This document shows positions 1-64,000 of a stretch of DNA of 64,000 nucleotides, one piece after another (positions within the stretch are counted from its first letter, which is position 1; each line of letters begins with the position of its first letter). A model generated the notes under the pieces. That model did no database searches. It was not told the origin of the DNA and saw nothing but the letters and a program-made list of their open reading frames with translations. The DNA comes from Bradyrhizobium sp. DOA9 (lineage in GTDB: Bacteria > Pseudomonadota > Alphaproteobacteria > Rhizobiales > Xanthobacteraceae). Where the stretch lies: positions 2,593,725 through 2,657,724 of the forward strand of contig NZ_DF820425.1 in the NCBI RefSeq assembly GCF_000617845.2, written 5' to 3'. A program made the position numbers and the translations under genes.

Positions 1-669
1 GGCCCCGCTCGCCGCCTCCCAGATCGCCGTCGGCAGCAGCATCGTCGCGCCGCAGCAGGTGGTGAAGGACAGGAAGGAGAGCTGGTGGATCTTCGGCCGG
101 CGCGGGATGAAGGCCGAATAGAGCCCGAACGCCACCAGCGAGGAGGCGAACATGATGTCGCCCCTGTTGAAGCTGATGCTTGCCAGCGCCGCGAGGTCGC
201 CGCGCAGGATGATGATCAGCACGCCGAGCAGCGAGATCGCGATGCCGCCGAGCTGCGCGGCGGTCAGCCGCACGCCGAACAGCACCAGCGACCACAGCGC
301 CACGAACAACGGACCCGCCGACTGGATCAGCAGCGCATTCAGCGCCTCGGTGTATTGCAGTGCCCAGTACGAGATCGCGTTGTTGAAGGCGAAGCCGACC
401 AGCGACAGGAACAGCATCAGGGGCATGCTCTGGCGCAACGCAGGCCAGTCGCGCTTCAGATGCGGCCAGGCGAACGGCAGCAGGATCAGGAACACGCCGA
501 ACCAGCGGATCGTGGTGATCGTCAGCGGCGGCACATGCGCGCCGACATGGCGCGCGAGCACGATGTTGCCGGCCCAGAACAGCGAGCTCAGGCTGAGCAG
601 CAGATAAGGCTGGTTGTTGAGCCAGCTGGCCGGATTGGCGGCCGGAGGCGCGGGCGAAGCGGTCGTCAT
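1..669 (-). CDS. EamA/DMT-family transporter, C-terminal end outside the window
   Basis: Inner-membrane drug/metabolite-transporter-superfamily permease; the substrate cannot be told. The reading frame starts at the ATG complementary to 667-669 and stays open for 223 codons to base 1, so the C-terminal part lies beyond the window edge. The protein is a run of hydrophobic helices, starting with the NNQPYLLLSLSSLFWAGN region and including WALQYTEALNALLIQSAGP, typical of the first EamA repeat. It is clearly paralogous to the complete transporter at 1194-2126: NQPYLLL, LPFAW, QSAGPLFVALWSLV versus QSAAPLLVALWSLV. The two copies flank a DUF1330 gene. Family is firm; substrate unknown. Confidence 0.88.
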   Translation of the reverse strand, partial: MTTASPAPPAANPASWLNNQPYLLLSLSSLFWAGNIVLARHVGAHVPPLTITTIRWFGVFLILLPFAWPHLKRDWPALRQSMPLMLFLSLVGFAFNNAISYWALQYTEALNALLIQSAGPLFVALWSLVLFGVRLTAAQLGGIAISLLGVLIIILRGDLAALASISFNRGDIMFASSLVAFGLYSAFIPRRPKIHQLSFLSFTTCCGATMLLPTAIWEAASGA

Positions 670-762
670 GGGCGTTGCATGCGAGCTTGCGCCGGATCGC
701 CGTCATGGCACAAGTCACGGCACCGCAATGCTACAATGCAGCCGAGCCTTGAGGAGGTGCCA

Positions 763-1164
763 TTGACGGTCAATATGTTGAACATCGAGGGCCTGGAGCG
801 GCTCGATCCGAATGCGCCGGTGGTGATGCTGAACCTGATGCGCTTCCACGCGCGCTCGCGCGACGGCAACGGGTCGGGTTGGGACGCGTATTTGCGCTAC
901 AGCGCGATCACGGTGCCGATGATCAAGGCGCGCGGCGGCACGCTGCTCTGGACCGGCGAAGCCAAGGCGGTCGCACTCGGTCCGCACGCGGGCAACGATT
1001 GGGACTTCGTCGCGCTGGTCCATTACCCGGCGGTCTCGGCCTTTCTCGACATGATGACCTCGGAAACCTACGAGCGCGAAGCCGATCCGCATCGCGCGAG
1101 CGCCTGCGCCGAGCACGTGATCATCGCGACGAGCGAGGCCTACAGCAAGTTCAAGATGAAGTAA
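763..1164 (+). CDS. DUF1330-type small protein
   Basis: Small soluble protein of about 133 residues resembling the DUF1330/dimeric alpha-beta barrel family: NAPVVMLNLMRF near the N-terminus, then a Y-rich middle (YLRYSAI), LLWTGEAKAVALG and DFVALVHYPAVSAFLDM, all common in that family. Function is unknown. Start choice: GAGGAGG at 751-757 lies five bases before TTG at 763, which fits better than the upstream ATG at 736 or the ATG at 775. The frame is open further upstream, but that stretch is antisense to the transporter gene and is not coding. It is convergent with the EamA gene at 1194-2126 and divergent from the one at 1-669. Confidence 0.75.
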   Translation: MTVNMLNIEGLERLDPNAPVVMLNLMRFHARSRDGNGSGWDAYLRYSAITVPMIKARGGTLLWTGEAKAVALGPHAGNDWDFVALVHYPAVSAFLDMMTSETYEREADPHRASACAEHVIIATSEAYSKFKMK

Positions 1165-1193
1165 GCAAGAGCGGAGCCGCGCTGGTAGCGGCC

Positions 1194-2126
1194 CTAAGCC
1201 GCCTGCTTCCTTGACGCCGCGAACACGCCCGCCAGCACCAAGGCAAAGCCGATGAAGTGGAACGCCTGCGGGTGCTCGCCCAGAAACACCATCGCCATGA
1301 TCGAGCCGAACATCGGCGTGACGTGGAAGAACGGCGCGGCGCGGTTGGCGCCGATCAGGCGCACGCCGCGATTGAAGCAGAGATAGGCGAGCGCCGAGGG
1401 GAAGACGGCGACGTAGAACAGGGTCAGGAGGTTCGTCCCGTCGAGCTTCATCACCGGGCGCGCCGACAATTCCCAGATCTCCAGCGGAATGAGACAGGCC
1501 GCGCCGCAGCCGAAGGTGAAGGCGAGGAACGAGAGGCCGTGCATCGGCGGCCGCTTCAGCGACAGCACCGAATAGAGCGCGAAGATCAGGAGCGCGAGGA
1601 GGAAGATCAGGTCGCCCTTGTTGAAGTCGATGCTCGACAGCGTGGTGAAATCGCCGTGCAGCAGGATGGTCAGCACGCCGCCCATCGACAGCACGACGCC
1701 GAAGGCCTGCGCCGCGGTGAGACGGATGCCGAGGATGACCAGCGACCACAGCGCCACCAAGAGCGGCGCGGCCGATTGCAGCAGCAGCGTATTGAGCGCC
1801 TGGGTGTGCTCCAGGGCCCAATATTGCAGCGTGTTGAAGGCGCTGATGCCGATGACCGAGAGCGTGATCATCAGGCCGAGCTTGCTGCGGATCGCCGGCC
1901 AGTCCTGCACGAGGTGCTTCCAGGCGAATGGCAGCACCAGCAGGAACGCAAAGAACCAGCGCAGGAACGACAGCGTCACCGGCGGAATGTGGCCGGCCGC
2001 GAGCCGCCCGACGATGGCGTTGCCGGCCCAGCACAGCGCGGTGATACTGAGCAGCAGGTAAGGCTGGTTGGCGATCCAGCTGTGGCCGGATGTTTCCGCG
2101 CGCGTGGTGTGGTCGGTGGCGGACAT
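1194..2126 (-). CDS. EamA/DMT-family transporter
   Basis: Complete 310-residue inner-membrane transporter of the drug/metabolite superfamily, the usual length for a two-EamA-repeat protein with ten predicted membrane helices. Visible helices include PYLLLSITALCWAGNAIVG, FLLVLPFAW, LLVALWSLVILGIRL and the C-terminal FIGFALVLAGVFAASRK. The end AASRKQAA is short and basic, as is usual for the cytosolic tail. It is a paralogue of the gene cut at base 1, in the same orientation with a DUF1330 gene between. Substrate unknown (amino acids or other small metabolites in studied relatives). Confidence 0.92.
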   Translation of the reverse strand: MSATDHTTRAETSGHSWIANQPYLLLSITALCWAGNAIVGRLAAGHIPPVTLSFLRWFFAFLLVLPFAWKHLVQDWPAIRSKLGLMITLSVIGISAFNTLQYWALEHTQALNTLLLQSAAPLLVALWSLVILGIRLTAAQAFGVVLSMGGVLTILLHGDFTTLSSIDFNKGDLIFLLALLIFALYSVLSLKRPPMHGLSFLAFTFGCGAACLIPLEIWELSARPVMKLDGTNLLTLFYVAVFPSALAYLCFNRGVRLIGANRAAPFFHVTPMFGSIMAMVFLGEHPQAFHFIGFALVLAGVFAASRKQAA

Positions 2127-2495
2127 TGTGATGGGTGGGCCCTGCGTCGAATACGCCGAGCCCTCCGGCCCGGCGAGGTCCGGGCCGGCTGATCACCCGG
2201 CAGGTCCAAAGACACGGAAAACGAGGTTGCATCAACGGGGGCGCTCGCATCGCGACCATGCCGCCGGCGATGGCGGCCCCGCGCGCTTTGGTCGAAGCTG
2301 CTGCGCCGGCCCGCAAGGGTTCGGGATTTTCCGCTTATATCAAGGGCTTGGGTGGGGCGCTGGACCCTGAAAAAGCCCCGTTCTTGCTTGCCTAGAGGGG
2401 CTGCTTCCTTTATCCGGTTGGCTGCCTTGCGTGCGAACGGCTCCCGGCCGTCAGTTCGGCTGGCGCATCTAAAATCTTCGAAGGATTACCCGCGA
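2127..2495. other. Intergenic region upstream of purA
   Basis: About 370 bases between the divergent transporter and purA. A frame continuous with purA is open from 2352, but its residues do not resemble a PurA N-terminus and the family begins at MANVVV. No hairpin, repeat or recognisable operator was seen; the purA promoter is presumably here. Confidence 0.5.
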
Positions 2496-3788
2496 ATGGC
2501 CAATGTTGTCGTCGTCGGCGCCCAATGGGGCGACGAAGGGAAGGGCAAGATCGTCGACTGGTTGTCGGAGCAGGCGGATATCGTCGTCCGCTTCCAGGGC
2601 GGCCATAATGCCGGCCACACGCTGGTGATCAACGGCAAGACCTACAAGCTCGCGCTGCTGCCCTCCGGCGTGCTGCGCGGGGGCAAGCTGTCGGTGATCG
2701 GCAACGGCGTGGTGTTCGACCCCGCTGCCTTCCTCGACGAGGTCTCAAGGCTCAGGTCGCAGGGGGTCGACGTCAGCCCCGACAACCTGCGCGTCGCGGA
2801 AAACGTCACGTTGATCCTGCCGCTGCACCGCGAGCTCGATGCACACCGCGAATCCGCCAGCGCCGCGGCCGCGATCGGCACGACGCGCCGCGGCATCGGC
2901 CCGGCCTATGAAGACAAGGTCGGCCGCCGCGCCATCCGCCTGATGGATCTTGCCGATCACCAGACGCTGCCGCACAAGATCGACCGCCTGCTGGCGCACC
3001 ACAATGCGCTGCGCCGCGGCCTCAACCTGCCGGAATTCGACGGCGCGGTGATCCTGAAGGAGCTGATGGCGATGGCGCCGCAGCTCCTGCCCTATGCCGA
3101 GACGGTGTGGCGGCTGCTCGACATCGAGCGGCGCGCCGGCAAGCGCATGCTGTTCGAGGGCGCGCAAGGCGCGCTGCTCGACGTCGACCACGGCACCTAT
3201 CCTTACGTCACCTCGTCCAACACGGTGGCGGCCCAGGCCGCGACCGGCGCCGGCCTCGGACCGGGCGCGGTCGGCTATGTGCTCGGCCTGTGCAAGGCCT
3301 ACACCACCCGCGTCGGCCAGGGCCCGTTCCCGACCGAGCAGGACAACGAGATCGGCCGCAAGATCGGCGAGCGCGGTCGCGAGTTCGGCACCAATACCGG
3401 CCGCCCGCGCCGCTGCGGCTGGTTCGACGCCGTGTTGGTCCGCCAGGCGGTCCGGACCTGCGGCATCAATGGCCTCGCGCTGACCAAGCTCGACATCCTC
3501 GACGGCTTCGACTCGATCGAGGTCTGCACCGGCTACAGGCTCGATGGCAAGGAGATCGACCATTTCCCGGCCGGCGAAGGTGCCCAGGCCCGGGTCGAGC
3601 CGATCTACGAGACCATCGAGGGCTGGAAGGAGCCGACCGCCAATGCGCGGTCCTGGGCCGACCTGCCGGCGCAGGCCATCAAATATGTCCGGCGGATCGA
3701 GGAATTGGTGGGATGTCCGGTTGCGCTGCTTTCCACCAGCCCGGAACGCGAAGATACTATCCTGGTGCAAAATCCGTTTGAGGCTTAA
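2496..3788 (+). CDS. purA: Adenylosuccinate synthetase
   Basis: Cytosolic enzyme joining IMP and aspartate with GTP to give adenylosuccinate, the first committed step to AMP. The 430-residue length is that of bacterial PurA. Residues 8-18 ([11 protein letters not shown]) form the GTP P-loop with the catalytic Asp13, and GGHNAGHT near residue 40 carries the catalytic His. Further signatures are [33 protein letters not shown] and the C-terminal [12 protein letters not shown] type end. The start at MANVVVVG matches the family; the upstream open frame is discarded. The gene for a proline-rich protein follows 37 bases downstream in the same direction. Confidence 0.98.
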
Positions 3789-3825
3789 CGATATCTTACC
3801 GGGACGCGCGTATAGTTGAGTAGAA

Positions 3826-5415
3826 ATGGCTGATTACTATCCGCTGATCGCCCGCGCTATTGCCGCCCTGGACCCCAACGCTCCCGGCGAAAGCCGTCGC
3901 GCGCTCTATGAGCGGGCGCGTACGGCGCTGATCGCGCAGCTGCGCAGCGTGCAGCCGCCGCTGTCCGAATCCGAGATCACCCGCGAACGGCTGTCGCTGG
4001 AAGAGGCCGTCCGCAAGGTCGAATCGGAGGCCGCCCAGCGCGCCCGCGAGGCCTCGCGTCCCGGTGGCGCGACCCGCTCGGGCTCGAGTGGCGATGCCTT
4101 CCGCCGCGCCAGCACGAGGGCCGCCGAGGGCAACCCGGCTGCCGCGCCGCCGCGCACGCGTCCGGCTCCGGCGCCGCCGCGCGCCGACCGCCCGTCCTTC
4201 AACGTCGACGACCAAAACGAGGCCCCGCGGCCGCCGCGCGCGCCCCGTTTCGACGCCCCGCGCCCGTCTGGCCCGCCCGCCGCGCCACCGGAGCCGCCGG
4301 CCGGGCGCGACCGCCAGGCTGCGCGCCGTCCGACCGATGTGGGACCGCCGCCGCCGCTGCCGTCCTCGCCCGGCGTGCGCGGCTTCCGCGACATCACGGC
4401 CGATGCCAACGATCTCGGCGGTGCCGCCGCGCAGGCCAGCCGCGCCGCGCGCCGCACCTATGCCAACGTGCCCTCGCCCTCGCCGGAATTCGACCGGATG
4501 GAGCCGAGCCTGGAAAACCGCACCGGCGAGTCCGAGGCGCCCTATTCCTATGACGAGTCGATCGAGGAGGCCGAGCGCTACACGCCGCAGCCGCCGTCGC
4601 CGCGTCCGCGCATCGCCGCCGATCGCGACGTCAAGAAGCGCGCCCGCACCGGCTCCGCCTTTCCGTTCAAGAGCGCGATTGCGGTCGGCATCGTGCTCAT
4701 CCTGGTCGGCGCCGGCATCCTCTGGGGCAAGCAGCTGGTCCAGATCGTCAACGGCTTTCTCAAGCCGTCCGCGACGCAAGTGGCTGACACGCCGACGACC
4801 CCGGCGCAGCCGCAGAGCAAGCCGAAGATTCCCGATCGCGTCGGCCAGCCTTCGGCGGACCAGCCGGTCGCCCCGGTGGCGCAGAAGGTCGTGCTCTATG
4901 ACGAGGATCCATCCGATCCGAAGGGCAAGCAATATGTCGGCTCGGTGGTGTGGCGGCTCGAGCCGATCAAGGCCTCGGGCAACCAGAAGGCCGACGTCGC
5001 CGTGCGCGCCGACATCGAGATCCCCGACCGCAAGTTCAAGATGACGATGTCGTTCCGCCGCAACACCGATTCCTCGCTGCCGGCGAGCCACACCGCGGAA
5101 TTGACCTTCATCCTGCCGCAGGATTTCCCCGGCGGCAGCGTCTCCAACGTGCCGGGCATCCTGATGAAGTCGAACGAGCAGGCCCGCGGCACGCCGCTCG
5201 CCGGCCTCGCGGTCAAGGTCACCGACGGGTTCTTCCTGGTCGGGCTGTCCAACGTCGACGCCGACCGCGCCCGCAACGTCCAGCTCCTGAAGGAGCGCTC
5301 CTGGTTCGACGTGCCGCTGGTCTACGCCAACCAGCGCCGCGCCATCATCGCCATCGAGAAGGGCGCTCCCGGCGAGCGCGCCTTCAACGACGCCTTCGCG
5401 CAGTGGGGCGATTGA
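3826..5415 (+). CDS. Proline-rich single-pass membrane protein, function unknown
   Basis: A 529-residue protein I do not recognise by function. Residues 1-75 are helical and charged (MADYYPLIARAIAALDP..., with ERLSLEEAVRKVESEAAQRARE). Residues 80-175 are an Arg/Pro/Ala-rich, probably disordered stretch. One membrane segment lies around residues 282-302 (AIAVGIVLILVGAGILWG). The C-terminal 200 residues look folded and probably lie outside the membrane (VVLYDEDPSDPKGKQYVGSVVWRLE, FILPQDFPGGSV). The layout suggests a cytosolic N-terminal linker and a periplasmic C-terminal domain, which is inference. It follows purA closely and is probably co-transcribed. Confidence 0.85.
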   Translation: MADYYPLIARAIAALDPNAPGESRRALYERARTALIAQLRSVQPPLSESEITRERLSLEEAVRKVESEAAQRAREASRPGGATRSGSSGDAFRRASTRAAEGNPAAAPPRTRPAPAPPRADRPSFNVDDQNEAPRPPRAPRFDAPRPSGPPAAPPEPPAGRDRQAARRPTDVGPPPPLPSSPGVRGFRDITADANDLGGAAAQASRAARRTYANVPSPSPEFDRMEPSLENRTGESEAPYSYDESIEEAERYTPQPPSPRPRIAADRDVKKRARTGSAFPFKSAIAVGIVLILVGAGILWGKQLVQIVNGFLKPSATQVADTPTTPAQPQSKPKIPDRVGQPSADQPVAPVAQKVVLYDEDPSDPKGKQYVGSVVWRLEPIKASGNQKADVAVRADIEIPDRKFKMTMSFRRNTDSSLPASHTAELTFILPQDFPGGSVSNVPGILMKSNEQARGTPLAGLAVKVTDGFFLVGLSNVDADRARNVQLLKERSWFDVPLVYANQRRAIIAIEKGAPGERAFNDAFAQWGD

Positions 5416-5468
5416 GGCTTACTCCGAGAAATCTCGGCCTCCATGACCGGAGGCGTCGCTACACACTC

Positions 5469-5540
5469 CGTCATTGCGAGCGCAGCGAAGCAATCCAGAC
5501 TGTTGCCACGGTGACAGTTCTGGATTGCTCCGCAATGACG
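5469..5540. repeat. Dispersed palindromic repeat, family A, copy 1 (right arm shortened)
   Basis: Left arm CGTCATTGCGAGCGCAGCGA is mirrored by a right arm ending GCAATGACG. The right arm lacks about eight bases present in the other copies. Same family as 7821-7900, 43505-43584 and 54384-54463. It sits between the convergent genes ending at 5415 and 5569. Confidence 0.85.
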
Positions 5541-5568
5541 GCGGAGCGGCAGGCGTCGCCACTCCTTG

Positions 5569-5841
5569 CTACTGCGCCGCCGCTTCGCGCTTGCGCGATG
5601 CCGCCGCGGCGGCATGCTCGCGGTCCATCACGGCGCGGCAGCCGGGGCTGACCTGCGCCTTGTTCCGGACCATGCAGGCGGTGATCCGCGGGATGTCGGG
5701 GATCTCGCTGGAGCACAGCCGCATCGCGTCACCCGAGCACATCTGCTGGGCTTCTTGCGTGAAGGCGAGAGCGGGTGATGTCTGGAGAGCGAAGGTGGCG
5801 GCGACGGCGAAGAGCGAAGCGATGGTTTGATGGCGTGTCAT
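5569..5841 (-). CDS. Secreted Cys-rich small protein (GLG1/Cys-rich-repeat type), copy 1
   Basis: A 90-residue protein with a cleavable signal peptide (MTRHQTIASLFAVAATFALQ, then TSPALA before FTQEA). The mature part has four cysteines spaced like the Cys-rich GLG1-type repeat: QMCSGDAMRLC, then ITACMVRN and VSPGCRAVM. The end is Ala/Lys-rich. Probably periplasmic; function unknown. A second protein with the same cysteine pattern is encoded at 6355-6597 in the same orientation, so they look like diverged duplicates. The start at 5841 is chosen because it gives the signal peptide; the open frame upstream has no such feature. Confidence 0.8.
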   Translation of the reverse strand: MTRHQTIASLFAVAATFALQTSPALAFTQEAQQMCSGDAMRLCSSEIPDIPRITACMVRNKAQVSPGCRAVMDREHAAAAASRKREAAAQ

Positions 5842-6088
5842 GAAGGATGGGTCCCTGAGTTCCCTTAAGGCGTGAGCCGCCTGGTGTTGGGGCGCCGCAC
5901 CCGGCTTGATCTGCCGCATGTCGCAACCTTCACGCCGGGAGCTTCGATCCCGCGTGTGGTCGCTCGATTTCCTGATGCCCGAATCGAAAGTGCTGCGCCG
6001 CCCGAGCGAAGTATGCGCCATTGTCACGCGCCCGCAATGGCCGGCACAAAGGAATTCGCAATTGTTGCACGCCAGTCACGTCGTGCGA

Positions 6089-6319
6089 TCAGATCAGCCG
6101 GTCAGACGACGCCCGCGCTTGTTCCGCATCGCTCGCGCCCAGCGAGGCGGCGTGCTCCTCGACGGCGGTGACGCCCTTCGGCGTCAGCTCGAACAGATCG
6201 CCGGCCTTCATCACATAGCCGTCGGCGATCAATTGCCCCATCTTGCCCTGCCGGTCGTCGGCAAAGGCGACGGACTGGCTGATGTCCCGCAGGATCGAGA
6301 GCTCTTCGTCGTGCAACAT
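6089..6319 (-). CDS. Small hypothetical protein
   Basis: A 76-residue soluble protein (MLHDEELSILRDISQSVAFA...). The middle (LIADGYVMKAGDLFELTPKGVTAVEEH) resembles the wing and last helix of a winged-helix fold, a weak suggestion only. GGAGAG stands seven bases before the ATG at 6319, supporting this start over the longer open frame. It lies between the two Cys-rich secreted protein genes, all three on the minus strand. No function is proposed. Confidence 0.65.
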   Translation of the reverse strand: MLHDEELSILRDISQSVAFADDRQGKMGQLIADGYVMKAGDLFELTPKGVTAVEEHAASLGASDAEQARASSDRLI

Positions 6320-6354
6320 GGCTTCACTCTCCGATTGCGGGGATGGGTCCGTCC

Positions 6355-6597
6355 TCACATGCCGTGGCTCTGAAATACCTTGCTGCACGATTTCGACAGC
6401 TTGGCCCGGTTGGCTTGCAGGCAGCTCTGCACCGCGCCGTCATTGCCGAGGTCCTTGCGGCAGAAGCGCTGCGCATCGCGCGAGCAGGCCTGCTGCTCCT
6501 GCGGCGTGCCCATATGGCCTTGGGCGAGCGCGGGTGCCGTCGACAGGCCGCTCAGGGCCGCCAGCGCGATCGTCGCCAGAAGAAATTTGCGGGCCAT
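6355..6597 (-). CDS. Secreted Cys-rich small protein (GLG1/Cys-rich-repeat type), copy 2
   Basis: An 80-residue protein with a signal peptide (MARKFLLATIALAALSGLS, cleavage after ...APALA). The mature domain carries the pattern ACSRDAQRFCRKDLG, VQSCLQAN, LSKSCSKVF: four cysteines with the same spacing as in the protein at 5569-5841. Cys-rich-repeat proteins of this kind are frequent in Bradyrhizobium and have no known function. Likely periplasmic with two disulfides, which is inference. Confidence 0.82.
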   Translation of the reverse strand: MARKFLLATIALAALSGLSTAPALAQGHMGTPQEQQACSRDAQRFCRKDLGNDGAVQSCLQANRAKLSKSCSKVFQSHGM

Positions 6598-6741
6598 CGG
6601 CGGCTCCAGTCTGTCAGGGGTTGAATTCAGGTCCAGCATGAACTCATCGTCTTGCCACTTGTTCCCCTCAAGGAGCCCGGTGCCCCGCTGTTCAAGGTTC
6701 CCACTGCGCTGCTATAACCCCGGCAAAGAGTGAGGTGCTTG

Positions 6742-7167
6742 ATGAAACGCTATCTGGTGTTTGCGCTGGTCGGTCCGTTCGTCGGCGGGTTCCTGCTGCT
6801 GCTGACGACGACCTACCAGTCCGGCTATTGGACCCAGACCAATCTCGGCGAGGTCGGCAAGCTGTTCGCGGTGTTCTTCAAGACCCTGCAATACAGCTAC
6901 CTGTTCGGCTTCCTGCCCGCGCTGATGATCGGCGCGGTCGACGACATCCTGCTCCACATCCGCCGGATCGGTCCCGGCTTGCGAATGCTTCTGGTCGGCG
7001 TGTTCGCCTTCGCCCTGGCCTCGCTCACCTACAGCTCGCGCGGCCCGGATTCGGGCGCGGTGCAGTTCATCCTGTACGGCCTCGTCGGTTTCGTGCCGGC
7101 GGTGATGTCATCCTGGCTCGTGCATCGCTATGTCGAGGAGCCGCAAGCCGCGCCGGCGCCGACCTGA
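6742..7167 (+). CDS. Four-helix integral membrane protein, function unknown
   Basis: A 141-residue inner-membrane protein (MKRYLVFALVGPFVGGFLLL). Four hydrophobic segments are visible: residues 4-25, about 45-72 (VFFKTLQYSYLFGFLPALMIGAVDDIL), 83-100 and 110-130. The loop between the second and third helices is basic. A GAGG motif at 6732-6735 lies six bases before the ATG; an in-frame GTG at 6730 is a weaker choice. I do not recognise a characterised family. The DUF4112 gene follows in the same direction. Confidence 0.72.
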   Translation: MKRYLVFALVGPFVGGFLLLLTTTYQSGYWTQTNLGEVGKLFAVFFKTLQYSYLFGFLPALMIGAVDDILLHIRRIGPGLRMLLVGVFAFALASLTYSSRGPDSGAVQFILYGLVGFVPAVMSSWLVHRYVEEPQAAPAPT

Positions 7168-7225
7168 GGCGCGGCGTTCGGGCGCGGCAGCAACCTCCGC
7201 CGCGCTGGCGCGTTCACCGAAGGCC

Positions 7226-7768
7226 ATGGCCATGCCCGACGACGACATCCTCGCTCCGCGCAAATCCGGTTCCGGGAGCAGCTCGCGTGCGCGCTTTTCG
7301 CGCGACGAGGCGCGCGGGCCGATCATCGATCAGGAAGGCCACGAGATCAGGCCGGAAAGCCTGGAGCAGGGATTTCGCGAGTTTCGCTTCGAGTTCGGCC
7401 AAGGCAGCCCGTTCGGCAATCTGACGCGCGAGCAGCGGATCGCGCGGCTCGAGGCGATCGCCAAGCTGCTCGATGTTGCCTTCATCCTGCCCGGCACCAA
7501 CATCCGCTACGGCATCGACGGGTTGATCGGCCTGATCCCCGTCGTCGGCGACATCATCACCACCGCGATCTCGCTGTGGCTGGTGCGCGAAGCCCGCGCG
7601 CTGGGCGCGCCCTGGCACGTCACGGCGCGCATGCTCGGCAATGTCGCGGTCGACGGCGTGGTCGGCCTGGTCCCGTTCGCGGGCGACGCCTTCGACGTCA
7701 TGTTCCGCGCCAACATGCGCAACGTCCGCCTGCTCCAGCGCTGGCTGGAAAAGCAGCCGCGGATGTAG
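7226..7768 (+). CDS. DUF4112 membrane protein
   Basis: A 180-residue protein with a charged, probably disordered first 70 residues and a C-terminal DUF4112 domain: RLEAIAKLLDVAFILPGTNIRYGID-GLIGLIPVVGDI and VDGVVGLVPFAGDAFDVMFRAN. The repeated G-L-(I/V)-P-x-x-G-D motif is the signature of this family of small membrane proteins of unknown function. Start is uncertain: ATG at 7226 or 7232, neither with a strong ribosome site; the frame is open back to 7130. Confidence 0.85.
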   Translation: MAMPDDDILAPRKSGSGSSSRARFSRDEARGPIIDQEGHEIRPESLEQGFREFRFEFGQGSPFGNLTREQRIARLEAIAKLLDVAFILPGTNIRYGIDGLIGLIPVVGDIITTAISLWLVREARALGAPWHVTARMLGNVAVDGVVGLVPFAGDAFDVMFRANMRNVRLLQRWLEKQPRM

Positions 7769-7820
7769 GGTGCGATGCCGCAGGTCCATCTGATCGGCAA
7801 TACGCCGGATTTCTCAACGT

Positions 7821-7900
7821 CGTCATTGCGAGCGCAGCGAAGCAATCCAGAATCTTTCCGCGGCGGGACTCTGGATTGCTTCGCTGCGCTCGCAATGACG
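7821..7900. repeat. Dispersed palindromic repeat, family A, copy 2
   Basis: An 80-base element made of CGTCATTGCGAGCGCAGCGA...AATCCAGA and its inverted copy ending CTCGCAATGACG, with a short GC-rich centre. The arms are almost perfectly complementary over about 30 bases. It lies between convergent genes. Confidence 0.9.
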
Positions 7901-7913
7901 CTCGGACAAAGCC

Positions 7914-7959
7914 CCCCAAAAACACAAAAGGCGCGACGACCTTTCGGCCATCGCGCCTT
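7914..7959 (-). terminator. Rho-independent terminator of the gene at 7989-8285
   Basis: On the minus strand, a GGCGCGA...TCGCGCC stem (7957-7951 with 7936-7930) with an inner GGCCGAAAGGTCG-type loop is followed by TTTTGTGTTTTTGG. It lies 30 bases after the stop of the 98-residue hypothetical gene. Confidence 0.75.
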
Positions 7960-7988
7960 CTGCGCACATCGAACTTGCTCGTGAAAGC

Positions 7989-8285
7989 TTACGCCGCGTC
8001 GGCGTCGGTCTCCGCGGCGGCGGGGGCCGGCTTGGGCCGGCGGGGCAGCGGGAAGGCATCGCTCTCGTAAAGCGAGCGGATGCCGTTCTGGTCGAAGCGC
8101 GCTTCCTCGACCTGGAGATAGGCGCCGTTCAGCGAATCCGTCGGCAACTGCTCCATCGCGAACTGCACGGCCTCGGCCGCAGTGCCGAACCGCCGGTAGG
8201 TGAAGCCCGCGCGCTTCTTCTTGCGGATGGCGGCGGGGAAGAGCTCGGCGGAGGTGTTGAAGTTGAACGGACGCAGTGGACGCAT
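7989..8285 (-). CDS. Conserved-type small hypothetical protein
   Basis: A 98-residue soluble protein ([20 protein letters not shown]...). It has a basic N-terminal half ([13 protein letters not shown]), an amphipathic helix ([13 protein letters not shown]), a short [20 protein letters not shown] segment and an Ala/Pro tail. No function recognised. The start at 8285 is favoured because the extra upstream residues have no composition of a coding region. A good terminator follows it, so it is probably a single transcription unit. Confidence 0.7.
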
Positions 8286-8497
8286 GGTCAAAGACCTCGT
8301 GATCTTCTCTGGGGCTTTAAGCGCGTGGGGTTGGGGAGGGCAGGGGCCGCAATCGAGCGGGCCCGCCACATGTCATTGTCGCCCTCTAATATAGGCCGAT
8401 TTGACAAAAATGCGACCCCCGCGATGCGAGATGATGAATCCGTGCATGGCAGCTCCGCAGGCGCGGAAAATCTTTATATTTCAATTATTTAAATGGT

Positions 8498-8662
8498 TTA
8501 AACCTTGCCAAGAAGCAGCAGCACGATCAGGACGACCAGCACGACCCCGCCGATCCCCATGCCGGAATGCCCCAAGCCATAGCCGTAGCCGCCAAACCGG
8601 CCCGACAGGCCGCCGATGAGATAGATGATCACCAGGATGAGCAGGATGACCCCAAGCGACAT
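8498..8662 (-). CDS. DUF3309-type small hydrophobic protein
   Basis: A 54-residue peptide: MSLGVILLILVIIYLIGGLS, then a Gly/Tyr-rich turn (GRFGGYGYGLGHSG), then a second hydrophobic segment (GGVVLVVLIVLLLLGKV). This helix-GYGYG-helix arrangement matches the widespread DUF3309 family of small membrane proteins of unknown role, often two-helix hairpins. ATG is at 8662-8660 and TAA at 8500-8498. It lies upstream of the small hypothetical gene at 7989-8285 and downstream of msrB, all on the minus strand. Confidence 0.85.
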   Translation of the reverse strand: MSLGVILLILVIIYLIGGLSGRFGGYGYGLGHSGMGIGGVVLVVLIVLLLLGKV

Positions 8663-8711
8663 GACACCCTCGCTGGCGGCCGCCGAAATGCATGATCGGC
8701 CGTAACGCCAG

Positions 8712-8758
8712 AGAAAAGCACATCGCGCCGCCGGGTTCCACCTGGGAACCCGGCGGCG
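8712..8758 (-). terminator. Hairpin terminator after msrB
   Basis: A perfect 14-base-pair stem (8726-8739 with 8745-8758, CGCCGCCGGGTTCC) with a five-base loop lies eight bases after the msrB stop. On the minus strand a TGTGCTTTTCTC stretch follows, a modest U-tract. Confidence 0.7.
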
Positions 8759-8765
8759 TGCCGCG

Positions 8766-9185
8766 TTATTTGGGCTCGAGCTTCAGCGCCGCGGAATTGA
8801 TGCAGTAGCGCAGGCCGGTCGGTCCGGGGCCGTCGGGGAAGACGTGGCCGAGATGGCCGCTGCATTTGGCGCAGAGCACCTCGGTGCGGATCATGCCGTG
8901 GGTCGTGTCCCGCTCCTCGTCGATGTGGCTCTCGACCGCGGGCTGGGTGAAGCTCGGCCAGCCGCAGCCGGAATCGAACTTGGCATCGGACTCGAACAGC
9001 ACATTGCCGCAGCCGGCGCAGACATAGGTGCCGGCACGGTGGTCGTGCTCATATTCGCCGGAGAAGGGACGCTCGGTCGCCTTCTCGCGCAGCACGGCGT
9101 ATTGCATCGGCGTCAGCTCGCGCCGCCACTGCTCCTCGCTCTTGATGACCTTGTCGTCGGTCGCTTTCGTCTTGGTGTCGGGCAT
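8766..9185 (-). CDS. msrB: Peptide-methionine (R)-S-oxide reductase
   Basis: Repairs oxidised methionine (R-sulfoxide) in proteins, using thioredoxin. The 139-residue protein has the zinc-site pairs Cys56-x-x-Cys59 (CAGC) and Cys105-x-x-Cys108 (CAKC), the core motifs GCGWPSF and HLGHVFPDG, and the catalytic Cys128 in RYCINSAAL. There is no signal peptide, so it is cytosolic, unlike its neighbour MsrA. It is preceded 30 bases upstream by msrA on the same strand, so the two stereospecific enzymes are probably co-transcribed, although they appear to be sent to different compartments. Confidence 0.97.
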
Positions 9186-9215
9186 GGGTCTCCCGTTGCT
9201 TTGGTGATCTTTCGA

Positions 9216-9920
9216 TCAGTTGGTGGCCTTGCCGGCATTCACCAGCGTCGGCTTCTCGATGTAGTTATCCGCGAACAGCTTTTTCAGGTTCTCGACCTTG
9301 GGGATGTCGTTATAGGCGATGTAGGGCTGGTTCGGGTGCAGCGTCAGATAGTCCTGGTGATAGGCCTCCGCCGGATAGAACGCCTCCAGCGCGCCGACCT
9401 TGGTCACGATCGGCTTGTTGAACACCTTCGCGCCGTTGAGCTGGGCGATATAGGCCTCCGCCACCTTCTTCTGCTCGTCCGAGGTGGTGAAGATCGCCGA
9501 GCGATATTGCGGGCCGACGTCGGGGCCCTGGCGATTGAGCTGGGTCGGGTCGTGCACCACCGAGAAGTAGATCTGGAGGATCTTGCCGTAGGAGATCTTC
9601 TTCGGGTCGTACTTGATCTCGACCGCCTCGGCATGGCCGGTGCGGCCGCTCGACACGGCCTGGTAATCGGCGGTCGCCTTGGTGCCGCCGGAATAGCCGG
9701 AGACCGCGTTGACGACGCCGCCCGTGTGCTGGAAGACGCCTTGCACGCCCCAGAAGCAGCCGCCGGCGAGCACGGCGGTCTGGATGCCGCTTGCGGGTGC
9801 CGCGTCCAATGCGGGCGGCGGGATCACGACCGCCTCCTCCGCGGCCCGGGACGGCATCGAGAAAGCCAGCGTCAGGGCGGTGGTTGCGGCGAGCAGGGCG
9901 GCGAGGGCGGTTCGGCGCAT
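9216..9920 (-). CDS. msrA: Peptide-methionine (S)-S-oxide reductase, exported form
   Basis: Reduces methionine-S-sulfoxide in proteins. The 234-residue protein carries the MsrA active site GGCFWG with catalytic Cys55, then GVFQHTGGVVNAVSGYSGG, the EAVEIKYDP motif and DYLTLHPNQPYI. Residues 1-27 (MRRTALAALLAATTALTLAF...SRAAEE) form a clear signal peptide, so the enzyme should act in the periplasm. The start at 9920 is chosen because it places this signal at the N-terminus. It is first in an msrA-msrB pair. Confidence 0.96.
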   Translation of the reverse strand: MRRTALAALLAATTALTLAFSMPSRAAEEAVVIPPPALDAAPASGIQTAVLAGGCFWGVQGVFQHTGGVVNAVSGYSGGTKATADYQAVSSGRTGHAEAVEIKYDPKKISYGKILQIYFSVVHDPTQLNRQGPDVGPQYRSAIFTTSDEQKKVAEAYIAQLNGAKVFNKPIVTKVGALEAFYPAEAYHQDYLTLHPNQPYIAYNDIPKVENLKKLFADNYIEKPTLVNAGKATN

Positions 9921-10234
9921 GGCAATCCTCTTTCGGCAATCCCTCTTTCGCGAGGGCTGACAGTCTAGGGCGGACGGGACCGGGCGAACAGCCTGCCGCC
10001 TGTGTTTTCGCATCATCCGAGATACGGGCCGAGCCGCAGATTGTTACGCCGGGCCGGACACGAGACCGTGAGCACGCAGCCGGCGCGACGACAGGCCGGC
10101 TTGGCGGGAGGTGGAACTCCGCGCTAGATGAACCGGCGCGATCGACGATCGACGACGTCTGGGGCCGCGAAAAGCACGATCAGCAGCCGTTGACGTAGCC
10201 GTGCCGCTTTAATGGTTGCGGCGGCGCCGGTGCT

Positions 10235-11350
10235 CTAGACGACGATGCTCAGCCTTTTCGCCGCCCGCGTGATCCCCGTGTACAGCCACCGCGCCCGCGA
10301 ATCCTGGAACGCGAAGCTCTCGTCGAACAGCACGACATCGTCCCATTGCGAGCCCTGCGACTTGTGCACGGTCAGGACGTAGCCGTAGTCGAACTCGTCA
10401 TAGGGCTTGCGCTGCTCCCAGGCGATCTGCTCGACGCCGCCCTCGAAGCAATCGGCTCGCACCGAGACCTTGGTCACCTTGTGCCCGAAATCCTCGTCCG
10501 GCGACAGCCGCATCGAGAGGATGCGCGACTTCGAACGCGAGGTAGTGCGCGACTTGACGCGCCACAGGCCGCCGTTGAACAGGCCCTTCTTGCGGTTGTT
10601 GCGCAGGCACACCAGCTTGTCGCCGGCGACGGGAAACTGATCCTCGATGTTCTGGCGCTGGCGTACCCGCATGTTGTAGGCGCGGCGGGTGTTGTTGCGG
10701 CCGACCAGGATCTGGTCGGCACCCATGACGCGATCGGGATCGAGCTCTTTCCGCGAGACGACCTCGCTCTCGCCATAGCGGCCGATGTCGAGCTCGCGTC
10801 CCTCGCGCACGTCCATCGACATCCGCACGATCGGATCGTCCTGGGCCTGGCGATGCACCTCGGTCAGCATCGCGTCGGGCTCCGAATTGGTGAAGAAGCC
10901 GCCGCCCTGGATCGGCGGCAGCTGCGCGGGATCGCCCAGCACGAGGAGAGGACAGTCGAACGACATCAGGTCGCGGCCGAGCTCGGCGTCGACCATCGAG
11001 CATTCGTCGATCACGATCAGTTTTGCCTTCGACGCCGGCGCATCGTCCCACAATTCGAAGCTCGGTTGCTCTTCGCCGGATTCGCGGGCGCGATAGATCA
11101 GCGAATGGATGGTGGAAGCGCCGTCGCAGCCCTTGTTGCGCATGACGAGGGCCGCCTTGCCGGTGAAGGCGGCGAACTTCACCTCGCCGTCGACGCCCTC
11201 GGCGATGTGCCGCGCCAGCGTGGTCTTGCCCGTGCCGGCAAAGCCGAACAGGCGGAACACCGGCGGCGTGCCGGCCCGTCCCGGCCTGGCCTTGAGCCAG
11301 TCGCCGACGGCTTTGAGCGCAGCATCCTGATGCGGGGTGAAAGTGGCCAT
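10235..11350 (-). CDS. RecD-like ATP-dependent DNA helicase (SF1B)
   Basis: A 371-residue superfamily-1 helicase. Visible motifs: Walker A GFAGTGKTT at about residues 36-44, motif Ia AAFTGKAALVM, Walker B LIVIDECSMVD near 112-122, motif III LVLGDPAQLPPI, and the C-terminal UvrD_C2-type motif VLTVHKSQGSQWDDVVLFDE with YTGITRAAKRLSIV. It is much shorter than RecD2 proteins and lacks the N-terminal region, matching the short stand-alone AAA_30 helicases often found in alphaproteobacteria. Role in DNA repair or replication is inferred only from the family. Confidence 0.92.
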   Translation of the reverse strand: MATFTPHQDAALKAVGDWLKARPGRAGTPPVFRLFGFAGTGKTTLARHIAEGVDGEVKFAAFTGKAALVMRNKGCDGASTIHSLIYRARESGEEQPSFELWDDAPASKAKLIVIDECSMVDAELGRDLMSFDCPLLVLGDPAQLPPIQGGGFFTNSEPDAMLTEVHRQAQDDPIVRMSMDVREGRELDIGRYGESEVVSRKELDPDRVMGADQILVGRNNTRRAYNMRVRQRQNIEDQFPVAGDKLVCLRNNRKKGLFNGGLWRVKSRTTSRSKSRILSMRLSPDEDFGHKVTKVSVRADCFEGGVEQIAWEQRKPYDEFDYGYVLTVHKSQGSQWDDVVLFDESFAFQDSRARWLYTGITRAAKRLSIVV

Positions 11351-11744
11351 GACTGTCTTGAGGGAGCGGCGAAAAGAGGCGATTCGCTCATCCCCAAATT
11401 AACCATTCGCCCCAAGGGTTCAAGCGCATGGCCATCGCATTTCAAGGCCGATCACTGCGGCCATTTCGAGACGCTCACCGTTGCGGGCCGTCAGGATGAG
11501 GGCGTAGCCTGATCGTGCTATGTCACGAATTCGATGAACTCGAGAACGCACTGTCGACCATCCGTGCTGGTCGTACCAAGCATGAGGTTCTCTTTGCCCG
11601 AAGCTGACCTGACCGATTGCGTACCTTTATCTTACGATGAAGCCGCTGCGGCTCATTGAGGGACAGCGTCGATATTTCGTTGTGGCCTCCCTTTAGGCTG
11701 GTAAGCTCGACATATTCCAAAGTCTGTTGCCTCCGGAGCAGCCG
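11351..11744. other. Intergenic, more AT-rich region
   Basis: About 390 bases between the helicase gene and the ABC_sub_bind gene. The base composition falls visibly toward AT around 11520-11720. A 65-codon minus-strand frame (11523-11720) begins with TTG, lacks a good ribosome site and is not called. No hairpin or repeat was seen. Confidence 0.45.
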
Positions 11745-12725
11745 ATGCGGCGACGCGCATTCCTCAATTTACTCGGGGCCATCGTGGCATGGCCTCCTCT
11801 GGTGCGCGCACAACAACTCCGGAAGATTTATCGCATCGGTTGGCTGACGAGCGGTTCGTCGAGTCAGCAACTTCACCTTATCAAAGCTTTTGAGGAGAGC
11901 CTGCGGAATCTTGGATACCGCATTGGCGAAAACGTCATCATCGAGTACCGCTTCGCTGATGGCGAGGCTGCGCGGCTCCCGGCGCTCATCGCAGACCTTA
12001 GCCAGCGCGGTGTAGACGTCATCATCACAGGCAACCATTCGGCGGCGGCAGTCATAAAAGGTGCGTCGAATATTCCAATCGTAGTGCCCAATAGTGTCGA
12101 TCCCGTCAGCAACGGCCTCGTTGCTAGTCTGGCTCGGCCGGGCGGAAACGTCACCGGTCTTACCCAGGACACGGGTGCCGAGCTAAATGGCAAGCGGCTT
12201 GAACTGCTGAAGGAAATATTTCCGAGCATCAAGCGAGTGGGCGTGCTCTTCAATCCGGAGTTTGCTCCAAACTCGGTCAGACTTCCGTCTGTGGGTGAGG
12301 CCGCCCGCACGCTGGGACTGACGCACATTTCGGCTAAAGTACCAGCGGCTACCACGCTGGAAGAAGCTTTTTCAATGTTGGTTGAGCAGCAGGCGGAAGG
12401 GCTCATAGTGCTCGGGGATTCCGTGCTGTTTAACGCCCGCAATCAAATTGGCGCGATGGCCATCGCGAACCGTCTGCCGGCAATCTCCGTTGGCAGGGAA
12501 TACGCCGAGGCGGGGCTGCTCCTTGCCTATGGGGTTGACTTTTACGACCTGTTTCGTCGATCCGCTCTCTTCGTTGACAAGATCCTTAAGGGTGTGGCGC
12601 CTGCCGATCTACCCGTCGAGCAACCAGCGAAATTTGAACTAGTGGTGAACGCAAAGACTGCTAAGATTCTCCGTCTAACTATCCCTTCGACGCTGCTTGC
12701 CCGTGCCGACAACGTAATCGAATAG
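11745..12725 (+). CDS. ABC_sub_bind-family periplasmic protein
   Basis: A 326-residue periplasmic-binding-fold protein of the ABC_sub_bind family (PF04392 type). It starts with a short export signal (MRRRAFLNLLGAIVAWPPLVRAQQ) and continues YRIGWLTSG, FEESLRNLGYRIGENVIIEYRFADG, SQRGVDVIITGN, PIVVPNSVDPVSNGLVASLARPGGNVTG, a very typical family core. The CGGAG motif at 11734-11738 is six bases from ATG 11745; the in-frame TTG at 11727 is less likely. No permease or ATPase gene is adjacent, so it is an orphan. Its codons are less GC-rich than those of its neighbours, suggesting separate acquisition. Ligand unknown. Confidence 0.9.
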   Translation: MRRRAFLNLLGAIVAWPPLVRAQQLRKIYRIGWLTSGSSSQQLHLIKAFEESLRNLGYRIGENVIIEYRFADGEAARLPALIADLSQRGVDVIITGNHSAAAVIKGASNIPIVVPNSVDPVSNGLVASLARPGGNVTGLTQDTGAELNGKRLELLKEIFPSIKRVGVLFNPEFAPNSVRLPSVGEAARTLGLTHISAKVPAATTLEEAFSMLVEQQAEGLIVLGDSVLFNARNQIGAMAIANRLPAISVGREYAEAGLLLAYGVDFYDLFRRSALFVDKILKGVAPADLPVEQPAKFELVVNAKTAKILRLTIPSTLLARADNVIE

Positions 12726-12888
12726 GGCCCTGTTGTTGCGACGAATGAGTTCGGCAATGGCCCGCTCGGACCTCCGGCTATGTCCGCTTGCGCGCCGCTG
12801 CTTGAGGCATGACAGAGATCAAGCCCCGCCCTCGCAGCGCTCGATCTTACGAGTACACGCCTTGGCTCAGGCCGCGCCAGGCGCCGCC

Positions 12889-13542
12889 CTATTGCCACCC
12901 CGGCACGCCGCGCATGTCGGGCAGCTGGTGGGCGATGCCCTTGTGGCAGTCGATGCAGGTCTTTTCCTTGGTGAACAGGAAGCGCTGGTGCGCCACCGAG
13001 GCCCGCGGCGACTGCTTGGTGATGTCCATGGAATCGGCGCTGTGGCAGTTGCGGCATTCCAGGGAGTCGTTGGCCTTGAAGCGCGCCCATTCATGCGCAG
13101 CGAGCTCGAGCCGGTGATCGAGGAACTTCTCCCTGGTATCGATCGTGCCGAAGATCTTGCCCCAGACCTCCTTGGAGGCCTGCATCTTGCGCGCGATCTT
13201 GTCGGTCCAGTTGTGCGGCACGTGACAGTCCGGGCAGGTTGCGCGCACGCCGGAGCGGTTGGAGAAGTGGATGGTCGACTTCAGCTCGGCGTAGACATTG
13301 TCCTTCATCTCGTGGCAGCCGGTGCAGAATTTTTCGGTGTTGGTGATTTCCAGCGCGGTGTTGAAGCCGCCCCAGAAGATCACGCCGGCGACGAAACCGG
13401 CCAGCACCAGGGTGCCGAGCGCGAACACCGAGCTCGGCCGGGTCAGCACCTGCCACAGCTCGCGCAGAAACGCCCAGCTGCGCGCGATGACGCCGCGCTT
13501 GGCGTTGAGCTCCGCGTTGGGATCATCGGCGGTCGTCGTCAT
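12889..13542 (-). CDS. napC: Tetrahaem cytochrome c NapC
   Basis: Membrane-anchored quinol dehydrogenase that passes electrons from the quinol pool to periplasmic NapAB. The 217-residue protein has one N-terminal membrane helix ([21 protein letters not shown]) and four haem-binding CxxCH motifs: CTGCH, CPDCH, CRNCH and CIDCH, as expected for NapC/NirT. The start at 13542 overlaps the napB stop (ATGA), indicating translational coupling; the longer open frame upstream lies inside napB and is not coding. It is the last gene of the nap operon. Confidence 0.96.
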
Positions 13543-14009
13543 CTGCGGCCACCCGGACTGGTGCGCGACAGCAGCGTGTCGATATCGGTGAAATCGTTGC
13601 TGACCGGCGGATTGGCGGTGTTCTGCGGCACGTGGCATTCGGTGCAGAAGAAGCGGCGCGGCGAGACCGAGGCCAGGAACTGGCCGTCGCGATCCATGAA
13701 GTGCGTGATCGAGACCATCGGCGCCTGCGACTCGGCGGTGCGCGCCCGCGCGTGGCAGGACAGGCATTTGTTGCCGTTGAGGTCGACCTGATAGCCGTCG
13801 ATATTGTGCGGGATGACGGGCGGCTGCTCCGGATAATTGCGCACCTCCCTCTCGGAGGTGTTGCGGTTCGGCAGCATCGGCGGCGCCGGGCCCTCGTCGT
13901 TGAGCGGGGTCGGGCCGCGCAGGCCGGAAGTCACCGTCTGCGCCGTCAGCGAGCTCGTGCCGGCTGCGATCGCGAAGGCGAGCAGGACGAGTGCGGATCG
14001 TTTCATCAT
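13539..14009 (-). CDS. napB: Periplasmic nitrate reductase small subunit NapB
   Basis: Dihaem cytochrome c that feeds electrons to NapA. The 156-residue precursor has a signal peptide ([20 protein letters not shown]), the NapB region [24 protein letters not shown] (first haem) and [10 protein letters not shown] (second haem); [12 protein letters not shown] between them supplies a candidate distal His ligand. The gene starts at ATG 14009 in an ATGA overlap with the napA stop, and its own stop overlaps the napC start in the same way. Confidence 0.96.
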
Positions 14010-16519
14010 GACATGTTCACCCGCTCGATGCGCACGGCGCATTTCTTGAAATCGGTCTGCAGCGAGATCGGATCGGTGGCGTCGAGCGTCACCTTGTTGA
14101 TCAGCTTCGATTCGTCGAACCACGGCACGAAGACGAGGCCGCGCGGCGGCCGGTCGCGGCCGCGCGTCTCGACGCGGGCGCGGATGAAGCCGCGGCGGGA
14201 GACTACCTTCACCTCGTCGCCGCGTCGCAGCTTCATGTCCTGCGCATCGTCCGGATGCATGAAGCAGACCGCTTCGGGAAAAGCCTTGAACAGCTCGGGC
14301 ACGCGGCGCGTCATGGTGCCGGAATGCCAGTGCTCCAGCACGCGGCCGGTGGAGAGCCAGTAGGGATATTCGTTGTCGGGCGATTCCGCCGGCGGCTCGT
14401 AAGGCAGCGCGAAGATGCGGGCCTTGCCGTCGGCATGGCCGTAGAATTGGACGTTAGTGCCCTGCTTGACGTAGGGGTCGCTGCCTTCGCGGAAACGCCA
14501 CTTCGTTTCCTGGCCGTTGACGACGGGCCAGCGCAGGCCGCGCTCGCGGTGATAGGTGTCGAACGGCGCGAGGTCGTGGCCGTGGCCGCGGCCGAACTGG
14601 GCATATTCCTCGAACAGCCCCTTGTGGACGTAGAAGCCGAACGCCTTGGATTCGTCGTTGGCGTAGCCGGGCTCGATGTCGCTCACCGGGAATTTGTCGA
14701 CCTGGCCGTTCTTGAAGAGCACGTCGAACAGCGTCTTGCCGCGAACTTCCGGCTTCTTGGCGATCAACTCCGCGGGCCAGACCTCCTCGATCTTGAAGCG
14801 CTTGGAGAACTCCATGAGCTGCCAGAGATCCGACTTCGACTCGCCGGGCGCAGGGACGAGCTGGTGCCAGAACTGGGTGCGCCGCTCGGCATTGCCGTAG
14901 GCGCCTTCCTTCTCCACCCACATCGCGGTCGGCAGGATCAGGTCGGCTGCGAGCGCAGTCACCGACGGATAGGCGTCCGAGACCACGATGAAATTGTCGG
15001 GGTTGCGGAAGCCCGGATAGATCTCCTCGTTGACGTTGGGACCGGCCTGGAGGTTGTTGTTGACCTGCACCCAATAGGCGTTGATCAGGCTGTCCTTCAG
15101 CATCCGGCTTTGCAGCACGGCGTGGGCGCCGGGCTTGTCCGGAATGGTGCCTTCGGGCAGCTGCCAGATCTGCTCGGTGTGGTCGCGATGGGCCTTGTTG
15201 GTGACCACCATGTCGGCGGGCAGGCGGTGCGAGAAGGTGCCGACCTCGCGCGCGGTGCCGCAGGCCGAGGGCTGGCCGGTCAGCGAGAACGGGCTGTTGC
15301 CGGGCGCGGAGATCTTTCCGGTCAACAAATGGATGTTGTAGACGAGGTTGTTGCACCAGACGCCGCGGGTGTGCTGGTTGAAGCCCATGGTCCAGAACGA
15401 GACCACTTTGGTCTTGGGATCGGCGTAGAGCTCGGCGAGCGCCTCGAGGCGGTTGAGCGGCACGCCGGACATTTCGGCGGCCTTCTCCAGCGTGTACTCG
15501 GACACGAACTTGACGAACTCGTCATAGCTCATGTCGGTGGCATCGTTGGCCTTGGTGGCGCCCGTCGCCTTCTTCTGCAGCGGATGCTCGGGCCGCAATC
15601 CGTACCCGATGTCGGTCTGGCCGCGCTTGAACACGGTATGCGCGGCGACGAAGTCCTTGTCGACGCGGCCGGTCTTGATGATGTGGTTGGCGATCGCGTT
15701 GAGGATGTAGAGGTCGGTGTGCGGCTTGAACACCATGCCGATGTCGGCGAGGTCGAACGAGCGGTGCTCGAAGGTCGAGAGCACGGCGACGCGAACATGC
15801 GGCGCGGACAGCCGGCGGTCGGCGATGCGCGTCCACAGGATGGGGTGCATCTCGGCCATGTTGGAGCCCCACAGCACGAAGGCGTCGGCGGCCTCGATGT
15901 CGTCGTAGCAGCCGGCCGGCTCGTCGATGCCGAAGGTGCGCATCATGCCGGCGACGGCCGAAGCCATGCAGTGCCGCGCGTTGGGGTCGATGTTGTTGGT
16001 GCGGAAGCCGGCCTTGAACAGCTTCGACGCTGCATAGCCTTCCCAGATCGTCCACTGGCCGGAGCCGAACATGGCGACGCCGTTGGGGCCGCGCTTCCTG
16101 ATCGCCTCCTTCCACTTCAGCTCCATGATGTCGAAGGCTTCGGTCCAGGACACCGGCGTGAACTCGCCGTTCTTGTCGTACTTGCCGCCACTCTTGCGCA
16201 GCATCGGCTGCGTCAGGCGGTCGTGGCCGTACATGATCTTGGAGAGGAAGTAGCCCTTGACGCAGTTGAGGCCGCGATTGACCTCGGCCTTGATGTCGCC
16301 GTGGGTGGCGACGACGCGGTTGTCCTTGGTCGCCACCATCACCGAGCAGCCGGTGCCGCAGAAGCGGCAGGCGGCCTTGTCCCATTTCAATTCGCTCGCC
16401 CCTCGCTCGGCGGCGAGGTTTGCGGCGAAGGCCGGTGCGGGAAGGCCGGCGGCGGCCGCGGCGATCGCGGCGGCTTCGAGCTTGAGCATCTGGCGGCGAT
16501 CGAGCTTCGGCGATGTCAT
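14006..16519 (-). CDS. napA: Periplasmic nitrate reductase catalytic subunit NapA
   Basis: Molybdenum bis-MGD enzyme reducing nitrate to nitrite in the periplasm. The 837-residue precursor begins with a Tat signal (Arg8-Arg9 in LDRRQMLK). The [4Fe-4S] cluster is held by Cys51, Cys54, Cys58 and Cys86 (CRFCGTGC...NCVKG), and the Mo ligand Cys lies in the ARHCMASAV motif. Other family marks are [21 protein letters not shown] and the C-terminal [23 protein letters not shown] segment. The start at 16519 is chosen for the Tat signal; the frame remains open to 16726, but that part overlaps napD in another frame. NapD is 16 bases upstream. Confidence 0.98.
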
Positions 16520-16535
16520 GATGGCTCTCCGGCCC

Positions 16536-16850
16536 TTAGGTCGTTTCGATGGCGTGGAACACCAGCGCCGCGGAATAGACGTGCTGCAGCGACTGGATGG
16601 TGTTGAGCATGGTGCCGAGGCTGCCGGCATCCGGCGCTTCGGCGACGACGACGAGCTTTCCGCGCGCGTCGCGGGCATGGATCTCGCAGCCGGGAAGGCC
16701 TGCGATCTCCGCTTCCAGCTCGGCAAGGCGCTCGGGCCGTGCCTGCACGATGATGCTGGCGATCTCGGCGCCCGGCGGCGGCACGATGCGCTCGGCGGTG
16801 AGCACGCGGCCGGTGATCAGGGCGCGGCGGTTGAATGTGGATTGGGCCAT
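16536..16850 (-). CDS. napD: NapD, NapA maturation chaperone
   Basis: Cytosolic chaperone that binds the NapA Tat signal before export. The 104-residue protein shows the NapD ferredoxin-like pattern: [43 protein letters not shown], then a helix [25 protein letters not shown]. It is somewhat longer at the N-terminus than many NapD proteins ([17 protein letters not shown]...). The in-frame ATGs upstream at 16880 are within 30 bases of napE and are less likely. Third in order as napE-D-A-B-C. Confidence 0.93.
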
Positions 16851-16876
16851 GATGCCGGTCTTTCGCTTCGAGCGGA

Positions 16877-17062
16877 TCAATGCGGGGAGGGCGGCGGGCC
16901 CGGAGGGCCGGCGAACATCTGGTAGATCCAGACGCCGAGCCCATAGGAGCCGACCGTTCCGACCGCGAGGACGGGCATCACGATCGCGGTCAGGAACAGG
17001 AACGCAAAAATCTCCATGCGCCTACGGCGCACGCGCGATGCCGTGTCGTCAGGGGCCGACAT
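16877..17062 (-). CDS. napE: NapE, small membrane component of the nap operon
   Basis: A 61-residue single-pass membrane protein: basic N-terminus (RVRRRRMEIFAFLF) then a hydrophobic helix (LTAIVMPVLAVGTVGSYG) and the ending GVWIYQMFAGPPGPPPSPH, which is the familiar NapE end. Its role in nitrate respiration is not established. It is the first gene of the operon, 26 bases before napD and 90 bases from a FixK/FNR-type site. Confidence 0.92.
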   Translation of the reverse strand: MSAPDDTASRVRRRRMEIFAFLFLTAIVMPVLAVGTVGSYGLGVWIYQMFAGPPGPPPSPH

Positions 17063-17151
17063 ATCCGGTCTCTTCGGGATGTGATGGGAATCGGGACGGC
17101 ATCCGGGCCGTTGCCTTACTGCCCTTTTGATGCATTCGGTCCGCCGGGACG

Positions 17152-17165
17152 TTGATCTGGATCAA
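17152..17165. promoter_or_regulatory. FixK/FNR-type binding site
   Basis: A perfect palindrome TTGAT-CTGG-ATCAA, the FNR/FixK2 consensus, centred about 96 bases upstream of the napE ATG and about 80 bases upstream of the AraC regulator ATG on the other strand. In Bradyrhizobium, nap expression is known to depend on FixLJ-FixK2. The symmetrical site could also act on the divergent regulator; that part is inference. Confidence 0.88.
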
Positions 17166-17237
17166 CCTGCCCGCTTGCGCGGATGTCGCACCGCCGGGCG
17201 CGCAAGCACAAGTTTAGATTGTGCATGCGCGAAAGCG

Positions 17238-18413
17238 ATGCGACAGTTGAGCTCCCTGATGGAGATGACGGGTGTGATGGGGCTCACGGCCATTGATCTC
17301 GGGCTGCGCGGCGCAACGAGCGGCGTGTTCCTGCTGATCATTCTCGTGGCGCTGCCGCGTCATGCGGCCGGCCAGCAGGCTCTGCTGGGCATGGCCATTT
17401 CCGCCGGTGGCGTGTTCTACGCCATTACGACCGCGCCTTTCTTTCCCAAATCGTCATGGTGGTGGGTGTTGCCGATCCTGTCCGCGCAACCCGCATTGTT
17501 CTGGCTGTGGGCACGCGCCGCGTTCGACGACGATTTCGTGCTCCGGCGCTGGCACGGCGCGTTGTGGCTGGGCATCGTCGCCTTCGCCTTTGCGCTCACC
17601 CTGGGCTGGGCCTATTGGCCCGCTCTGGCCGGGGCCGGCGGTCGAGGCCTGGCGCTGGTCAATCTGGCGTTCGCTCTCGCGGCCGCCGCCCAGACCGTCA
17701 AGACCTGGGGGGCCGATCTGGTTGCGCGCCGCCGCCGGCTGCGGCTGGCGATGCTCGCAATGAATGTCGGGCTGATTGCGGTCGTTGCCAGTGCCGGCTT
17801 CGCTGCCATTCCCGTCGCGGTCCCCGGCGCGCCCGGCAGTCTGCCGACTGCGCTCGCCCTGTTCATGGTAGCCATGATTGCTGGAGTGGGCACTTTCGCC
17901 GCGCAGCCGGCCGCAGCGGTCAACGAGGCCACGGCGGCCATCGCATCCGGCCGCCGGCGCGGGGCTGACCGTACTCCGACTGGCCGGGTCGTCGTCGATC
18001 CCAGGGTCGTCGTCGATCCCAGGGTCGTCGTCGATCCCATCCTATTGCGGCGTCTCGACCATCTGATGAGCGTGGAGCGAACCTACCGGCAGGAAGGTCT
18101 TGCGATCGGGGCACTCGCGGCGCGGCTCGACGTTCCCGAGCACCGGCTCCGCCAGGCCATCAACGAGGGGCTCGGCTATCGCAACTTCAATGCCTTCCTC
18201 AACCACTACCGCATCGAAGATGCCAGGCTGGCGCTCTCCGACGCGACGCAGCGGGAAGTCCCGGTGCTGACCATCGCCATGGACGCGGGCTTCCAGTCGA
18301 TCGGACCTTTCAACCGGGCCTTCAAGGCCGAGACAGGCGTGACCCCGACCGAGTTTCGGCGCGATGCCTTGAGCAGGGCTGAGATCAGCGAACCGCGTCG
18401 AGAAATCGGTTAG
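17238..18413 (+). CDS. Membrane-anchored AraC-family transcription regulator
   Basis: A 391-residue protein with about six or seven membrane helices in residues 10-235 (for example SGVFLLIILVALP, WVLPILSAQPALFWLW, LWLGIVAFAFALTLGWAY, LFMVAMIAGVGTFAA). A linker with a repeated RVVVDP unit follows, then a C-terminal AraC HTH domain (IGALAARLDVPEHRLRQAIN and the second helix pair TIAMDAGFQSIGPFNRAFK, with TPTEFRR). Such proteins sense signals in or across the membrane; ligand unknown. The start at 17238 is chosen because the longer open frame from 17127 would run through the FixK box. An acyltransferase gene follows. Confidence 0.85.
   Translation: MRQLSSLMEMTGVMGLTAIDLGLRGATSGVFLLIILVALPRHAAGQQALLGMAISAGGVFYAITTAPFFPKSSWWWVLPILSAQPALFWLWARAAFDDDFVLRRWHGALWLGIVAFAFALTLGWAYWPALAGAGGRGLALVNLAFALAAAAQTVKTWGADLVARRRRLRLAMLAMNVGLIAVVASAGFAAIPVAVPGAPGSLPTALALFMVAMIAGVGTFAAQPAAAVNEATAAIASGRRRGADRTPTGRVVVDPRVVVDPRVVVDPILLRRLDHLMSVERTYRQEGLAIGALAARLDVPEHRLRQAINEGLGYRNFNAFLNHYRIEDARLALSDATQREVPVLTIAMDAGFQSIGPFNRAFKAETGVTPTEFRRDALSRAEISEPRREIG
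17986..18039 (+). repeat. Three perfect 18-base tandem units inside the AraC-regulator gene
   Basis: The unit GGGTCGTCGTCGATCCCA occurs three times head to tail (17986-18003, 18004-18021, 18022-18039), giving repeated RVVVDP residues in the linker between the membrane part and the DNA-binding domain. Identical units suggest recent copy-number change by slippage. Confidence 0.95.
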
Positions 18414-18423
18414 CCGATTTTTG
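18403..18423 (+). terminator. Short hairpin at the stop codon of the AraC-regulator gene
   Basis: AAATCGG (18403-18409) pairs with CCGATTT (18414-18420) around a TTAG loop that contains the TAG stop, followed by TTGG. The stem is seven base pairs with a short T run, so it is a weak terminator at best. Confidence 0.5.
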
Positions 18424-18486
18424 GATCGGGCGAGAGGGCTCCATCGCGATCGGCCAGACTAGCCGGCAGCAACCTCGCCAGCCGGA

Positions 18487-19725
18487 ATGAGCCCATCCAT
18501 GTCTGCTTCGACCGCCGCCCCTGCATCAGAACGACTGCACGCCCTCGATGCGCTGAGGGGAGGTGCCCTGCTGCTTGGCATCGTCCTGCACGCGGCAATG
18601 TCGTTCGTGCCTGCAACGCCCCGGTTCTGGTTCATCCAGGACACCCATCCCAGCCTGCTGCTGGGCCTGCTCACCTTCACCATCCACGTCTTCCGGATGA
18701 CGGCCTTCTTCCTGATGGCGGGTTTCTTCGCCCGCATGAGCTTTCATCGACGGGGCACCCAGGGTTTCGTCCGGGACAGGCTCCAGAGGATCGGGCTGCC
18801 GCTCGTGATCGGTTGGCCGATCCTGTTCACGCTCATGAGCCTCATCGCGATCTGGGCGTCTCATTTCCCGAATGGCGGCTGGTCCCGCAGCTGGCCGCCG
18901 GTGCTGCCGAATTTCCCCCTGACCCATCTCTGGTTCATCTATGTGCTGCTGGAGCTCTATGCCGCCATGCTGTTGCTGCGCAGCGCGTTTGCCTGGCTCG
19001 ATGCATCGGGCACCTGGCGAGCGGCGATCGATCGGCTGTTCGCAGGGATCATGAGAGGTCCGCTGGCCGCCCTTGTTCCGGCGATCCCGATCGGCATCGC
19101 TTTCTGTCTCGACCAACGCTGGATCAATGTGATGGGGGTGAGGACGCCGGATCAGTCGCTCATCACCAACGCGCAGGCCTGGATCGGCTTCGGCACCGCG
19201 TTCGGCGTCGGCTGGCTGCTGCACCGGCAGATCGATTTGCTGCGGACGATCGAGCGGCGCTGGCTGCCGCACCTGCTGCTCGCCTTCGGCCTGATCCTGA
19301 TCAGCTTCGTGCTTTCGGGGGTGATGTTGTCTGCGTCGGGCGCACCGACTTTGCCCGTCAGTTTCGCGACCCTCAGGCTTGTCTCCGCGGTCCTCTACGC
19401 AGCGGCGATCTGGATCTCGGTTTTCGCGGTCATGGGTCTCGCGCTCCGCTTCATGTCGGGCTTCAGCCTGACATGGCGCTATCTCGCCGACGCGTCCTAC
19501 TGGCTCTATCTGATCCACATGCCGATCGTGATGGCGCTCCAGGTCATGCTGTCGCAACTCGACTGGCCCGGACTGATCAAGTTCGCAATCATTCTCGTCG
19601 TCGCGATCTTGCCGATGCTGGCGAGCTATCATCTGCTGGTGCGCTTCACACTCGTCGGCGCGGTGCTGAATGGTCGTCGCGCCGAGAAACGCATTCTCCC
19701 GCATGGCGGAATTGCGGCCGCGTAG
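18487..19725 (+). CDS. Acyltransferase-3 family membrane protein (OpgC-like)
   Basis: A 412-residue integral membrane acyltransferase of the family that includes OpgC/MdoC glucan succinyltransferases and NodX. It starts ERLHALDALRGGALLLGIVLHAAMSF, containing the family R-G-x10-H motif, and shows FRMTAFFLMAGFFARM, RDRLQRIGLPLVIGWP, LTHLWFIYVLLELY and a C-terminal DASYWLYLIHMPIVMALQ. About ten membrane segments are visible. The acceptor molecule cannot be told from sequence. ATG 18487 is taken; ATG 18499 is an equally possible start. It lies 73 bases after the AraC-type regulator gene, which may control it. Confidence 0.88.
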   Translation: MSPSMSASTAAPASERLHALDALRGGALLLGIVLHAAMSFVPATPRFWFIQDTHPSLLLGLLTFTIHVFRMTAFFLMAGFFARMSFHRRGTQGFVRDRLQRIGLPLVIGWPILFTLMSLIAIWASHFPNGGWSRSWPPVLPNFPLTHLWFIYVLLELYAAMLLLRSAFAWLDASGTWRAAIDRLFAGIMRGPLAALVPAIPIGIAFCLDQRWINVMGVRTPDQSLITNAQAWIGFGTAFGVGWLLHRQIDLLRTIERRWLPHLLLAFGLILISFVLSGVMLSASGAPTLPVSFATLRLVSAVLYAAAIWISVFAVMGLALRFMSGFSLTWRYLADASYWLYLIHMPIVMALQVMLSQLDWPGLIKFAIILVVAILPMLASYHLLVRFTLVGAVLNGRRAEKRILPHGGIAAA

Positions 19726-19783
19726 ACAGCGCCGCTTCGCGCATTAAGATGCCCGCAACAACAATAAGCGGGAGAGCGACGCC

Positions 19784-20977
19784 ATGAAGTTCGGCATCTT
19801 CTACGAGCTGCAGCTGCCGCGGCCCTGGAAGGCGGGCGACGAGCTCGCTCTCTATCAGAACGCGCTCTCGCAGATGGAGCTCGCCGACAGGCTCGGCTAC
19901 GACCATGCCTGGGTGGTCGAGCATCACTTCCTCGAGGAATATTCGCACTCGCCCTCGCCGGAATCCTTCCTCGCCGCCGCAAGCCAGCGCACCAGGAACA
20001 TCCGGCTCGGCCACGGCATCCTCCAGCTCACCACCAACCATCCGGCGCGCGTCGCCGAGCGCGTCGCGGTGCTGGATCTGCTCTCGAATGGCCGCTGCGA
20101 GTTCGGCATGGGCGAGAGCGCCTCGATCACCGAGCTGGAGCCGTTCGGCCGTGACATGGAGACCAAGAAGGAGGTGTTCGAGGAGGCGGTCGCGGCCATC
20201 TTCCCGATGTTCAGGGACGCCGGCTCCGAGCATCACGGCAGATATTTCGACATCCCCTTGCGCAATGTCGTACCAAAACCGGTGCAGAAGCCGCACCCGC
20301 CGCTGTGGATGGCCTGCTCGCAGTTGCCGACCATCGAGCGCGCCGGTCGCCACGGTTTCGGTGCACTGGGCTTCCAGTTCGTCAGCGCCGACGCCGCGCA
20401 CGCCTGGGTGCACGCTTATTACAACGCGATGACAAAACGCCTGCACAAGCTCGCCGATTACGAGATCAATCCCAACATGGCGCTGGTCTCGTTCTTCATG
20501 TGCGCCGAGACGGATGAAGAGGCGCGCGCCCGCGCCGACGGCGCCACCTTCTTCCAGTTCGCGCTCCGCTTCTACGGTGCCGCTCAGAACCGCCAGCGCC
20601 CCGCGCCCTACACCGTCAACATGTGGGACGAGTACAACAAGTGGAAGCGCGACAATCCAGAAGCCCAGGAGGCGGCGCTGCGCGGCGGCCTGATCGGCTC
20701 GCCGGAGACGATCCGCAAGAAGCTGAAGCGCTTCCAGTCCTCGCATATCGACCAGGTCATCCTGCTCAACCAGGCCGGCAAGAACAGCCACGAGCACATC
20801 TGCGAGTCGCTGGAGCTGTTCGGCCGCGAGGTGATGCCGGAGTTCCAGAACGATCCGGCGCAAGCCGCGTGGAAACAGGGCGTGATGAGCGGCGAGATCG
20901 AGCTGGAAGAGATCGACACGGAAGCGTTCACGGACCGCTACGGCAAGCTCGCGATCAATGTTGCGCGCGCCGGGTGA
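19784..20977 (+). CDS. Luciferase-like (LLM-class) flavin-dependent oxidoreductase
   Basis: A 397-residue TIM-barrel monooxygenase of the bacterial luciferase-like class using FMNH2 or F420-type flavin. Seen: MKFGIFYELQLPRPW at the first strand, GYDHAWVVEHHFLEEYSHSPSPE, RIRLGHGI-type segment NIRLGHGILQLTTNHPARVAER, GRCEFGMGES, then VVPKPVQKPHPPLWMA and the helix SPETIRKKLKRFQSSHIDQVILLNQAGKN. Substrate unknown. The last 30 codons reappear as a degenerate copy at 22860-22955. The gene ends four bases before the end of the convergent DUF2269 gene. Confidence 0.93.
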   Translation: MKFGIFYELQLPRPWKAGDELALYQNALSQMELADRLGYDHAWVVEHHFLEEYSHSPSPESFLAAASQRTRNIRLGHGILQLTTNHPARVAERVAVLDLLSNGRCEFGMGESASITELEPFGRDMETKKEVFEEAVAAIFPMFRDAGSEHHGRYFDIPLRNVVPKPVQKPHPPLWMACSQLPTIERAGRHGFGALGFQFVSADAAHAWVHAYYNAMTKRLHKLADYEINPNMALVSFFMCAETDEEARARADGATFFQFALRFYGAAQNRQRPAPYTVNMWDEYNKWKRDNPEAQEAALRGGLIGSPETIRKKLKRFQSSHIDQVILLNQAGKNSHEHICESLELFGREVMPEFQNDPAQAAWKQGVMSGEIELEEIDTEAFTDRYGKLAINVARAG

Positions 20978-20980
20978 AGT

Positions 20981-21460
20981 CTAATCCCAGAATGGAATGG
21001 CCGGACGCGCGATCATCAGCCAGAAGATCATCAGCACGGCTGCGAAAGCCGGAAAGCCGAAGGCGAACCACCACCAGAAGAGACGGTGATACCGGGCGGG
21101 CAGCTTGCTGTTGCTCGCGACCGCTGCGACGGCGAGATCGCGCATCTGCATCTGCATCCACACCACAGGCAGCCAGAAGGCGCCGGTCACGAGATACAGT
21201 GCAATCGACGCCGCCACCCAGCCGTCGCCGAGGGAATACCCGCTCGACCAGGCAAGCCATGTGCCGGTGATCGGCTGCAGGATCACGGCACTCGCCGTGA
21301 ACAGGAAGTCGGCCAGCACCACCGTCCGCGCGACGCCCGCGATTTCGCGCACGTCGCCGCGCAGATGTGCCACCAGCATGAAGAAGGCGATGCCGGCCCC
21401 GGTGCCGAGCAGCACGGCGGCACCGATGATGTGCGCCATCTTCACCAGGAAGTAGAGCAT
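20981..21460 (-). CDS. DUF2269-family integral membrane protein
   Basis: A 159-residue membrane protein with four helices: MLYFLVKMAHIIGAAVLLGTGAGIAFFM, VVLADFLFTASAVILQPITGTWLAW, VAASIALYLVTGAFWLPVVWMQ and LFWWWFAFGFPAFAAVLMIFWLMI. The motif H-I-IGA..LLGTG.GIA and the ending RP matches DUF2269. Function unknown. The ATG at 21460 overlaps (TGATG) the stop that the upstream SDR-DoxX gene would use if its frame were intact, so the two were once translationally coupled. Confidence 0.88.
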   Translation of the reverse strand: MLYFLVKMAHIIGAAVLLGTGAGIAFFMLVAHLRGDVREIAGVARTVVLADFLFTASAVILQPITGTWLAWSSGYSLGDGWVAASIALYLVTGAFWLPVVWMQMQMRDLAVAAVASNSKLPARYHRLFWWWFAFGFPAFAAVLMIFWLMIARPAIPFWD

Positions 21461-21518
21461 CAGCGATCCTCCCGGATCGCCATGGCGACAAGGTTGAGCA
21501 TGATCACCGGCCAGATCT

Positions 21519-22733
21519 TCAGCATTGGTCCCAGCGGTCGGCCCACAGCCGCGGCACCAGGACGGTGCCGATCACGGCATAGGTGAGCGAGATGATCAGT
21601 GCTGCCCAGAGTCCGTAGCGGCTCAGAGGCCGCCAGAGAATGGCAAGGCCGATGAGGATGTCGGCGAGCGCGCCTGCGGTGACGACGAGCGCCGCGACGT
21701 TCCCTTGCAGCCCGCCTTCAAGCAGCAACGACATGCCGATATTCCAGCCCGCGCTCAGCGAGATGATGCCTGTGGCGATCCAGAACGCGCCGAAGACGCC
21801 GAAGATCAGCGGCTTGAGCGCATACAGCCGTGCAAACCATCGTTCCTGCACCGAGGCGGGCTCGCATGCGAGCGCGACGTCGAGATCGCGCGGTGTCCTG
21901 CCGGTCAACCGGTGCCAGGGCTCGGGATCGCCGGTCGCACCGCGGCGCATTTCCGCCTGGGCCGTCGTGCTGATGGGCGTTGGCCATCCCAGCATCTGCG
22001 CAACGTCTCCCGCGCGGTAAGCAACCGAAGCCGCCCAGGATGGCAGCTGCAGGCGGTACGCCGGCCTCCAGCGCAGCCAGGCCCGAAACAGCGCGACCGC
22101 GTCGCTGAAGGCGATCTGCCGTGGGCCGGCCAGATCGAGGGCGATGCGGGACGGCGCGCCCGGCTGCAGGAAGAACAGCACGGTCTCAACGACGTCGTCG
22201 AGATGCACCGGTTGAATCGCCGCCGTATCCGGCATGACCGGCAGAACCGGCAGCGCCGCCAGCCCTCGCAACAGTGCGCTGCCGCCATAGGCGGCGCGGC
22301 CGATCACGACGGAGGGGCGCAGGATGACCCAATCGAGGTCGCGCGCCATCAGGGCGGCTTCGCCCTCCCGCTTGGTACGAGAGAAATCGCTGGGGGCATC
22401 GACATTGCTGCCGATCGCCGAGAACAGGATCACGCGGCGGACGCCTGCGCTCTCGCATGCGCTGTAGAGTGCCGCGCTTCCGGCGACATGAACGCCGTGC
22501 AGATCCCGTCCCTGCAGCGCTCCGGCCAGGTTGATCACCGCATCGACCCCCGTAAGGACGCCCTTCCATTGCGAGGGATCGGTGGTGCGGGCGACGTCGA
22601 GACTGGTATGGCGCCGATCGCGCTCTGTAGCCGGATGGCGCGACACCGACAGACATTCGTGGCCTTCGGCCGACAGCCTGGCGTGGATCGCCGAGCCGAG
22701 AAACCCTGTACCGCCAACGAGGAGAATTCGCAT
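21519..22733 (-). CDS. NAD(P)-binding SDR fused to a DoxX-like membrane domain, probably frameshifted near its end
   Basis: A 404-residue protein. Residues 1-215 form an atypical SDR/NmrA-like Rossmann domain (MRILLVGGTGFLGSAIHARL, INLAGALQGRDLHGVHV, FSAIGSNVDAPSDFSRTKREGE, ILRPSVVIGR). From about residue 305 to the end are four DoxX-type membrane helices (LKPLIFGVFGAFWIATGIISL and so on). As read, it stops at 21519 with ...LWADRWDQC. In the next frame the expected DoxX end follows (PLGPMLKIWPVIMLNLVAMA then IREDR) to a TGA at 21462-21460 overlapping the DUF2269 start. One missing base near 21535 explains this. Start 21733-side ATG at 22733 has a GAGGAG ribosome site. Confidence 0.85.
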   Translation of the reverse strand: MRILLVGGTGFLGSAIHARLSAEGHECLSVSRHPATERDRRHTSLDVARTTDPSQWKGVLTGVDAVINLAGALQGRDLHGVHVAGSAALYSACESAGVRRVILFSAIGSNVDAPSDFSRTKREGEAALMARDLDWVILRPSVVIGRAAYGGSALLRGLAALPVLPVMPDTAAIQPVHLDDVVETVLFFLQPGAPSRIALDLAGPRQIAFSDAVALFRAWLRWRPAYRLQLPSWAASVAYRAGDVAQMLGWPTPISTTAQAEMRRGATGDPEPWHRLTGRTPRDLDVALACEPASVQERWFARLYALKPLIFGVFGAFWIATGIISLSAGWNIGMSLLLEGGLQGNVAALVVTAGALADILIGLAILWRPLSRYGLWAALIISLTYAVIGTVLVPRLWADRWDQC

Positions 22734-23171
22734 GACTGCTCCTTCGATCGGCAACCGAACAAACGGCTGATCTCATCGGATGGACAAGGCGGGGCCGCCG
22801 CACTTGTTCCTCTGGGCGGAACCGGTTAGTCCGACGCAGCTGACGGGCTCTCTTCTGCGCGTGATGAGCGGCGAGATCGAGCTGGAGAGATCGACGCCGA
22901 GGCTGTCACGGATCGCTACGGCAAGCTCGCAATCAATGAGGCAGCGGCGCAGTAAGCTGCTCCTCAAGTCATGCTGCTGACGCAATCTCTGTCTTAGTCG
23001 GGACAACGTAAAACACTGCGTGGGAACCACTCTGGTTCGCACATCGGTTCCAGCCAAGGGGTTGGCGCGAACCCGCAAAAATCCGGTGCAAGCTTCATGA
23101 ACGCGTCCGCGTTCGCTTGCGCTGTTTGCGGGTGTCGGGGACCGGCGATCTAAAAAATCACAGGAGTCATG
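22734..23171. other. Intergenic region with a gene remnant
   Basis: About 440 bases between the divergent SDR-DoxX gene and the RlpA-like gene. It contains the luciferase-like gene remnant at 22860-22955. The rest (22956-23160) shows no gene, repeat or clear operator. Confidence 0.5.
22860..22955 (+). pseudogene. Remnant of the 3' end of a luciferase-like oxidoreductase gene
   Basis: These 96 bases closely match the last 90 or so bases of the gene at 19784-20977: GTGATGAGCGGCGAGATCGA, then one base lost (GCTGGAGAG against GCTGGAAGAG), then GATCGCTACGGCAAGCTCGC and a TAA at 22953-22955 after codons reading AINEAAAQ. Upstream sequence does not match, so only the tail survives. Same orientation as the full gene, 1.9 kb downstream of it. 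Confidence 0.8.
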
Positions 23172-23663
23172 ATGCCGTTCCGCTCGAGCGCCGCAATTTG
23201 CGGCGCCCTGGTTGCGCTTGCCGTTTCCGTTACTGTTGCTCGAAGTGAATCGCGTGAAGTTCACGCAGGTGCCCTCGCCGATGCCGCCTCAGGCGATGCG
23301 GTCGTCGGCGCTGCATCGATGTACAATCCGTTCAAGCCCGGCAAGGAGGAGGGCGGTCCGAAGACAGCCTCGGGCGAGCGTTACGATCCCGCCGGCTGGA
23401 CGGCTGCCATCAAGACGAGCTTGCGCCGCAAATTCGGTGGCGTGCAATTCGGCGAGCGGCCGAAATATGCGCTCATTGAGGCCGTCGGCAAGAAGGTCAT
23501 CGTCAAGATCAACGACGTCGGACCACTCAGGCCCGGCCGCATCATCGACTTCAACGAGCGCACGATGCGTCATTTCGATCCGAGCCTGGAGCGTGGCGTC
23601 ATCGAGGACGTAAGGGTGATCCCGCTCACGGGCGACAACTGGACTTTGGGGCCGGTGGGCTGA
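23172..23663 (+). CDS. RlpA-like double-psi beta-barrel exported protein
   Basis: A 163-residue exported protein with a signal peptide (FRSSAAICGALVALAVSVTV) and a double-psi beta-barrel resembling RlpA: GAASMYNPFKPGKEEGGPKTASGERYDP, TAAIKTSLR, ALIEAVGKKVIVKINDVGPLRPGRIIDF and TMRHFDPSLERGVIEDVRV. RlpA proteins are septal lytic transglycosylases; the usual YGxxFHG motif is replaced here by MYNPFKP, so catalytic activity is uncertain. AGGAG at 23162-23166 is five bases from ATG 23172 and only two from ATG 23169, so 23172 is preferred. Confidence 0.82.
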   Translation: MPFRSSAAICGALVALAVSVTVARSESREVHAGALADAASGDAVVGAASMYNPFKPGKEEGGPKTASGERYDPAGWTAAIKTSLRRKFGGVQFGERPKYALIEAVGKKVIVKINDVGPLRPGRIIDFNERTMRHFDPSLERGVIEDVRVIPLTGDNWTLGPVG

Positions 23664-23786
23664 ATGTTCGGCGTGGTTGGATCAGTGCGGCCTTGGTAAT
23701 GTCCGCTGCTGGCGGCTGACGGGGGTTTTTGCTGGCGTCGTTCCGCTGCATATGATTTGCTTAGCGAGGTGACGGAGGACACTTCC

Positions 23787-25196
23787 GTGGTTCACGAGCG
23801 CGTCGAGCGCCGGCTGGCAGCAATCTTGGCGGCTGACGTAGCCGGCTATTCACGCCTCATGGGCGATGACGAGGAGGGCACTCTTGCCGGATTGAAGGCG
23901 CATCGCCGAGAGCTGGTCGATCACAAGCTCAAGTCGCATCGTGGGCGCCTTATCAAAACGACCGGGGACGGAATGCTCGTGGAGTTCTCGAGCGCCGTCG
24001 AAGCGGTGCAGTGTGCAGTCGAAGTCCAGCGTGAGATGGTCGGCAGGAACGCAAATATTCCTCCCGACCGACGTATCGAATTTCGCGTAGGGATAAATGT
24101 TGGGGACATCATCGAAGATGAGGGCGATATCTTTGGAGACGGTGTCAACGTTGCCGCGCGGCTCGAAGGCATGGCGATGCGCGGCGGCATCTGCATCTCC
24201 CGTCAGGTCCTTGATCAGATCGATGGCAAGCTGAAGCTCCCTTTTCGCGAACTGGGCCGGCAGAACCTCAAGAACATCGCTCGACCGATCGAAGTCTATG
24301 CAATCGATCTGGACAACGACGGATCGCCCGCAGCGCGTGTCCTCTCGGCAGCCAATCTCAAACAGGTCATCCGCTATTGCAGGGCCACGGATGGCGTGCG
24401 GTTGGCCTATGCGAAGGTGGGAAGTGGACCAGGGCTGTTGAGATCAGCGCATTGGCTTGGTCACCTCGAGTATGACTGGGATCTTCCACTCTACCGTGAT
24501 TTTCTGCTCGGGCTTGCCTCGTCATTCACGCTCGTCCGGTACGATGCCCGCGGCAACGGCCTCTCGGACTGGGACGTTGGCGAGCTCTCGCTTGACGCTT
24601 GGGTCAAGGACATGGAAAGCGTGGCCGACGCGGCCGGCCTCGACCGGTTTCCGCTTCTCGGGTTCTCGCAGGGCTGCGCCATTTCGATAGCGTTTGCGGT
24701 CCGGCATCCGGAGCGCGTGTCGCACCTGATCCTGTATGGTGGGTTTGCTGTCGGTGCCAACAAGAATCCAAATCTCTCGGCCGTCGATCGGGAACGGTTT
24801 GCGGCAATGAAAACGCTGATGAGGTTAGGTTGGGGCGCCGATGAGCCGACCTTCCGACAACTGTTTACATCCTCGATGTTACCGAACGCTACAAGAGAAC
24901 AGATCGACGCCTTCAATGAACTTCAACGTCTCAGTGCCTCGGCGGAGTCTGCGGTCCGCTACCTCGAAACGGTAGCTAATTTCGACGTTCGCCCCCTGCT
25001 CGGACAGATTAAGGCCCCTACGCTCGTGATGCATGTTCGAGACGACCGCAGGGTTCCAATCTCTTCGGGCCGAGATATGGCCGCGGAAATTCCGGGCGCC
25101 AGATTCGTCTCGCTGCCTGGTCAAAATCATATGCTGCTAGCGCAGGATCCTGGCACGCCAGTTTTCCTGGAAGAAGTGCGCAATTTTCTACTTTAG
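23787..25196 (+). CDS. Class III adenylate/guanylate cyclase fused to an alpha/beta hydrolase
   Basis: A 469-residue two-domain protein. Residues 5-180 are a class III nucleotide cyclase: AAILAADVAGYSRLMGDDEEGT (metal-binding Asp), IKTTGDGMLVEFSSAVEAVQCA, VGINVGDIIEDEGDIFGDGVNVAARLEGMA. Residues 200-469 are an alpha/beta hydrolase with nucleophile elbow GFSQGC, the acid in HVRDDRRVP and the His in GQNHMLL. The design suggests cNMP production tied to a small-molecule or ester-binding hydrolase domain. Start: GGAGG at 23774-23778 is eight bases from GTG 23787. Several such fusions are known in rhizobial genomes, mostly uncharacterised. Confidence 0.92.
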   Translation: MVHERVERRLAAILAADVAGYSRLMGDDEEGTLAGLKAHRRELVDHKLKSHRGRLIKTTGDGMLVEFSSAVEAVQCAVEVQREMVGRNANIPPDRRIEFRVGINVGDIIEDEGDIFGDGVNVAARLEGMAMRGGICISRQVLDQIDGKLKLPFRELGRQNLKNIARPIEVYAIDLDNDGSPAARVLSAANLKQVIRYCRATDGVRLAYAKVGSGPGLLRSAHWLGHLEYDWDLPLYRDFLLGLASSFTLVRYDARGNGLSDWDVGELSLDAWVKDMESVADAAGLDRFPLLGFSQGCAISIAFAVRHPERVSHLILYGGFAVGANKNPNLSAVDRERFAAMKTLMRLGWGADEPTFRQLFTSSMLPNATREQIDAFNELQRLSASAESAVRYLETVANFDVRPLLGQIKAPTLVMHVRDDRRVPISSGRDMAAEIPGARFVSLPGQNHMLLAQDPGTPVFLEEVRNFLL

Positions 25197-25437
25197 TTTT
25201 CGTGTGGCTGCATGCGGTTGCGAATGCTGACTGGCGGCCCGAGATGTCTCCATTTGACCACGGCCGACCTGTCCGACGCGCTGAGCCGAGGGCCGTTTGC
25301 TGCGCCGAAGCTTGCGTCGACCTGAACGTTCTGGCGTTCCCCCCCGGGCGTGAAAATCGGCAGGCGCCGGCTCTCTGCCTTCCGCGGACATTCCCTTGCT
25401 GCTATCCTCCCGCAAACAACATCTTGCGGAGGAAAGG

Positions 25438-26208
25438 ATGCGATCTCAGGCGGTGCCCACACATCGCTCAGTGGGTGATGTCACCTCTGCGGTGCTCGCC
25501 ATCGGCCGCTCCGATTTTCCAAAAGTCCTCATCGACACGTTGCGCCGACAGGCCGATGTCGGCCATTGCATGGTGTTCGCGCTGAGCCGAGCGGGCGCGG
25601 CAAGCTGCCTGCTCGATGCCGGCAACATCCCGATCGGCGCCGATCTCGGCGCCGCCTATGCCGGCCAGTTTCACGAAACCGATCCCAACCGCGATGCGCT
25701 GTTCGAAGGCGAGGGTGGCGCGCCGATCATGCTGCCGCACTTCGCGCCGCGCATGTACGGCGCGCGCTACCGCAAGATATTCTTCCAGGATTCCGGCATC
25801 GTCGACAAATGCGCGACCGCGGTCTGGGCTGGCGATACCTGCTTCTATGTCAACTTCTACCGCATCGCCGCGCAGGGCCGCTTCAGCGCCGCCCAGCGTG
25901 AGCGGCTCGGGACGATCGCGCCGGCGATCGCAGCCAGCGTCGCGCGCCATTTCCAGCAGCAGCCGACGTCCGATCTTGCGACCCTGTTCGCGACCCGCAA
26001 GCCGCTCGCCGGGCTCACGGCGCGCGAGCAGGAGGTTTGCCGCCGCATCCTCGCAGGTTTCAGCTCGGAGGCGATCTCGCAAGAGCTCGGCATCAGCCTG
26101 CATTCGACGCTGACCTACCGCAAGCGCGCCTATGCACGGCTCGGCATCTCGTCGCAGAGCGAGCTGTTTGCGATCGTGCTGCGCCTGCTGACGCACAGTC
26201 TGAACTAA
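25438..26208 (+). CDS. LuxR-family transcription regulator
   Basis: A 256-residue regulator. The C-terminal 65 residues form a LuxR/GerE helix-turn-helix (LAGLTAREQEVCRRILAGFSSEAISQELGISLHSTLTYRKRAYARLGISSQSELFA). The N-terminal 185 residues do not match the autoinducer-binding domain motifs I know; they contain GHCMVFALSRAGAASCLLDA and HFAPRMYGARYRKIFFQDSGIVDK. ATG 25438 follows GGAGGAAAGG closely. The signal is unknown. It faces another LuxR-type gene (26569-27681) with a small gene in between. Confidence 0.9.
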   Translation: MRSQAVPTHRSVGDVTSAVLAIGRSDFPKVLIDTLRRQADVGHCMVFALSRAGAASCLLDAGNIPIGADLGAAYAGQFHETDPNRDALFEGEGGAPIMLPHFAPRMYGARYRKIFFQDSGIVDKCATAVWAGDTCFYVNFYRIAAQGRFSAAQRERLGTIAPAIAASVARHFQQQPTSDLATLFATRKPLAGLTAREQEVCRRILAGFSSEAISQELGISLHSTLTYRKRAYARLGISSQSELFAIVLRLLTHSLN

Positions 26209-26233
26209 GGCGCCGCCAACCCTGAGCGCCTCG

Positions 26234-26437
26234 CTATGCGGAAAGTCGGGAACGATAGGGCGCGGTGAGCAGCAGCATGAACAGCGCTCGTTCGGCCCGG
26301 TACTTTGCCGCCGCTCGACTGGATTCGCGGCCCTGCATCACCACTGCGCCTTGAACGGTGCAGACGCTCCAGTTCCATGTCCTGCGCCTGCGCTGCGCCA
26401 GGGTCACCTCGAAGATCGGAAATTCCGGTCCCGCCAT
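26234..26437 (-). CDS. Small hypothetical protein, 67 residues
   Basis: A small basic protein (MAGPEFPIFEVTLAQRRRRT, then WNWSVCTVQGAVVMQGRESS and RAAAKYRAERALFMLLL). The strand-strand-helix pattern with a W-x-W-x-V-C-T...G..VMQG core and an AAKY-RAERALF helix resembles small unannotated proteins common in Bradyrhizobium, recalled from memory and not searched. The ATG at 26437 gives a compact product. It lies 131 bases downstream of the LuxR-type gene on the same strand. Function unknown. Confidence 0.6.
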   Translation of the reverse strand: MAGPEFPIFEVTLAQRRRRTWNWSVCTVQGAVVMQGRESSRAAAKYRAERALFMLLLTAPYRSRLSA

Positions 26438-26568
26438 CGCCACCGCTTCTCGCCAGACATCCAATTTCGGTGGAGTTGAACCCGGCGGGACGGCCTGTGT
26501 CTTCACCCGTTTGGGTGAAGCGGTAATGCCCCGGCTGGGGACAGGGCTCCGGTTGGGCAAGCCTGGCA

Positions 26569-27681
26569 TTAATCTCTCAGCGGTAATTTGGGGATCGCGC
26601 CGAAGAGTGCAGCCGCGCTCTTCTGGTTTCGCGTTCCCGTCTTGGCGAGGACGGCCTTGACCTGGGTGCGGATCGTTTCGCGGCTGAGCCCGTGATGCGC
26701 CGCGATGTCGCCGATCGTCTGTCCTTGCGCGATTCCGCGCGCAACGCGCGCCTCGCTGGGGGTGAGATCGAACAGGCCGCGAATGAGGGCGAGGCTCGGT
26801 GCCTGCGAGGCGGTGACCGGCGTCGCGATGAGGAGGCCGACCGCCCCATCGAAGAGATCGCGGGCTTCGCCCGGCATCGAAACGAGATGAAGCACCACCC
26901 GATCGAGATCGCTGCTGCGGCGCGCGGCGAAGGAGCACACGGCCTTGTCCGGCGCATCGAGTTGAGCGAGGCCGGCGCGCAGCAGGGTGTCGGCCGCGCG
27001 GTCCTTGATGGCGATCCGGTCTTTCGGCAGCCATTGCAGAACATCGGTCATGTCCTCGATCAAGGCGTTCGCGGCCAGAACACGCCCCGAGCGCGTGATC
27101 GCGAGCGCGGGCAGGCCGACCAGCGACAGCGCCTCGGTCGCCGCCCGCATCCGGGTGAGGCGCCAGCGCGTCGACAGCAGAGCCGCCCGCGCAAGATGGG
27201 GACGAAAGCGGTCGAGGAAATCGAGATCCTGCCGCGAAAAGGCGGGGCGGCCGGCCAGCCGCTCCATATGGAAGACGATGATCTCACCGGACGGGCTGCG
27301 GACCGCCGTCGCGCAGGCGTGCTCGAAGCCCCACTTCTTGTTCCATTCCACCCGATATGGATCGCGCTCCCATTCCTCCGGCGAAAACGCCTCCTGCTCG
27401 CTGACGAAGCCGGGGTGATCAAGCGCCAGGAGTCGCGGGGTCGTCTCCGTCCGGCTGGCGAGGTCGCCACTCAGGAACGCCGAGAAGGCCTCGCGGATCG
27501 ACGGCGACGTCACGGCGCCGTTCCAGACGCCGGACCATTGATCGGACTCCGAGGTGATCATGACCATGCCATGCGCGCCCACGGCATGAGCGATTTGCTC
27601 CAGGATGTCCGGCCAGAGCTCCGGAACGGTCGCTGCCTCGTGGATGCGGTCCACGACATGCTCGAAATCGATGCCCGTCAT
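26569..27681 (-). CDS. LuxR-family transcription regulator
   Basis: A 370-residue protein with a C-terminal LuxR HTH (FDLTPSEARVARGIAQGQTIGDIAAHHGLSRETIRTQVKAVLAKTGTRNQKSAAALF). The N-terminal 290 residues look like one or two PAS/GAF-like sensor folds (ILEQIAHAVGAHGMVMITSE, then GLPALAITRSGRVLAANALIEDM, typical of a PAS core). Architecture matches the large bradyrhizobial family of PAS-LuxR regulators. Target genes unknown; divergent upstream space holds no gene for 300 bases. Confidence 0.9.
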   Translation of the reverse strand: MTGIDFEHVVDRIHEAATVPELWPDILEQIAHAVGAHGMVMITSESDQWSGVWNGAVTSPSIREAFSAFLSGDLASRTETTPRLLALDHPGFVSEQEAFSPEEWERDPYRVEWNKKWGFEHACATAVRSPSGEIIVFHMERLAGRPAFSRQDLDFLDRFRPHLARAALLSTRWRLTRMRAATEALSLVGLPALAITRSGRVLAANALIEDMTDVLQWLPKDRIAIKDRAADTLLRAGLAQLDAPDKAVCSFAARRSSDLDRVVLHLVSMPGEARDLFDGAVGLLIATPVTASQAPSLALIRGLFDLTPSEARVARGIAQGQTIGDIAAHHGLSRETIRTQVKAVLAKTGTRNQKSAAALFGAIPKLPLRD

Positions 27682-27994
27682 TGCGATAGACCCATCAGAC
27701 TCGACCGATCTTCAGACGCGAGGCGCGCATCCTCATTGAGCGTTCGTGCTCCGCGCGTCCAAGGCCTTGATACCAACCCCGCTCAATGGAACTCAATTGC
27801 TACTTTTTCCCAGCTTGACCCCATGGGGTCTCGCAGAAATCATGTTCCATTTCAACTGTTTGGGAGGTTCTTGGGTCAGTCAACAGCGGCGGTTCCCGGT
27901 CCGACCGATCGCGCATTGGCTTGATGGGGACATCGATGTCTCGTCGACTGGCATCCCATATGTGATCTCTGCATTTGAAACCGCCGGGCTCGCG
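27682..27994. other. Intergenic region, no gene seen
   Basis: About 310 bases between the LuxR-type gene (reading left) start and the 3' end of the HlyD gene. A long plus-strand open frame crosses it but is antisense to the secretion genes. No clear terminator or operator was found. Confidence 0.5.
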
Positions 27995-29305
27995 CTAGCG
28001 TTCGCGCCAGGCGCGCATCAACTGATCGGACAGCGGCTTGACGAGGTACGACATCACCGTACGCTGGCCGGTCTGTATGAAGGCTTCGACCGGCATGCCG
28101 GCGATCAGCTTCAGGTCGCCCATGCGAGCGATCTCCGTCTCCGGAACGACGATGCGGGCCACATAGAAGCTCGTCGTGCTCTTTTGGTCGACCGCCACGT
28201 CAGCGGACACCTGGCTCACTTCGCCGTTGAGTTGGGGTGTGGTGCGCTGGTTGAAGGCCGTAAAGCGCAACAGCACCGGCTGGCCGACCGACAGACGATC
28301 GATCTCATGCGGGGGAATCCGCACCTCGACGACGAGCGCGTCGTGCGTGGGGACGATGAGCATGATCTGCTCGCCAGCGCTGATGACGCCGCCGACGGTG
28401 TGCAGCGCCAATTGATGCACGGTGCCGTCCTGCGGCGCGCGAATATCGATGCGTTTGAGCTGGTCCTCGGCCGCCACTCGTTTCTCCACCAGTTCCGAGG
28501 TCTTGGCCCGGATCTCGGCGAGATCCTTTCCGACTTCGGTGCGCAGGTCCTGGTCGATCTGCATGATTTGCAGCGTGGTCTCGGTGATCCGCCCTCTGGC
28601 TTCGGCGATTGCCGCGAGCAGAGCGCCGCGTTCGCCATGCAGGCGCACCGCGTCGCGCTCCAGCGTTGTCAGGCGCGTGATCTGAACCAGGTTCTTTCGC
28701 CAAAGTTCGCGCACGCCCAGAAGCTCCTGGTCGATGAAGGTGGTTTCGCGGTCTTTCGCCTGGATCTGCTCGTCGAGCCCGCGGATCTGCTCGCGGAGCT
28801 GGCCGATGCGCTCGTTGAGCTGCGCCTTCTTGCCGGCGCGCGCGGCGCGGCGCAACTCGAACAGCTTGCGCTCGCCGACGATCAGTCGATCGACGTCCGG
28901 ATCGCCGGCGCGCGCAGTGAGGTCCGCGGGAAAGTCGAGCCAATCCTGACCGTCGCGCTCCGCCTCGAGCCGCGCCCGGCGCGCCGCCTGTTCGTCAAGA
29001 CTCTTCACGACGATCAGGAGATTGGCCCGCGTCACCGTCTCGTCGAGGCGCACGATCACATCGCCGGCTTTCACCCGGGCGCCCTCGCGGACGTTGAGTT
29101 CACCGACCACGCCGCCGCTCGGGTGCTGCACCTTCTTGGTGTAGCTGTCGACCACCAGCGTGCCGGAGCCAATGACGGCGCCGGCCAATTCCGTGGTCGC
29201 CGCCCAGCCGCCGACGCCGCCGGCAAGAATGACGACTCCCGCGAGACCGGCGCGCAGGTGCTGGCGGATCGCGTGCGGGACCTGATTCACGGGCTCGCGG
29301 TTCAA
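27995..29305 (-). CDS. Type I secretion membrane-fusion protein (HlyD family)
   Basis: A 436-residue periplasmic adaptor linking the inner-membrane ABC exporter to a TolC-type channel. One N-terminal membrane helix (AGLAGVVILAGGVGGWAATT) is followed by a lipoyl-like half (GGVVGELNVREGARVKAGDVIVRLD), a long coiled coil (about residues 95-270, EQAARRARLEAERDG ... LREQIRGLDEQIQAKDRE), and the second lipoyl/beta-barrel part (IRAPQDGTVHQLALHTVGGVISAGEQIMLIVP; PVEAFIQTGQRTVMSYLVKPL). Start: TTG 29305 overlaps the stop of the upstream exporter gene and follows AAGGAG. No outer-membrane channel gene is present. Confidence 0.93.
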   Translation of the reverse strand: MNREPVNQVPHAIRQHLRAGLAGVVILAGGVGGWAATTELAGAVIGSGTLVVDSYTKKVQHPSGGVVGELNVREGARVKAGDVIVRLDETVTRANLLIVVKSLDEQAARRARLEAERDGQDWLDFPADLTARAGDPDVDRLIVGERKLFELRRAARAGKKAQLNERIGQLREQIRGLDEQIQAKDRETTFIDQELLGVRELWRKNLVQITRLTTLERDAVRLHGERGALLAAIAEARGRITETTLQIMQIDQDLRTEVGKDLAEIRAKTSELVEKRVAAEDQLKRIDIRAPQDGTVHQLALHTVGGVISAGEQIMLIVPTHDALVVEVRIPPHEIDRLSVGQPVLLRFTAFNQRTTPQLNGEVSQVSADVAVDQKSTTSFYVARIVVPETEIARMGDLKLIAGMPVEAFIQTGQRTVMSYLVKPLSDQLMRAWRER

Positions 29306-31218
29306 GAGTTCGCTCCTTCGGCCACGACCTTGAGCGGCACCGCCGGCCGCGGCTGCATCATCTTGGCCAGCAGCGCGTCCTTGGGTCCGAACGCCTGCAC
29401 GCGCCCCTCGGCCATCACGATCAATTGATCCACGCCGGCGAGTGCGCTGGTGCGATGCGCGACGACGATGACGATGCCGCCTCGCGCACGCACGCCGAGA
29501 ATGGCTTGCGTCAGGGCCTGGTCGCCCTCGGCGTCGAGATTGGAGTTGGGCTCGTCGAGCACCACCAGGAAGGGATCGCGGTAGAGCGCACGGGCGAGCG
29601 CGATGCGCTGCCGCTGTCCGGCAGAGAGCGCCGCGCCGCCTTCGCCGATCGGGGTGTCGTAGCCGTTCGGCAATCGCAGCACCATCTCGTGCACGCCGGC
29701 CGCCCGCGCGGCGGCGATCGTCGCCTCGGCATCGGGGGCGGGCTCGAAGCGGTTGATATTCTGCGCCACCGTGCCGGCGAACAGCTCGACGTCCTGCGGC
29801 AGATAGCCGATATGGCGGCCGAGCGCCTCGGAACTCCACTGTTCGAGCGCGGCGCAGTCCAGCCGCACCTTGCCGCGTGCCGCTCCCCATACGCCGACGA
29901 CGGCACGCACCAGCGACGACTTGCCCGATGCGCTCGGGCCGACGATGCCGACCCCCTGGCCCGGGTTCAACGCGAAGGATGCTTCCTGGACCACGACGGT
30001 CTGTTCGCCCGGCGGCACCACGGAGACGGCCTCGACCGTGAGGGCCTTGCACGGCGGCGGCAACGGCGTCTTCTCCTCCTCGCCCGGGAGTTGCGCCCAT
30101 TGCTGCTGCAGACGTTTCCAGCTCTGACGGGCCGCGATCAGGCTCTTCCAGTGCGCGATGGCAAGCTCGATCGGCGCGAGCGCGCGCGAGGAGAGGATGG
30201 CGCCGGCAATGATGATGCCGGCGGTCGCCTCCTGGATGATGACGAGATAGCCGCCGACGCCGAGCACCGCCGATTGCAGCACCATGCGCAGCACCTTGGA
30301 TGCGGAGCCGAAGCCACCGGCGATGTCGGCAGCGCGCCGTTGGGCGAACATGCAGCTGTCATTGACGCTCACCCAGCGCGCGGCAAGACGCCCGCGCATG
30401 CCCATCGCCTGCAATACCTCGGCATTCCGGCGGCTCGCCTCGGCGAGTGCGTTGCGTTGCGCGATCTGGCCGGTGATTTCCTTGGTGTGCGCGCGCGTCA
30501 AGCGATCGGTGAGAAGCGTCAGGCAAACCAGCATCACCGAGCCGATCGATGCCGTGAGCCCGAGCAGCGGATGAAACAGGAAGCAGATCGTGAGGTAGAA
30601 CGGAATCCACGGCAGGTCGAACAGCGCGGTCGGGCCGAGCCCGGAGAGATAGCTGCGCACCTGGTCGAGGTCGCGCACCGGCTGCAGCCCGTCGCCGCTT
30701 GTGCGCGCCCGCAGCGGCCAGCGCGCGACGATGTCGTAGGCGCGCGCCGAAAATGCGCGGTCGAGCCACTCGCCGATGCGGACAAGGACGCGCCCGCGCA
30801 GAATGTCGAGGAAGGCCTGGAACACATAGAGGGCGCCGACCAGCGCGGCGAGGCCGATCAGCGTCGGCACGCTGCGACTCGGTACCACGCGGTCGTAGAC
30901 CTCGAGCATGAAGAACGAGCCCGTCAGATACAGCACGTTCAACATGGCGGTGATCAGGCCGAGCCCGACCAGCACGCTGCGACAGGCCTGCAGCGGTGAG
31001 GACACGTGCTGCGCCCGAGGTGGCTCGTTGTGTTGCGCAGCTGCCGCCGTGCGCCGCCGCTTCCAGAGCAGCCTGATCAAGATGAAGGCCGCCACGGCGA
31101 ACAGGCCGACGCGTATGGTGAGGCTCGTCAGCTCGTCCGGAGAGCCGAGAACCTCGCCGCACCAGGCGGCAGCAGACCGGGAAAAATGGCCGCACCAGGC
31201 GGTGACACTATCCGGCAT
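29302..31218 (-). CDS. Type I secretion ABC exporter (permease-ATPase, PrtD-like)
   Basis: A 638-residue fused permease and ATPase. Membrane helices include IRVGLFAVAAFILIRLLW, SVLVGLGLITAMLNVLYLTGSFFMLEVYDRVVPSRS (typical PrtD/AprD entry) and FYLTICFLFHPLLGL. The nucleotide-binding domain has Walker A GPSASGKSS, Q-loop YLPQDVELFAGTVAQN, signature LSAGQRQR, Walker B LVVLDEPNSNLD and H-loop VVAHR. There is no N-terminal C39 peptidase domain, in keeping with substrates that keep a C-terminal signal. An extra N-terminal 70 residues precede the usual start. The likely substrate is the repeat protein encoded just upstream. Confidence 0.93.
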   Translation of the reverse strand: MPDSVTAWCGHFSRSAAAWCGEVLGSPDELTSLTIRVGLFAVAAFILIRLLWKRRRTAAAAQHNEPPRAQHVSSPLQACRSVLVGLGLITAMLNVLYLTGSFFMLEVYDRVVPSRSVPTLIGLAALVGALYVFQAFLDILRGRVLVRIGEWLDRAFSARAYDIVARWPLRARTSGDGLQPVRDLDQVRSYLSGLGPTALFDLPWIPFYLTICFLFHPLLGLTASIGSVMLVCLTLLTDRLTRAHTKEITGQIAQRNALAEASRRNAEVLQAMGMRGRLAARWVSVNDSCMFAQRRAADIAGGFGSASKVLRMVLQSAVLGVGGYLVIIQEATAGIIIAGAILSSRALAPIELAIAHWKSLIAARQSWKRLQQQWAQLPGEEEKTPLPPPCKALTVEAVSVVPPGEQTVVVQEASFALNPGQGVGIVGPSASGKSSLVRAVVGVWGAARGKVRLDCAALEQWSSEALGRHIGYLPQDVELFAGTVAQNINRFEPAPDAEATIAAARAAGVHEMVLRLPNGYDTPIGEGGAALSAGQRQRIALARALYRDPFLVVLDEPNSNLDAEGDQALTQAILGVRARGGIVIVVAHRTSALAGVDQLIVMAEGRVQAFGPKDALLAKMMQPRPAVPLKVVAEGANS

Positions 31219-31252
31219 CGGATCTACTCCAGGCCCATGCGACCCAACAGGT

Positions 31253-31285
31253 GCCGGCTGCACGCCAAAGCGACGTGCAGCCGGC
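31253..31285. other. Perfect 12-bp inverted repeat between adhesin and exporter genes
   Basis: GCCGGCTGCACG (31253-31264) and CGTGCAGCCGGC (31274-31285) around a nine-base loop, ten bases after the stop of the repeat-protein gene and before the exporter gene. No U-tract follows, so it is not a standard terminator; it may be a stabilising or attenuating mRNA hairpin. Confidence 0.7.
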
Positions 31286-31295
31286 GGCTTGCGGT

Positions 31296-34200
31296 TCAGA
31301 CGTTGATGACGCCGTCGTGGTTTCCGTCGATCTTGACGGAGAACGTGCTGGAAGCCGTATCCCCGTCGGCATCGGCGATCTGGACGGTGAAGTCGAGCTT
31401 CTCGTCGGGCGCCGGCTGCGACTGGATCAGGCTGAACCCGCCGATATCGAAGGTGTTGTTGTCGTTGCCGGTAATGCCGTCGGTGGCGCTGATGTTCTCG
31501 ATCAGGACGCGGTCATGGGTGGTTCCGCTCGTCGTCCACTGCACCTTGTCGCCGGTGCTCAGCCCGGTGATGATCAAGTTGCCGTCGGCGTCGATCGAGG
31601 CGGTCGGCGTAAACTGCGTGTTGCCTGTTTTGACGACGAAGTCGGTGAGCGAGTATGACGTGATGGCGATGTGGGTGTCGTTGGTGAGCCCATCGACGAA
31701 ATTCACCCCCGGCTCCGCGGCGGTGTTGAAGGCCGAGATCTTGACGGTGACGGGGCCGACACCCGGGTTGGTCTGGTTGACGGTGAAGGACGCGCTGGTC
31801 GCATTGAAGACGTTCTGGAAGTCGATGTTGGCTTCGACGTCGGCCTCGTTCTGGTCCAGGTTGGGCACGAGGAAGTTCGTGTTCGTGCCCGTGACGTAGG
31901 TGATGTACGCACCTTCACCCGGATTGATCTGGTTGCCGTTGACACCGAACGAGGTGGTGCTGCCGGCCTGGCTGATATTGAGCACGTCCTTGGTCGTGAT
32001 GTTGCCGCCCTGAGATTGGTTCAGCGGATCATGTCCAATCACAACGATCTGGGTCGAGGTTGGATCGCCGAAGGTCATGAAGAGATTGCTGCCGGAGGGC
32101 GCCCCCGCAAAGCTGAAGCTGATCTCCGCGGGCGGAGGATTCTGCAGGACGTCGAAGGTGTAGTTGCCGCCGGACACGGTCAGCTTGAAGAAGTCAATGT
32201 CGCCTGCGGTGTGTGTGCCGCTGCCGTCGACGTCCTTGTAGTAGGTGGCGACAGTATTGCTGTTCGAGAGGTCCCGGAGCAGCGTCGTCTGCGAGACCGT
32301 GCCATCCAGTATCGTCAGGCTCGCCGGCGAGCTCGTGATACTGTAGGTGGCAGGGTCATCCGCTCCGACCACTGCGTTCAGCGTCTTGGTTACGGTGGCG
32401 AGGGCGGCGAAATCCACCTGTCCATCGGCAATGGGCCCGATGGTCGGCGCATCGTCCTGGAACTGCACGGCATCGCCGATGCCGGTCGAGCTCGCCGCCG
32501 TGTCGCCGTCGCCGTCGGTGACCGTCACCACCGCCAGCAGCGCGCTGTCGGTGATCGAGATCGCCTCATCCGTATTGGCCGGGTTCGGATGCTTCAGCGA
32601 GGCGTATTGCGCCACGCTGACGACGCCGGTCGTGCTGTCGATCGCCACCGCGAAGGCCGCGGCTCCGGCGGCTCCGCCGATGCGGCCGACCACCAGGCTG
32701 CCTTCCTTGAACAGGAAGATGCTGGTGCCGCCGGTCGTGTCGAGGCCGGAATCCACGCCTGCGGAAGACACCGCCAGCGAGAACGCGATCGTCCCGCCCT
32801 CCTGGTCCGCGCCGAGCGAGCTTCCGGTCGAGCTCACGACGGGGGACGCGTCCTGCGCATAACCGGTCGGGCTGAGATCGGTGCTCTTATTGGCGACGCC
32901 GGCGAACAGGGCGACAACACCTGCCGCGGTTGTGTCGTCGGCATCCGTGTCGACACCTGCGGTCTCGTCATGCGCCACCGTCGCGGCGGTCTGGACGATT
33001 CCCGCCGTCGGCCCGTCGTCCTGGAACTGCACGGCATCGCCGATGCCGGTCGAACTCGTCGCCTTATCGCCGTCGCCGTCGGTGACGGTCACCACCGCCA
33101 GCAGCGCGCCGTCGGTGATGCTAATCGCCTCATCGTGGCTGGCGCCGCCTGTCGGGTGCTTCAGCGAGGCGTACTGCGCCACGCTGACGACGCCGGTCGA
33201 GCTGTTGATCGCCACCGCGAAGGCCGCGGCGCCGGTGTCACCGCCGATGCGGCCGACCACCAGGTTGCCTTCCTTGAACAGGAAGATGCTGGTGCCGCCA
33301 GTCGTGTCGAGGCCGGAATCCACCCCCGCGGCGGACACCGCCAGCGAGAACACCGTCGTTCCGCCCACCGAGTCGGTGCCATACGAGCTTCCGGTCGCGC
33401 TCACGACAGCCGTCGCGTCCTGCGCATAACCGGTCGGGCTGAGGTCGCCGCTGACGTTGGCGACGCCCGCAAACAGCGCCACCACGCCTGCCGCGGTGGT
33501 GTCATCGGCATCGCCCTGATTGCCCGCGGTCTCGTCGTGGGCCACGGTCGGCGCGCCCTGCACGATCGCCGCCGTCGGCCCGTCATCCTCGAAATGGATG
33601 GCCGTGCCGACCACGGTGCTCGAGGCGTTGGCGCTGCTCAAGCTGAAGCCGCCGATGTCGAAAGTGTTGTTGTCGTTGCCGGTAATGCCGTCGGTGGCGC
33701 TGATGTTCTCGATCAGGACGCGGTCATGGGTTCCGCTCGTGGTCCACTGCACCTTGTCCCCGGTGCTCAGCCCGGTGATAATCAGGTCACCGTTGGCGTC
33801 GATCGTAGCGGCCGGAGTAAATGACTTATTGCCCGACTTGACGAAGAAGTCGGTGAGCGAGAACGACGTGATGGCGACGTGCGTGTCGTTGGTGAGCCCG
33901 TCGACGAAGTTCACTCCGGTTTCCACGGCGGTGTTGAAGGCCGAGATCTTGACGGTGACGGGTCCGATGCCCGGGTTGGTCTGGTTGACGGTGAAGGACG
34001 CGCTGGTCGCATTGAAGACGTTCTGGAAGTCGATGTTGGCTTCGACATCGGCCTCGTTCTGGTCCAGATTGGGCACCAGGAAGTTCGTATTCGCGCCAGT
34101 GACATAGGTGATGTAAGCCCCTTCGCCCGGGTTGATCTGGTTGCCGTTGACGCCAAACGAGGTGGTGCTGCCGGCCTGGCTGATATTGAGCACGTCCTTG

Positions 34201-34820
34201 CTCGTGATGTTTCCGCCCTCGGATTGATTGAGCGGGTCCTTGCCTATCACCACGATCTGGGTGGAGTTCGGATCGCCGAAGGTCATGAAGAGATTGCTGC
34301 CGGACGGTGCTCCGGCGAAGCCGAAATTGATCACTTCGCTGACCGCGACCTTGAGATGGCTGCCCAGGTCGAGGGAGTCATCGGGGTTGGTTCCATCCGG
34401 ATGCTCCAGCGCCTCGTACTGGACGCTCCAGATCTTGGCGCCGGTCGCGGTCTGCTCGAGATAGACCGCGAAGACGATCACATTCGCAGCCGTCTTGCCG
34501 ACCACGATGTTGTCGTTGGTGGGATCCGCGAAAAGAAAGACCTCCTCGCCGTCATTGGTGAAGAGACCGCTGGTGTCACCGTCGAGCGCGCCGCCTGTCG
34601 AATCGGTGAAGGCGAGGTTGCCGATGGCGCCCGTGACGCCGCTGATGGTGATGACGTCGCCGCTGCTGACCGCGTGGTTGATCTCCGTCCCCGGAGCGCC
34701 CAGTGCGGCCAGCCGAGTTGAAAACTCGCTCGGGAGCGTCGTGTTGGTATCGTCATTCTGCAGGCCAGTGGTTTCGTCGAGGATAACGGTCGTGCCGGTA
34801 AGAGTGACTGAAAGTGCCAT
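31296..34820 (-). CDS. Large repetitive type I-secreted surface protein (DUF5801/T1SS-143-like)
   Basis: A 1174-residue acidic Gly/Thr/Asp-rich protein. Order: N-terminal DUF5801-like segment to about 160; module M1 (about 164-394, GAPSGSNLFMTFGD ... NNTFDIGGFSL); two DUF5801-type units of 188 residues (about 412-600 and 600-788, HDETAG, GVDSGLDTTGG, VAQYASLKHP, VTVTDGDGD); a linker; M2 (about 901-1130), nearly identical to M1; and a tail ending FSVKIDGNHDGVINV. No signal peptide and no GGxGxDxxx calcium nonapeptides are seen. Neighbouring exporter and HlyD genes make type I export through a C-terminal signal likely. Start 34820 (MALSVTL) parallels the MALNISG start of the next gene; ATG 34829 is possible. 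Confidence 0.87.
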   Translation of the reverse strand: MALSVTLTGTTVILDETTGLQNDDTNTTLPSEFSTRLAALGAPGTEINHAVSSGDVITISGVTGAIGNLAFTDSTGGALDGDTSGLFTNDGEEVFLFADPTNDNIVVGKTAANVIVFAVYLEQTATGAKIWSVQYEALEHPDGTNPDDSLDLGSHLKVAVSEVINFGFAGAPSGSNLFMTFGDPNSTQIVVIGKDPLNQSEGGNITSKDVLNISQAGSTTSFGVNGNQINPGEGAYITYVTGANTNFLVPNLDQNEADVEANIDFQNVFNATSASFTVNQTNPGIGPVTVKISAFNTAVETGVNFVDGLTNDTHVAITSFSLTDFFVKSGNKSFTPAATIDANGDLIITGLSTGDKVQWTTSGTHDRVLIENISATDGITGNDNNTFDIGGFSLSSANASSTVVGTAIHFEDDGPTAAIVQGAPTVAHDETAGNQGDADDTTAAGVVALFAGVANVSGDLSPTGYAQDATAVVSATGSSYGTDSVGGTTVFSLAVSAAGVDSGLDTTGGTSIFLFKEGNLVVGRIGGDTGAAAFAVAINSSTGVVSVAQYASLKHPTGGASHDEAISITDGALLAVVTVTDGDGDKATSSTGIGDAVQFQDDGPTAGIVQTAATVAHDETAGVDTDADDTTAAGVVALFAGVANKSTDLSPTGYAQDASPVVSSTGSSLGADQEGGTIAFSLAVSSAGVDSGLDTTGGTSIFLFKEGSLVVGRIGGAAGAAAFAVAIDSTTGVVSVAQYASLKHPNPANTDEAISITDSALLAVVTVTDGDGDTAASSTGIGDAVQFQDDAPTIGPIADGQVDFAALATVTKTLNAVVGADDPATYSITSSPASLTILDGTVSQTTLLRDLSNSNTVATYYKDVDGSGTHTAGDIDFFKLTVSGGNYTFDVLQNPPPAEISFSFAGAPSGSNLFMTFGDPTSTQIVVIGHDPLNQSQGGNITTKDVLNISQAGSTTSFGVNGNQINPGEGAYITYVTGTNTNFLVPNLDQNEADVEANIDFQNVFNATSASFTVNQTNPGVGPVTVKISAFNTAAEPGVNFVDGLTNDTHIAITSYSLTDFVVKTGNTQFTPTASIDADGNLIITGLSTGDKVQWTTSGTTHDRVLIENISATDGITGNDNNTFDIGGFSLIQSQPAPDEKLDFTVQIADADGDTASSTFSVKIDGNHDGVINV
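31431..32118 (-). repeat. Long direct repeat M, copy 2 (in the repeat-protein gene)
   Basis: About 688 bases nearly identical to 33642-34325, with small in-frame indels such as TSGTTHDRV against TSGTHDRV. Encodes module M2. Confidence 0.9.
32454..33581 (-). repeat. Two tandem 564-base units (DUF5801-type)
   Basis: Units 32454-33017 and 33018-33581 start with the same GTCCTGGAACTGCACGGCAT and keep an exact 564-base (188-codon) period; the next unit boundary is at 33582. Confidence 0.9.
33642..34325 (-). repeat. Long direct repeat M, copy 1 (in the repeat-protein gene)
   Basis: About 684 bases matching 31431-32118 in the same orientation; encodes module M1. The two copies flank the tandem 564-base units. 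Confidence 0.9.
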
Positions 34821-34861
34821 GATATCCATCCTCCAAAATGACTATGCGTGAGGTATGCACT

Positions 34862-35152
34862 TCAGAAATTCCACGCGCAGGATCGTCGGCGATCCACCGC
34901 GTTTGCCGTGGAAGCCGTGCCTGAGATGTCGGTGACCAGCGAGAGCGTGGCTCCGCTGGCAAAACCGACGATCATGTCGTCGCGTTCTGCGTATTGCGGA
35001 AAGCCCGTGTCGGGGCTGGTGTTGAGGCCGTTGAGAAAGGCGAGCAGCGTTGCATCGGCCGAGAGCGCTACGACCTCGTTATCGGTGCTGCCGGTTGAAG
35101 GTACGCGGAATTCCTCGTCGATGACGAGGTTGCCGGAAATATTGAGAGCCAT
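34862..35152 (-). CDS. Small hypothetical protein preceding the repeat protein
   Basis: A 96-residue protein (MALNISGNLVIDEEFRVPST...) with GGAGG five bases before its ATG at 35152. Composition resembles the repeat protein (Thr/Ser/Gly/Asp-rich, VVALSADATLLAFLNGL, DMIVGFASGATLSLVTDISG), but the end (VDRRRSCAWNF) is basic and unlike a type I signal. It could be a truncated paralogue or a small partner of the large protein. Forty-one bases separate it from the next gene, so they should share a transcript. No known family recognised. Confidence 0.65.
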   Translation of the reverse strand: MALNISGNLVIDEEFRVPSTGSTDNEVVALSADATLLAFLNGLNTSPDTGFPQYAERDDMIVGFASGATLSLVTDISGTASTANAVDRRRSCAWNF

Positions 35153-35827
35153 CGATTCCTCCAAGGATAGATGGATCGAAATTCTTCCAAAGAATTTCCC
35201 ATCGCCTGGAGGAGGCGCACGCATCACGCAACCAAACAGAAATTCATCGTCTCTCTTCAGACGAGAGATCGAGTTTGCAACGCAGTCGGAAGCGCGCACC
35301 GCCTCGAGCGGCGATCACACCTTGCAGATTGGATATTTCCTGAAGCAAGCAGCGGATTCAAACATGACCGCCTCCTCAAACAACAACTGAACTTACTCTG
35401 AAGCCCTCTCAATCAATCAGGGCCAACTCAGTTCAAGTGCCTCTAGGTTCGCAATTTGAATGCTTGTCGAGTATGCAATCTTGAAGAAGGTAAAAACGTA
35501 GACCCGTCGTTAACGTTTGTAAATAGCATTGCAATGTCGCCTGCTCACGACGCCGGCGTCGCGGCGCTTCTGATGATGGTCAGGTCCAACTCCCCCGACG
35601 CCGAGCCGACACTACTCGAACGCGCTTCGTTGGATTGGCACACGCATAGAAAGTCAGCTAGTAAGCGTTCATCTGCTTCGCTGTCGGGCGTGCGCCCGAG
35701 CTGTCGTACCCGCGCGCAGCGGGCTCGTGAATGCGTGTCCCGGGATCGTCTGTCCCTATCGCTGGGGACAGACGCCGGTGCCGGATTTCGCTAGCTTGGA
35801 GCAAACGCAAATCCAGGGGAGGTCGCC
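35153..35827. other. Long intergenic region between the secretion locus and the P450 gene
   Basis: About 675 bases, AT-richer than average between 35160 and 35560. It must hold the promoter of the leftward secretion operon and that of the P450 gene. Apart from the possible 16-codon frame at 35315-35365, no gene or clear repeat was seen. Confidence 0.5.
35315..35365 (-). CDS. Possible 16-residue leader peptide
   Basis: ATG at 35365-35363 is preceded, five bases away, by a strong GAGGAGG site (35371-35377). It reads MFESAACFRKYPICKV and stops with TGA at 35317-35315, upstream of the 96-residue protein and repeat-protein genes. The strong ribosome site before such a short frame suggests a regulatory leader peptide or chance. 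Unverified. Confidence 0.25.
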   Translation of the reverse strand: MFESAACFRKYPICKV

Positions 35828-36994
35828 TTGAGCACGGCGCCGCGCATCGACATCGACCCGGCCGCCTTCTGGGCCGATCCCTATCCGATGCTCGCGAAGA
35901 TGCGGAAAGAGGCGCCGATCTCGTTCGTGCCGCAGCTCGGTTCGACCCTGCTGACGAACCGTGACGACATCTCGATCTCGGAGAAGCAGATCGACGTGTT
36001 CTCCTCGCACCAGCCTGCCGGCCTGATGAACCGGCTGATGGGCCACAACATGATGCGCAAGGACGGCGAGGCGCATCTCGTCGAACGCCGCGCGATGTTT
36101 CCGACGATCTCGCCGAGGACAGTCAAGGCGCACTGGACCGCCCAGTTCCAGGCCCATGCGGACCTCATCATCGCTTCGCTCGAGCCGGGCCGGATCGATC
36201 TCATGCGCGATTTCGCACTGCCGTTCTCCGGCGAATGCCTGAAGTCGATCACCGGCCTCACCAATATCGGCTTCCAGGACATGGATGCGTGGTCGCAGGG
36301 CATGATCGAGGGCATCGCCAATTATGCCGGCGACCCCGCGGTCGAGGCGCGCTGCCATGCGGCAACCGCGGGCATCGACGCCGCGATTGACGACATCCTG
36401 CCAGTGATGCGCAAGAACCCGGACCAAAGCATTCTCGGCGTGCTCCTCGCTTCGGGCATGGCCATGGAGAGCATACGCGCGAATGTAAAACTCGCGATAT
36501 CGGGCGGCCAGAACGAGCCGCGCAAGGCGATCGCCGGCACGGTCTGGGCGCTGCTGACCCATCCCGAGCAGCTCGATCTGGTCCTGCGCGGCGAGGTGTC
36601 ATGGCTGCAGGCCTTCGAGGAATATGCCCGCTGGATCTCGCCGATCGGCATGTCGCCGCGCCGCATCGCCAAGCCGTGGACCATCCGCGACGTGTCGTTC
36701 GAGACGGACGAACGCGTGTTCCTGATGTTCGGCTCCGCCAACCGCGACGAGGCGCATTTCGAGCGCGCCGCTCAGTTCGATGTGCGTCGCGACACCTCCA
36801 AGAGTGTCGCCTTCGGCGCCGGCCCGCATTTCTGCGCCGGCGCCTTCGCCTCGCGCGCCATGATCGCCGACGTCGCGCTGCCGACCTTGTTCGCGCGCGC
36901 TTCGCGCATCGAGCTCGCCGAGGACGAGGAGGTGCGGATCGGCGGCTGGGCCTTCCGCGGGCTGCAGAATCTGCCGGTGAGATGGCGACGATAG
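35828..36994 (+). CDS. Cytochrome P450
   Basis: A 388-residue soluble bacterial P450 (haem-thiolate monooxygenase). The haem-binding loop FGAGPHFCAGAFASR with its Cys ligand is present near residue 335, along with an EEYARW-type helix K region and RRIAKPWTIRDVSF. The I-helix reads AISGGQNEPRKAIAG instead of the common AGxDT, so the usual acid-Thr pair for proton delivery is missing, as in a subset of bacterial P450s. TTG start at 35828 follows AGGGGAGG. No ferredoxin or reductase gene is adjacent. Substrate unknown. Confidence 0.92.
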   Translation: MSTAPRIDIDPAAFWADPYPMLAKMRKEAPISFVPQLGSTLLTNRDDISISEKQIDVFSSHQPAGLMNRLMGHNMMRKDGEAHLVERRAMFPTISPRTVKAHWTAQFQAHADLIIASLEPGRIDLMRDFALPFSGECLKSITGLTNIGFQDMDAWSQGMIEGIANYAGDPAVEARCHAATAGIDAAIDDILPVMRKNPDQSILGVLLASGMAMESIRANVKLAISGGQNEPRKAIAGTVWALLTHPEQLDLVLRGEVSWLQAFEEYARWISPIGMSPRRIAKPWTIRDVSFETDERVFLMFGSANRDEAHFERAAQFDVRRDTSKSVAFGAGPHFCAGAFASRAMIADVALPTLFARASRIELAEDEEVRIGGWAFRGLQNLPVRWRR

Positions 36995-37364
36995 GCCGGT
37001 AAGGGCCTCTGACCCGAGCGCTGCGATGGTGCCATTCTGCCCCTGTTTTGCCCGACGAGTCAAATTCACTTCGGATAATACGTAAGTCACTGTTTTCGCG
37101 AGCCCCGGCTACTGTGCATGGGGTTGTTTTTCGACTTTCCATTTTCCGGTGGTCCGGGCTCGCCCCAATCTGCGGATCGCTCACATTCGCGTGCAGAAAA
37201 ATTCCATCCTCATTCGCTGCGCCGCTCGAAAGATTAATCACGCGCGCAGCATGCATCGCAGTGCTGGCATCGCTATTTTCCCTGACGTCTCGACACGTCC
37301 GACATCGCGCCCCATCATTCCGCAAATGCGAACGATGACGGCCGCGCGCGGCCCGGAGTGTCAA
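36995..37364. other. Intergenic region upstream of the sulfonate operon
   Basis: About 370 bases holding the presumed ssu promoter. An open frame continuous with ssuA reaches back to 37149, but the residues lack signal-peptide character. No confident operator was identified. Confidence 0.5.
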
Positions 37365-38315
37365 ATGCAGCGTCGAGATTTTCTCAAACTGTCGGTTGGA
37401 ACTGCGGCCGCCGCTGCGTTCGCATCGCCTGCGATCGCGCAAGGCGCGGTGAAGGAAATTCGTGTCGGCTATCAGAAGACCGGCGTGCTGGTCATCACGC
37501 GGCAGCAGGCTGCGCTGGAAAAACATTTCGCAGCCTCAGGTATCGAGGTGAAGTGGATCGAGTTCTCCTCGGGGCCGCCGATGATGGAGGCGATGAATGT
37601 CGGCAGCGTCGATTTCGGCGCGGTCGGCGATTCCCCGCCGGTGTTTGCCCAGGCTGCGGGTGCGGCGATCGTCTACGCCGCCGGCCAGCCCATCACCAAC
37701 GGCCAGGGCATCCTCGTCCCGAAGGATTCGCCGATCCGCGACATCGCCGACCTCAAGGGCAAGCGCATCGGCTTCACCAAGGGCTCCAGCGCCCACAACG
37801 TCGTGGTGCAGACGCTGGAGAAGGCCGGCCTCACTTATGCCGACATCACGCCGGTCTATTTGACGCCGCCGGACGCCGGCCCCGCCTTCGCCAATGGCAG
37901 CATCGAGGCCTGGGCGATCTGGGATCCTTACTTTGCGATCGGCGAGACCAAGCAGAACGGCCGCATCCTGATCAATGCGCGCGAGGTCACCAAGACCAAT
38001 TCCTTCTACATCGCCAACCGCGAGTTCGCGAAGAACCATGGCACCATCCTGCAGCAGATCGTCGAGGTGACGACCGCGGCCGGCAAATGGGCCGAGCAGC
38101 ACCGCGACGAGGTCGCCAGATCGCTCGCCGCGATCACCGGCGTCCCGCTCGATATCCAGACCGTCGCCGCCAACCGCGCGAACTTCGTGGTCGGCCCGGT
38201 CACCGACGAGATCGTCGCGACCCAGCAGGGCGTTGCCGACCGCTTCTACAAGCTCGGCCTGATCCCGAAGCCGATTCAAATCCGCGACATCGTCTGGCGC
38301 AACCCGGCAGCCTGA
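37365..38315 (+). CDS. ssuA: Alkanesulfonate ABC transporter, substrate-binding protein
   Basis: Periplasmic receptor for aliphatic sulfonates. The 316-residue precursor begins with an export signal with a twin-Arg (MQRRDFLKLSVGTAAAAAFA, cleavage near SPAIAQ). The mature protein shows the SsuA/TauA family pattern: IRVGYQKTGVLVITRQQAALEKHF, IEFSSGPPMMEAMNVGSVDFGAVGDSPPVFAQAAG, LVPKDSPIRDIADLKGKRIGFTKGSSAHN and AWAIWDPYFAIGE. GGAG at 37354-37357 precedes the ATG by seven bases. First gene of the ssu operon. Confidence 0.95.
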   Translation: MQRRDFLKLSVGTAAAAAFASPAIAQGAVKEIRVGYQKTGVLVITRQQAALEKHFAASGIEVKWIEFSSGPPMMEAMNVGSVDFGAVGDSPPVFAQAAGAAIVYAAGQPITNGQGILVPKDSPIRDIADLKGKRIGFTKGSSAHNVVVQTLEKAGLTYADITPVYLTPPDAGPAFANGSIEAWAIWDPYFAIGETKQNGRILINAREVTKTNSFYIANREFAKNHGTILQQIVEVTTAAGKWAEQHRDEVARSLAAITGVPLDIQTVAANRANFVVGPVTDEIVATQQGVADRFYKLGLIPKPIQIRDIVWRNPAA

Positions 38316-38353
38316 CCGTGCCGACCGATCTTCCCATCCACAAAGGTCTGAAC

Positions 38354-38440
38354 ATGAAGCGCATCGCTCAACGCGTGATCGCAGCCATCGTGCTGTCGAT
38401 CGGCATCGTCGCGGCCGCCGTCGGCACGACTTACGGCTAG
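38354..38440 (+). CDS. Small membrane peptide between ssuA and ssuD
   Basis: A 28-codon frame, MKRIAQRVIAAIVLSIGIVA then AAVGTTYG, with one hydrophobic helix and a basic start. It lies 38 bases after ssuA and ten before ssuD in the same direction. AAAGGT stands eight to thirteen bases upstream. Not a known Ssu component; expression is unproven. Confidence 0.45.
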   Translation: MKRIAQRVIAAIVLSIGIVAAAVGTTYG

Positions 38441-38449
38441 GGGCAATCC

Positions 38450-39613
38450 ATGAGCCAATCCAACGCCAACATCCTCTGGTTCCTGCCGACCCACGGTGAC
38501 GGCCGCTATCTCGGCACCGGCATCGGCGGGCGCGAGGTCAACTTCAACTATCTGCGCCAGATCGCGCAGGCCGCCGATCAGCTCGGCTATTTCGGCGTGC
38601 TGCTGCCGACCGGGCGGTCCTGCGAGGATTCCTGGATCGTCGCGTCCTCAGTCGCGCCGTTCACCGAGCGGCTGCGCTATCTCGTGGCGGTCCGCCCGGG
38701 CCTGCAATCGCCCAGCGTCGCCGCGCGCATGACGGCAACGCTCGATCGCATCAGCAATGGCCGGCTGCTCGTCAACGTCGTCACCGGCGGCGATCCCGTG
38801 GAGAACAAGGGCGACGGCGTCTTTCTCGGCCACGACGAGCGCTACGAGGTCACCCGTGAGTTCCTGAACGTCTACAGCGACCTGCTCGCCGGCAAGACGG
38901 TGAATGTCGAGGGCAAGCACATCCATGTCGAGGGCGGCAAGCTGCTGTTTCCCCCCGTGCAGTCGCCGCGCCCGCCGCTCTATTTCGGCGGCTCCTCGGA
39001 TGCCGGCATCGACGTCGCGGTCGACACCGTCGACAAATATCTCACTTGGGGCGAGCCGCCGGCGCAGGTCGCCGAAAAGATCGCGAAGGTGAGGGAGATC
39101 GCTGCGGCGCGCGGTCGAAAGCTCTCCTTCGGCATCCGCCTGCACGTGATTGTCCGCAAGACCAATGAAGAAGCCTGGCGCGATGCGAACGAGCTGATCA
39201 GGCATGTCAGCGACGACACCATCGCGCTGGCCCAGAAGAACTTCGCCCGCATGGACTCGGTCGGCCAGCAGCGCATGGCGCAGCTCCATGGCGGCAAGCG
39301 TGACAAGCTCGAGATCGCGCCGAACCTGTGGGCCGGCGTCGGCCTCGTGCGCGGCGGCGCCGGCACCGCTCTGGTCGGCGACGCCCAGACCGTCGCGGCC
39401 CGCATCAAGGAGTATCAGGATCTCGGCATCGATACCTTCATCATGTCCGGCTACCCGCACCTGGAGGAAGCCTATCGCTTCGCCGAGCTGGTGTTCCCGC
39501 TGCTCGCGCTGGAGCAGCCGAGCAACGTGACCAAGCTGCATTTCAACGGCGGTCCGTTCGGCGAGACCGTCGGCAGCGATGTCCGTCCGCAGCATCGGGT
39601 GTCGCAGTCATGA
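38450..39613 (+). CDS. ssuD: FMNH2-dependent alkanesulfonate monooxygenase
   Basis: Cleaves alkanesulfonates to the aldehyde and sulfite using reduced FMN and O2. The 387-residue TIM-barrel protein has the SsuD hallmarks [14 protein letters not shown] at the N-terminus, [15 protein letters not shown] (with the conserved active-site Cys), [35 protein letters not shown] and the mobile loop region. It is distinct from, though in the same superfamily as, the protein at 19784. Its stop overlaps the ssuC start (ATGA). Confidence 0.97.
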
Positions 39614-40416
39614 GCCTGATCGACAGCATCTCGCTTCCGCGCAGCTTCCGCCTGCCGCGCGTCGACGGCCTGATCCAGTGGATCGTGCCGCTCGCCATCA
39701 TCGCGATCTGGCAGCTCGCGAGCGTCACCGGCTTCGTGCCGACCCGCGTGCTGCCGGCGCCGAGCGACGTCGTGCTCGCGGGCTGGAAGCTGCTGCTCTC
39801 CGGCGAGCTCGTCCGCAATATCTGGGTGTCGTTCTGGCGCGCCTCGATCGGCTTTCTGATCGGCGGCAGCATCGGCTTCGCGTTCGGGCTTGCCAACGGC
39901 CTGTCGCAGCTTTCGGCGAGGCTCACCGACACCACGCTGCAGATGGTGCGCAACGTGCCGCATCTGGCGCTGATCCCGCTCGTCATCCTCTGGTTCGGCA
40001 TCGACGAGAGCGCCAAGCTGTTTCTGGTGGCGCTCGGGGTGTTCTTCCCGATCTACCTCAACACGCTGCACGGCATCCGCACCGTCGATCCGCAGCTGAT
40101 CGAGATGGGCCGCATCTACGGCATGACCGATGGCGAGCTGTTCCGCCGCGTGATCTTCCCGGGCGCGCTGCCCTCGATCTTCGTCGGCATCCGCTTCGCG
40201 CTCGGCATCATGTGGCTGACGCTGATCGTCGCCGAGACCATCGCGGCCTCTTCCGGCCTCGGCTACATGGCGATGCAGGCGCGCGAGTTCATGCTGATCG
40301 ACGTCGTCGTGCTCTCGATCCTGATCTACGCCCTGCTCGGCAAGCTCGCCGACAGCGCCTCCCGCCTGCTGGAGCGTCTGACGCTCTCATGGCACCCCGC
40401 CTTCCAGAAACGTTGA
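39610..40416 (+). CDS. ssuC: Alkanesulfonate ABC transporter, permease
   Basis: A 268-residue inner-membrane permease of the SsuC/TauC type. Membrane helices are visible at [40 protein letters not shown] and elsewhere; the EAA motif region reads [31 protein letters not shown]. The start at 39610 lies in an ATGA overlap with ssuD, so the open frame running back to 39328 is ignored. Operates with SsuA and SsuB. Confidence 0.96.
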
Positions 40417-40436
40417 GCAAGGATACTGGGCCTCAC

Positions 40437-41273
40437 ATGCAGACAGCGCTTCGTACCTCCCTTCCCGAGACCGAGCTCGCCAGCCGCGCCAATTTCGCCC
40501 CACATGCCCGCGTGGTGCGCGAGGATGGTCCGGTGCAGACCAACGGACTGCCGCTCAGCATCCGGGGCTTGCGCAAATCCTTCGGCGACAACGAGGTGCT
40601 GCGCAGCATCGACCTGCATATCCCTGCCGGCCAGTTCGTTGCGATCGTCGGCAAAAGCGGTTGCGGCAAGAGCACGCTGCTGAGGCTGATCGCCGGCCTG
40701 GACAAGATCGACGCCGGCAGCATCAGCTTCGGGCAGGATATTCAGCCCGAGGACATCCGCGTGATGTTCCAGGAGCCGCGGCTGTTGCCCTGGGCCCGCG
40801 TGCTCGCCAATGTCGAGGTCGGGCTCGGCCGCGATCGTGCCTCGACCGATGCGCATGCCCGCGCCGAGAAGGCGTTGATCGAGGTCGGCCTCGCCGACAA
40901 GCGCGACCAATGGCCTTCGGTTCTGTCAGGGGGCCAGAAGCAGCGCGTCGCGCTCGGCCGTGCGCTGGTCTCCCGCCCGCGCGTGCTCGCCTTCGACGAG
41001 CCGCTCGGCGCGCTGGATGCGCTGACCCGCATCTCGATGCAGCGCCTGCTGGAGCGGGTCTGGCGCGACCAGGGCTTCACCGCGATCCTGGTGACCCACG
41101 ACGTTGCCGAGGCGGTCGCGCTGGCCGACCGTGTGCTTGTCATCGAGGAAGGCCGCATCGCCCATGACGTTACGGTTAACGCCGCCCGGCCGCGCCAGCG
41201 CGGCTCGGCCGAGCTTGCCGGGCTGGAAGGCTCGATTCTGAGCCATCTTTTGTCGGCGGACGATCGTACCTAA
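40437..41273 (+). CDS. ssuB: Alkanesulfonate ABC transporter, ATP-binding protein
   Basis: A 278-residue ATPase energising sulfonate import. Walker A GKSGCGKS (residues 72-79), Q-loop [11 protein letters not shown], signature LSGGQKQR, Walker [14 protein letters not shown] and H-loop [12 protein letters not shown] are all present. The first 35 residues form an extra, poorly conserved extension. ATG 40437 is the first in frame after ssuC, 21 bases downstream. Order ssuA-(small)-D-C-B is typical of rhizobia. Confidence 0.96.
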
Positions 41274-41304
41274 ATAGAGGGAACCCCATTTCGGGGACCA
41301 TGCC

Positions 41305-41886
41305 ATGAATGTAGTGCCCCGCGATCTCATGACCGAAATCCCCGTCTCGTCCGCCGATTTCCGCGGCGCCATGCGCCACCTCACCGGCGGCGTCAGCGTC
41401 ATCACCGTCGGGAGGGGCAAGGACATCACCGGCATGACCGTGACCTCGGTGACCTCGCTGTCGGTCGAGCCGCCGACGCTGCTGGTCAGCATCAACCGCG
41501 ATGCCTCCTCGTTTCCGCTGATCCGGCGCCACGGCGCCTTCGGCGTGAACATCCTCAATGCCGACCAGCTCGAGGTCGCCGAGCGCTTTGCCGGCAAGGG
41601 CGGGCTGAAGGGCGCGGATCGCTTCGCAGGCAGCCAATGGGTGACGGCCACCTCGGGCGTTCCGCTCCTGGTCGGCGCGCTCTCGGCGTTCGACTGCGAG
41701 GTCGAGGAGATCGTGGAGCGGCATTCGCACGGTATCGTCATCGGTCGCGTCAGGAACATCAGGAGTTCGGCCCGCACCGCCGCGCTGGCCTATTGGCACG
41801 GCCAATATCTGGCGGTCGACGAGGACGAAGACGCGGCACGGCTCGCGGAGGTCAGCGTTCCCGGACGAAGCCGCCGCGGCATCTGA
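41305..41886 (+). CDS. FMN-binding flavin reductase domain protein (HpaC type), probable SsuD partner
   Basis: A 193-residue protein of the flavin-reductase-like split-barrel family: FRGAMRHLTGGVSVITVGRGKDITGMTVTSVTSLSVEPPTLLVSINRDASSFPLI, then FGVNILNADQLEVAERFAGKGGLKG, a clear family pattern. It would reduce FMN or FAD with NAD(P)H and supply SsuD. The classical partner, SsuE, is a flavodoxin-fold reductase; none is here, so this looks like a non-orthologous replacement. Thirty-one bases after ssuB, same direction. Confidence 0.9.
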   Translation: MNVVPRDLMTEIPVSSADFRGAMRHLTGGVSVITVGRGKDITGMTVTSVTSLSVEPPTLLVSINRDASSFPLIRRHGAFGVNILNADQLEVAERFAGKGGLKGADRFAGSQWVTATSGVPLLVGALSAFDCEVEEIVERHSHGIVIGRVRNIRSSARTAALAYWHGQYLAVDEDEDAARLAEVSVPGRSRRGI

Positions 41887-41981
41887 ACGCCCGTCCTGTC
41901 GGTGCAGAGGCTGGCCTTTTCCGCCGCATCGCTCTAGAAGCGGCCAGAGCTGTCCCGCCGGGACGGCAGCGGAGCGGAACG

Positions 41982-42137
41982 ATGAAGCGCGTTGCGACCT
42001 GGGCCTTCTACGCCATCGGTGCGCTCGCGATCGCCTATCTCGCGCTCTACGCCTACGCGATGTTCTCGGGATCTCCGATCGTGCCGGGCGATCCCATCCA
42101 CATCTTCCGCAAGCCGGATGCGCCGAGCTATTCGTGA
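41982..42137 (+). CDS. Small single-pass membrane protein
   Basis: A 51-residue peptide: MKRVATWAFYAIGALAIAYL, ALYAYAMFSG, then a Pro-rich end SPIVPGDPIHIFRKPDAPSYS. A basic N-terminus and one hydrophobic helix predict an inner-membrane anchor with a periplasmic tail. CGGAGCGGAAC lies immediately upstream of the ATG. The gene follows the flavin reductase by 95 bases and may be read with the ssu genes. Function unknown. Confidence 0.6.
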   Translation: MKRVATWAFYAIGALAIAYLALYAYAMFSGSPIVPGDPIHIFRKPDAPSYS

Positions 42138-42150
42138 GGCGCGGGAGGTC

Positions 42151-42246
42151 TCGTAGGGTGGGCAAAGGCGCACTTGCGCCGTGCCCACCATCTCTCCAAG
42201 ACAGCAACAGGATTGGTGGGCACGCTTCGCTTTGCCCACCCTACGA
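42151..42246. repeat. Palindromic repeat, family C
   Basis: TCGTAGGGTGGGCAAAGGCG at the left is mirrored by CGCTTTGCCCACCCTACGA at the right, with inner GTGCCCACC/GGTGGGCAC arms. It lies between convergent genes. Only one copy is in the window. Confidence 0.85.
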
Positions 42247-42257
42247 TTTCTCCGAAC

Positions 42258-43406
42258 TCAACCCCGCAGAATCGCCAGCGCCAGCGCCTGTGCGCGCGGC
42301 ACGATGCTGTCGATCTCCAGATATTCCTCCGGCGTGTGCGCGAGCCCGCCGACCGGGCCGAGGCCGCAGATGGTCGGCGTGCCAACGGCGGCGGTGAAGC
42401 CGGAATCGGCGCAGCCGCCCGAGAACTCGCCCTGCAGCGTGGTGAGGCCAACCTGCCTTGCGGCCGCCTGATAGCCTTCGAACAGCGCCTTCGAGTCCGC
42501 GCTCTGCACCACCGGCACGAACTCGCCCTTGATCGACAGCGTCGCGCTGGTGCCGGGCACGTAAGGCGTCGCGACGATCTTTTCGATCGCAGCCATGATC
42601 CGCGCGCGATCGGCCGGATCGACATAGCGCAGGTCGATCTGCCCTTCCGCGTAAGGTGCCGTCGTATTGACGGACTGCCCGCCCGAGACCAGGCCGACAT
42701 TGAGCGTGATGCCCTTGTCGAGATCGGTGAGCGCGTGGATATGGACGATCTTGTGCGCGAGCTCGCCGATGGCGCTGACGCCGGCGGCGAAATTGGCGCC
42801 GGAATGCGCAGCCTTGCCGGTGATGGCCATGTGCATGAAGATGCCGCCCTTGCGCCCGGTGACGACGTTGCCCGTGGGCCGGCCCGGCTCGGAATTGAAC
42901 ACCGCGCGCGCGGCGCGGCCCTCGCGCTCGATCACCGGGCGCGAGGAGGGCGAACCGATCTCCTCGTCGGAGGTGATCAGCACCTTGATCGGATGCGGTG
43001 AGCCGCCGAACTTGTGGAAGGCGGTGGCCACGAACACGTTCATGACGAGGCCGGACTTCATGTCGGCGACACCGGGTCCATAGGCGCGGCCGTCCCGGAT
43101 CGTGAACGGCCGCCGGCCGGCCTCGCCCTTGCCGAACACGGTGTCGCGATGTCCCATCAACAGCACCGGCTTCTCGTTGCTGCCGGGCTTTGCCACCTCG
43201 GCGTGGATCGCGTCGCCGAAGCTGGCGTTGGCCTCGCGCCGGAACGGAATGCCGTGCTCGGCAAAATGCCGCTCGAACCGCGCACCGACCGCATCGACGC
43301 CTTCCTTGTCATAGGAGCCGGAATCGATGTTCACGACGTCGCGCAGCAGGTCGATCATCGCCTGCTTCTGCGACGCCAGCCAATCCGTGATTTGAGCTTC
43401 AGACAT
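42258..43406 (-). CDS. M20-family metallopeptidase (glutamate carboxypeptidase-like)
   Basis: A 382-residue zinc peptidase of the M20/CPG2 type. Metal ligands and neighbourhood are visible: LMGHRDTVFGKGE (His and Asp), GPGVADMKSGLVMNVF (Asp bridging), TSDEEIGSPSSRPVIE (Glu catalytic and Glu ligand), and the C-terminal TICGLGPVGGLAHTPEEYLE (His ligand). A dimerisation domain occupies the middle (MAITGKAAHSGANFAAGVSAIGEL). Substrate probably N-acyl amino acids or small peptides. ATG 43406 matches family length. It is flanked by repeat families C and A. Confidence 0.94.
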   Translation of the reverse strand: MSEAQITDWLASQKQAMIDLLRDVVNIDSGSYDKEGVDAVGARFERHFAEHGIPFRREANASFGDAIHAEVAKPGSNEKPVLLMGHRDTVFGKGEAGRRPFTIRDGRAYGPGVADMKSGLVMNVFVATAFHKFGGSPHPIKVLITSDEEIGSPSSRPVIEREGRAARAVFNSEPGRPTGNVVTGRKGGIFMHMAITGKAAHSGANFAAGVSAIGELAHKIVHIHALTDLDKGITLNVGLVSGGQSVNTTAPYAEGQIDLRYVDPADRARIMAAIEKIVATPYVPGTSATLSIKGEFVPVVQSADSKALFEGYQAAARQVGLTTLQGEFSGGCADSGFTAAVGTPTICGLGPVGGLAHTPEEYLEIDSIVPRAQALALAILRG

Positions 43407-43504
43407 GTGGTTCCTCGCGTGGTTCTCACGCGGGTTATAGGGCGTTGTGGGGGCATGGCCTAGTCGCGTAGCGCGGTCCCGTTATGCGGAGCGCGCTCTC
43501 ACCG

Positions 43505-43584
43505 CGTCATTGCGAGCGCAGCGAAGCAATCCAGTCTGTCACCTCGGAGGGATTCTGGATTGCTTCGCTGCGCTCGCAATGACG
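43505..43584. repeat. Dispersed palindromic repeat, family A, copy 3
   Basis: CGTCATTGCGAGCGCAGCGA... with its inverted partner ending GCTCGCAATGACG. Lies between the M20 peptidase and flbD genes. Confidence 0.9.
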
Positions 43585-43608
43585 AGGTGGTGGGACTTGC
43601 GCTCGTCT

Positions 43609-43640
43609 CAAACAAAATGCCCGGGACCAGCCCGGGCACT
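43609..43640 (-). terminator. Rho-independent terminator after flbD
   Basis: On the minus strand TGCCCGGG-CTGGT-CCCGGGCA (43638-43631 with 43625-43618) is followed by TTTTGTTTGAG. It ends the leftward flagellar transcript 30 bases after flbD. Confidence 0.8.
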
Positions 43641-43669
43641 TGCAGTTGCAACCGGCGCGCTGACGCGGC

Positions 43670-45055
43670 TCACGCCCCCATCATCGGCATCCGCGGATAT
43701 TCCCCGGGCGTGCCCGCCGGAGGGATCGGGATGCCGCCGTCGGCATATTCGTTGAGCTTGTTGCGCAGCGTGCGGATCGAGATGCCGAGGATGTTGGCGG
43801 CGTGGGTGCGGTTGCCGAGGCAGTGCTTCAGCGTCTCCAGGATCAGGTCGCGCTCGACGTCGGCCACGGTGCGCCCCACCAGCGCGCGCGTCACCTGCTC
43901 GGCGGCCATGGTGGCATGCGCCACGGCCGGGGCGGTCTTGGCGAGGTCGAGGCGGTCGCCGTCCGGCGTGATGATGGCGTCGGGTCCGATCTCGTCGCCC
44001 TGCGCCATCAGCACCGCGCGGTGCATGGTGTTTTCGAGCTCGCGGACGTTGCCCTGCCAGCGGTTGGCGGAGAGCACGCGACGCGCCTCGGCCGAGAGCG
44101 GGCGCAGCGGCACGCCGTTGGCCTCGGCGTATTTCTTCACGAAATGCTGGGCCAGTTCGAGGATGTCGGCGGGACGCTCGCGCAGCGGCGGAATCTTCAG
44201 GTTCACGACGTTGAGGCGGAACAGCAGGTCCTCGCGGAACGTGCCTTCGCGCACGGCTTCCGCGAGGTTGCGGTTCGAAGTCGCGATGATGCGGATGTCG
44301 ACCGGCACCGGCTTTGTGCCGCCGACGCGGTCGATCACGCGCTCCTGGATGGCGCGCAGCAGTTTCGATTGCAGGCGGACGTCCATCTCGGAGATTTCGT
44401 CGAGCAGCAGCGTGCCGCCGGTCGCCTCCTCGAACTTGCCGATGCGGCGGGCGACCGCGCCGGTGAAGGCGCCCTTCTCGTGCCCGAACAGCTCGGATTC
44501 CAGCAGGTGCTCGGGGATCGCGGCGCAGTTGATCGAGATGAACGGACGCTTGGCCCGGGCCGAGCGGGAGTGAACGTAGCGGGCCAGCACTTCCTTGCCC
44601 GTGCCGGATTCGCCGGTGATCATCACCGAGGCGTCCGAGCCGGCGATCTGCTGGGCGAGCTTGATCACCTTCGCCATCGCATCGTCGCGATAGACCAGCT
44701 CGCGGGAATCGTTGGCGACGGCGGCCAGCACCGCGGCGATCAGCTCCGGATCCGGCGGCAGCGGGATGTATTCCTTGGCCCCCGCATGGATCGCGGCGAC
44801 GGCGGCGCGGGCGTCGTTGGTGATGCCGCAGGCGACGATCGGGGCGTGGATGTGCTCGGCTTCCAGCCGCAGCACGAGGTCGCGTATGTCGAGCGCGACG
44901 TCGACCAGCAGGAGGTCGGCGCCCTTGCCCCCGCGCAGCACGCGCATCGCCTGCTCGTGATCCTCGGCATGGGTCACGGTGGCGCCGTTCTCCATCGCGA
45001 TCTTGGTGGCGGTGGTGAGCTGGCCCTTCAATGTGCCAACGATGAGAAGCCGCAT
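43670..45055 (-). CDS. flbD: Sigma54-dependent flagellar transcription regulator FlbD
   Basis: A 461-residue activator of late flagellar promoters. Residues 1-120 are a receiver-like domain whose acidic pocket is degenerate (LLIVGTLKG where LLIVDDD is usual; LLLVDVALD). The AAA+ domain has Walker A GESGTGKEVLA, the sigma54-contact loop GAFTGA, Walker B GGTLLLDEISEMD, and RFRLNVVN-type sensor region DLLFRLNVVNLKIPPLRER. The C-terminal Fis-type HTH is GNRTHAANILGISIRTLRNKLNEY. FlbD in Caulobacter is activated through FliX rather than phosphorylation, which agrees with the pocket. Last gene of the fli cluster. Confidence 0.95.
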   Translation of the reverse strand: MRLLIVGTLKGQLTTATKIAMENGATVTHAEDHEQAMRVLRGGKGADLLLVDVALDIRDLVLRLEAEHIHAPIVACGITNDARAAVAAIHAGAKEYIPLPPDPELIAAVLAAVANDSRELVYRDDAMAKVIKLAQQIAGSDASVMITGESGTGKEVLARYVHSRSARAKRPFISINCAAIPEHLLESELFGHEKGAFTGAVARRIGKFEEATGGTLLLDEISEMDVRLQSKLLRAIQERVIDRVGGTKPVPVDIRIIATSNRNLAEAVREGTFREDLLFRLNVVNLKIPPLRERPADILELAQHFVKKYAEANGVPLRPLSAEARRVLSANRWQGNVRELENTMHRAVLMAQGDEIGPDAIITPDGDRLDLAKTAPAVAHATMAAEQVTRALVGRTVADVERDLILETLKHCLGNRTHAANILGISIRTLRNKLNEYADGGIPIPPAGTPGEYPRMPMMGA

Positions 45056-45088
45056 GTCAGTCTCCTGTCCGTCTGCTCGCGCGCGCTA

Positions 45089-45439
45089 TCAGCTGCGTTC
45101 GGTCTTGATGATTTCGGTCATGGTCACGCCGAGCTTGTCCTCCACCAGGACGACTTCGCCGCGGGCGACCAGCTTGTTGTTGACGTAGATGTCGATGGCC
45201 TCGCCGACGCGGCGGTCGAGCTCGAGCACGGTGCCGGGTCCGAGCTTCAGGAGCTCGCCGACGTCCATCTTGGAGCGGCCGAGCACGGCCGAGACCTGCA
45301 CCGGCACGTCGAACACCGCTTCGAGGTCGGCGGCGGCACGCGCCGCATATTCGTCCTCGTTGTAGCCGATGTCGGTGCCGGCAGGCGGCATCGGGCCGTT
45401 GAGATCGGGCAGCGGGACCTGTCCGTCATTGTCGCTCAT
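45089..45439 (-). CDS. fliN: Flagellar motor switch protein FliN
   Basis: A 116-residue C-ring protein. The C-terminal 75 residues show the SpoA/FliN domain: VFDVPVQVSAVLGRSKMDVGELLKLGPGTVLELDRRVGEAIDIYVNNKLVARGEVVLVEDKLGVTMTEII. The N-terminal 40 residues are acidic and Pro/Asp-rich. It follows fliH three bases after its stop, and precedes flbD by 33 bases. Confidence 0.96.
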   Translation of the reverse strand: MSDNDGQVPLPDLNGPMPPAGTDIGYNEDEYAARAAADLEAVFDVPVQVSAVLGRSKMDVGELLKLGPGTVLELDRRVGEAIDIYVNNKLVARGEVVLVEDKLGVTMTEIIKTERS

Positions 45440-45442
45440 GGC

Positions 45443-46066
45443 TTAGCTCCCCCTGCGGGACGCGATATAGCGTCCGACCATGTCGTCGATCTTGGCCGCG
45501 ATGGCGCCGCGCTCCAGCACGACGCCGCCATCGGCCCATTCGATCCGGCAGTCGCCGGTGGCAATTTCCGGTTCGGCCAGGATCACCAGCCGGCCCTCGA
45601 AGCCGCTCTGCTTGGCAAGCCGCTCGATCTTCTCGCGCGCGCTGTCGTAGAGCGCATCGTTGATGCGGACGACGAGATGCGGCGTCGCGACCAGATGCGA
45701 GAAGCAGTCCTTGACCAGCGCGATGACCTCGCCGAGCGGCTCGGCGGCGACGAGGTCGGCGCACAGCTTGCGCGCCACCGCGACCGCGACCTCGACCGCC
45801 TCGGTCTCCATCTTGGTCTCGATGTTGCCGATGCCGGCGGCGACGCCGCGGATGGCGATGTTGATCTCTTCCATCGCGAGCGCGACGCGGCGGTCGCTCT
45901 CGGCCTTGGCCTCGCGCTGGCCGGCGGCAAAGCCGTCCTGATAGGCGCGCGCCTCGGCCTCCGCGACCTTCTGCGCAATCTCGGCCGCGGTCGCGGCCTT
46001 CTCGCGCGTCGAGCGCTCGGGCGCCGCGAAGTCGGTATCGAACAGGAATTTTGCCGGAGCGGCCAT
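45443..46066 (-). CDS. fliH: Flagellar export regulator FliH-like (FlbE)
   Basis: A 207-residue protein in the position of fliH/flbE of Caulobacter and rhizobia. It has an Ala/Glu-rich coiled coil (about residues 22-75, AAEIAQKVAEAEARAYQDGFAAGQREAKAESDRR) with the GFAAGQREA helix typical of FliH, and a C-terminal folded part (LVATPHLVVRINDALYDSAREKIERLAKQSGFEGRLVILAEPEIATGDCRIEW). FliH inhibits the FliI export ATPase. The ATG at 46066 overlaps the fliG stop (TGATG); the longer open frame lies inside fliG. Confidence 0.85.
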   Translation of the reverse strand: MAAPAKFLFDTDFAAPERSTREKAATAAEIAQKVAEAEARAYQDGFAAGQREAKAESDRRVALAMEEINIAIRGVAAGIGNIETKMETEAVEVAVAVARKLCADLVAAEPLGEVIALVKDCFSHLVATPHLVVRINDALYDSAREKIERLAKQSGFEGRLVILAEPEIATGDCRIEWADGGVVLERGAIAAKIDDMVGRYIASRRGS

Positions 46067-47163
46067 CAATACACCAGCTCGTCGTCGGCGCGGTTCTTGG
46101 TCAGCATGATCTCGCCCTTGGCGGCGAGGTCCTTGGCGAGATTGACCAGCAGCGCCTGGGCTTCGTCGACGTCGCGCAGGCGCACGGGGCCCATCGCCGC
46201 CATGTCGTCCTGGAGCATCTTGGCCGCGCGCGAGGACATGTTGCCGAAGAAGAAGTTGCGGACGTCCTCGTTGGCGCTCTTGAGCGCGACGCCGAGCTTG
46301 TCCTTGTCGACGTTGCGCATCAAGGTCTGGGCCGAGCCGGAATCGAGCTTCACCAGGTCGTCGAAGGTGAACATCAGCGCCTTGATGCGCTCGGCGGATT
46401 CGCGGTTGTCCTCCTCCAGCGAGGTGATGAAGCGGGTTTCGGTCTGGCGGTCGAAATTGTTGAAGATTTCCGCCATCACCTCGTGGGCGTCGCGGCGGCG
46501 GGTCTGCGACAGGTTCGACATGAACTCGGTGCGCAGCGTCTTCTCGACGCTCTCGATCACCTCCTTCTGCACCGCCTCCATCTTCAGCATGCGGTTGACG
46601 ACGTCGAGCGCGAGATCCTCGGGGAAGATGCCGAGAACGCGCGCGGCATGCTCCGGCTTCAGCTTCGACAGCACCACGGCGATGGTCTGCGGATATTCGT
46701 TCTTGAGGTAGTTTGCGAGAACCTCTTCCTGCACGTTGGAGAGCTTCTCCCACATGTTGCGCCCCGCAGGGCCGCGGATCTCGTCCATGATGCCGTTGAC
46801 GCGTTCCGGCGGCAGGTATTGCTGGAGCAGCCGCTCGGTGGCGTCGAAATTGCCCATCAGCGCGCCGGAAGCCGACATGCGCGAGACGAATTCGAGCAGC
46901 ATGTCCTCGACCGTGTCGACCTCGACGGTGCCGAGCGTCGACATCTCCAGCGAGAGCTGGCGCACCTCGTCGTCGTCGAGCAGGCCCCAGATCTTGCCGC
47001 CATATTGCTCGCCCAGTGCCAGCATCAGGATCGCGGCGCGCTTCGGTCCGGGCAGCTGTGCAAGGCTCTTGCCGTCGGCGGCGCGGCTGCCGGCGCGCTG
47101 ACCGAGCGTGGAGATCACGCTGGTGATGTCGTTCGAATTGGCGTTTTGCAGACTGGCGGCCAT
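46066..47163 (-). CDS. fliG: Flagellar motor switch protein FliG
   Basis: A 365-residue switch protein joining the MS ring to the C ring and carrying the torque-generating surface. Seen: [42 protein letters not shown] at the N-terminal domain, the middle [22 protein letters not shown], and the C-terminal charged helix region [53 protein letters not shown]. It lies 29 bases after fliF. Confidence 0.97.
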
Positions 47164-47192
47164 GTCAGATCACTTCTTGATTTACTTGGCGG

Positions 47193-48803
47193 TCACTTGG
47201 TCGGCTCGGTGAGCCACTGGCGGATGATCGCGACGGTTTCGTTGGGGTTGCGCTCGGCGAGCTCGCCGACGCGGTGGACGGACTGGGCGTGGACCTGGCC
47301 CTGAATGGTGGCGACGTCGATGGCGCTGGCGGCGCCGCTCGGCAGCAGCGGCTGGCCGGCCGGCGCCGGTTCTTCCGAGGCGGCGGGGCCACTCAGCACG
47401 CCGGAGATGGCGGCGGCGACCTCGTCGGAGGCGAGGATGCGCTTGACCAGCGGGCGGATCACCAGGAACAGCACGACGAGGCCGAGCAGCATCATCACGC
47501 CGAGCTCGACGAAGTACATCACGTCGTCCTTGGTGAACTGCAGCATGCCGAGCAAGCCGCCGGGCTCGCCGATCGGAGCGGTGGAGGGCGCGTCGGCGAA
47601 GCGCAAATTGACCACCTCGACCTGGTCGCCGCGCTTCTGGTCGAAGCCGATCGCCGAGCGCACCAAGGCGGCGATGCGGTCGAGCTGCTCCTTGGTACGG
47701 TCCTGGTAGGCGAGCTCGCCCTTGTCGTTCTTGGTGTAGATGCCGTCGACCAGCACTGCCACCGAGATGCGGTTGACCCGGCCGGCTTCGGTCACCTCGG
47801 TCTTGGTGGTGCGGGAGATCTCGTAATTGTTGGTCTCTTCGATCTTCTTGCTCTGGTCCTTGGCCGTGGCGCCGCTGTTCTGCTGGTTGCCGGGCAGCTC
47901 GTTGTTGACGGTGACCTGGCCGTTGTTGTCGGCGGTCATGCTCTGCTCTTCGCGGGTCTGGCTCGAGCGCAACACGCGGCCTTCGGGATCGAACTTGTCC
48001 GAGGTCTGGGTGACCTTGTTGAAGTCGAAATCGGCGGAGAGCTGCACGCGGGCGCGACCCGAGCCGACCACGGAGGAGACGATGTCCTCGACCTGCTTGC
48101 GCATCCGCTTCTCGAAGGAGATGCGGCGTTCGTCGCCGACCGCCTGCTCCGGATCGGTCGCCGCGCCGTCGGCGAGCAGCTGGCCGGCCTCGTCGACGAT
48201 CGAGACCCGCTGCGGCTTCAGCCCGTTGACGGCGGAGGCGACGAGGTGGCGGACTGCCCGGATCTGCTGGGCTTCCAGCGCGCCGCGGACGCGCACCACG
48301 ATCGAGGCCGATGGCTCCGGCGCCTCGCGCGCGAACAGCGGCCGCTCCGGCAGCACCAGATGGACGCGCGCGGCCTGGATGCGGTCGATGGCGCGGATGG
48401 TGCGGGCGAGCTCGCCCTCCAGCGCGCGCAGATGATTGATGTTCTGGACGAAAGAGGTGGTGCCGAGCGCGTCCGATTTGTCGAACACCTCGTAGCCGAC
48501 GCCGCCTCCCTTGGGCAGTCCGCCCTCGGCGAGCTTCATCCGCAGCCGCGTGACCTTGTCCTTGGGCACCATGATGATGGAGCCCTCGTTGCGGATCTCG
48601 AACTGGATGCCCTGGCGTTCCAGGTCCTTGATGATGCTGGAGGAATCTTCGACGGACAGGTCCGTGAACAGCGTCGTCATCTGCGGCGTGGTGACGCGCA
48701 TGATGACGAAGGCGAAGAAGCCGATGAGCGCGGCGGTGACCGCGATCATCGCCCCGAACCGGGCGGCACCGATACTTTTTAAGAAGTCCGCAAGACCTTG
48801 CAA
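47193..48803 (-). CDS. fliF: Flagellar MS-ring protein FliF
   Basis: A 536-residue inner-membrane ring protein. The N-terminal helix (FGAMIAVTAALIGFFAFVIM) is followed by the ring-building motifs TTLFTDLSVEDSSSIIKDLERQGIQFEI and the FliF-specific GYEVFDKSDALGTTSFVQNINHLRALEGELARTIRAI. A second helix lies near residue 445 (LGVMMLLGLVVLFLVIRPLV), with a cytosolic tail that ends in the FliG-binding region (NETVAIIRQWLTEPTK). First gene of the fliF-G-H-N-flbD operon, shown by the short gaps and overlaps to the left. Confidence 0.97.
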   Translation of the reverse strand: MQGLADFLKSIGAARFGAMIAVTAALIGFFAFVIMRVTTPQMTTLFTDLSVEDSSSIIKDLERQGIQFEIRNEGSIIMVPKDKVTRLRMKLAEGGLPKGGGVGYEVFDKSDALGTTSFVQNINHLRALEGELARTIRAIDRIQAARVHLVLPERPLFAREAPEPSASIVVRVRGALEAQQIRAVRHLVASAVNGLKPQRVSIVDEAGQLLADGAATDPEQAVGDERRISFEKRMRKQVEDIVSSVVGSGRARVQLSADFDFNKVTQTSDKFDPEGRVLRSSQTREEQSMTADNNGQVTVNNELPGNQQNSGATAKDQSKKIEETNNYEISRTTKTEVTEAGRVNRISVAVLVDGIYTKNDKGELAYQDRTKEQLDRIAALVRSAIGFDQKRGDQVEVVNLRFADAPSTAPIGEPGGLLGMLQFTKDDVMYFVELGVMMLLGLVVLFLVIRPLVKRILASDEVAAAISGVLSGPAASEEPAPAGQPLLPSGAASAIDVATIQGQVHAQSVHRVGELAERNPNETVAIIRQWLTEPTK

Positions 48804-48884
48804 GCAACCGCCCCAACAGATTCGGCCGCATTCACTGGAAAGGCCGACTGGGCAATTATTGCCTAGGGGATGGTTTCGATATGG

Positions 48885-48898
48885 TTAACGAAGGTTAA
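48885..48898. promoter_or_regulatory. CtrA-like box upstream of fliF (non-standard spacing)
   Basis: TTAA-CGAAGG-TTAA, 82 bases upstream of the fliF ATG. The CtrA consensus is TTAA-N7-TTAA; here the gap is six, so binding is uncertain. Confidence 0.35.
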
Positions 48899-48926
48899 GA
48901 GGTCGGACAAAAGTGCATCATGAAAA

Positions 48927-48955
48927 AAATCGGCCTCGCAGGGCGAGGCCGATTT
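48927..48955. terminator. Rho-independent terminator downstream of sciP
   Basis: AAATCGGCCTCG pairs with CGAGGCCGATTTT (stem 48928-48938 with 48944-48954) around CAGGG, with A and T runs on both sides, so it could act in both directions. Lies 30 bases after the sciP stop. Confidence 0.8.
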
Positions 48956-48984
48956 TCGTCAAAGACCGCAGATTTCCGGATCGC

Positions 48985-49260
48985 TTACTGGCGATATTGC
49001 TGGATGCGGGTGGTGCGAAGACCCGCCAGACCGTGCTGGTCGATGGAAAACTGCCAGGAGAGGAATTCGTCGACCGTCAGGGTATAACGGCTGCAGGCCT
49101 CCTCGAGGGAGAGAAGTCCACCGCGGACGGCGGCGACGACTTCGGCCTTGCGGCGGATGACCCAGCGTTTGGTGCCGGGTGCAGGCAGGTCCGCGATCGT
49201 CAACGGACTGCCGTCCGGCCCGATGACGTATTTTACCCTCGGGCGATGGGGTTCTGTCAT
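48985..49260 (-). CDS. sciP: SciP-family CtrA inhibitor (DUF1153)
   Basis: A 91-residue helix-turn-helix protein: VKYVIGPDGSPLTIADLPAP, TKRWVIRRKAEVVAAVRGGLLSLEEACSRYTLTVDEFLSWQFSIDQHGLAGLRTTRIQQYR. This is the very conserved alphaproteobacterial DUF1153 family, represented by Caulobacter SciP, which binds CtrA and blocks its activation of promoters after DNA replication starts. Length and sequence fit closely. It lies between fliF and flgD on the same strand, but its own terminator shows that it is separately transcribed. The motility context agrees with SciP repressing CtrA-dependent flagellar genes. Confidence 0.93.
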   Translation of the reverse strand: MTEPHRPRVKYVIGPDGSPLTIADLPAPGTKRWVIRRKAEVVAAVRGGLLSLEEACSRYTLTVDEFLSWQFSIDQHGLAGLRTTRIQQYRQ

Positions 49261-49317
49261 GGCGTACTCACAAACTCTCAACCACTGAACTCACGCCGTA
49301 ACCGTAACCCTCGCGGC

Positions 49318-49332
49318 TTAAAAATCCGCTAA
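49318..49332. promoter_or_regulatory. CtrA-like box upstream of sciP
   Basis: TTAA-AAATCCG-CTAA, 58 bases upstream of the sciP ATG: the right seven-base spacing with one mismatch in the second half-site. A GANTC methylation site (GAATC) lies at 49360-49364. Both are typical of cell-cycle regulated promoters, but neither is strong evidence alone. Confidence 0.45.
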
Positions 49333-49491
49333 GCCTAAGGGTTCAATACAATTCTCGTTGAATCTTGCGGGAACGCGGCCGGCGCGGCGGGCTGGAGAGG
49401 CAATCTCGGCCGGCTGAGCGGGGCAGAAAGTAAATACTTTGCTAACGCCGAACGACTTTTGCGGGCTCGGCGCCAGCCCGGAACTCCGATC

Positions 49492-49624
49492 CACCTCGCC
49501 CGAAGGGAGAGGTCGGATCGCATCTCAAGATGCGATCCGGGTGAGGGGTTGCGGTCTCAATAATAGCTGCGGCCCCTCACCCGGATTGCTGCGCAATCCG
49601 ACCTCTCCCCGTCGGGGAGAGGTG
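49492..49624. repeat. REP-like paired palindromes, family B, copy 1
   Basis: Two head-to-head units: CACCTCGCCCGAAGGGAGAGG with GGATCGCATCTCAAGATGCGATCC and GGGTGAGGGG, then the inverted CCCCTCACCCGGATTGC...CCGACCTCTCCCC. Similar to 53539-53673 and, in half form, 54911-54973. It fills the gap upstream of sciP and downstream of flgD. Confidence 0.9.
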
Positions 49625-49632
49625 TTCGGCTA

Positions 49633-50337
49633 TCAATTGCTCGTCGCAATGATGCTCTTCACCTGGCTCAGCGTGTAGCTGGCGCCGTCGATGGTGAGCA
49701 GCGGCGGCGACTGGGTCAGGTCGACCGACGACACCACGCCCTGCACCTGCGCGGCGATGCCGACATTGTTGTTCGCGACGTCCTTGCCCGTGGCCGAGAT
49801 CGTGTACTTGCCGTCGGGCCATTGCGTGCCGTCATTGCCCATGCCGTTCCAGGTGAAGGGAATGTCCGTGCCGGCGGCCGCGGTATATTTTCCGTTGAAC
49901 ACGGTCTGGCCGCTCGAATTGGCGATCGAGATCTCGACGGTGGAGTCGGTCGGCACGTTGAGATGCCAGACAGCCGCCGAGTTGGTCATGGTCGCGGTCG
50001 AGCCGTCGACCAGCGCGGTCTTGCCGACGAAGCCCAGCGCCTGGGTCGCCTGCGTGGTCTGCTGCAGGGTCACGAGCTGGGCCAGCGCATCGTTGGTCTT
50101 GAGCTGCTGCTCGACGCCGGCGAACTGCACCAGTTGCTGGGTGAACTGGTTGGTGTCGAGCGGATCGAGCGGATTCTGGTTCTGCAGCTGGGTCGTCAGC
50201 AGGGTCAGGAAGGTCTGGAAATTGCCGGCGAGCGTCGACCCCGTGGTCGAGCTCATTGACGAATTCGACGAGGATTTCGGAATGTCGGTCGTGCCGGAGA
50301 CGACCGAGGGCGCCGTGGCGGCATTCGTGGTGGTCAT
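49633..50337 (-). CDS. flgD: Flagellar hook-cap protein FlgD
   Basis: A 234-residue scaffold needed to polymerise the hook. The conserved N-terminal segment reads FLTLLTTQLQNQNPLDPLDTNQFTQQLVQFAGVEQQLKTN, typical of FlgD, followed by the Tudor/FnIII-like half (VPTDSTVEISIANSSGQTVFNGKYTAAAGTDIPFTWNGMGNDG TQWPDGKYTISATG region). No signal peptide, as expected for a flagellar-exported protein. It follows fliK by 13 bases, so the two are co-transcribed. Confidence 0.96.
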   Translation of the reverse strand: MTTTNAATAPSVVSGTTDIPKSSSNSSMSSTTGSTLAGNFQTFLTLLTTQLQNQNPLDPLDTNQFTQQLVQFAGVEQQLKTNDALAQLVTLQQTTQATQALGFVGKTALVDGSTATMTNSAAVWHLNVPTDSTVEISIANSSGQTVFNGKYTAAAGTDIPFTWNGMGNDGTQWPDGKYTISATGKDVANNNVGIAAQVQGVVSSVDLTQSPPLLTIDGASYTLSQVKSIIATSN

Positions 50338-50350
50338 TGCCTGATACTCC

Positions 50351-51961
50351 TCACACTCTGATATCGACGCCGCTGCTCGGCCCAAACATGCGGCCATAGC
50401 CGCGCCCGACGGGCGCTGCGGAAAGGCTGTCGTCCTCGCTGACGATCAGGCGGCGGCCATTGCCGCCATTGTCGTTGTTCTGGCCGGAGTGCTGGCCCGA
50501 TGAATTCTGGTCGCGCAGGCTGAAGGACAGCCCGTTGCCGCCGGTCTTGAAGCCGGCATCGTCGAGCGCGCGCTGCAATTGCGGCGCGTCCTGGCGCAGC
50601 ATCTGCAGCGTCTCCGGCTTCTCCACGGTGAGATGCGAGGTGACGTTGCCGGCGCGGTCGATATTGATGCGGACGTCGATCTTGCCGAGCTCGGCGGGAT
50701 CGAGGCTGATGTCGAACCGCGACTTGCCCGAGCGGATCGCGGCCGCGATCTCGATCGGGATGCCGCTGATTGGAACGGCCGTGTGGGTCGCCGCGGTCGC
50801 CGTCAGCGTCGCGGTCGAGGCGGTCGCGGCCGAGGTCGTGTTGGTCAGCGGCGCCTGGACGGCGGAGGCAGCCTGCGCGCTGGTATCGGTCGGAGCGACG
50901 GTCGCCTGCGGGCCCGCATGCGCGGTCGTCGCCGGCGTGCCCTGGGCCGGATCGGCGGCGCGGTCGGCGGGCCCCGCCTTGGCGTCGGTCGGGACGCTGT
51001 CCGCCTGCGGCTTCAAGCCTTGCGCATGTGCGGCGTTGGCGGCCGGACCCTGCGCCGTGGCGAGGGGCGCCCTGCCGGTGTCCTGGCCGATATTGGAGAT
51101 GTCGGTCTGTGCCTGCGCCGTGGCGGCGTCCTTGAACGCGGTCTTGGGCGTGCCCTGGCTGACGGCGGCGATCAGTCCGCCATTGGCCTTTGCATCGGTC
51201 GAGGTGGTCTCGCTCGTGCCGGCCGCGGCCTCGCCGAGCGTCGTCGTGGTGTCGGCATCGACCTCGGCGCCTGCGGCCTTTGCACTGGCCTTGGCGCTCT
51301 TCTCGCTCGTCGTGGCGGTATCGGTCTTGGTGCCGGCGATCTGCGCCGCCGTGGTCGCACTGGCGGCCAGACCCGCTGCGGCGATCGCCAGCGGCGCGGC
51401 GGCGGCATCGCCAGCCTGGTTCGCAGCTGCGTTCGGATCGACCGGAACGACCGGCGCGGCCACGATGATTCCAGGGTCGGGCAGGGCGGTCTGCGCCGTA
51501 TCGGGCGGCGCGGCGGCAGCCGCATCGACGGCGGCCGTGACGACCTCGGTGCCGTCGGTCGCCTCGCCCTCGGTCTCGTCGGATGCATCCGCCGACTTGG
51601 CGTCCGCCGTCTCGGACTTGTCTTTGACCTTGCCGGCGTCCCTGGCCGGATCGCTGGACGCTTCGCCCCTGTCGTTCTCCGCCGGCGCGGACGGGTCGGT
51701 GTCGTCGCTCGCCTTGCTCTGCGAAGACTGCTCCGTGGACGAGGTGTCGCGCGACGGCCGCTCGGCCGGCGCGGAGGACGAGGTCTGCTCGCTCCGGCGC
51801 GGCGCGCTGTCCTGCGCCGGCGCGCTGTTGTCGATCGCCTGCGTGTTGCTGTCGACCAGCGAGCCGAAATCATCTCTCGCCGCCGTGTCCTTCGGGGCTT
51901 GCGACCGGGCAGGCTTCTGCTGCGCGCTCTGGATTTGCACGCTTGCCACGACATCCGACAT
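50351..51961 (-). CDS. fliK: Flagellar hook-length control protein FliK
   Basis: A 536-residue ruler protein. Residues 1-420 are low-complexity, Ala/Thr/Asp-rich and probably extended (many AAA and TxT runs), which suits a molecular tape. The C-terminal Flg_hook domain is clear: IRSGKSRFDISLDPAELGKIDVRINIDRAGNVTSHLTVEKPETLQMLRQDAPQLQRALDDAGF. The ATG at 51961 begins MSDVVASVQIQ; the open frame reaching 52042 is less likely. The low conservation of the N-terminal part makes the length unreliable as a family test. Confidence 0.93.
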   Translation of the reverse strand: MSDVVASVQIQSAQQKPARSQAPKDTAARDDFGSLVDSNTQAIDNSAPAQDSAPRRSEQTSSSAPAERPSRDTSSTEQSSQSKASDDTDPSAPAENDRGEASSDPARDAGKVKDKSETADAKSADASDETEGEATDGTEVVTAAVDAAAAAPPDTAQTALPDPGIIVAAPVVPVDPNAAANQAGDAAAAPLAIAAAGLAASATTAAQIAGTKTDTATTSEKSAKASAKAAGAEVDADTTTTLGEAAAGTSETTSTDAKANGGLIAAVSQGTPKTAFKDAATAQAQTDISNIGQDTGRAPLATAQGPAANAAHAQGLKPQADSVPTDAKAGPADRAADPAQGTPATTAHAGPQATVAPTDTSAQAASAVQAPLTNTTSAATASTATLTATAATHTAVPISGIPIEIAAAIRSGKSRFDISLDPAELGKIDVRINIDRAGNVTSHLTVEKPETLQMLRQDAPQLQRALDDAGFKTGGNGLSFSLRDQNSSGQHSGQNNDNGGNGRRLIVSEDDSLSAAPVGRGYGRMFGPSSGVDIRV

Positions 51962-52319
51962 CCGACCGACCACAGGCAACCCCTTGCAAGCAACTTCGGA
52001 CCAGACGGAGCAAGGAGCGGGCCAGCGTCCAGGATCTGACATTTCTTGAATATAATCAATGTCTTAATGATGTGGGGCCGGTGCCGGGCCGCCGGCCGCG
52101 ACCCCGCCTTTTCTGCCGCCCCGGCAAGAATTGCCCTAAGCGGGGGACTCGCCTGATTGCTTCACCGGAATGCCGCCTATATTAAAGAGGCTACTCTCAG
52201 CCGCTTTCGACTTGGGCAGTCGTGCTCTTCGGGAACCAAGGTTCCGGGGGATCGCCGCCGTCCCCCGAGAAAGCAAATCGCCGATCGCGCTTCGCCGCCG
52301 TCACAACGCTTCAGGGCCG
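51962..52319. other. Intergenic region between divergent fliK and mnmA
   Basis: About 360 bases with both promoters. Slightly AT-richer around 52040-52075. No confident operator or hairpin seen; a frame continuous with mnmA from 52170 is not considered coding. Confidence 0.45.
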
Positions 52320-53501
52320 ATGCTCAACAGTCTGGATCTCGAAGGCCGTCCCGAGGACACCAGGGTCGTCGTTGCCATGTCGGGCGGCGTCGATTCCTCG
52401 ACGACGGCTGCGCTCTTGAAGGCTGAGGGCTACGACGTCGTCGGCATCACGCTGCAGCTCTACGATCATGGCGCGGCCACCCACCGCAAGGGCGCCTGCT
52501 GCGCCGGCCAGGACATCCACGACGCCCGCGACGTCGCCGCCAAGCTCGGCATTCCCCATTACGTGCTCGACTACGAGGACCGCTTCCGCGAATCCGTCAT
52601 CGACAATTTCGCCGATTCCTATGCCCTCGGCGAGACGCCGGTGCCCTGCATCGAGTGCAACCGCAGCGTCAAGTTCCGCGACCTCCTGAAGACCGCCCGC
52701 GAGCTGGGCGCCCAGGCGCTCGCCACCGGTCATTACGTCGCCTCGCGCCGCCGCGCCGACGGCTCGCGCGCGCTGGTCTGCGCCGCCGACGCCGACCGCG
52801 ACCAGAGCTATTTCCTGTTCGCGACGACGCAGGAGCAGCTCGACTTCCTGCGCTTTCCGCTCGGCGACATGACCAAGCCCGAGACGCGCGAGCTCGCGCG
52901 CCGCTTCGACCTCGCGGTCGCCGACAAGCACGACAGCCAGGACATCTGCTTCGTGCCGACGGGGCGCTACACCGACATCATCACGCGCCTGCGCCCCAAC
53001 GCGATGGACCCCGGCGACATCGTCGATCTCTCCGGGCGCGTGCTCGGCCGCCACAACGGCATCGCCAATTTCACCGTCGGCCAGCGCCGCGGCCTCGGCA
53101 TCGCAGCCCATGCGCCGCTGTTCGTGGTGCGGCTCGACGCTGCGACCCGCCGCGTCGTGGTCGGCCCGCGCGATGCGTTGAAGATGCACCGCATCGCACT
53201 GCGCGACGTCAACTGGATCGGCGATGGCGACATCGACCGCGCCATCGGAAGTGGCCTCGAAATGTTCGTGCGCGTGCGCTCGACTCGCAGTCCGCAAGCC
53301 GCCTGGCTGCGCGGCAGCAACGGCCGTTACGAGGTCGAGCTGGTCGCCGGCGAGGAGGGTGTGTCGCCGGGACAGGCCTGCGTGTTCTACGACGCGCCTT
53401 CAGGGCAGGCCCGCGTGCTCGGCGGCGGCTTCATCCAGAGCGCCGCCGCGAAGGTCGGCGCGGGCACATCGCGCCCGCTCGCGGAAGCCGTGCGCGGCTG
53501 A
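52320..53501 (+). CDS. mnmA: tRNA-specific 2-thiouridylase MnmA
   Basis: Inserts sulfur at C2 of the wobble uridine in Glu, Lys and Gln tRNAs. The 393-residue protein has the PP-loop SGGVDSS (residues 21-27), the first catalytic Cys in [13 protein letters not shown], the second in [12 protein letters not shown], and TGHYVASRR and [14 protein letters not shown] 52320 starts [23 protein letters not shown]; the upstream in-frame stretch is not family-like. It stands alone on the plus strand after the flagellar block. Confidence 0.97.
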
Positions 53502-53538
53502 TCATGAAGACATCTTGCGCAGCTGGTCGGGTTGGCTT

Positions 53539-53673
53539 CACCTCTCCCGCAGGGAGAGGTCGGATCGCATCGATAGATGCGATCCGGGTGAGGGGTTACG
53601 ATCCCACCGTATCCTGCGCGGCCCCTCACCCGGATTGCTGCGCAATCCGACCTCTCCCCGTCGGGGAGAGGTG
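53539..53673. repeat. REP-like paired palindromes, family B, copy 2
   Basis: CACCTCTCCCGCAGGGAGAGG then GGATCGCATCGATAGATGCGATCC and GGGTGAGGGG, with the inverted second half CCCCTCACCCGGATTGCTGC...CCTCTCCCCGTCGGGGAGAGG. Same design as 49492-49624. Confidence 0.9.
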
Positions 53674-53694
53674 AAGTAAGTAAGGGCAGGGGGC

Positions 53695-54333
53695 ATGGCA
53701 GCAGACATCTCGCGGGCCGGGGTCGAGAAGGCCTATGGCCGCTGGGCGCCGGTCTATGATCTCGTGTTCGGCAAGGTGTTCGACGCCGGCCGGCAGTCGA
53801 CCATCGCCGAGGCCGACCGCATCGGCGGGCGCGTGCTCGACGTCGGCGTCGGCACCGGCCTTTCGCTCTCCGATTACGCGCGCACCACCAAGGTCTGCGG
53901 CGTCGACATTTCCGAGCCGATGCTGCGCAAGGCGCAGGCGCGTGTCCGCGCGCTTCGCCTCTCCAATGTCGAAGTGCTCTCGGTGATGGACGCGAAGAAC
54001 CTCGCCTTCCCCGACGATTTCTTCGACGCCGTGGTGGCGCAATACGTCATCACCGCCGTGCCCGATCCCGAAGGCACGCTCGACGAGTTCGTGCGCGTGC
54101 TCAAGCCGGGCGGCGAGCTGATCCTGGTCAACCACATCGGCGCGGAGAGCGGCCCGCGCAAGCTGTTCGAGCTCGCCTTCGCGCCGATCGCCCGGCGCCT
54201 CGGCTGGCGCCCGGAATTCCCGTGGGCGCGCCTGGAGGGCTGGGCCAAAAGGCACGGCGGCGTCGCGCTCACCGAGCGCAGGCCCATGCCGCCGATGGGC
54301 CATTTCTCGCTGATCCGCTACCACAAGGCCTGA
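53695..54333 (+). CDS. Phospholipid N-methyltransferase-like protein (PmtA type)
   Basis: A 212-residue SAM-dependent methyltransferase. The Rossmann motif is GRVLDVGVGTGLSLSDY, with VCGVDISEPMLRKAQ as motif II and FFDAVVAQYVITAVPDPEGTLDEFVRVLKPGGELILVNHIG as post I-III. The YGRWAPVYDLVFGKVFDAGR start and the tail MGHFSLIRYHK resemble rhizobial phosphatidylethanolamine N-methyltransferase PmtA, which makes phosphatidylcholine in the membrane. The sequence match is strong but other class-I methyltransferases of the UbiE type are alike, hence no firm gene symbol. Confidence 0.82.
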   Translation: MAADISRAGVEKAYGRWAPVYDLVFGKVFDAGRQSTIAEADRIGGRVLDVGVGTGLSLSDYARTTKVCGVDISEPMLRKAQARVRALRLSNVEVLSVMDAKNLAFPDDFFDAVVAQYVITAVPDPEGTLDEFVRVLKPGGELILVNHIGAESGPRKLFELAFAPIARRLGWRPEFPWARLEGWAKRHGGVALTERRPMPPMGHFSLIRYHKA

Positions 54334-54383
54334 TCGCGCGGCCGGGCTCGCGCTGGCCTTGCGAGAGGACGCATCTCTCTCCC

Positions 54384-54463
54384 CGTCATTGCGAGCGCAG
54401 CGAAGCAATCCAGAATCTTTCCGCGGAGGGACTCTGGATTGCTTCGCTGCGCTCGCAATGACG
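54384..54463. repeat. Dispersed palindromic repeat, family A, copy 4
   Basis: CGTCATTGCGAGCGCAGCGA...AATCTTTCC with the inverted half ending CGCTCGCAATGACG. Almost identical in its arms to 7821-7900. Confidence 0.9.
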
Positions 54464-54543
54464 GCCGAGAAATAGGGGATCGAAGCCCGATCACATCGCA
54501 TTTCCCCCGGGAACACCCCGCGCTTCCCGCGCGTTTCCTCGCC

Positions 54544-54897
54544 ATGCGCACGACAAACCTCATCCTTGCCGGCCTCCTGATCGCCGCCTCTGCACCGGCG
54601 ATCGCGCAGGCCCCTCCCGCCCCGGCGACGCCGCCGCAAGCGACCGCGCCGCCGTCCCCGCAACGCGCCGCCGGCTGTGCCCCATCCGACCGGCTGGCCA
54701 CCACCCCCGACGGCACCACCACCGGCCAGTCCCGGGAACCGCTCGGCGACAAGCTCGCCAAGACGGACGGCGTGCTCTGCCCACCCTCGGGCGTCGACCC
54801 CGACATGCACGCCCCCGCGCCCGACACCGGCGGCAATACCCCCGTGATTCCGCCCCCCGGCAGCCCCGGCGGCGACCCGAACGTGCGGCCGAAATAG
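54544..54897 (+). CDS. Small exported Pro-rich protein, unknown function
   Basis: A 117-residue protein with an N-terminal signal peptide (MRTTNLILAGLLIAASAPAI, cleaved near AIAQ). The mature part is Pro/Gly/Ala-rich (APPAPATPPQATAPPSPQ), contains two Cys (GCAPSDRL, VLCPPSG) that could form one disulfide, and ends NVRPK. Probably periplasmic and unstructured. No known family. Start ATG 54544 gives the signal; the longer open frame upstream overlaps repeat A. Confidence 0.72.
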   Translation: MRTTNLILAGLLIAASAPAIAQAPPAPATPPQATAPPSPQRAAGCAPSDRLATTPDGTTTGQSREPLGDKLAKTDGVLCPPSGVDPDMHAPAPDTGGNTPVIPPPGSPGGDPNVRPK

Positions 54898-54910
54898 GTG
54901 CCGCCTTCCT

Positions 54911-54973
54911 TCGCCTCTCCCCACCGGGGAGAGGCCGGAATCCGCGCAACGCGCGGATTTCGGGTGAGGGGGA
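54911..54973. repeat. REP-like palindrome, family B, half copy
   Basis: CCTCTCCCCACCGGGGAGAGG then GGAATCCGCGCAACGCGCGGATTTC and GGGTGAGGGG: one unit of the two-unit elements at 49492 and 53539. Confidence 0.85.
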
Positions 54974-55087
54974 CTCTCCGCGAGTCTGGTCCCAAGAAGA
55001 GGCAAATCCGCGCCGACTTGTCCCGCCGACCTGTCCGCCGAAGCTTTAGCAAAGGCGGAAGCTCGGCGAAGGCGGAAGCTTTTGGCG

Positions 55088-55116
55088 TTGACTTACCCCC
55101 GCCCCCTTCCTTATAT
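55088..55116 (+). promoter_or_regulatory. Sigma70-type promoter of tRNA-Met
   Basis: TTGACT (55088-55093), a 17-base spacer and TTATAT (55111-55116), close to consensus. It would start transcription near 55123, forty bases before the tRNA. Confidence 0.75.
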
Positions 55117-55162
55117 GCCGCGCGTTCGCGAGATCGGCCTTGTTCGCCGCCGCGATCCCTGT

Positions 55163-55239
55163 GGCGGGGTAGCTCAGCTGGTTAGAGCACGGGAATCATA
55201 ATCCTGGGGTCGGGGGTTCGAGTCCCTCCCCCGCTACCA
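55163..55239 (+). tRNA. tRNA-Met (CAT)
   Basis: A 77-nucleotide cloverleaf that includes the CCA end. The acceptor stem GGCGGGG pairs with CCCCGCT, with one G-U pair. U8-A9 and the D-arm GCTCAGCTGGTTAGAGC follow. The anticodon stem CGGGA/TCCTG encloses ATCATAA, giving anticodon CAT. T-arm GGTTCGAGTCCC. The body fits elongator tRNA-Met rather than initiator (whose first pair is a C-A mismatch); tRNA-Ile2, also CAT, usually has a different acceptor. Confidence 0.93.
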
Positions 55240-55461
55240 ATCTTACGATTTTGCACGCCAAACTACGATTTCCTGCGATCTCGCCCGATCGATGGTAGCG
55301 CATCGGATACTGGGCGCGAACGGGACAGCCGCGAGGATGATGCAAGCCTGTTTGCCCTTGAGGCTGACCTCGATGCGCGGTGAAGACGCGACCGTCGGAG
55401 CTCAGACCCAAAACAGCCGCTTGCTTGCTTGGTTGCGGTGATGCTCGGCCAGACTTGGATC

Positions 55462-56358
55462 TTAGTGCGAGGAACCTGCGGTCCCGCCCCCGAGTTGCGC
55501 TACGAGCCAATCTGCAAAGGCTCGTACCGCGGATCTCTGTCGGCTGGCGCGCGGGTAGATCAGGCGATGGCCGACGTAGCGGATATCGTTGGCGTGTCCT
55601 GCCAGGGGCGCAACCAATCGCCCGCTTGCCAGTTCGCGTTCGGCCAGAAGCGTTGATTCCAACGCTACTCCCAAACCCTCCGCGGCTGTCGCGATCGCGA
55701 GAAAGCTGCGATCGAATCTCATGCCATGGAGTGCAGGGGCCTCCAATCCGTTCGCCGTGAACCATTGGTGCCACTGAATCTGTTTCACATCCGAGCGGAT
55801 CAGCGTCTGATCGAGAAGATCGGCAGGCTTCCTGATCGATTTTGCCAGGGCAGGCGAGCAGAGCGGGGTGACCGTCTCCTCCGCGAGAGGGACAACTTCA
55901 ACACCCTCCGCGCGCGGCGGACCGTAAACGATATCGATATCAAAATCATCGTTGCTGAAGCGAGCGTAGTCCGTGCTCGCAGCCAGGCGGACTTCGAGCT
56001 TCGGGTAAGCGGCGAGAAACTGTGCAAGCCGGGGTGCAAGCCACTGCGCAGCAAAACTGGGTGCCGAATGGACGCGCACCAATTGTGGTCCGCGCGCGGC
56101 GACTTCTTCGAGGCCACGGCGAAGCTGATCGAAGGCCGCTCCCGTGTGGCGCATCAGATTTTCGCCGGCCGGCGTGAGCCGCACCGATCGCGCGCTGCGT
56201 TCGAACAGAACGGTGCGAAGCGTGTCCTCCAGCTTGCGGATGGCATGACTGACGGCACTCGGCGTCAGGTGAAGTTCATTCGCCGCATCGCGGAATGATC
56301 CCGTGCGAGCGGCGGCTTCAAAGGCGCGAATTGCCGATATCGGAACATTCGATAGCAT
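55462..56358 (-). CDS. LysR-family transcription regulator (GcvA-like)
   Basis: A 298-residue regulator, normal length. The N-terminal HTH reads AIRAFEAAARTGSFRDAANELHLTPSAVSHAIRKLEDTLRTVLFERSARSVRLTPAGE. The remainder is a periplasmic-binding-like effector domain (VRVHSAPSFAAQWLAPRLAQFLAAYPKLEVRL, DIDIVYGPPRAEGVEVVPL). The protein is of the GcvA/AmpR branch. It is divergent from the SDR-transketolase-TRAP operon, 116 bases away, with a T-N11-A site between, so it most likely controls that operon. Inducer unknown. Confidence 0.94.
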   Translation of the reverse strand: MLSNVPISAIRAFEAAARTGSFRDAANELHLTPSAVSHAIRKLEDTLRTVLFERSARSVRLTPAGENLMRHTGAAFDQLRRGLEEVAARGPQLVRVHSAPSFAAQWLAPRLAQFLAAYPKLEVRLAASTDYARFSNDDFDIDIVYGPPRAEGVEVVPLAEETVTPLCSPALAKSIRKPADLLDQTLIRSDVKQIQWHQWFTANGLEAPALHGMRFDRSFLAIATAAEGLGVALESTLLAERELASGRLVAPLAGHANDIRYVGHRLIYPRASRQRSAVRAFADWLVAQLGGGTAGSSH

Positions 56359-56366
56359 TCTATAAG

Positions 56367-56379
56367 TGAACCAGATTCA
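56367..56379. promoter_or_regulatory. LysR-type T-N11-A palindrome
   Basis: TGAA-CCAGA-TTCA: a perfect four-base dyad that fits T-N11-A, nine bases upstream of the lysR-type ATG and 96 bases before the SDR gene. A candidate regulator site for both. Confidence 0.55.
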
Positions 56380-56474
56380 TCGATCCGTGACAACTGTGCG
56401 TTTGTCTGTTGCGCGTCCACGGGGCATTCCTAGCCTTGCCCTTGCCAATGAAAAACAATTTGCGGGAGGAACTG

Positions 56475-57224
56475 ATGCTGCTCCGCGGTAAGACGGCCAT
56501 CATTTCGGGCGCGGCATCGCCGCGCGGCATCGGGCTTGCCACGGCACGCCGGTTCGCTGCCGAGGGAGCTCGGGTCGCCATTCTGGACATCGATGCTGAC
56601 GCTGCGGCGGATGCTGCAGCACCGCTTGGAGAGTCCCACATCGGCCTTCGGTGCGACGTCGCCGACAAATCGTCCTGCGAGCAGGCCGTCACCCGGGTGA
56701 TCGAATCCTTCGGCACCATCGATATTCTGATCAACAATGCTGGCATCACCCAACCGGTGAAGCTCATGGAAATTACGGCGGCCGACTGGGATCGCATTCA
56801 GGATGTCAATCTGAAAGGCGTTCTGTTCCTCTCCCAGGCCGTGATCCCGCACATGCGCGCGCGCAGGTCAGGATCGATCGCCTGTATGTCCTCGGTTTCG
56901 GCCCAGCGCGGCGGCGGAATCTTTGGCGGCCCGCATTATTCGGCGGCCAAGGCTGGCGTGCTCGGTCTCGCAAAGGCGATGGCCCGTGAGTTTGGCCCGG
57001 ACGGCATCCGCGTCAATTGCGTGACGCCGGGCCTGATCGGCACCGATATCACCGCGGGCAAGCTGACGGACGAGATGAGGGTGAAGATCCTGGAAGGTAT
57101 TCCGCTCAATCGCCTCGGCACGGCAGACGACGTCGCCGGCATTTACACTTTCCTGGCCTCGGATCTCTCCGCCTACGTGACTGGTGCCGTGATCGACGTC
57201 AACGGCGGCATGCTGATCCACTGA
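56475..57224 (+). CDS. Short-chain dehydrogenase/reductase
   Basis: A 249-residue classical SDR. Cofactor motif SGAASPRGIGLATARRF has one residue more than the usual TGxxxGIG. Later motifs: LDIDADAAADAA (Asp favours NAD), INNAGITQPVKL, the catalytic Ser in CMSSVSAQ and the Tyr-x-x-x-Lys in YSAAKAG, and GIRVNCVTPGLIGTDI. The start is ATG 56475, behind GGGAGGA. The substrate is probably a sugar alcohol or hydroxy acid, judged by the neighbours, which is inference. First gene of the catabolic operon; the transketolase gene begins 16 bases later. Confidence 0.92.
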   Translation: MLLRGKTAIISGAASPRGIGLATARRFAAEGARVAILDIDADAAADAAAPLGESHIGLRCDVADKSSCEQAVTRVIESFGTIDILINNAGITQPVKLMEITAADWDRIQDVNLKGVLFLSQAVIPHMRARRSGSIACMSSVSAQRGGGIFGGPHYSAAKAGVLGLAKAMAREFGPDGIRVNCVTPGLIGTDITAGKLTDEMRVKILEGIPLNRLGTADDVAGIYTFLASDLSAYVTGAVIDVNGGMLIH

Positions 57225-57240
57225 GCCAAGGTCCAGATCG

Positions 57241-58080
57241 ATGGAAACGCTGACGAACACGCCCAAGCTGGCGGACCGCGCCTACAACATTCGTCGCAAT
57301 GCGCTGCGCATGGGCGAGGTTCAGGGCCAAGGCTATATTGCACAGGCGCTGGACATCTCGGACGTCCTCGCCGTGGCCTATTTTCACGCGATGCGCTACC
57401 GGCCGGAAGATCCCTCCTGGGAAGACCGCGACCGCTTCCTGCTCTCGAACGGGCACTATGCCATCGCGCTCTACGCAGCTTTGATCGAGGCGGGGATCGT
57501 CCCGGAGGCCGAACTCGAAACGTATGGCAGCGACGAGAGTCGCCTGCCGATGTCGGGCATGGCCTCCTACACGCCCGGAATGGAAATGTCGGGTGGCTCG
57601 CTCGGGCTTGGGCTCAGCATAGCCGTCGGCATGGGCCTCGGACTCAAGCGAAAGAAATCCGACGCGCGGGTGTACACCTTGTTCTCCGACGGCGAGCTCG
57701 ATGAAGGCTCGGTCTGGGAAGCCATCCAGTCGGCAGGCCATTACAAGCTCGACAATCTGATCGGCATTGTCGACGTCAACAATCAGCAGGCGGATGGTCC
57801 TTCGACACAGGTCATGGCGTTCGAGCCGCTGGTCGAGAAGCTTCAGGCCTTCGGCTGGTTCGTGCAGAGGATCGACGGCAATGATCTCAATGCCGTTGTT
57901 GCCGCGTTCGATGTCGCCAAGTCTCATCCCGCGCCCAAGCCGCGGATGATCGTCGCCGACACGCTGATGGGCAAGGGCGTTCCCTTCCTGGAGCAGCGCG
58001 AGAAGAACCATTTCATCCGCGTCGAGCAGCACGAATGGCAGCTGGCGCTGGCCGCGCTAGAGGCCGGGAGGCAGGCATGA
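57241..58080 (+). CDS. Transketolase-like enzyme, N-terminal (ThDP-binding) subunit
   Basis: A 279-residue protein equal to the first domain of transketolase. ThDP/metal-binding pattern is SDGELDEGSVWEAIQSAGHYKLDNLIGIVDVNNQQADG, with Ser in the place of the first Gly of the common GDG. Other marks are LSNGHYAIALYAAL, GGSLGLGLSIAVGMGLGLK. Such split transketolases, encoded as two adjacent genes, occur in dedicated carbohydrate pathways in many proteobacteria, where the substrate is often not known. Its stop overlaps the next gene's start (ATGA), so the subunits are made together. Confidence 0.93.
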   Translation: METLTNTPKLADRAYNIRRNALRMGEVQGQGYIAQALDISDVLAVAYFHAMRYRPEDPSWEDRDRFLLSNGHYAIALYAALIEAGIVPEAELETYGSDESRLPMSGMASYTPGMEMSGGSLGLGLSIAVGMGLGLKRKKSDARVYTLFSDGELDEGSVWEAIQSAGHYKLDNLIGIVDVNNQQADGPSTQVMAFEPLVEKLQAFGWFVQRIDGNDLNAVVAAFDVAKSHPAPKPRMIVADTLMGKGVPFLEQREKNHFIRVEQHEWQLALAALEAGRQA

Positions 58081-59087
58081 AGACTGTCAGATCAGCACCC
58101 CAGCCGGGCAAGCCGCGCCTGACCACCTCGGCCATGATCGCCTCGATTGCGGCGGAGGGACAGAAGACGAGGCCGGCGCCGTTTGGACACGCGCTCGTCG
58201 AGCTCGCGCGCAGCCGTCCCGATGTGGTCGGCATGACAGCCGATCTCGGCAAATACACCGACCTGCACATCTTCGCGAAGGAATTTCCGGACCGCTACTA
58301 TCAGATGGGCATGGCCGAGCAGCTTCTGTTCGGCGCCGCTTCCGGTCTTGCCGCTGAAGGCTTCATGCCATTCGCAACGACATACGCGGTGTTCGCTTCG
58401 CGCCGTGCTTACGACTTCATCCATCAGACCATCGCGGAGGAAGACCGCAACGTGAAGATCGTCTGCGCATTGCCCGGACTGACCTCGGGCTATGGCCCGA
58501 GCCATCAAGCGGCGGAGGATCTCGCGCTGTTTCGCGCCATGCCGAACATGACGGTCATCGACCCCTGCGATGCCCATGAAATCGAACAACTGGTGCCTGC
58601 GATCGCGGCGCATCAGGGGCCGGTCTATATGCGCCTGCTGCGAGGCCAAGTGCCGGTCGTGCTCGACGAATACGACTACAAGTTCGAGCTCGGCAAAGCC
58701 AAGCTGATCCGTGACGGGAAGGATGTTCTGATCATCTCATCGGGCATCATGACCATGCGGGCGCTCGAGGCGTTGCAAGCTCTGAAGAACGACCGCGTCG
58801 ATGCTGCGGTGCTCCACGTTCCGACTATCAAGCCGCTCGACGCCGACACGATCCGGCGTGAAGCCGGCAGGTCAGGCCGCCTGGTCGTCGTTGCCGAAAA
58901 CCACACGACGATTGGCGGTCTCGGCGAGGCGGTCGCCGCACTCCTGATGCGTTCAGGCGTCCATCCGCCGTTCCGCCAGATTGCATTGCCGGACGAATTT
59001 CTTGACGCCGGCGCACTACCGACACTGCACGACCGTTACGGCATTTCCACCGCCGAGGTTGCAAGGCAGATCAAGCAGTGGCTTTAG
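58077..59087 (+). CDS. Transketolase-like enzyme, C-terminal (pyrimidine-binding) subunit
   Basis: A 336-residue protein with the transketolase middle domain and C-terminal domain: RPAPFGHALVELARSRPDVVGMTADLGKYTDLHIFAKEFPDRYYQMGMAEQLLFGAASGLAAEGFMPFATTYAVFASRRAYDFIHQTIAEEDRNVKIVCALPGLTSGYGPSHQAAEDL. The Glu that activates ThDP is in MAEQ. The last 110 residues are the ferredoxin-reductase-like end domain (VVVAENHTTIGGLGEAV). It is coupled to the N-terminal subunit by ATGA overlap. The pair would move a two-carbon ketol unit. Confidence 0.93.
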   Translation: MKTVRSAPQPGKPRLTTSAMIASIAAEGQKTRPAPFGHALVELARSRPDVVGMTADLGKYTDLHIFAKEFPDRYYQMGMAEQLLFGAASGLAAEGFMPFATTYAVFASRRAYDFIHQTIAEEDRNVKIVCALPGLTSGYGPSHQAAEDLALFRAMPNMTVIDPCDAHEIEQLVPAIAAHQGPVYMRLLRGQVPVVLDEYDYKFELGKAKLIRDGKDVLIISSGIMTMRALEALQALKNDRVDAAVLHVPTIKPLDADTIRREAGRSGRLVVVAENHTTIGGLGEAVAALLMRSGVHPPFRQIALPDEFLDAGALPTLHDRYGISTAEVARQIKQWL

Positions 59088-59266
59088 CGCACCGGCACTA
59101 AGCGCCAGTCAGGCCAAATCCGAGTGAAGAGTTCCGCCCGCTGCGTGCTGCGGCGGGCGAGCGATGGCTGTTGCCCGAATGCGGGTGGTCGAAGAGCCCG
59201 GACAGCTGAAAACCAGCGCAGGCTCATGCAGCCTGCCCAACGTCAATACAGGATCAGGAGGAAAAC

Positions 59267-60292
59267 ATGTCTGTCTCGAAGCCCGGACGCATCAGCCGCC
59301 GTTCGCTGTTGGCAGCGGCGAGCGCCGTACCTCTCTGCGGGATTCTGACCCGTCCGGCGTCTGCCGCCGAGTTCGTCTACAAGTTCGCAACCGGACAGGA
59401 CCCGACCCATCCGGTGAACATCCGCGCGCAAGAGGCGATCGACCGCATCCGCGAAGCGACCAGCGGACGGCTGGAGATCAGGCTGTTCCCGGCCAATCAG
59501 CTCGGCTCCGACACCGAGCTGCTGACCCAGGTTCGCAGCGGCGGCGTCGAGTTCTTTAACCAATCCTCCTCGATCCTTGCCACCCTGGTGCCAAGCGCCG
59601 GCATCGTGAACACCGGCTTCGCATTCACCAATTACGACAGCGTGTGGAAGGCGATGGACGGCGACCTCGGCACCTACATCCGTGCGCAGATCGCCAAGAC
59701 ACCGATCATGGCGGTGTCAAAAGCCTGGGACAACGGCTTTCGCCAGGTGACCTCGTCCGGCCGCGAGGTGCGAACGCCGGATGATCTGAAGAATTTCCAG
59801 ATCCGCGTTCCGCCCGCGCCGCTGCTGACCTCGCTCTTCAAGGCGCTCGGCGCCGGGCCGACGCCGATCAACTTCAACGAGGTCTATTCCGCGCTGCAGA
59901 CCAAGGTCGTCGACGGCCAGGAGAATCCGTTGCCCATCATTGCGACCGCGCGACTCTTTGAGGTGCAGAGCACGTGCAGCCTGACGGGGCACGTCTGGGA
60001 CGGCTACTGGATCCTCGGCAACAAACGCGCCTTCGAGCGCCTGCCGAAGGACGTGCAGGAGATCGTGACGCGCGAGCTCGACCGCTCGGCCGTCGATCAG
60101 CGCGCCGACATCGCAAAGCTCAGCCAGTCACTGCGCGCCGATCTTTCTGCCAAGGGCCTCAACTTCATCGACGTCGATCGCGCCGCCTTCCGCCAGGCCC
60201 TGGCGAAGACCAGCTTCTACGCCGACTGGAAAGCCAAGTTTGGCGAGGAGGCATGGTCGCAGCTCGAAAAAGCCGCGGGCCAGTTATCATGA
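59267..60292 (+). CDS. TRAP transporter substrate-binding protein (DctP family)
   Basis: A 341-residue periplasmic receptor with a twin-Arg signal (ISRRSLLAAASAVPLCGILT). DctP motifs: FKFATGQDPTHPVNIRAQEAIDRIREATSGRLEIRLFPANQLGSDTELLTQVRSGGVEFF, and a conserved Arg for carboxylate binding in NFQIRVPPAPLLTSLFKALGAGPTPINFNEVYSALQTKVVDGQENP. The conserved Arg suggests an organic-acid ligand, typically a sugar acid. It is 179 bases after the transketolase genes and overlaps the permease gene (ATGA). Confidence 0.93.
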   Translation: MSVSKPGRISRRSLLAAASAVPLCGILTRPASAAEFVYKFATGQDPTHPVNIRAQEAIDRIREATSGRLEIRLFPANQLGSDTELLTQVRSGGVEFFNQSSSILATLVPSAGIVNTGFAFTNYDSVWKAMDGDLGTYIRAQIAKTPIMAVSKAWDNGFRQVTSSGREVRTPDDLKNFQIRVPPAPLLTSLFKALGAGPTPINFNEVYSALQTKVVDGQENPLPIIATARLFEVQSTCSLTGHVWDGYWILGNKRAFERLPKDVQEIVTRELDRSAVDQRADIAKLSQSLRADLSAKGLNFIDVDRAAFRQALAKTSFYADWKAKFGEEAWSQLEKAAGQLS

Positions 60293-62181
60293 CCAGCGTG
60301 AGCCATACGCCCCACGTCGATGCCGGTATGGCGGCCGGTGCGTCTCAAGCGGGTTCGCGCCGCTGGGTGGTCGCGGCGAACAGTATGCTCGGTCATATCG
60401 TCGCTGTACCTGCAGCACTGCTCGTGCTCGCGGAAATCGCGGTGCTGTCCGCGGGGATTGTGAGCAGATATTTGTTCCGCTCGCCGATCGTCTGGTCTGA
60501 CGAGCTTGCCGGCATTCTCTTCCTCTGGCTCGCCATGCTCGGATCGGTGATCGCGTTTCAACGCGGCGAGCATATGCGGATGACCGCCATCGTCGGCGTC
60601 CTCAGTGCGGAAGTTCGCGCATTCCTGGATGTCGTGGCGGCCGCAGCATCGCTGGCCTTTCTCGTGCTAGTGGTCTGGCCGGCCTACGAATTCGCGGCCG
60701 ACGAAGCCTTCGTGACGACGCCGGCGCTTGAGATCGTCAACAGTTGGCGTGCGGCAGCATTGCCGGTTGGGATCGGACTGATGCTGATCGCAGCGGTCCT
60801 CCGACTCATCCGCATCGCGAGCCTGCGCAGCTTGCTAGCTTCGGTCGCAATGGTCACAGGCATCATCGGGGCGTTCGTTCTGCTCGCTCCCGTTTTGAGG
60901 CCGCTAGGCAATCTGAATCTCTTGATCTTCTTCGTGTTCGTGGTCGGCGCGATGGTCTTCGCAGCCGTACCAATCGCGTTCGCATTCGGCCTCGCCACGG
61001 TCGGCTATCTCGCCCTGACGACCAGTACGCCTGACGTGGTGGTGATCGGACGGATGGACGAGGGCATGAGCCACCTGATCCTGCTCGCCGTGCCGCTCTT
61101 TGTCTTTCTCGGCCTCCTGATCGAGATGACGGGCATGGCGCGGGCGATGGTCGGCTTCCTGGCGAGCCTTCTGGGCCACGTGCGTGGTGGACTGCACTAC
61201 GTGCTGGTGGGAGCGATGTATCTGGTCTCGGGCATTTCTGGGTCCAAAGCGGCCGACATGGCTGCGGTGGCTCCGGTCCTGTTTCCCGAGATGCGGCAGC
61301 GTGGGGCCAAACCGGGAGACCTCGTTGCGCTTCTGGCGGCAACCGGCGCGCAGACCGAAACGATCCCGCCCTCGCTGGTCCTGATCACGATCGGCTCGGT
61401 GACCGGCGTGTCGATCTCGGCGCTCTTCACTGGCGGGTTGCTCCCGGGCGTGGTGCTTGCGGTCATGCTCGCGGCCGTGGTCTGGTGGCGATACCGCCGC
61501 GAAGACCTGTCTCACGTCAAACGGGCTACCGGCCGGCAAATCGGGCGGGCCTTTGTGATCGCGATACCTGCTATCGCACTGCCGTTCGTGATCCGCACGG
61601 CGGTCGTCGAGGGCGTTGCGACGGCAACGGAAGTCTCGACGATCGGCATCCTGTACTCGGTCTGCGCGGGTCTGTTCATCTACCGCCAGTTCGACTGGCG
61701 TCGCATCTATCCGATGCTGGTCGAGACAGCCTCCCTATCAGGGGCGATTCTGCTTATCATCGGCGCGGCTACGGGCATGGCCTGGGCGCTGACCCAGTCG
61801 GGATTTTCTGCCTCTCTCGCCAAGTTCATGACCGGCCTGCCGGGCGGGGTACCGGTCTTCCTAGCGGTGACGATCGTGACTTTCGTGATCCTCGGCAGCG
61901 TCCTGGAAGGGATTCCCGCGATCGTCCTGTTCGGTCCGCTGCTGTTCCCGATCGCGCGGCAGGTCGGGGTGCACGATGTCCACTACGCGATGGTAGTCGT
62001 CCTTGCCATGGGCATCGGGCTGTTCGCGCCGCCGTTCGGCGTCGGCTACTACGCGGCCTGCGCCATCAGCCGCATCAATCCGGACGAGGGCATGAAGCCG
62101 ATCGTGGGCTATATGATCGCACTCCTGATCGGCACGCTGATCGTTGCGGCTGTGCCTTGGCTGTCAATCGGTTTCCTTTGA
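60289..62181 (+). CDS. TRAP transporter, fused small and large permease (DctQM)
   Basis: A 630-residue integral membrane protein joining DctQ (residues 1-200, VVAANSMLGHIVAVPAALLVLAEIAVLSAGIVSRYLFRSPIVWSDELAGILFLWLAMLG with FQRGEHMR) to DctM (from about 220, FAVPIAFAFGLATVGYLALT, LFVFLGLLIEMTGMARAMVGFLASLLGHVRGGLHYVLVGAMYLVSGISGSKAADMAAVAPVLFPEM). The G-x-S-G-S-K-A-A-D region and PPSLVLI are DctM marks. Sodium-driven import with the DctP receptor. Fusion of Q and M is a known variant. Confidence 0.94.
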   Translation: MTSVSHTPHVDAGMAAGASQAGSRRWVVAANSMLGHIVAVPAALLVLAEIAVLSAGIVSRYLFRSPIVWSDELAGILFLWLAMLGSVIAFQRGEHMRMTAIVGVLSAEVRAFLDVVAAAASLAFLVLVVWPAYEFAADEAFVTTPALEIVNSWRAAALPVGIGLMLIAAVLRLIRIASLRSLLASVAMVTGIIGAFVLLAPVLRPLGNLNLLIFFVFVVGAMVFAAVPIAFAFGLATVGYLALTTSTPDVVVIGRMDEGMSHLILLAVPLFVFLGLLIEMTGMARAMVGFLASLLGHVRGGLHYVLVGAMYLVSGISGSKAADMAAVAPVLFPEMRQRGAKPGDLVALLAATGAQTETIPPSLVLITIGSVTGVSISALFTGGLLPGVVLAVMLAAVVWWRYRREDLSHVKRATGRQIGRAFVIAIPAIALPFVIRTAVVEGVATATEVSTIGILYSVCAGLFIYRQFDWRRIYPMLVETASLSGAILLIIGAATGMAWALTQSGFSASLAKFMTGLPGGVPVFLAVTIVTFVILGSVLEGIPAIVLFGPLLFPIARQVGVHDVHYAMVVVLAMGIGLFAPPFGVGYYAACAISRINPDEGMKPIVGYMIALLIGTLIVAAVPWLSIGFL

Positions 62182-62226
62182 CGACATGACCGGACGCCTC
62201 GCGGGCAAAGCGCGCGAGGCGCCTTG

Positions 62227-63117
62227 TCAGGCGAATTTCGGCAAATGCAACGGCAGGCCGTCACAGGGCATATCGATCTCCTCGACCTGGCCCTTGCCGA
62301 CCTCCGTCACCCGTAGCTTTCTGCCCTCGGGCGTAAAGGCGCAATTCGTCGGCTGGGCTCCATCCAGGACCAGACGATCGTCGACCCCACCCCGCCGGTC
62401 GAGCACCGTAACGTTCTTCTGGTTGTAGACCGTGCAATAGAGCCGGCCGTCCGTTCCGAAGGCCATCCCGTCCGGCCCTTTGAAGTCCGGATTGGAATCC
62501 GGCTGCAGGACGTTTCCGAAGACGACGCGTTTCGGCGCTGCCTCGCCAAGCACGTTATATCGATAGACCTCGCCGGTGAAGGACGCGTTGGCGTAGAGGT
62601 GGTTGTCGGGGCCGAAGACAATGCCGTTGGTGAAGCGGATCTTGCGATCGAGCACGCGGAGCACCTTCATGGCTGCCGGATCGATCTCATACACACGGCC
62701 GTCCCAGTCGAGGTCCATATAACCGTCGACGAAGGCCTGGCCGTTGATGAAATCCTCGGCGGCCATTCCGGAGTCGGTCATGTACAGTAGTCCGTTCGGG
62801 CCGAAGCAGAGGTCGTTCGGAAATAGAAAGCGCTCCGCGCCTTCGCCCTGCATGCGCCGGATCTCGTTGCCGCTCTCGTCGATGCAGATCAAGGCCCGCA
62901 GGCCAGCCTCCGCGATCCAGATGCGGCCGTGGCCATCGGTCGTCAGTCCATTCGGACGGCCACCCGTCGTTCGGATCACGCGGCGATTGCCGCGAGGATC
63001 GAGCCGCGTGACGCAAAGGGTCGACGCCGACATCTCCGTGACATACATCGAGCCGTCGGGCAGGCACACCGGACCCTCCGGCGCGCCAATTCCGGTTGCA
63101 AACAGTCTCGACGCCAT
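62227..63117 (-). CDS. SMP-30/gluconolactonase-like protein
   Basis: A 296-residue six-bladed beta-propeller of the SMP-30/gluconolaconase/LRE family: GAPEGPVCLPDGSMYVTEM, GRPNGLTTDGHGRIWIAEAG, FLFPNDLCFGPNGLLYMTDSG, FTNGIVFGPDNHLYANASFTGEVYRY, GMAFGTDGRLYCTVYNQKN. Conserved Glu (GAPEGP) and Asn/Asp (PNGL, TNGI, PDGMAF) match the metal-binding site. Likely hydrolyses a sugar lactone to the sugar acid. It converges on the TRAP permease gene 45 bases away and shares its strand with the ABC ATPase gene. Confidence 0.92.
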   Translation of the reverse strand: MASRLFATGIGAPEGPVCLPDGSMYVTEMSASTLCVTRLDPRGNRRVIRTTGGRPNGLTTDGHGRIWIAEAGLRALICIDESGNEIRRMQGEGAERFLFPNDLCFGPNGLLYMTDSGMAAEDFINGQAFVDGYMDLDWDGRVYEIDPAAMKVLRVLDRKIRFTNGIVFGPDNHLYANASFTGEVYRYNVLGEAAPKRVVFGNVLQPDSNPDFKGPDGMAFGTDGRLYCTVYNQKNVTVLDRRGGVDDRLVLDGAQPTNCAFTPEGRKLRVTEVGKGQVEEIDMPCDGLPLHLPKFA

Positions 63118-63148
63118 TCATCCCTCCCGTTTTCGAATGTTGCTCTCG

Positions 63149-64000
63149 TTATGCGATGACCAGGCCGCTGGCCGGATCGATCAGCACCACGCGATTGAGG
63201 TCGATGGCGAGATCGATCCGCTCGCCATGGCTGCTGACGTCGTGCGCCTGCAGCTCGGCGACGGCATCGATGCCGCCGATCTTGATGGTGGTGAAGGTGC
63301 GTGTCCCCGTCGGCTGAATGAGATCGGCGGTGGCCGAATAGGAGACCGTGCCTTCGCGCAATGGCCCGCCGGCCCGACTGAAGTGCTGGGGCCGAATGCC
63401 GACGAGAATCTCTCGCCTATCCATACTGGCCAGCGGCCTCGCCTTCGCGCTCGGAAGCGTCAGTTCACCGCCGGACTGAAACACCACTGCGGCGTCGCGG
63501 CCGTTTGTCTTGAGGGTCGCGGGGATGAGGTTGATCGAGGGAGAGCCGAGAAAGCCGGCAACGAACCCCGTGCGCGGCTGCTCGAACAGCTCGAGCGGAG
63601 CGCCTTGCTGCTCGATCTGTCCCTCGCGCAGCAGCACGATGCGGTCGGCCAGCGTCATCGCCTCGACCTGGTCATGGGTAACGTAGATCATTGTCGTCGT
63701 GATCTCGTGATGTAGGCGCTTGATCTCGGTGCGCATTTCGTCACGCAACTGAGCGTCGAGATTCGAGAGCGGCTCGTCGAACAGGAACAGGTCGGCCTTG
63801 CGAACGATGGCGCGGCCGATGGCGACGCGCTGACGCTGTCCTCCGGAGAGCTGCCGCGGATAGCGCTGGAGGAGATTGCTGATGCCGAGCATCTCGGCGG
63901 CTTCACCGACCCGCTTCCTAATCTCGATCTCGGGAGTCTTGCGCGCGCGCAGACCGAAGGCGATGTTCTCGCTGACGGTCAGATAAGGGTAGAGCGCATA
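63149..64000 (-). CDS. Sugar-type ABC transporter ATP-binding protein (5' end outside the window)
   Basis: A MalK/UgpC-type ATPase cut by the window edge; 283 codons plus the stop are inside and the frame is open through 64000. Seen: [21 protein letters not shown] (Q-loop part), [20 protein letters not shown] (signature), [20 protein letters not shown] (Walker B and D-loop), [11 protein letters not shown] (H-loop) and C-terminal TOBE domain ([17 protein letters not shown]). Walker A lies beyond the edge. It suggests a second, ABC-type uptake system beside the TRAP transporter. The SMP-30 gene begins 31 bases downstream on the same strand. Confidence 0.93.

Follow-up and report, generated by a model that had tools for sequence, protein, structure and literature searches.

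The window, a 64,000-nucleotide stretch of the Bradyrhizobium sp. DOA9 genome, carries a LysR-type regulator gene that diverges from genes for an SDR dehydrogenase, a split transketolase (TktN and TktC) and a TRAP transporter, facing a lactonase gene and an ABC transporter operon. The whole unit is present a second time in the genome, its operator is conserved among relatives, and its transketolase belongs to a family in which active-site residues are altered throughout. With our confidence evenly divided, we read the unit as serving the kinase-free catabolism of a short hydroxy acid that can form a lactone and most likely has five carbons. We recognised no description of this gene set in the literature searched, which mostly excludes subscription papers and lends weak support to novelty; the set is widespread and apparently undescribed.

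Gene content, operator and second copy

The eight cluster genes that lie in the window are open frames, each above a curated Pfam family cut-off (Table 1), in the arrangement given by a preliminary description of this DNA. ATGA overlaps, likewise described there, join TktN to TktC at 58077-58080 and DctP to DctQM at 60289-60292, and the DctP, DctQ and DctM domains of a TRAP transporter are all present by Pfam cut-offs. The ABC ATPase gene runs 249 bp past the window end and is followed by two permeases and then a solute-binding protein, up to about window-equivalent 67580. The rightward extension that the preliminary description had advised supplied the rest of the ABC operon and no kinase; its statement that neither kinase nor aldolase was in view holds for the genes of the window cluster and of the right-hand ABC operon, and the cluster's eleven genes include no isomerase. 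The SDR carries HYSAAK, which we take to be its YxxxK motif, and among its 25 best NCBIfam models only the cut-off of the generic 'glucose 1-dehydrogenase' subfamily was passed.

Table 1. Positions of the genes and the operator in the window
Feature	Positions	Strand	Basis
LysR-type regulator	55462..56358	-	Pfam match; best model GcvA, 260 bits vs cut-off 288
Operator TGAACCAGATTCA	56367..56379	n/a	TGAA-N5-TTCA, T-N11-A type
SDR dehydrogenase, 249 aa	56475..57224	+	Pfam match
TktN, thiamine-diphosphate-binding subunit of split transketolase	57241..58080	+	Pfam match
TktC, pyrimidine and C-terminal domains of split transketolase	58077..59087	+	Pfam match
DctP, TRAP solute-binding protein	59267..60292	+	Pfam match
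DctQM, fused TRAP permease	60289..62181	+	Pfam match
SMP-30/gluconolactonase-family lactonase	62227..63117	-	SGL domain 96.9 bits vs cut-off 26.3
Sugar ABC transporter ATPase	63149..64000, cut by window end	-	Pfam match

The T-N11-A palindrome noticed earlier exceeds chance. Of 60 retrieved LysR/SDR intergenic regions, which come from related loci and are not 60 independent tests, 52 contain TGAA-N5-TTCA and 8 do not, whereas single-base shuffles of the same regions (n = 200) gave a mean of 0.085 regions with the pattern and a maximum of 1. Across the 7.85-Mb genome there are two exact matches to the 13-mer, one at each cluster copy, and 0 to a reversed control pattern. The pattern also precedes separate ABC operons of three related loci (L013, L114 and L145), and we infer that the LysR protein would act through it. 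The second copy of the unit sits on the other contig of the genome, C2; the encoded proteins of the two copies are 92-97% identical, and dN/dS between them (7 genes) is 0.036-0.061.

The split transketolase family

The Transketolase_N, Transket_pyr and Transketolase_C domains all score above curated cut-offs in TktN and TktC. The TktNC family is found across Alpha-, Beta- and Gammaproteobacteria; TktC relatives of at least 65% identity, a boundary with no row at 56-64% among the matches listed, occur in 47/397 genomes of an order sample, 22/398 of a phylum sample and 9/385 of a class sample, the DOA9 genome itself counted. Throughout the family, three canonical transketolase His are replaced, two of them by Tyr and Ser in TktN (145/145 members) and one by Leu in TktC (148/148), at positions that we take to be the substrate-binding H26, H100 and H461 of E. 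coli transketolase. These positions hold His in 28, 29 and 29 of 29 full-length neighbouring transketolases. The other conserved columns are invariant (TktN 113 in 145/145, TktC 169 and 234 in 148/148) and presumably correspond to the catalytic E411 and the conserved H66 and H473 of E. coli. In canonical transketolases, the His lost here contact the donor hydroxyls; their invariant replacement suggests a new donor specificity.

Proposed route and alternative readings

The observations of the preliminary description are confirmed, and its view that no standard route could be named is consistent with the gene content. Its interpretation, that a sugar acid or lactone is imported, oxidised by the SDR and relieved of a two-carbon unit by a pathway-specific split transketolase, fits the findings and is partly supported, with the chemistry still conditional; the second copy, the conserved operator, the altered transketolase site and a likely C3 fate drawn from one related operon (L061) are added here. 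We infer the chemistry, including carbon number and acceptor, as follows. The TRAP transporter would import the free acid, and the ABC transporter would import a lactone or neutral precursor, with the lactonase opening the lactone. Oxidation by the SDR would give HOCH2-CO-C(OH)...-COO-, which has the form of a transketolase donor. TktNC would pass its two-carbon ketol unit to an acceptor, with a pentose-phosphate aldose as the probable choice (for example glyceraldehyde 3-phosphate, yielding xylulose 5-phosphate), and what remains would be released as a C3 acid, either tartronate semialdehyde or hydroxypyruvate. Reduction of the C3 acid to glycerate and phosphorylation to 2-phosphoglycerate would fall to enzymes that some relatives encode within the operon; in DOA9, a MOFRL-type gene of the glycerate kinase family is present elsewhere on the chromosome (C1:2275588).

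Genes neighbouring TktNC in related loci were called with a codon-usage script that misses or truncates genes, for instance in L067, where it affects part of an SMP-30-like gene, and in the C2 copy, where it affects DctP. The neighbour counts are therefore lower bounds; family assignments come from scans of selected representatives, which covered some of the clusters. Among 63 survey loci, TktN was called in 61, an SDR (at least 58%) in 54, LysR in 45 and a recognised transporter in 42; apart from ABC types, the transporters belong to the MFS or to one of two TRAP groups, and the MFS protein of L098 is nearest to a D-galactonate model, below its cut-off. The fullest operon, L061, adds a beta-hydroxyacid dehydrogenase (bHAD), a second transketolase (TK), a D-2-hydroxyacid dehydrogenase (D2HADH) and a glycerate kinase, in the order TktN-TktC-SDR-bHAD-DctP(73%)-DctQM(74%)-TK-D2HADH-glycerate kinase with gaps of up to 147 bp; identity of its proteins to the closest scanned family representatives is 52-73%. 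In L155, SDR-Tkt-TRAP is followed by D2HADH and glycerate kinase genes that overlap by 4 bp. Only a minority of loci supports the C3 fate: glycerate kinase was found near TktC in only 3 of the 63 survey loci (about 8 kb off in L149) and D2HADH in 10.

The solved structure nearest to DctP is 4oan, presumably a 2-acetolactate binder, which is a paralogue and not an orthologue. Since the genome holds a separate 86% orthologue of 4oan (L185, C1:4861679), beside genes that resemble an aromatic-degradation set (N-termini judged by eye), the 4oan ligand is not transferable and was ruled out for DctP. One section of a review of TRAP ligands (PMC5812351) includes 2-acetolactate and does not name 4oan. 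The ABC binding protein has only distant PDB relatives, at 52 bits at best.

Evidence for a different carbon number comes from bHAD. The SDR is absent from 9 of the 63 survey loci, bHAD being found in 2 of these and neither enzyme in 7. L-threonate dehydrogenase is the best model for bHAD in 3/3 scanned proteins, that of L125 exceeding the NCBIfam cut-off (375.7 vs 350) and those of L059 and L094 falling below it, a match that points to a C4 acid and against the five-carbon reading. L-threonate or D-erythronate would then be oxidised at C3, by the SDR for one epimer and by bHAD for the other, and TktNC would take a C2 unit from 3-oxotetronate and leave glyoxylate; we regard this as unlikely, though with an appreciable chance of being right. 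In keeping with it, bHAD stands without an SDR in L125 and L147, L067 has GlcD- and GlcE-like genes close to TktNC and L064 a pyruvate kinase gene, and two alternative TRAP binding proteins match PDB entries (4p47, 4p9k/4pak, 4pdh, 4nq8 and 4pdd among the six best for L140; 4p47, 4nq8 and 4p9k/4pak among the five best for L129), several of which are structures with bound D-erythronate or pantoate. However, glyoxylate without a carboligase leaves the D2HADH-glycerate kinase pair of L061 and L155 unexplained, and DOA9 may already possess a standard tetronate route, because it has two PF07005-type acid-sugar kinase genes far from the window cluster (C1:3404317 and C1:6577429); the cluster itself includes no DUF1537 kinase. 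L096 and L128 each have a TIM-barrel protein beside TktNC; its reading as a 2-oxotetronate isomerase was rejected, the L096 protein having no NCBIfam match (E 1e-10).

One specific donor, a branched C5 ketol acid of the 3-oxo-isoapionate type, HOCH2-CO-C(OH)(CH2OH)-COO-, is rather unlikely. TktNC would cleave it at the tertiary alcohol to hydroxypyruvate, which D-2-hydroxyacid dehydrogenase and glycerate kinase would take up. If so, apiose-derived acids would have one more route that needs no kinase. A DRL-type oxidoreductase could plausibly be the hydroxymethyl-migrating enzyme; its gene lies within 9 kb of TktNC in 8/150 loci and between LysR and SDR in Alsobacter (L055). Phylogenetic correlation of DRL with TktNC was uninformative: DRL_cat occurs in 204/397 genomes of the order sample and in the DOA9 genome and all 14 listed same-genus genomes, only 2 (G361 and G523) having TktNC. 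The single DRL gene of DOA9 (L179) is ~650 kb from the window; beside it, by eye and in a partly masked stretch, are TRAP-type binding protein, dioxygenase-like and fatty-acid-type genes.

For grape, a transketolase that cleaves 5-keto-D-gluconate has been put forward as a step towards tartaric acid (PMC7970118), and the SDR matches the gluconate 5-dehydrogenase model at 174 bits, below the cut-off of 279. A split of a 5-keto-gluconate type acid into tartrate semialdehyde and a C2 unit is nonetheless improbable here: the SDR matches are generic, and the recurrent neighbour clusters scanned, a part of all, hold C3-acid enzymes and no tartrate-semialdehyde enzyme.

That TktNC is a DXS-like decarboxylating carboligase, using a 2-oxo acid from the SDR and not a ketol donor, is very improbable; the loss of the donor-contacting His and a TktC score of 192.6 bits with the DXS model (250.5 with the transketolase model) agree with it, but TktN reaches only 28.7 bits with DXS against 234.3 with transketolase. 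We see little prospect that the donor is a phosphorylated branched ketose, as in apiose catabolism, made by a kinase encoded elsewhere in the genome. In the E. coli SE15 apiose cluster, too, two SDRs and a sugar ABC transporter accompany a split transketolase, but identity to its AptA and AptB is only 36% for TktN and 30% for TktC, AptA retains both His lost in the TktN family, and a sugar kinase is absent from the window cluster.

The ABC and lactonase genes are part of the pathway, because L124 holds SDR, solute-binding protein, both permeases, ATPase, TktN, TktC and SMP-30 in a single run whose gaps do not exceed 132 bp, and because a lactonase marker lies within 9 kb in 17/17 loci that have the ABC binding-protein marker (150 loci examined). 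Two lactonase families alternate, an Amidohydro_2 (fuconolactonase-like) protein replacing SMP-30 in other loci. It is scarcely credible that the SMP-30 and ABC genes stand here by chance, or, as the preliminary description had allowed for the ABC genes, form an unrelated operon: no ABC binding-protein marker lies within 9 kb in 57/63 survey loci and 72/80 loci of a further count (one does in 6/63 and 8/80, and in L022 and L023 it is just outside), but against this stand the L124 run, the retention of these genes in both DOA9 copies, the constant presence of a lactonase marker where there is an ABC marker and the operator before separate ABC operons.

If the kinase-free reading is right, a transketolase, and not a kinase with an aldolase (or a RuBisCO-like enzyme), would be central to the use of plant-derived sugar acids, by a route whose gene family is present in those 47/397 genomes of the order sample and in Beta- and Gammaproteobacteria. 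The other one-operon form besides L124, that of Bradyrhizobium BTAi1 (L030), makes the proposal directly testable.

Comparison with known systems

The split transketolase SqwGH (PMC11659671) uses as donor a ketose that is negatively charged and carries no phosphate; transfer of its C2 ketol turns glyceraldehyde 3-phosphate into xylulose 5-phosphate, and 2-sulfoacetaldehyde is left in the end. Going by that route description, the likeness lies in a split transketolase acting on a charged ketose, and the TktNC route, if correct, would do for carboxylates what the sulfo-transketolase route does for sulfonates. The charged group is a sulfonate there and presumably a carboxylate here; entry is by an isomerase there and by SDR and lactonase in the window cluster, from which the sulfoquinovose and sulfoerythrose isomerase genes are absent. 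The apiose cluster likewise brings together a split transketolase, AptAB, an ABC transporter and SDRs (PMC13001218), but its pathway has a kinase, AplK.

The closest solved structure is the split transketolase of Carboxydothermus hydrogenoformans (6yak/6yaj), 43% identical in both subunits over the printed stretches, which keeps the canonical His that the TktNC family has lost. The threonate and erythronate pathways (LtnD-OtnK-OtnC) employ LtnD and DUF1537 kinases. They share with the TktNC loci an LtnD-like dehydrogenase, in some relatives, and a 3-oxo acid intermediate, but the window cluster is without an acid-sugar kinase. Rif15 (PMC6002545) is likewise a split transketolase from two overlapping genes, with a special role outside the pentose phosphate pathway; with sugar phosphates as donors and rifamycin S as acceptor it is biosynthetic, unlike TktNC, for which we propose a catabolic role.

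Cluster, second copy and operator

The genes named in the preliminary description were all recovered at or near the positions it gave, with each expected domain exceeding its Pfam cut-off, and both ATGA overlaps and the T-N11-A palindrome proved exact in the sequence. Following the cluster past the right end of the window completed the ATPase gene and added, on the same strand, two permeases and a solute-binding protein (SBP); no kinase or aldolase occurs among these genes either, extending the absence noted earlier, and no acid-sugar kinase was found in the window cluster.

The 7.85 Mb genome, divided between a 7.11 Mb and a 736 kb contig, holds a second copy on contig C2, aligning at 86.7% DNA identity; no further match was found between the compared stretches, from window position 50000 to the end of locus L010 against the C2 locus L011. 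Eleven genes are common to both copies, with protein identities of 92–97%, and the annotation of plasmid p184_1 from Bradyrhizobium sp. 184 lists the same set. Across the seven genes compared, LysR to SMP-30, dN/dS was 0.040 (LysR), 0.061 (SDR), 0.044 (TktN), 0.045 (TktC), 0.036 (DctP), 0.053 (DctQM) and 0.044 (SMP-30); for these seven, both copies are kept under purifying selection. With dS at 0.43–0.87, the copies either diverged long ago or were acquired separately. Judged by eye from N-termini, an amino-acid-type ABC cluster lies left of the C2 copy (L011, L012), and an apparent flavin reductase together with a gene resembling 4-hydroxyphenylacetate 3-monooxygenase lies to its right.

Of 60 intergenic regions between LysR and SDR, 52 contained the operator, TGAA-N5-TTCA (for loci from genome-sample searches, 16 of 20; shuffle mean 0.085). 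Across 2.92 Mb of family A loci, 140 sites were counted against ~45 expected: 55 fall between LysR and SDR, 34 stand in front of SDR alone and 6 in front of LysR or TktN. RbsA (L114, L145), an ABC binding protein (L013) and the second transketolase (L149, L091) each have one site upstream; the remaining 40 lie elsewhere, about the chance level, so these isolated sites are no more than suggestive. Exact matches to the operator in the window genome are confined to the two cluster copies, and at up to one mismatch there are six sites, including one inside LysR that may reflect chance or autoregulation.

Coordinates of the features discussed
Feature	Location	Strand	Detail
Operator between LysR and SDR	window 56367-56379		TGAA-N5-TTCA
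One-mismatch operator in LysR coding sequence	window 55775-55787	minus	TGAAACAGATTCA
Only operator relative near the ABC operon	~260 bp upstream of called start		TGAACCGCAGTCA, one mismatch
Duplicated stretch, first copy	window-equivalent 55490-67846
Duplicated stretch, second copy	C2, L011 4986-17340
Locus of the 4oan orthologue (L185)	G000:C1:4853000-4872000

Distribution and neighbouring genes

Surveys of 385, 397 and 398 genomes returned TktC matches at either at least 65% identity (family A, one sequence partial) or 49–55% (family B), with none between these ranges among the matches listed in the three surveys. By row count in these overlapping samples, family A was present in 9, 47 and 22 genomes, respectively. 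A genome-contig scan kept the best 80 of 556 relatives, at TktC identities of at least 79%; 189 of the 963 plasmid records having any match had one at 60% identity or above, annotated examples being Rhizobium, Pantoea and Paraburkholderia. Family B is probably a sister pathway of family A. Its loci (L162, L164, L167, L168, others) have the order SDR-TktN-TktC-dehydratase plus ABC transporter genes, the dehydratases being galactonate-dehydratase-like members of the enolase superfamily.

Within 9 kb in 63 family A survey loci, the core recurred (TktN 61, SDR 54, LysR 45) while transporters varied (window-type TRAP 7, other TRAP 25, MFS 4, ABC of one or other type 6). A lactonase from one of three groups was present in 9 loci, and other enzymes, their family names resting on scanned representatives, comprised full transketolase (11), beta-hydroxyacid dehydrogenase (bHAD, 10), D-2-hydroxyacid dehydrogenase (D2HADH, 10), glycerate kinase (3) and DRL (4). 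DRL_cat-type oxidoreductases (PF21135), assigned from representatives in L071 and L150, lie within 9 kb of the split transketolase (TktNC) in L055, L071, L073, L076, L117, L150, L151 and L152. Among 150 family A loci, ABC genes and lactonase co-occurred in 17, ABC without lactonase in none and lactonase without ABC in 8; among these last, the ABC binding protein lies just past 9 kb in L022 and L023, SMP-30 is kept beside a mere part of the ATPase gene in L024, L063 and L175, and the lactonase is of the third group in L033, L132 and L133.

Several operons unite these elements. In L124, LysR diverges from SDR-SBP-two permeases-ATPase-TktN-TktC-SMP-30 (gaps −4 to 132 bp); its ABC proteins share 70–86%, and its SMP-30 73%, identity with their window counterparts. 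In Bradyrhizobium sp. BTAi1 (L030), LysR faces away from SDR-TktN-TktC-DctP-DctQM-RbsA-RbsC-RbsB-Amidohydro_2 (gaps at most 82 bp); the three Amidohydro_2 proteins scanned (L093, L098, L132) matched solely the L-fuconolactonase model, below cut-off. Azospirillum griseum (L061) has TktN-TktC-SDR-bHAD-DctP-DctQM-transketolase-D2HADH-glycerate kinase (gaps at most 147 bp), its kinase, D2HADH, transketolase and bHAD being 52%, 64%, 70% and 73% identical to the nearest scanned representatives. L155 and L156 share the order SDR-TktN-TktC-TRAP-D2HADH-glycerate kinase, the last two genes overlapping by 4 bp in L155. The L155 kinase is a MOFRL protein closest to glycerate 2-kinase models, and the L057 and L138 D2HADH proteins are 2-hydroxyacid dehydrogenases, all below equivalog cut-offs. 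In L094, L125 and L147, bHAD adjoins TktNC and SDR was not found there.

Elsewhere on the window contig, L185 encodes DctQM and, at 86% identity, an orthologue of 4oan, a binding protein of solved structure. From their N-termini, the adjacent genes seem to encode a hydrolase, a hydratase, a monooxygenase and an extradiol dioxygenase; because of these aromatic-type neighbours, the 4oan ligand may deserve re-examination.

Split-transketolase active site

Residues were compared with 29 full-length transketolases from neighbouring genes (d10), a second transketolase found alongside TktNC in 29 of 150 loci (L057, L061, L077, L105, L141, others) and adjoins D2HADH in several. At two TktN positions holding His in 28/29 and 29/29 references, family A has Tyr and Ser, respectively (145/145 each), as does family B (15/15 each). 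In TktC, Leu replaces His (148/148 in family A, 15/15 in family B) and the following loop is one residue shorter; the catalytic Glu and the His of SNGH and GPSHQ are retained. In canonical transketolases the replaced His contact donor hydroxyls, acceptor or phosphate, and their loss suggests that the TktNC donor is something other than a sugar phosphate. The d10 proteins, too, appear to lack some E. coli transketolase residues around the phosphate site and are thus imperfect as a canonical reference; the His in question recur in the chains from C. hydrogenoformans and human. An Ensifer adhaerens plasmid encodes yet another, third split transketolase, 34% and 36% identical, which has the Tyr and an LPG motif in common with TktNC.

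Proposed route and known systems

Transporters change around a persistent SDR-TktN-TktC core, so oxidation by the SDR followed by ketol transfer by TktNC would be the central chemistry. The lactonase and the TRAP or MFS transporters point to an aldonic acid and its lactone as substrate. In the fullest operons, a minority of loci, glycerate-forming genes suggest a C3 remainder and hence a C5 substrate, branched or linear. A tetronate, with a C4 backbone, seems unlikely against that remainder; we retain it because bHAD resembles threonate dehydrogenase and because the PDB entries nearest to two alternative TRAP proteins favour C4 through their ligands.

Our literature searches, of limited coverage, found no description of the SDR-TktNC gene set. 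Sequence comparison with AptAB led us to reject the apiose system as the identity of the cluster: AptA, like the C. hydrogenoformans enzyme, keeps both canonical His, whereas TktN has Tyr and Ser there. The proposed C5 aldonate route would work much as the sulfo-transketolase route does (PMC11659671), with a carboxylate replacing the sulfonate; the likeness drawn here is one of proposed chemistry.
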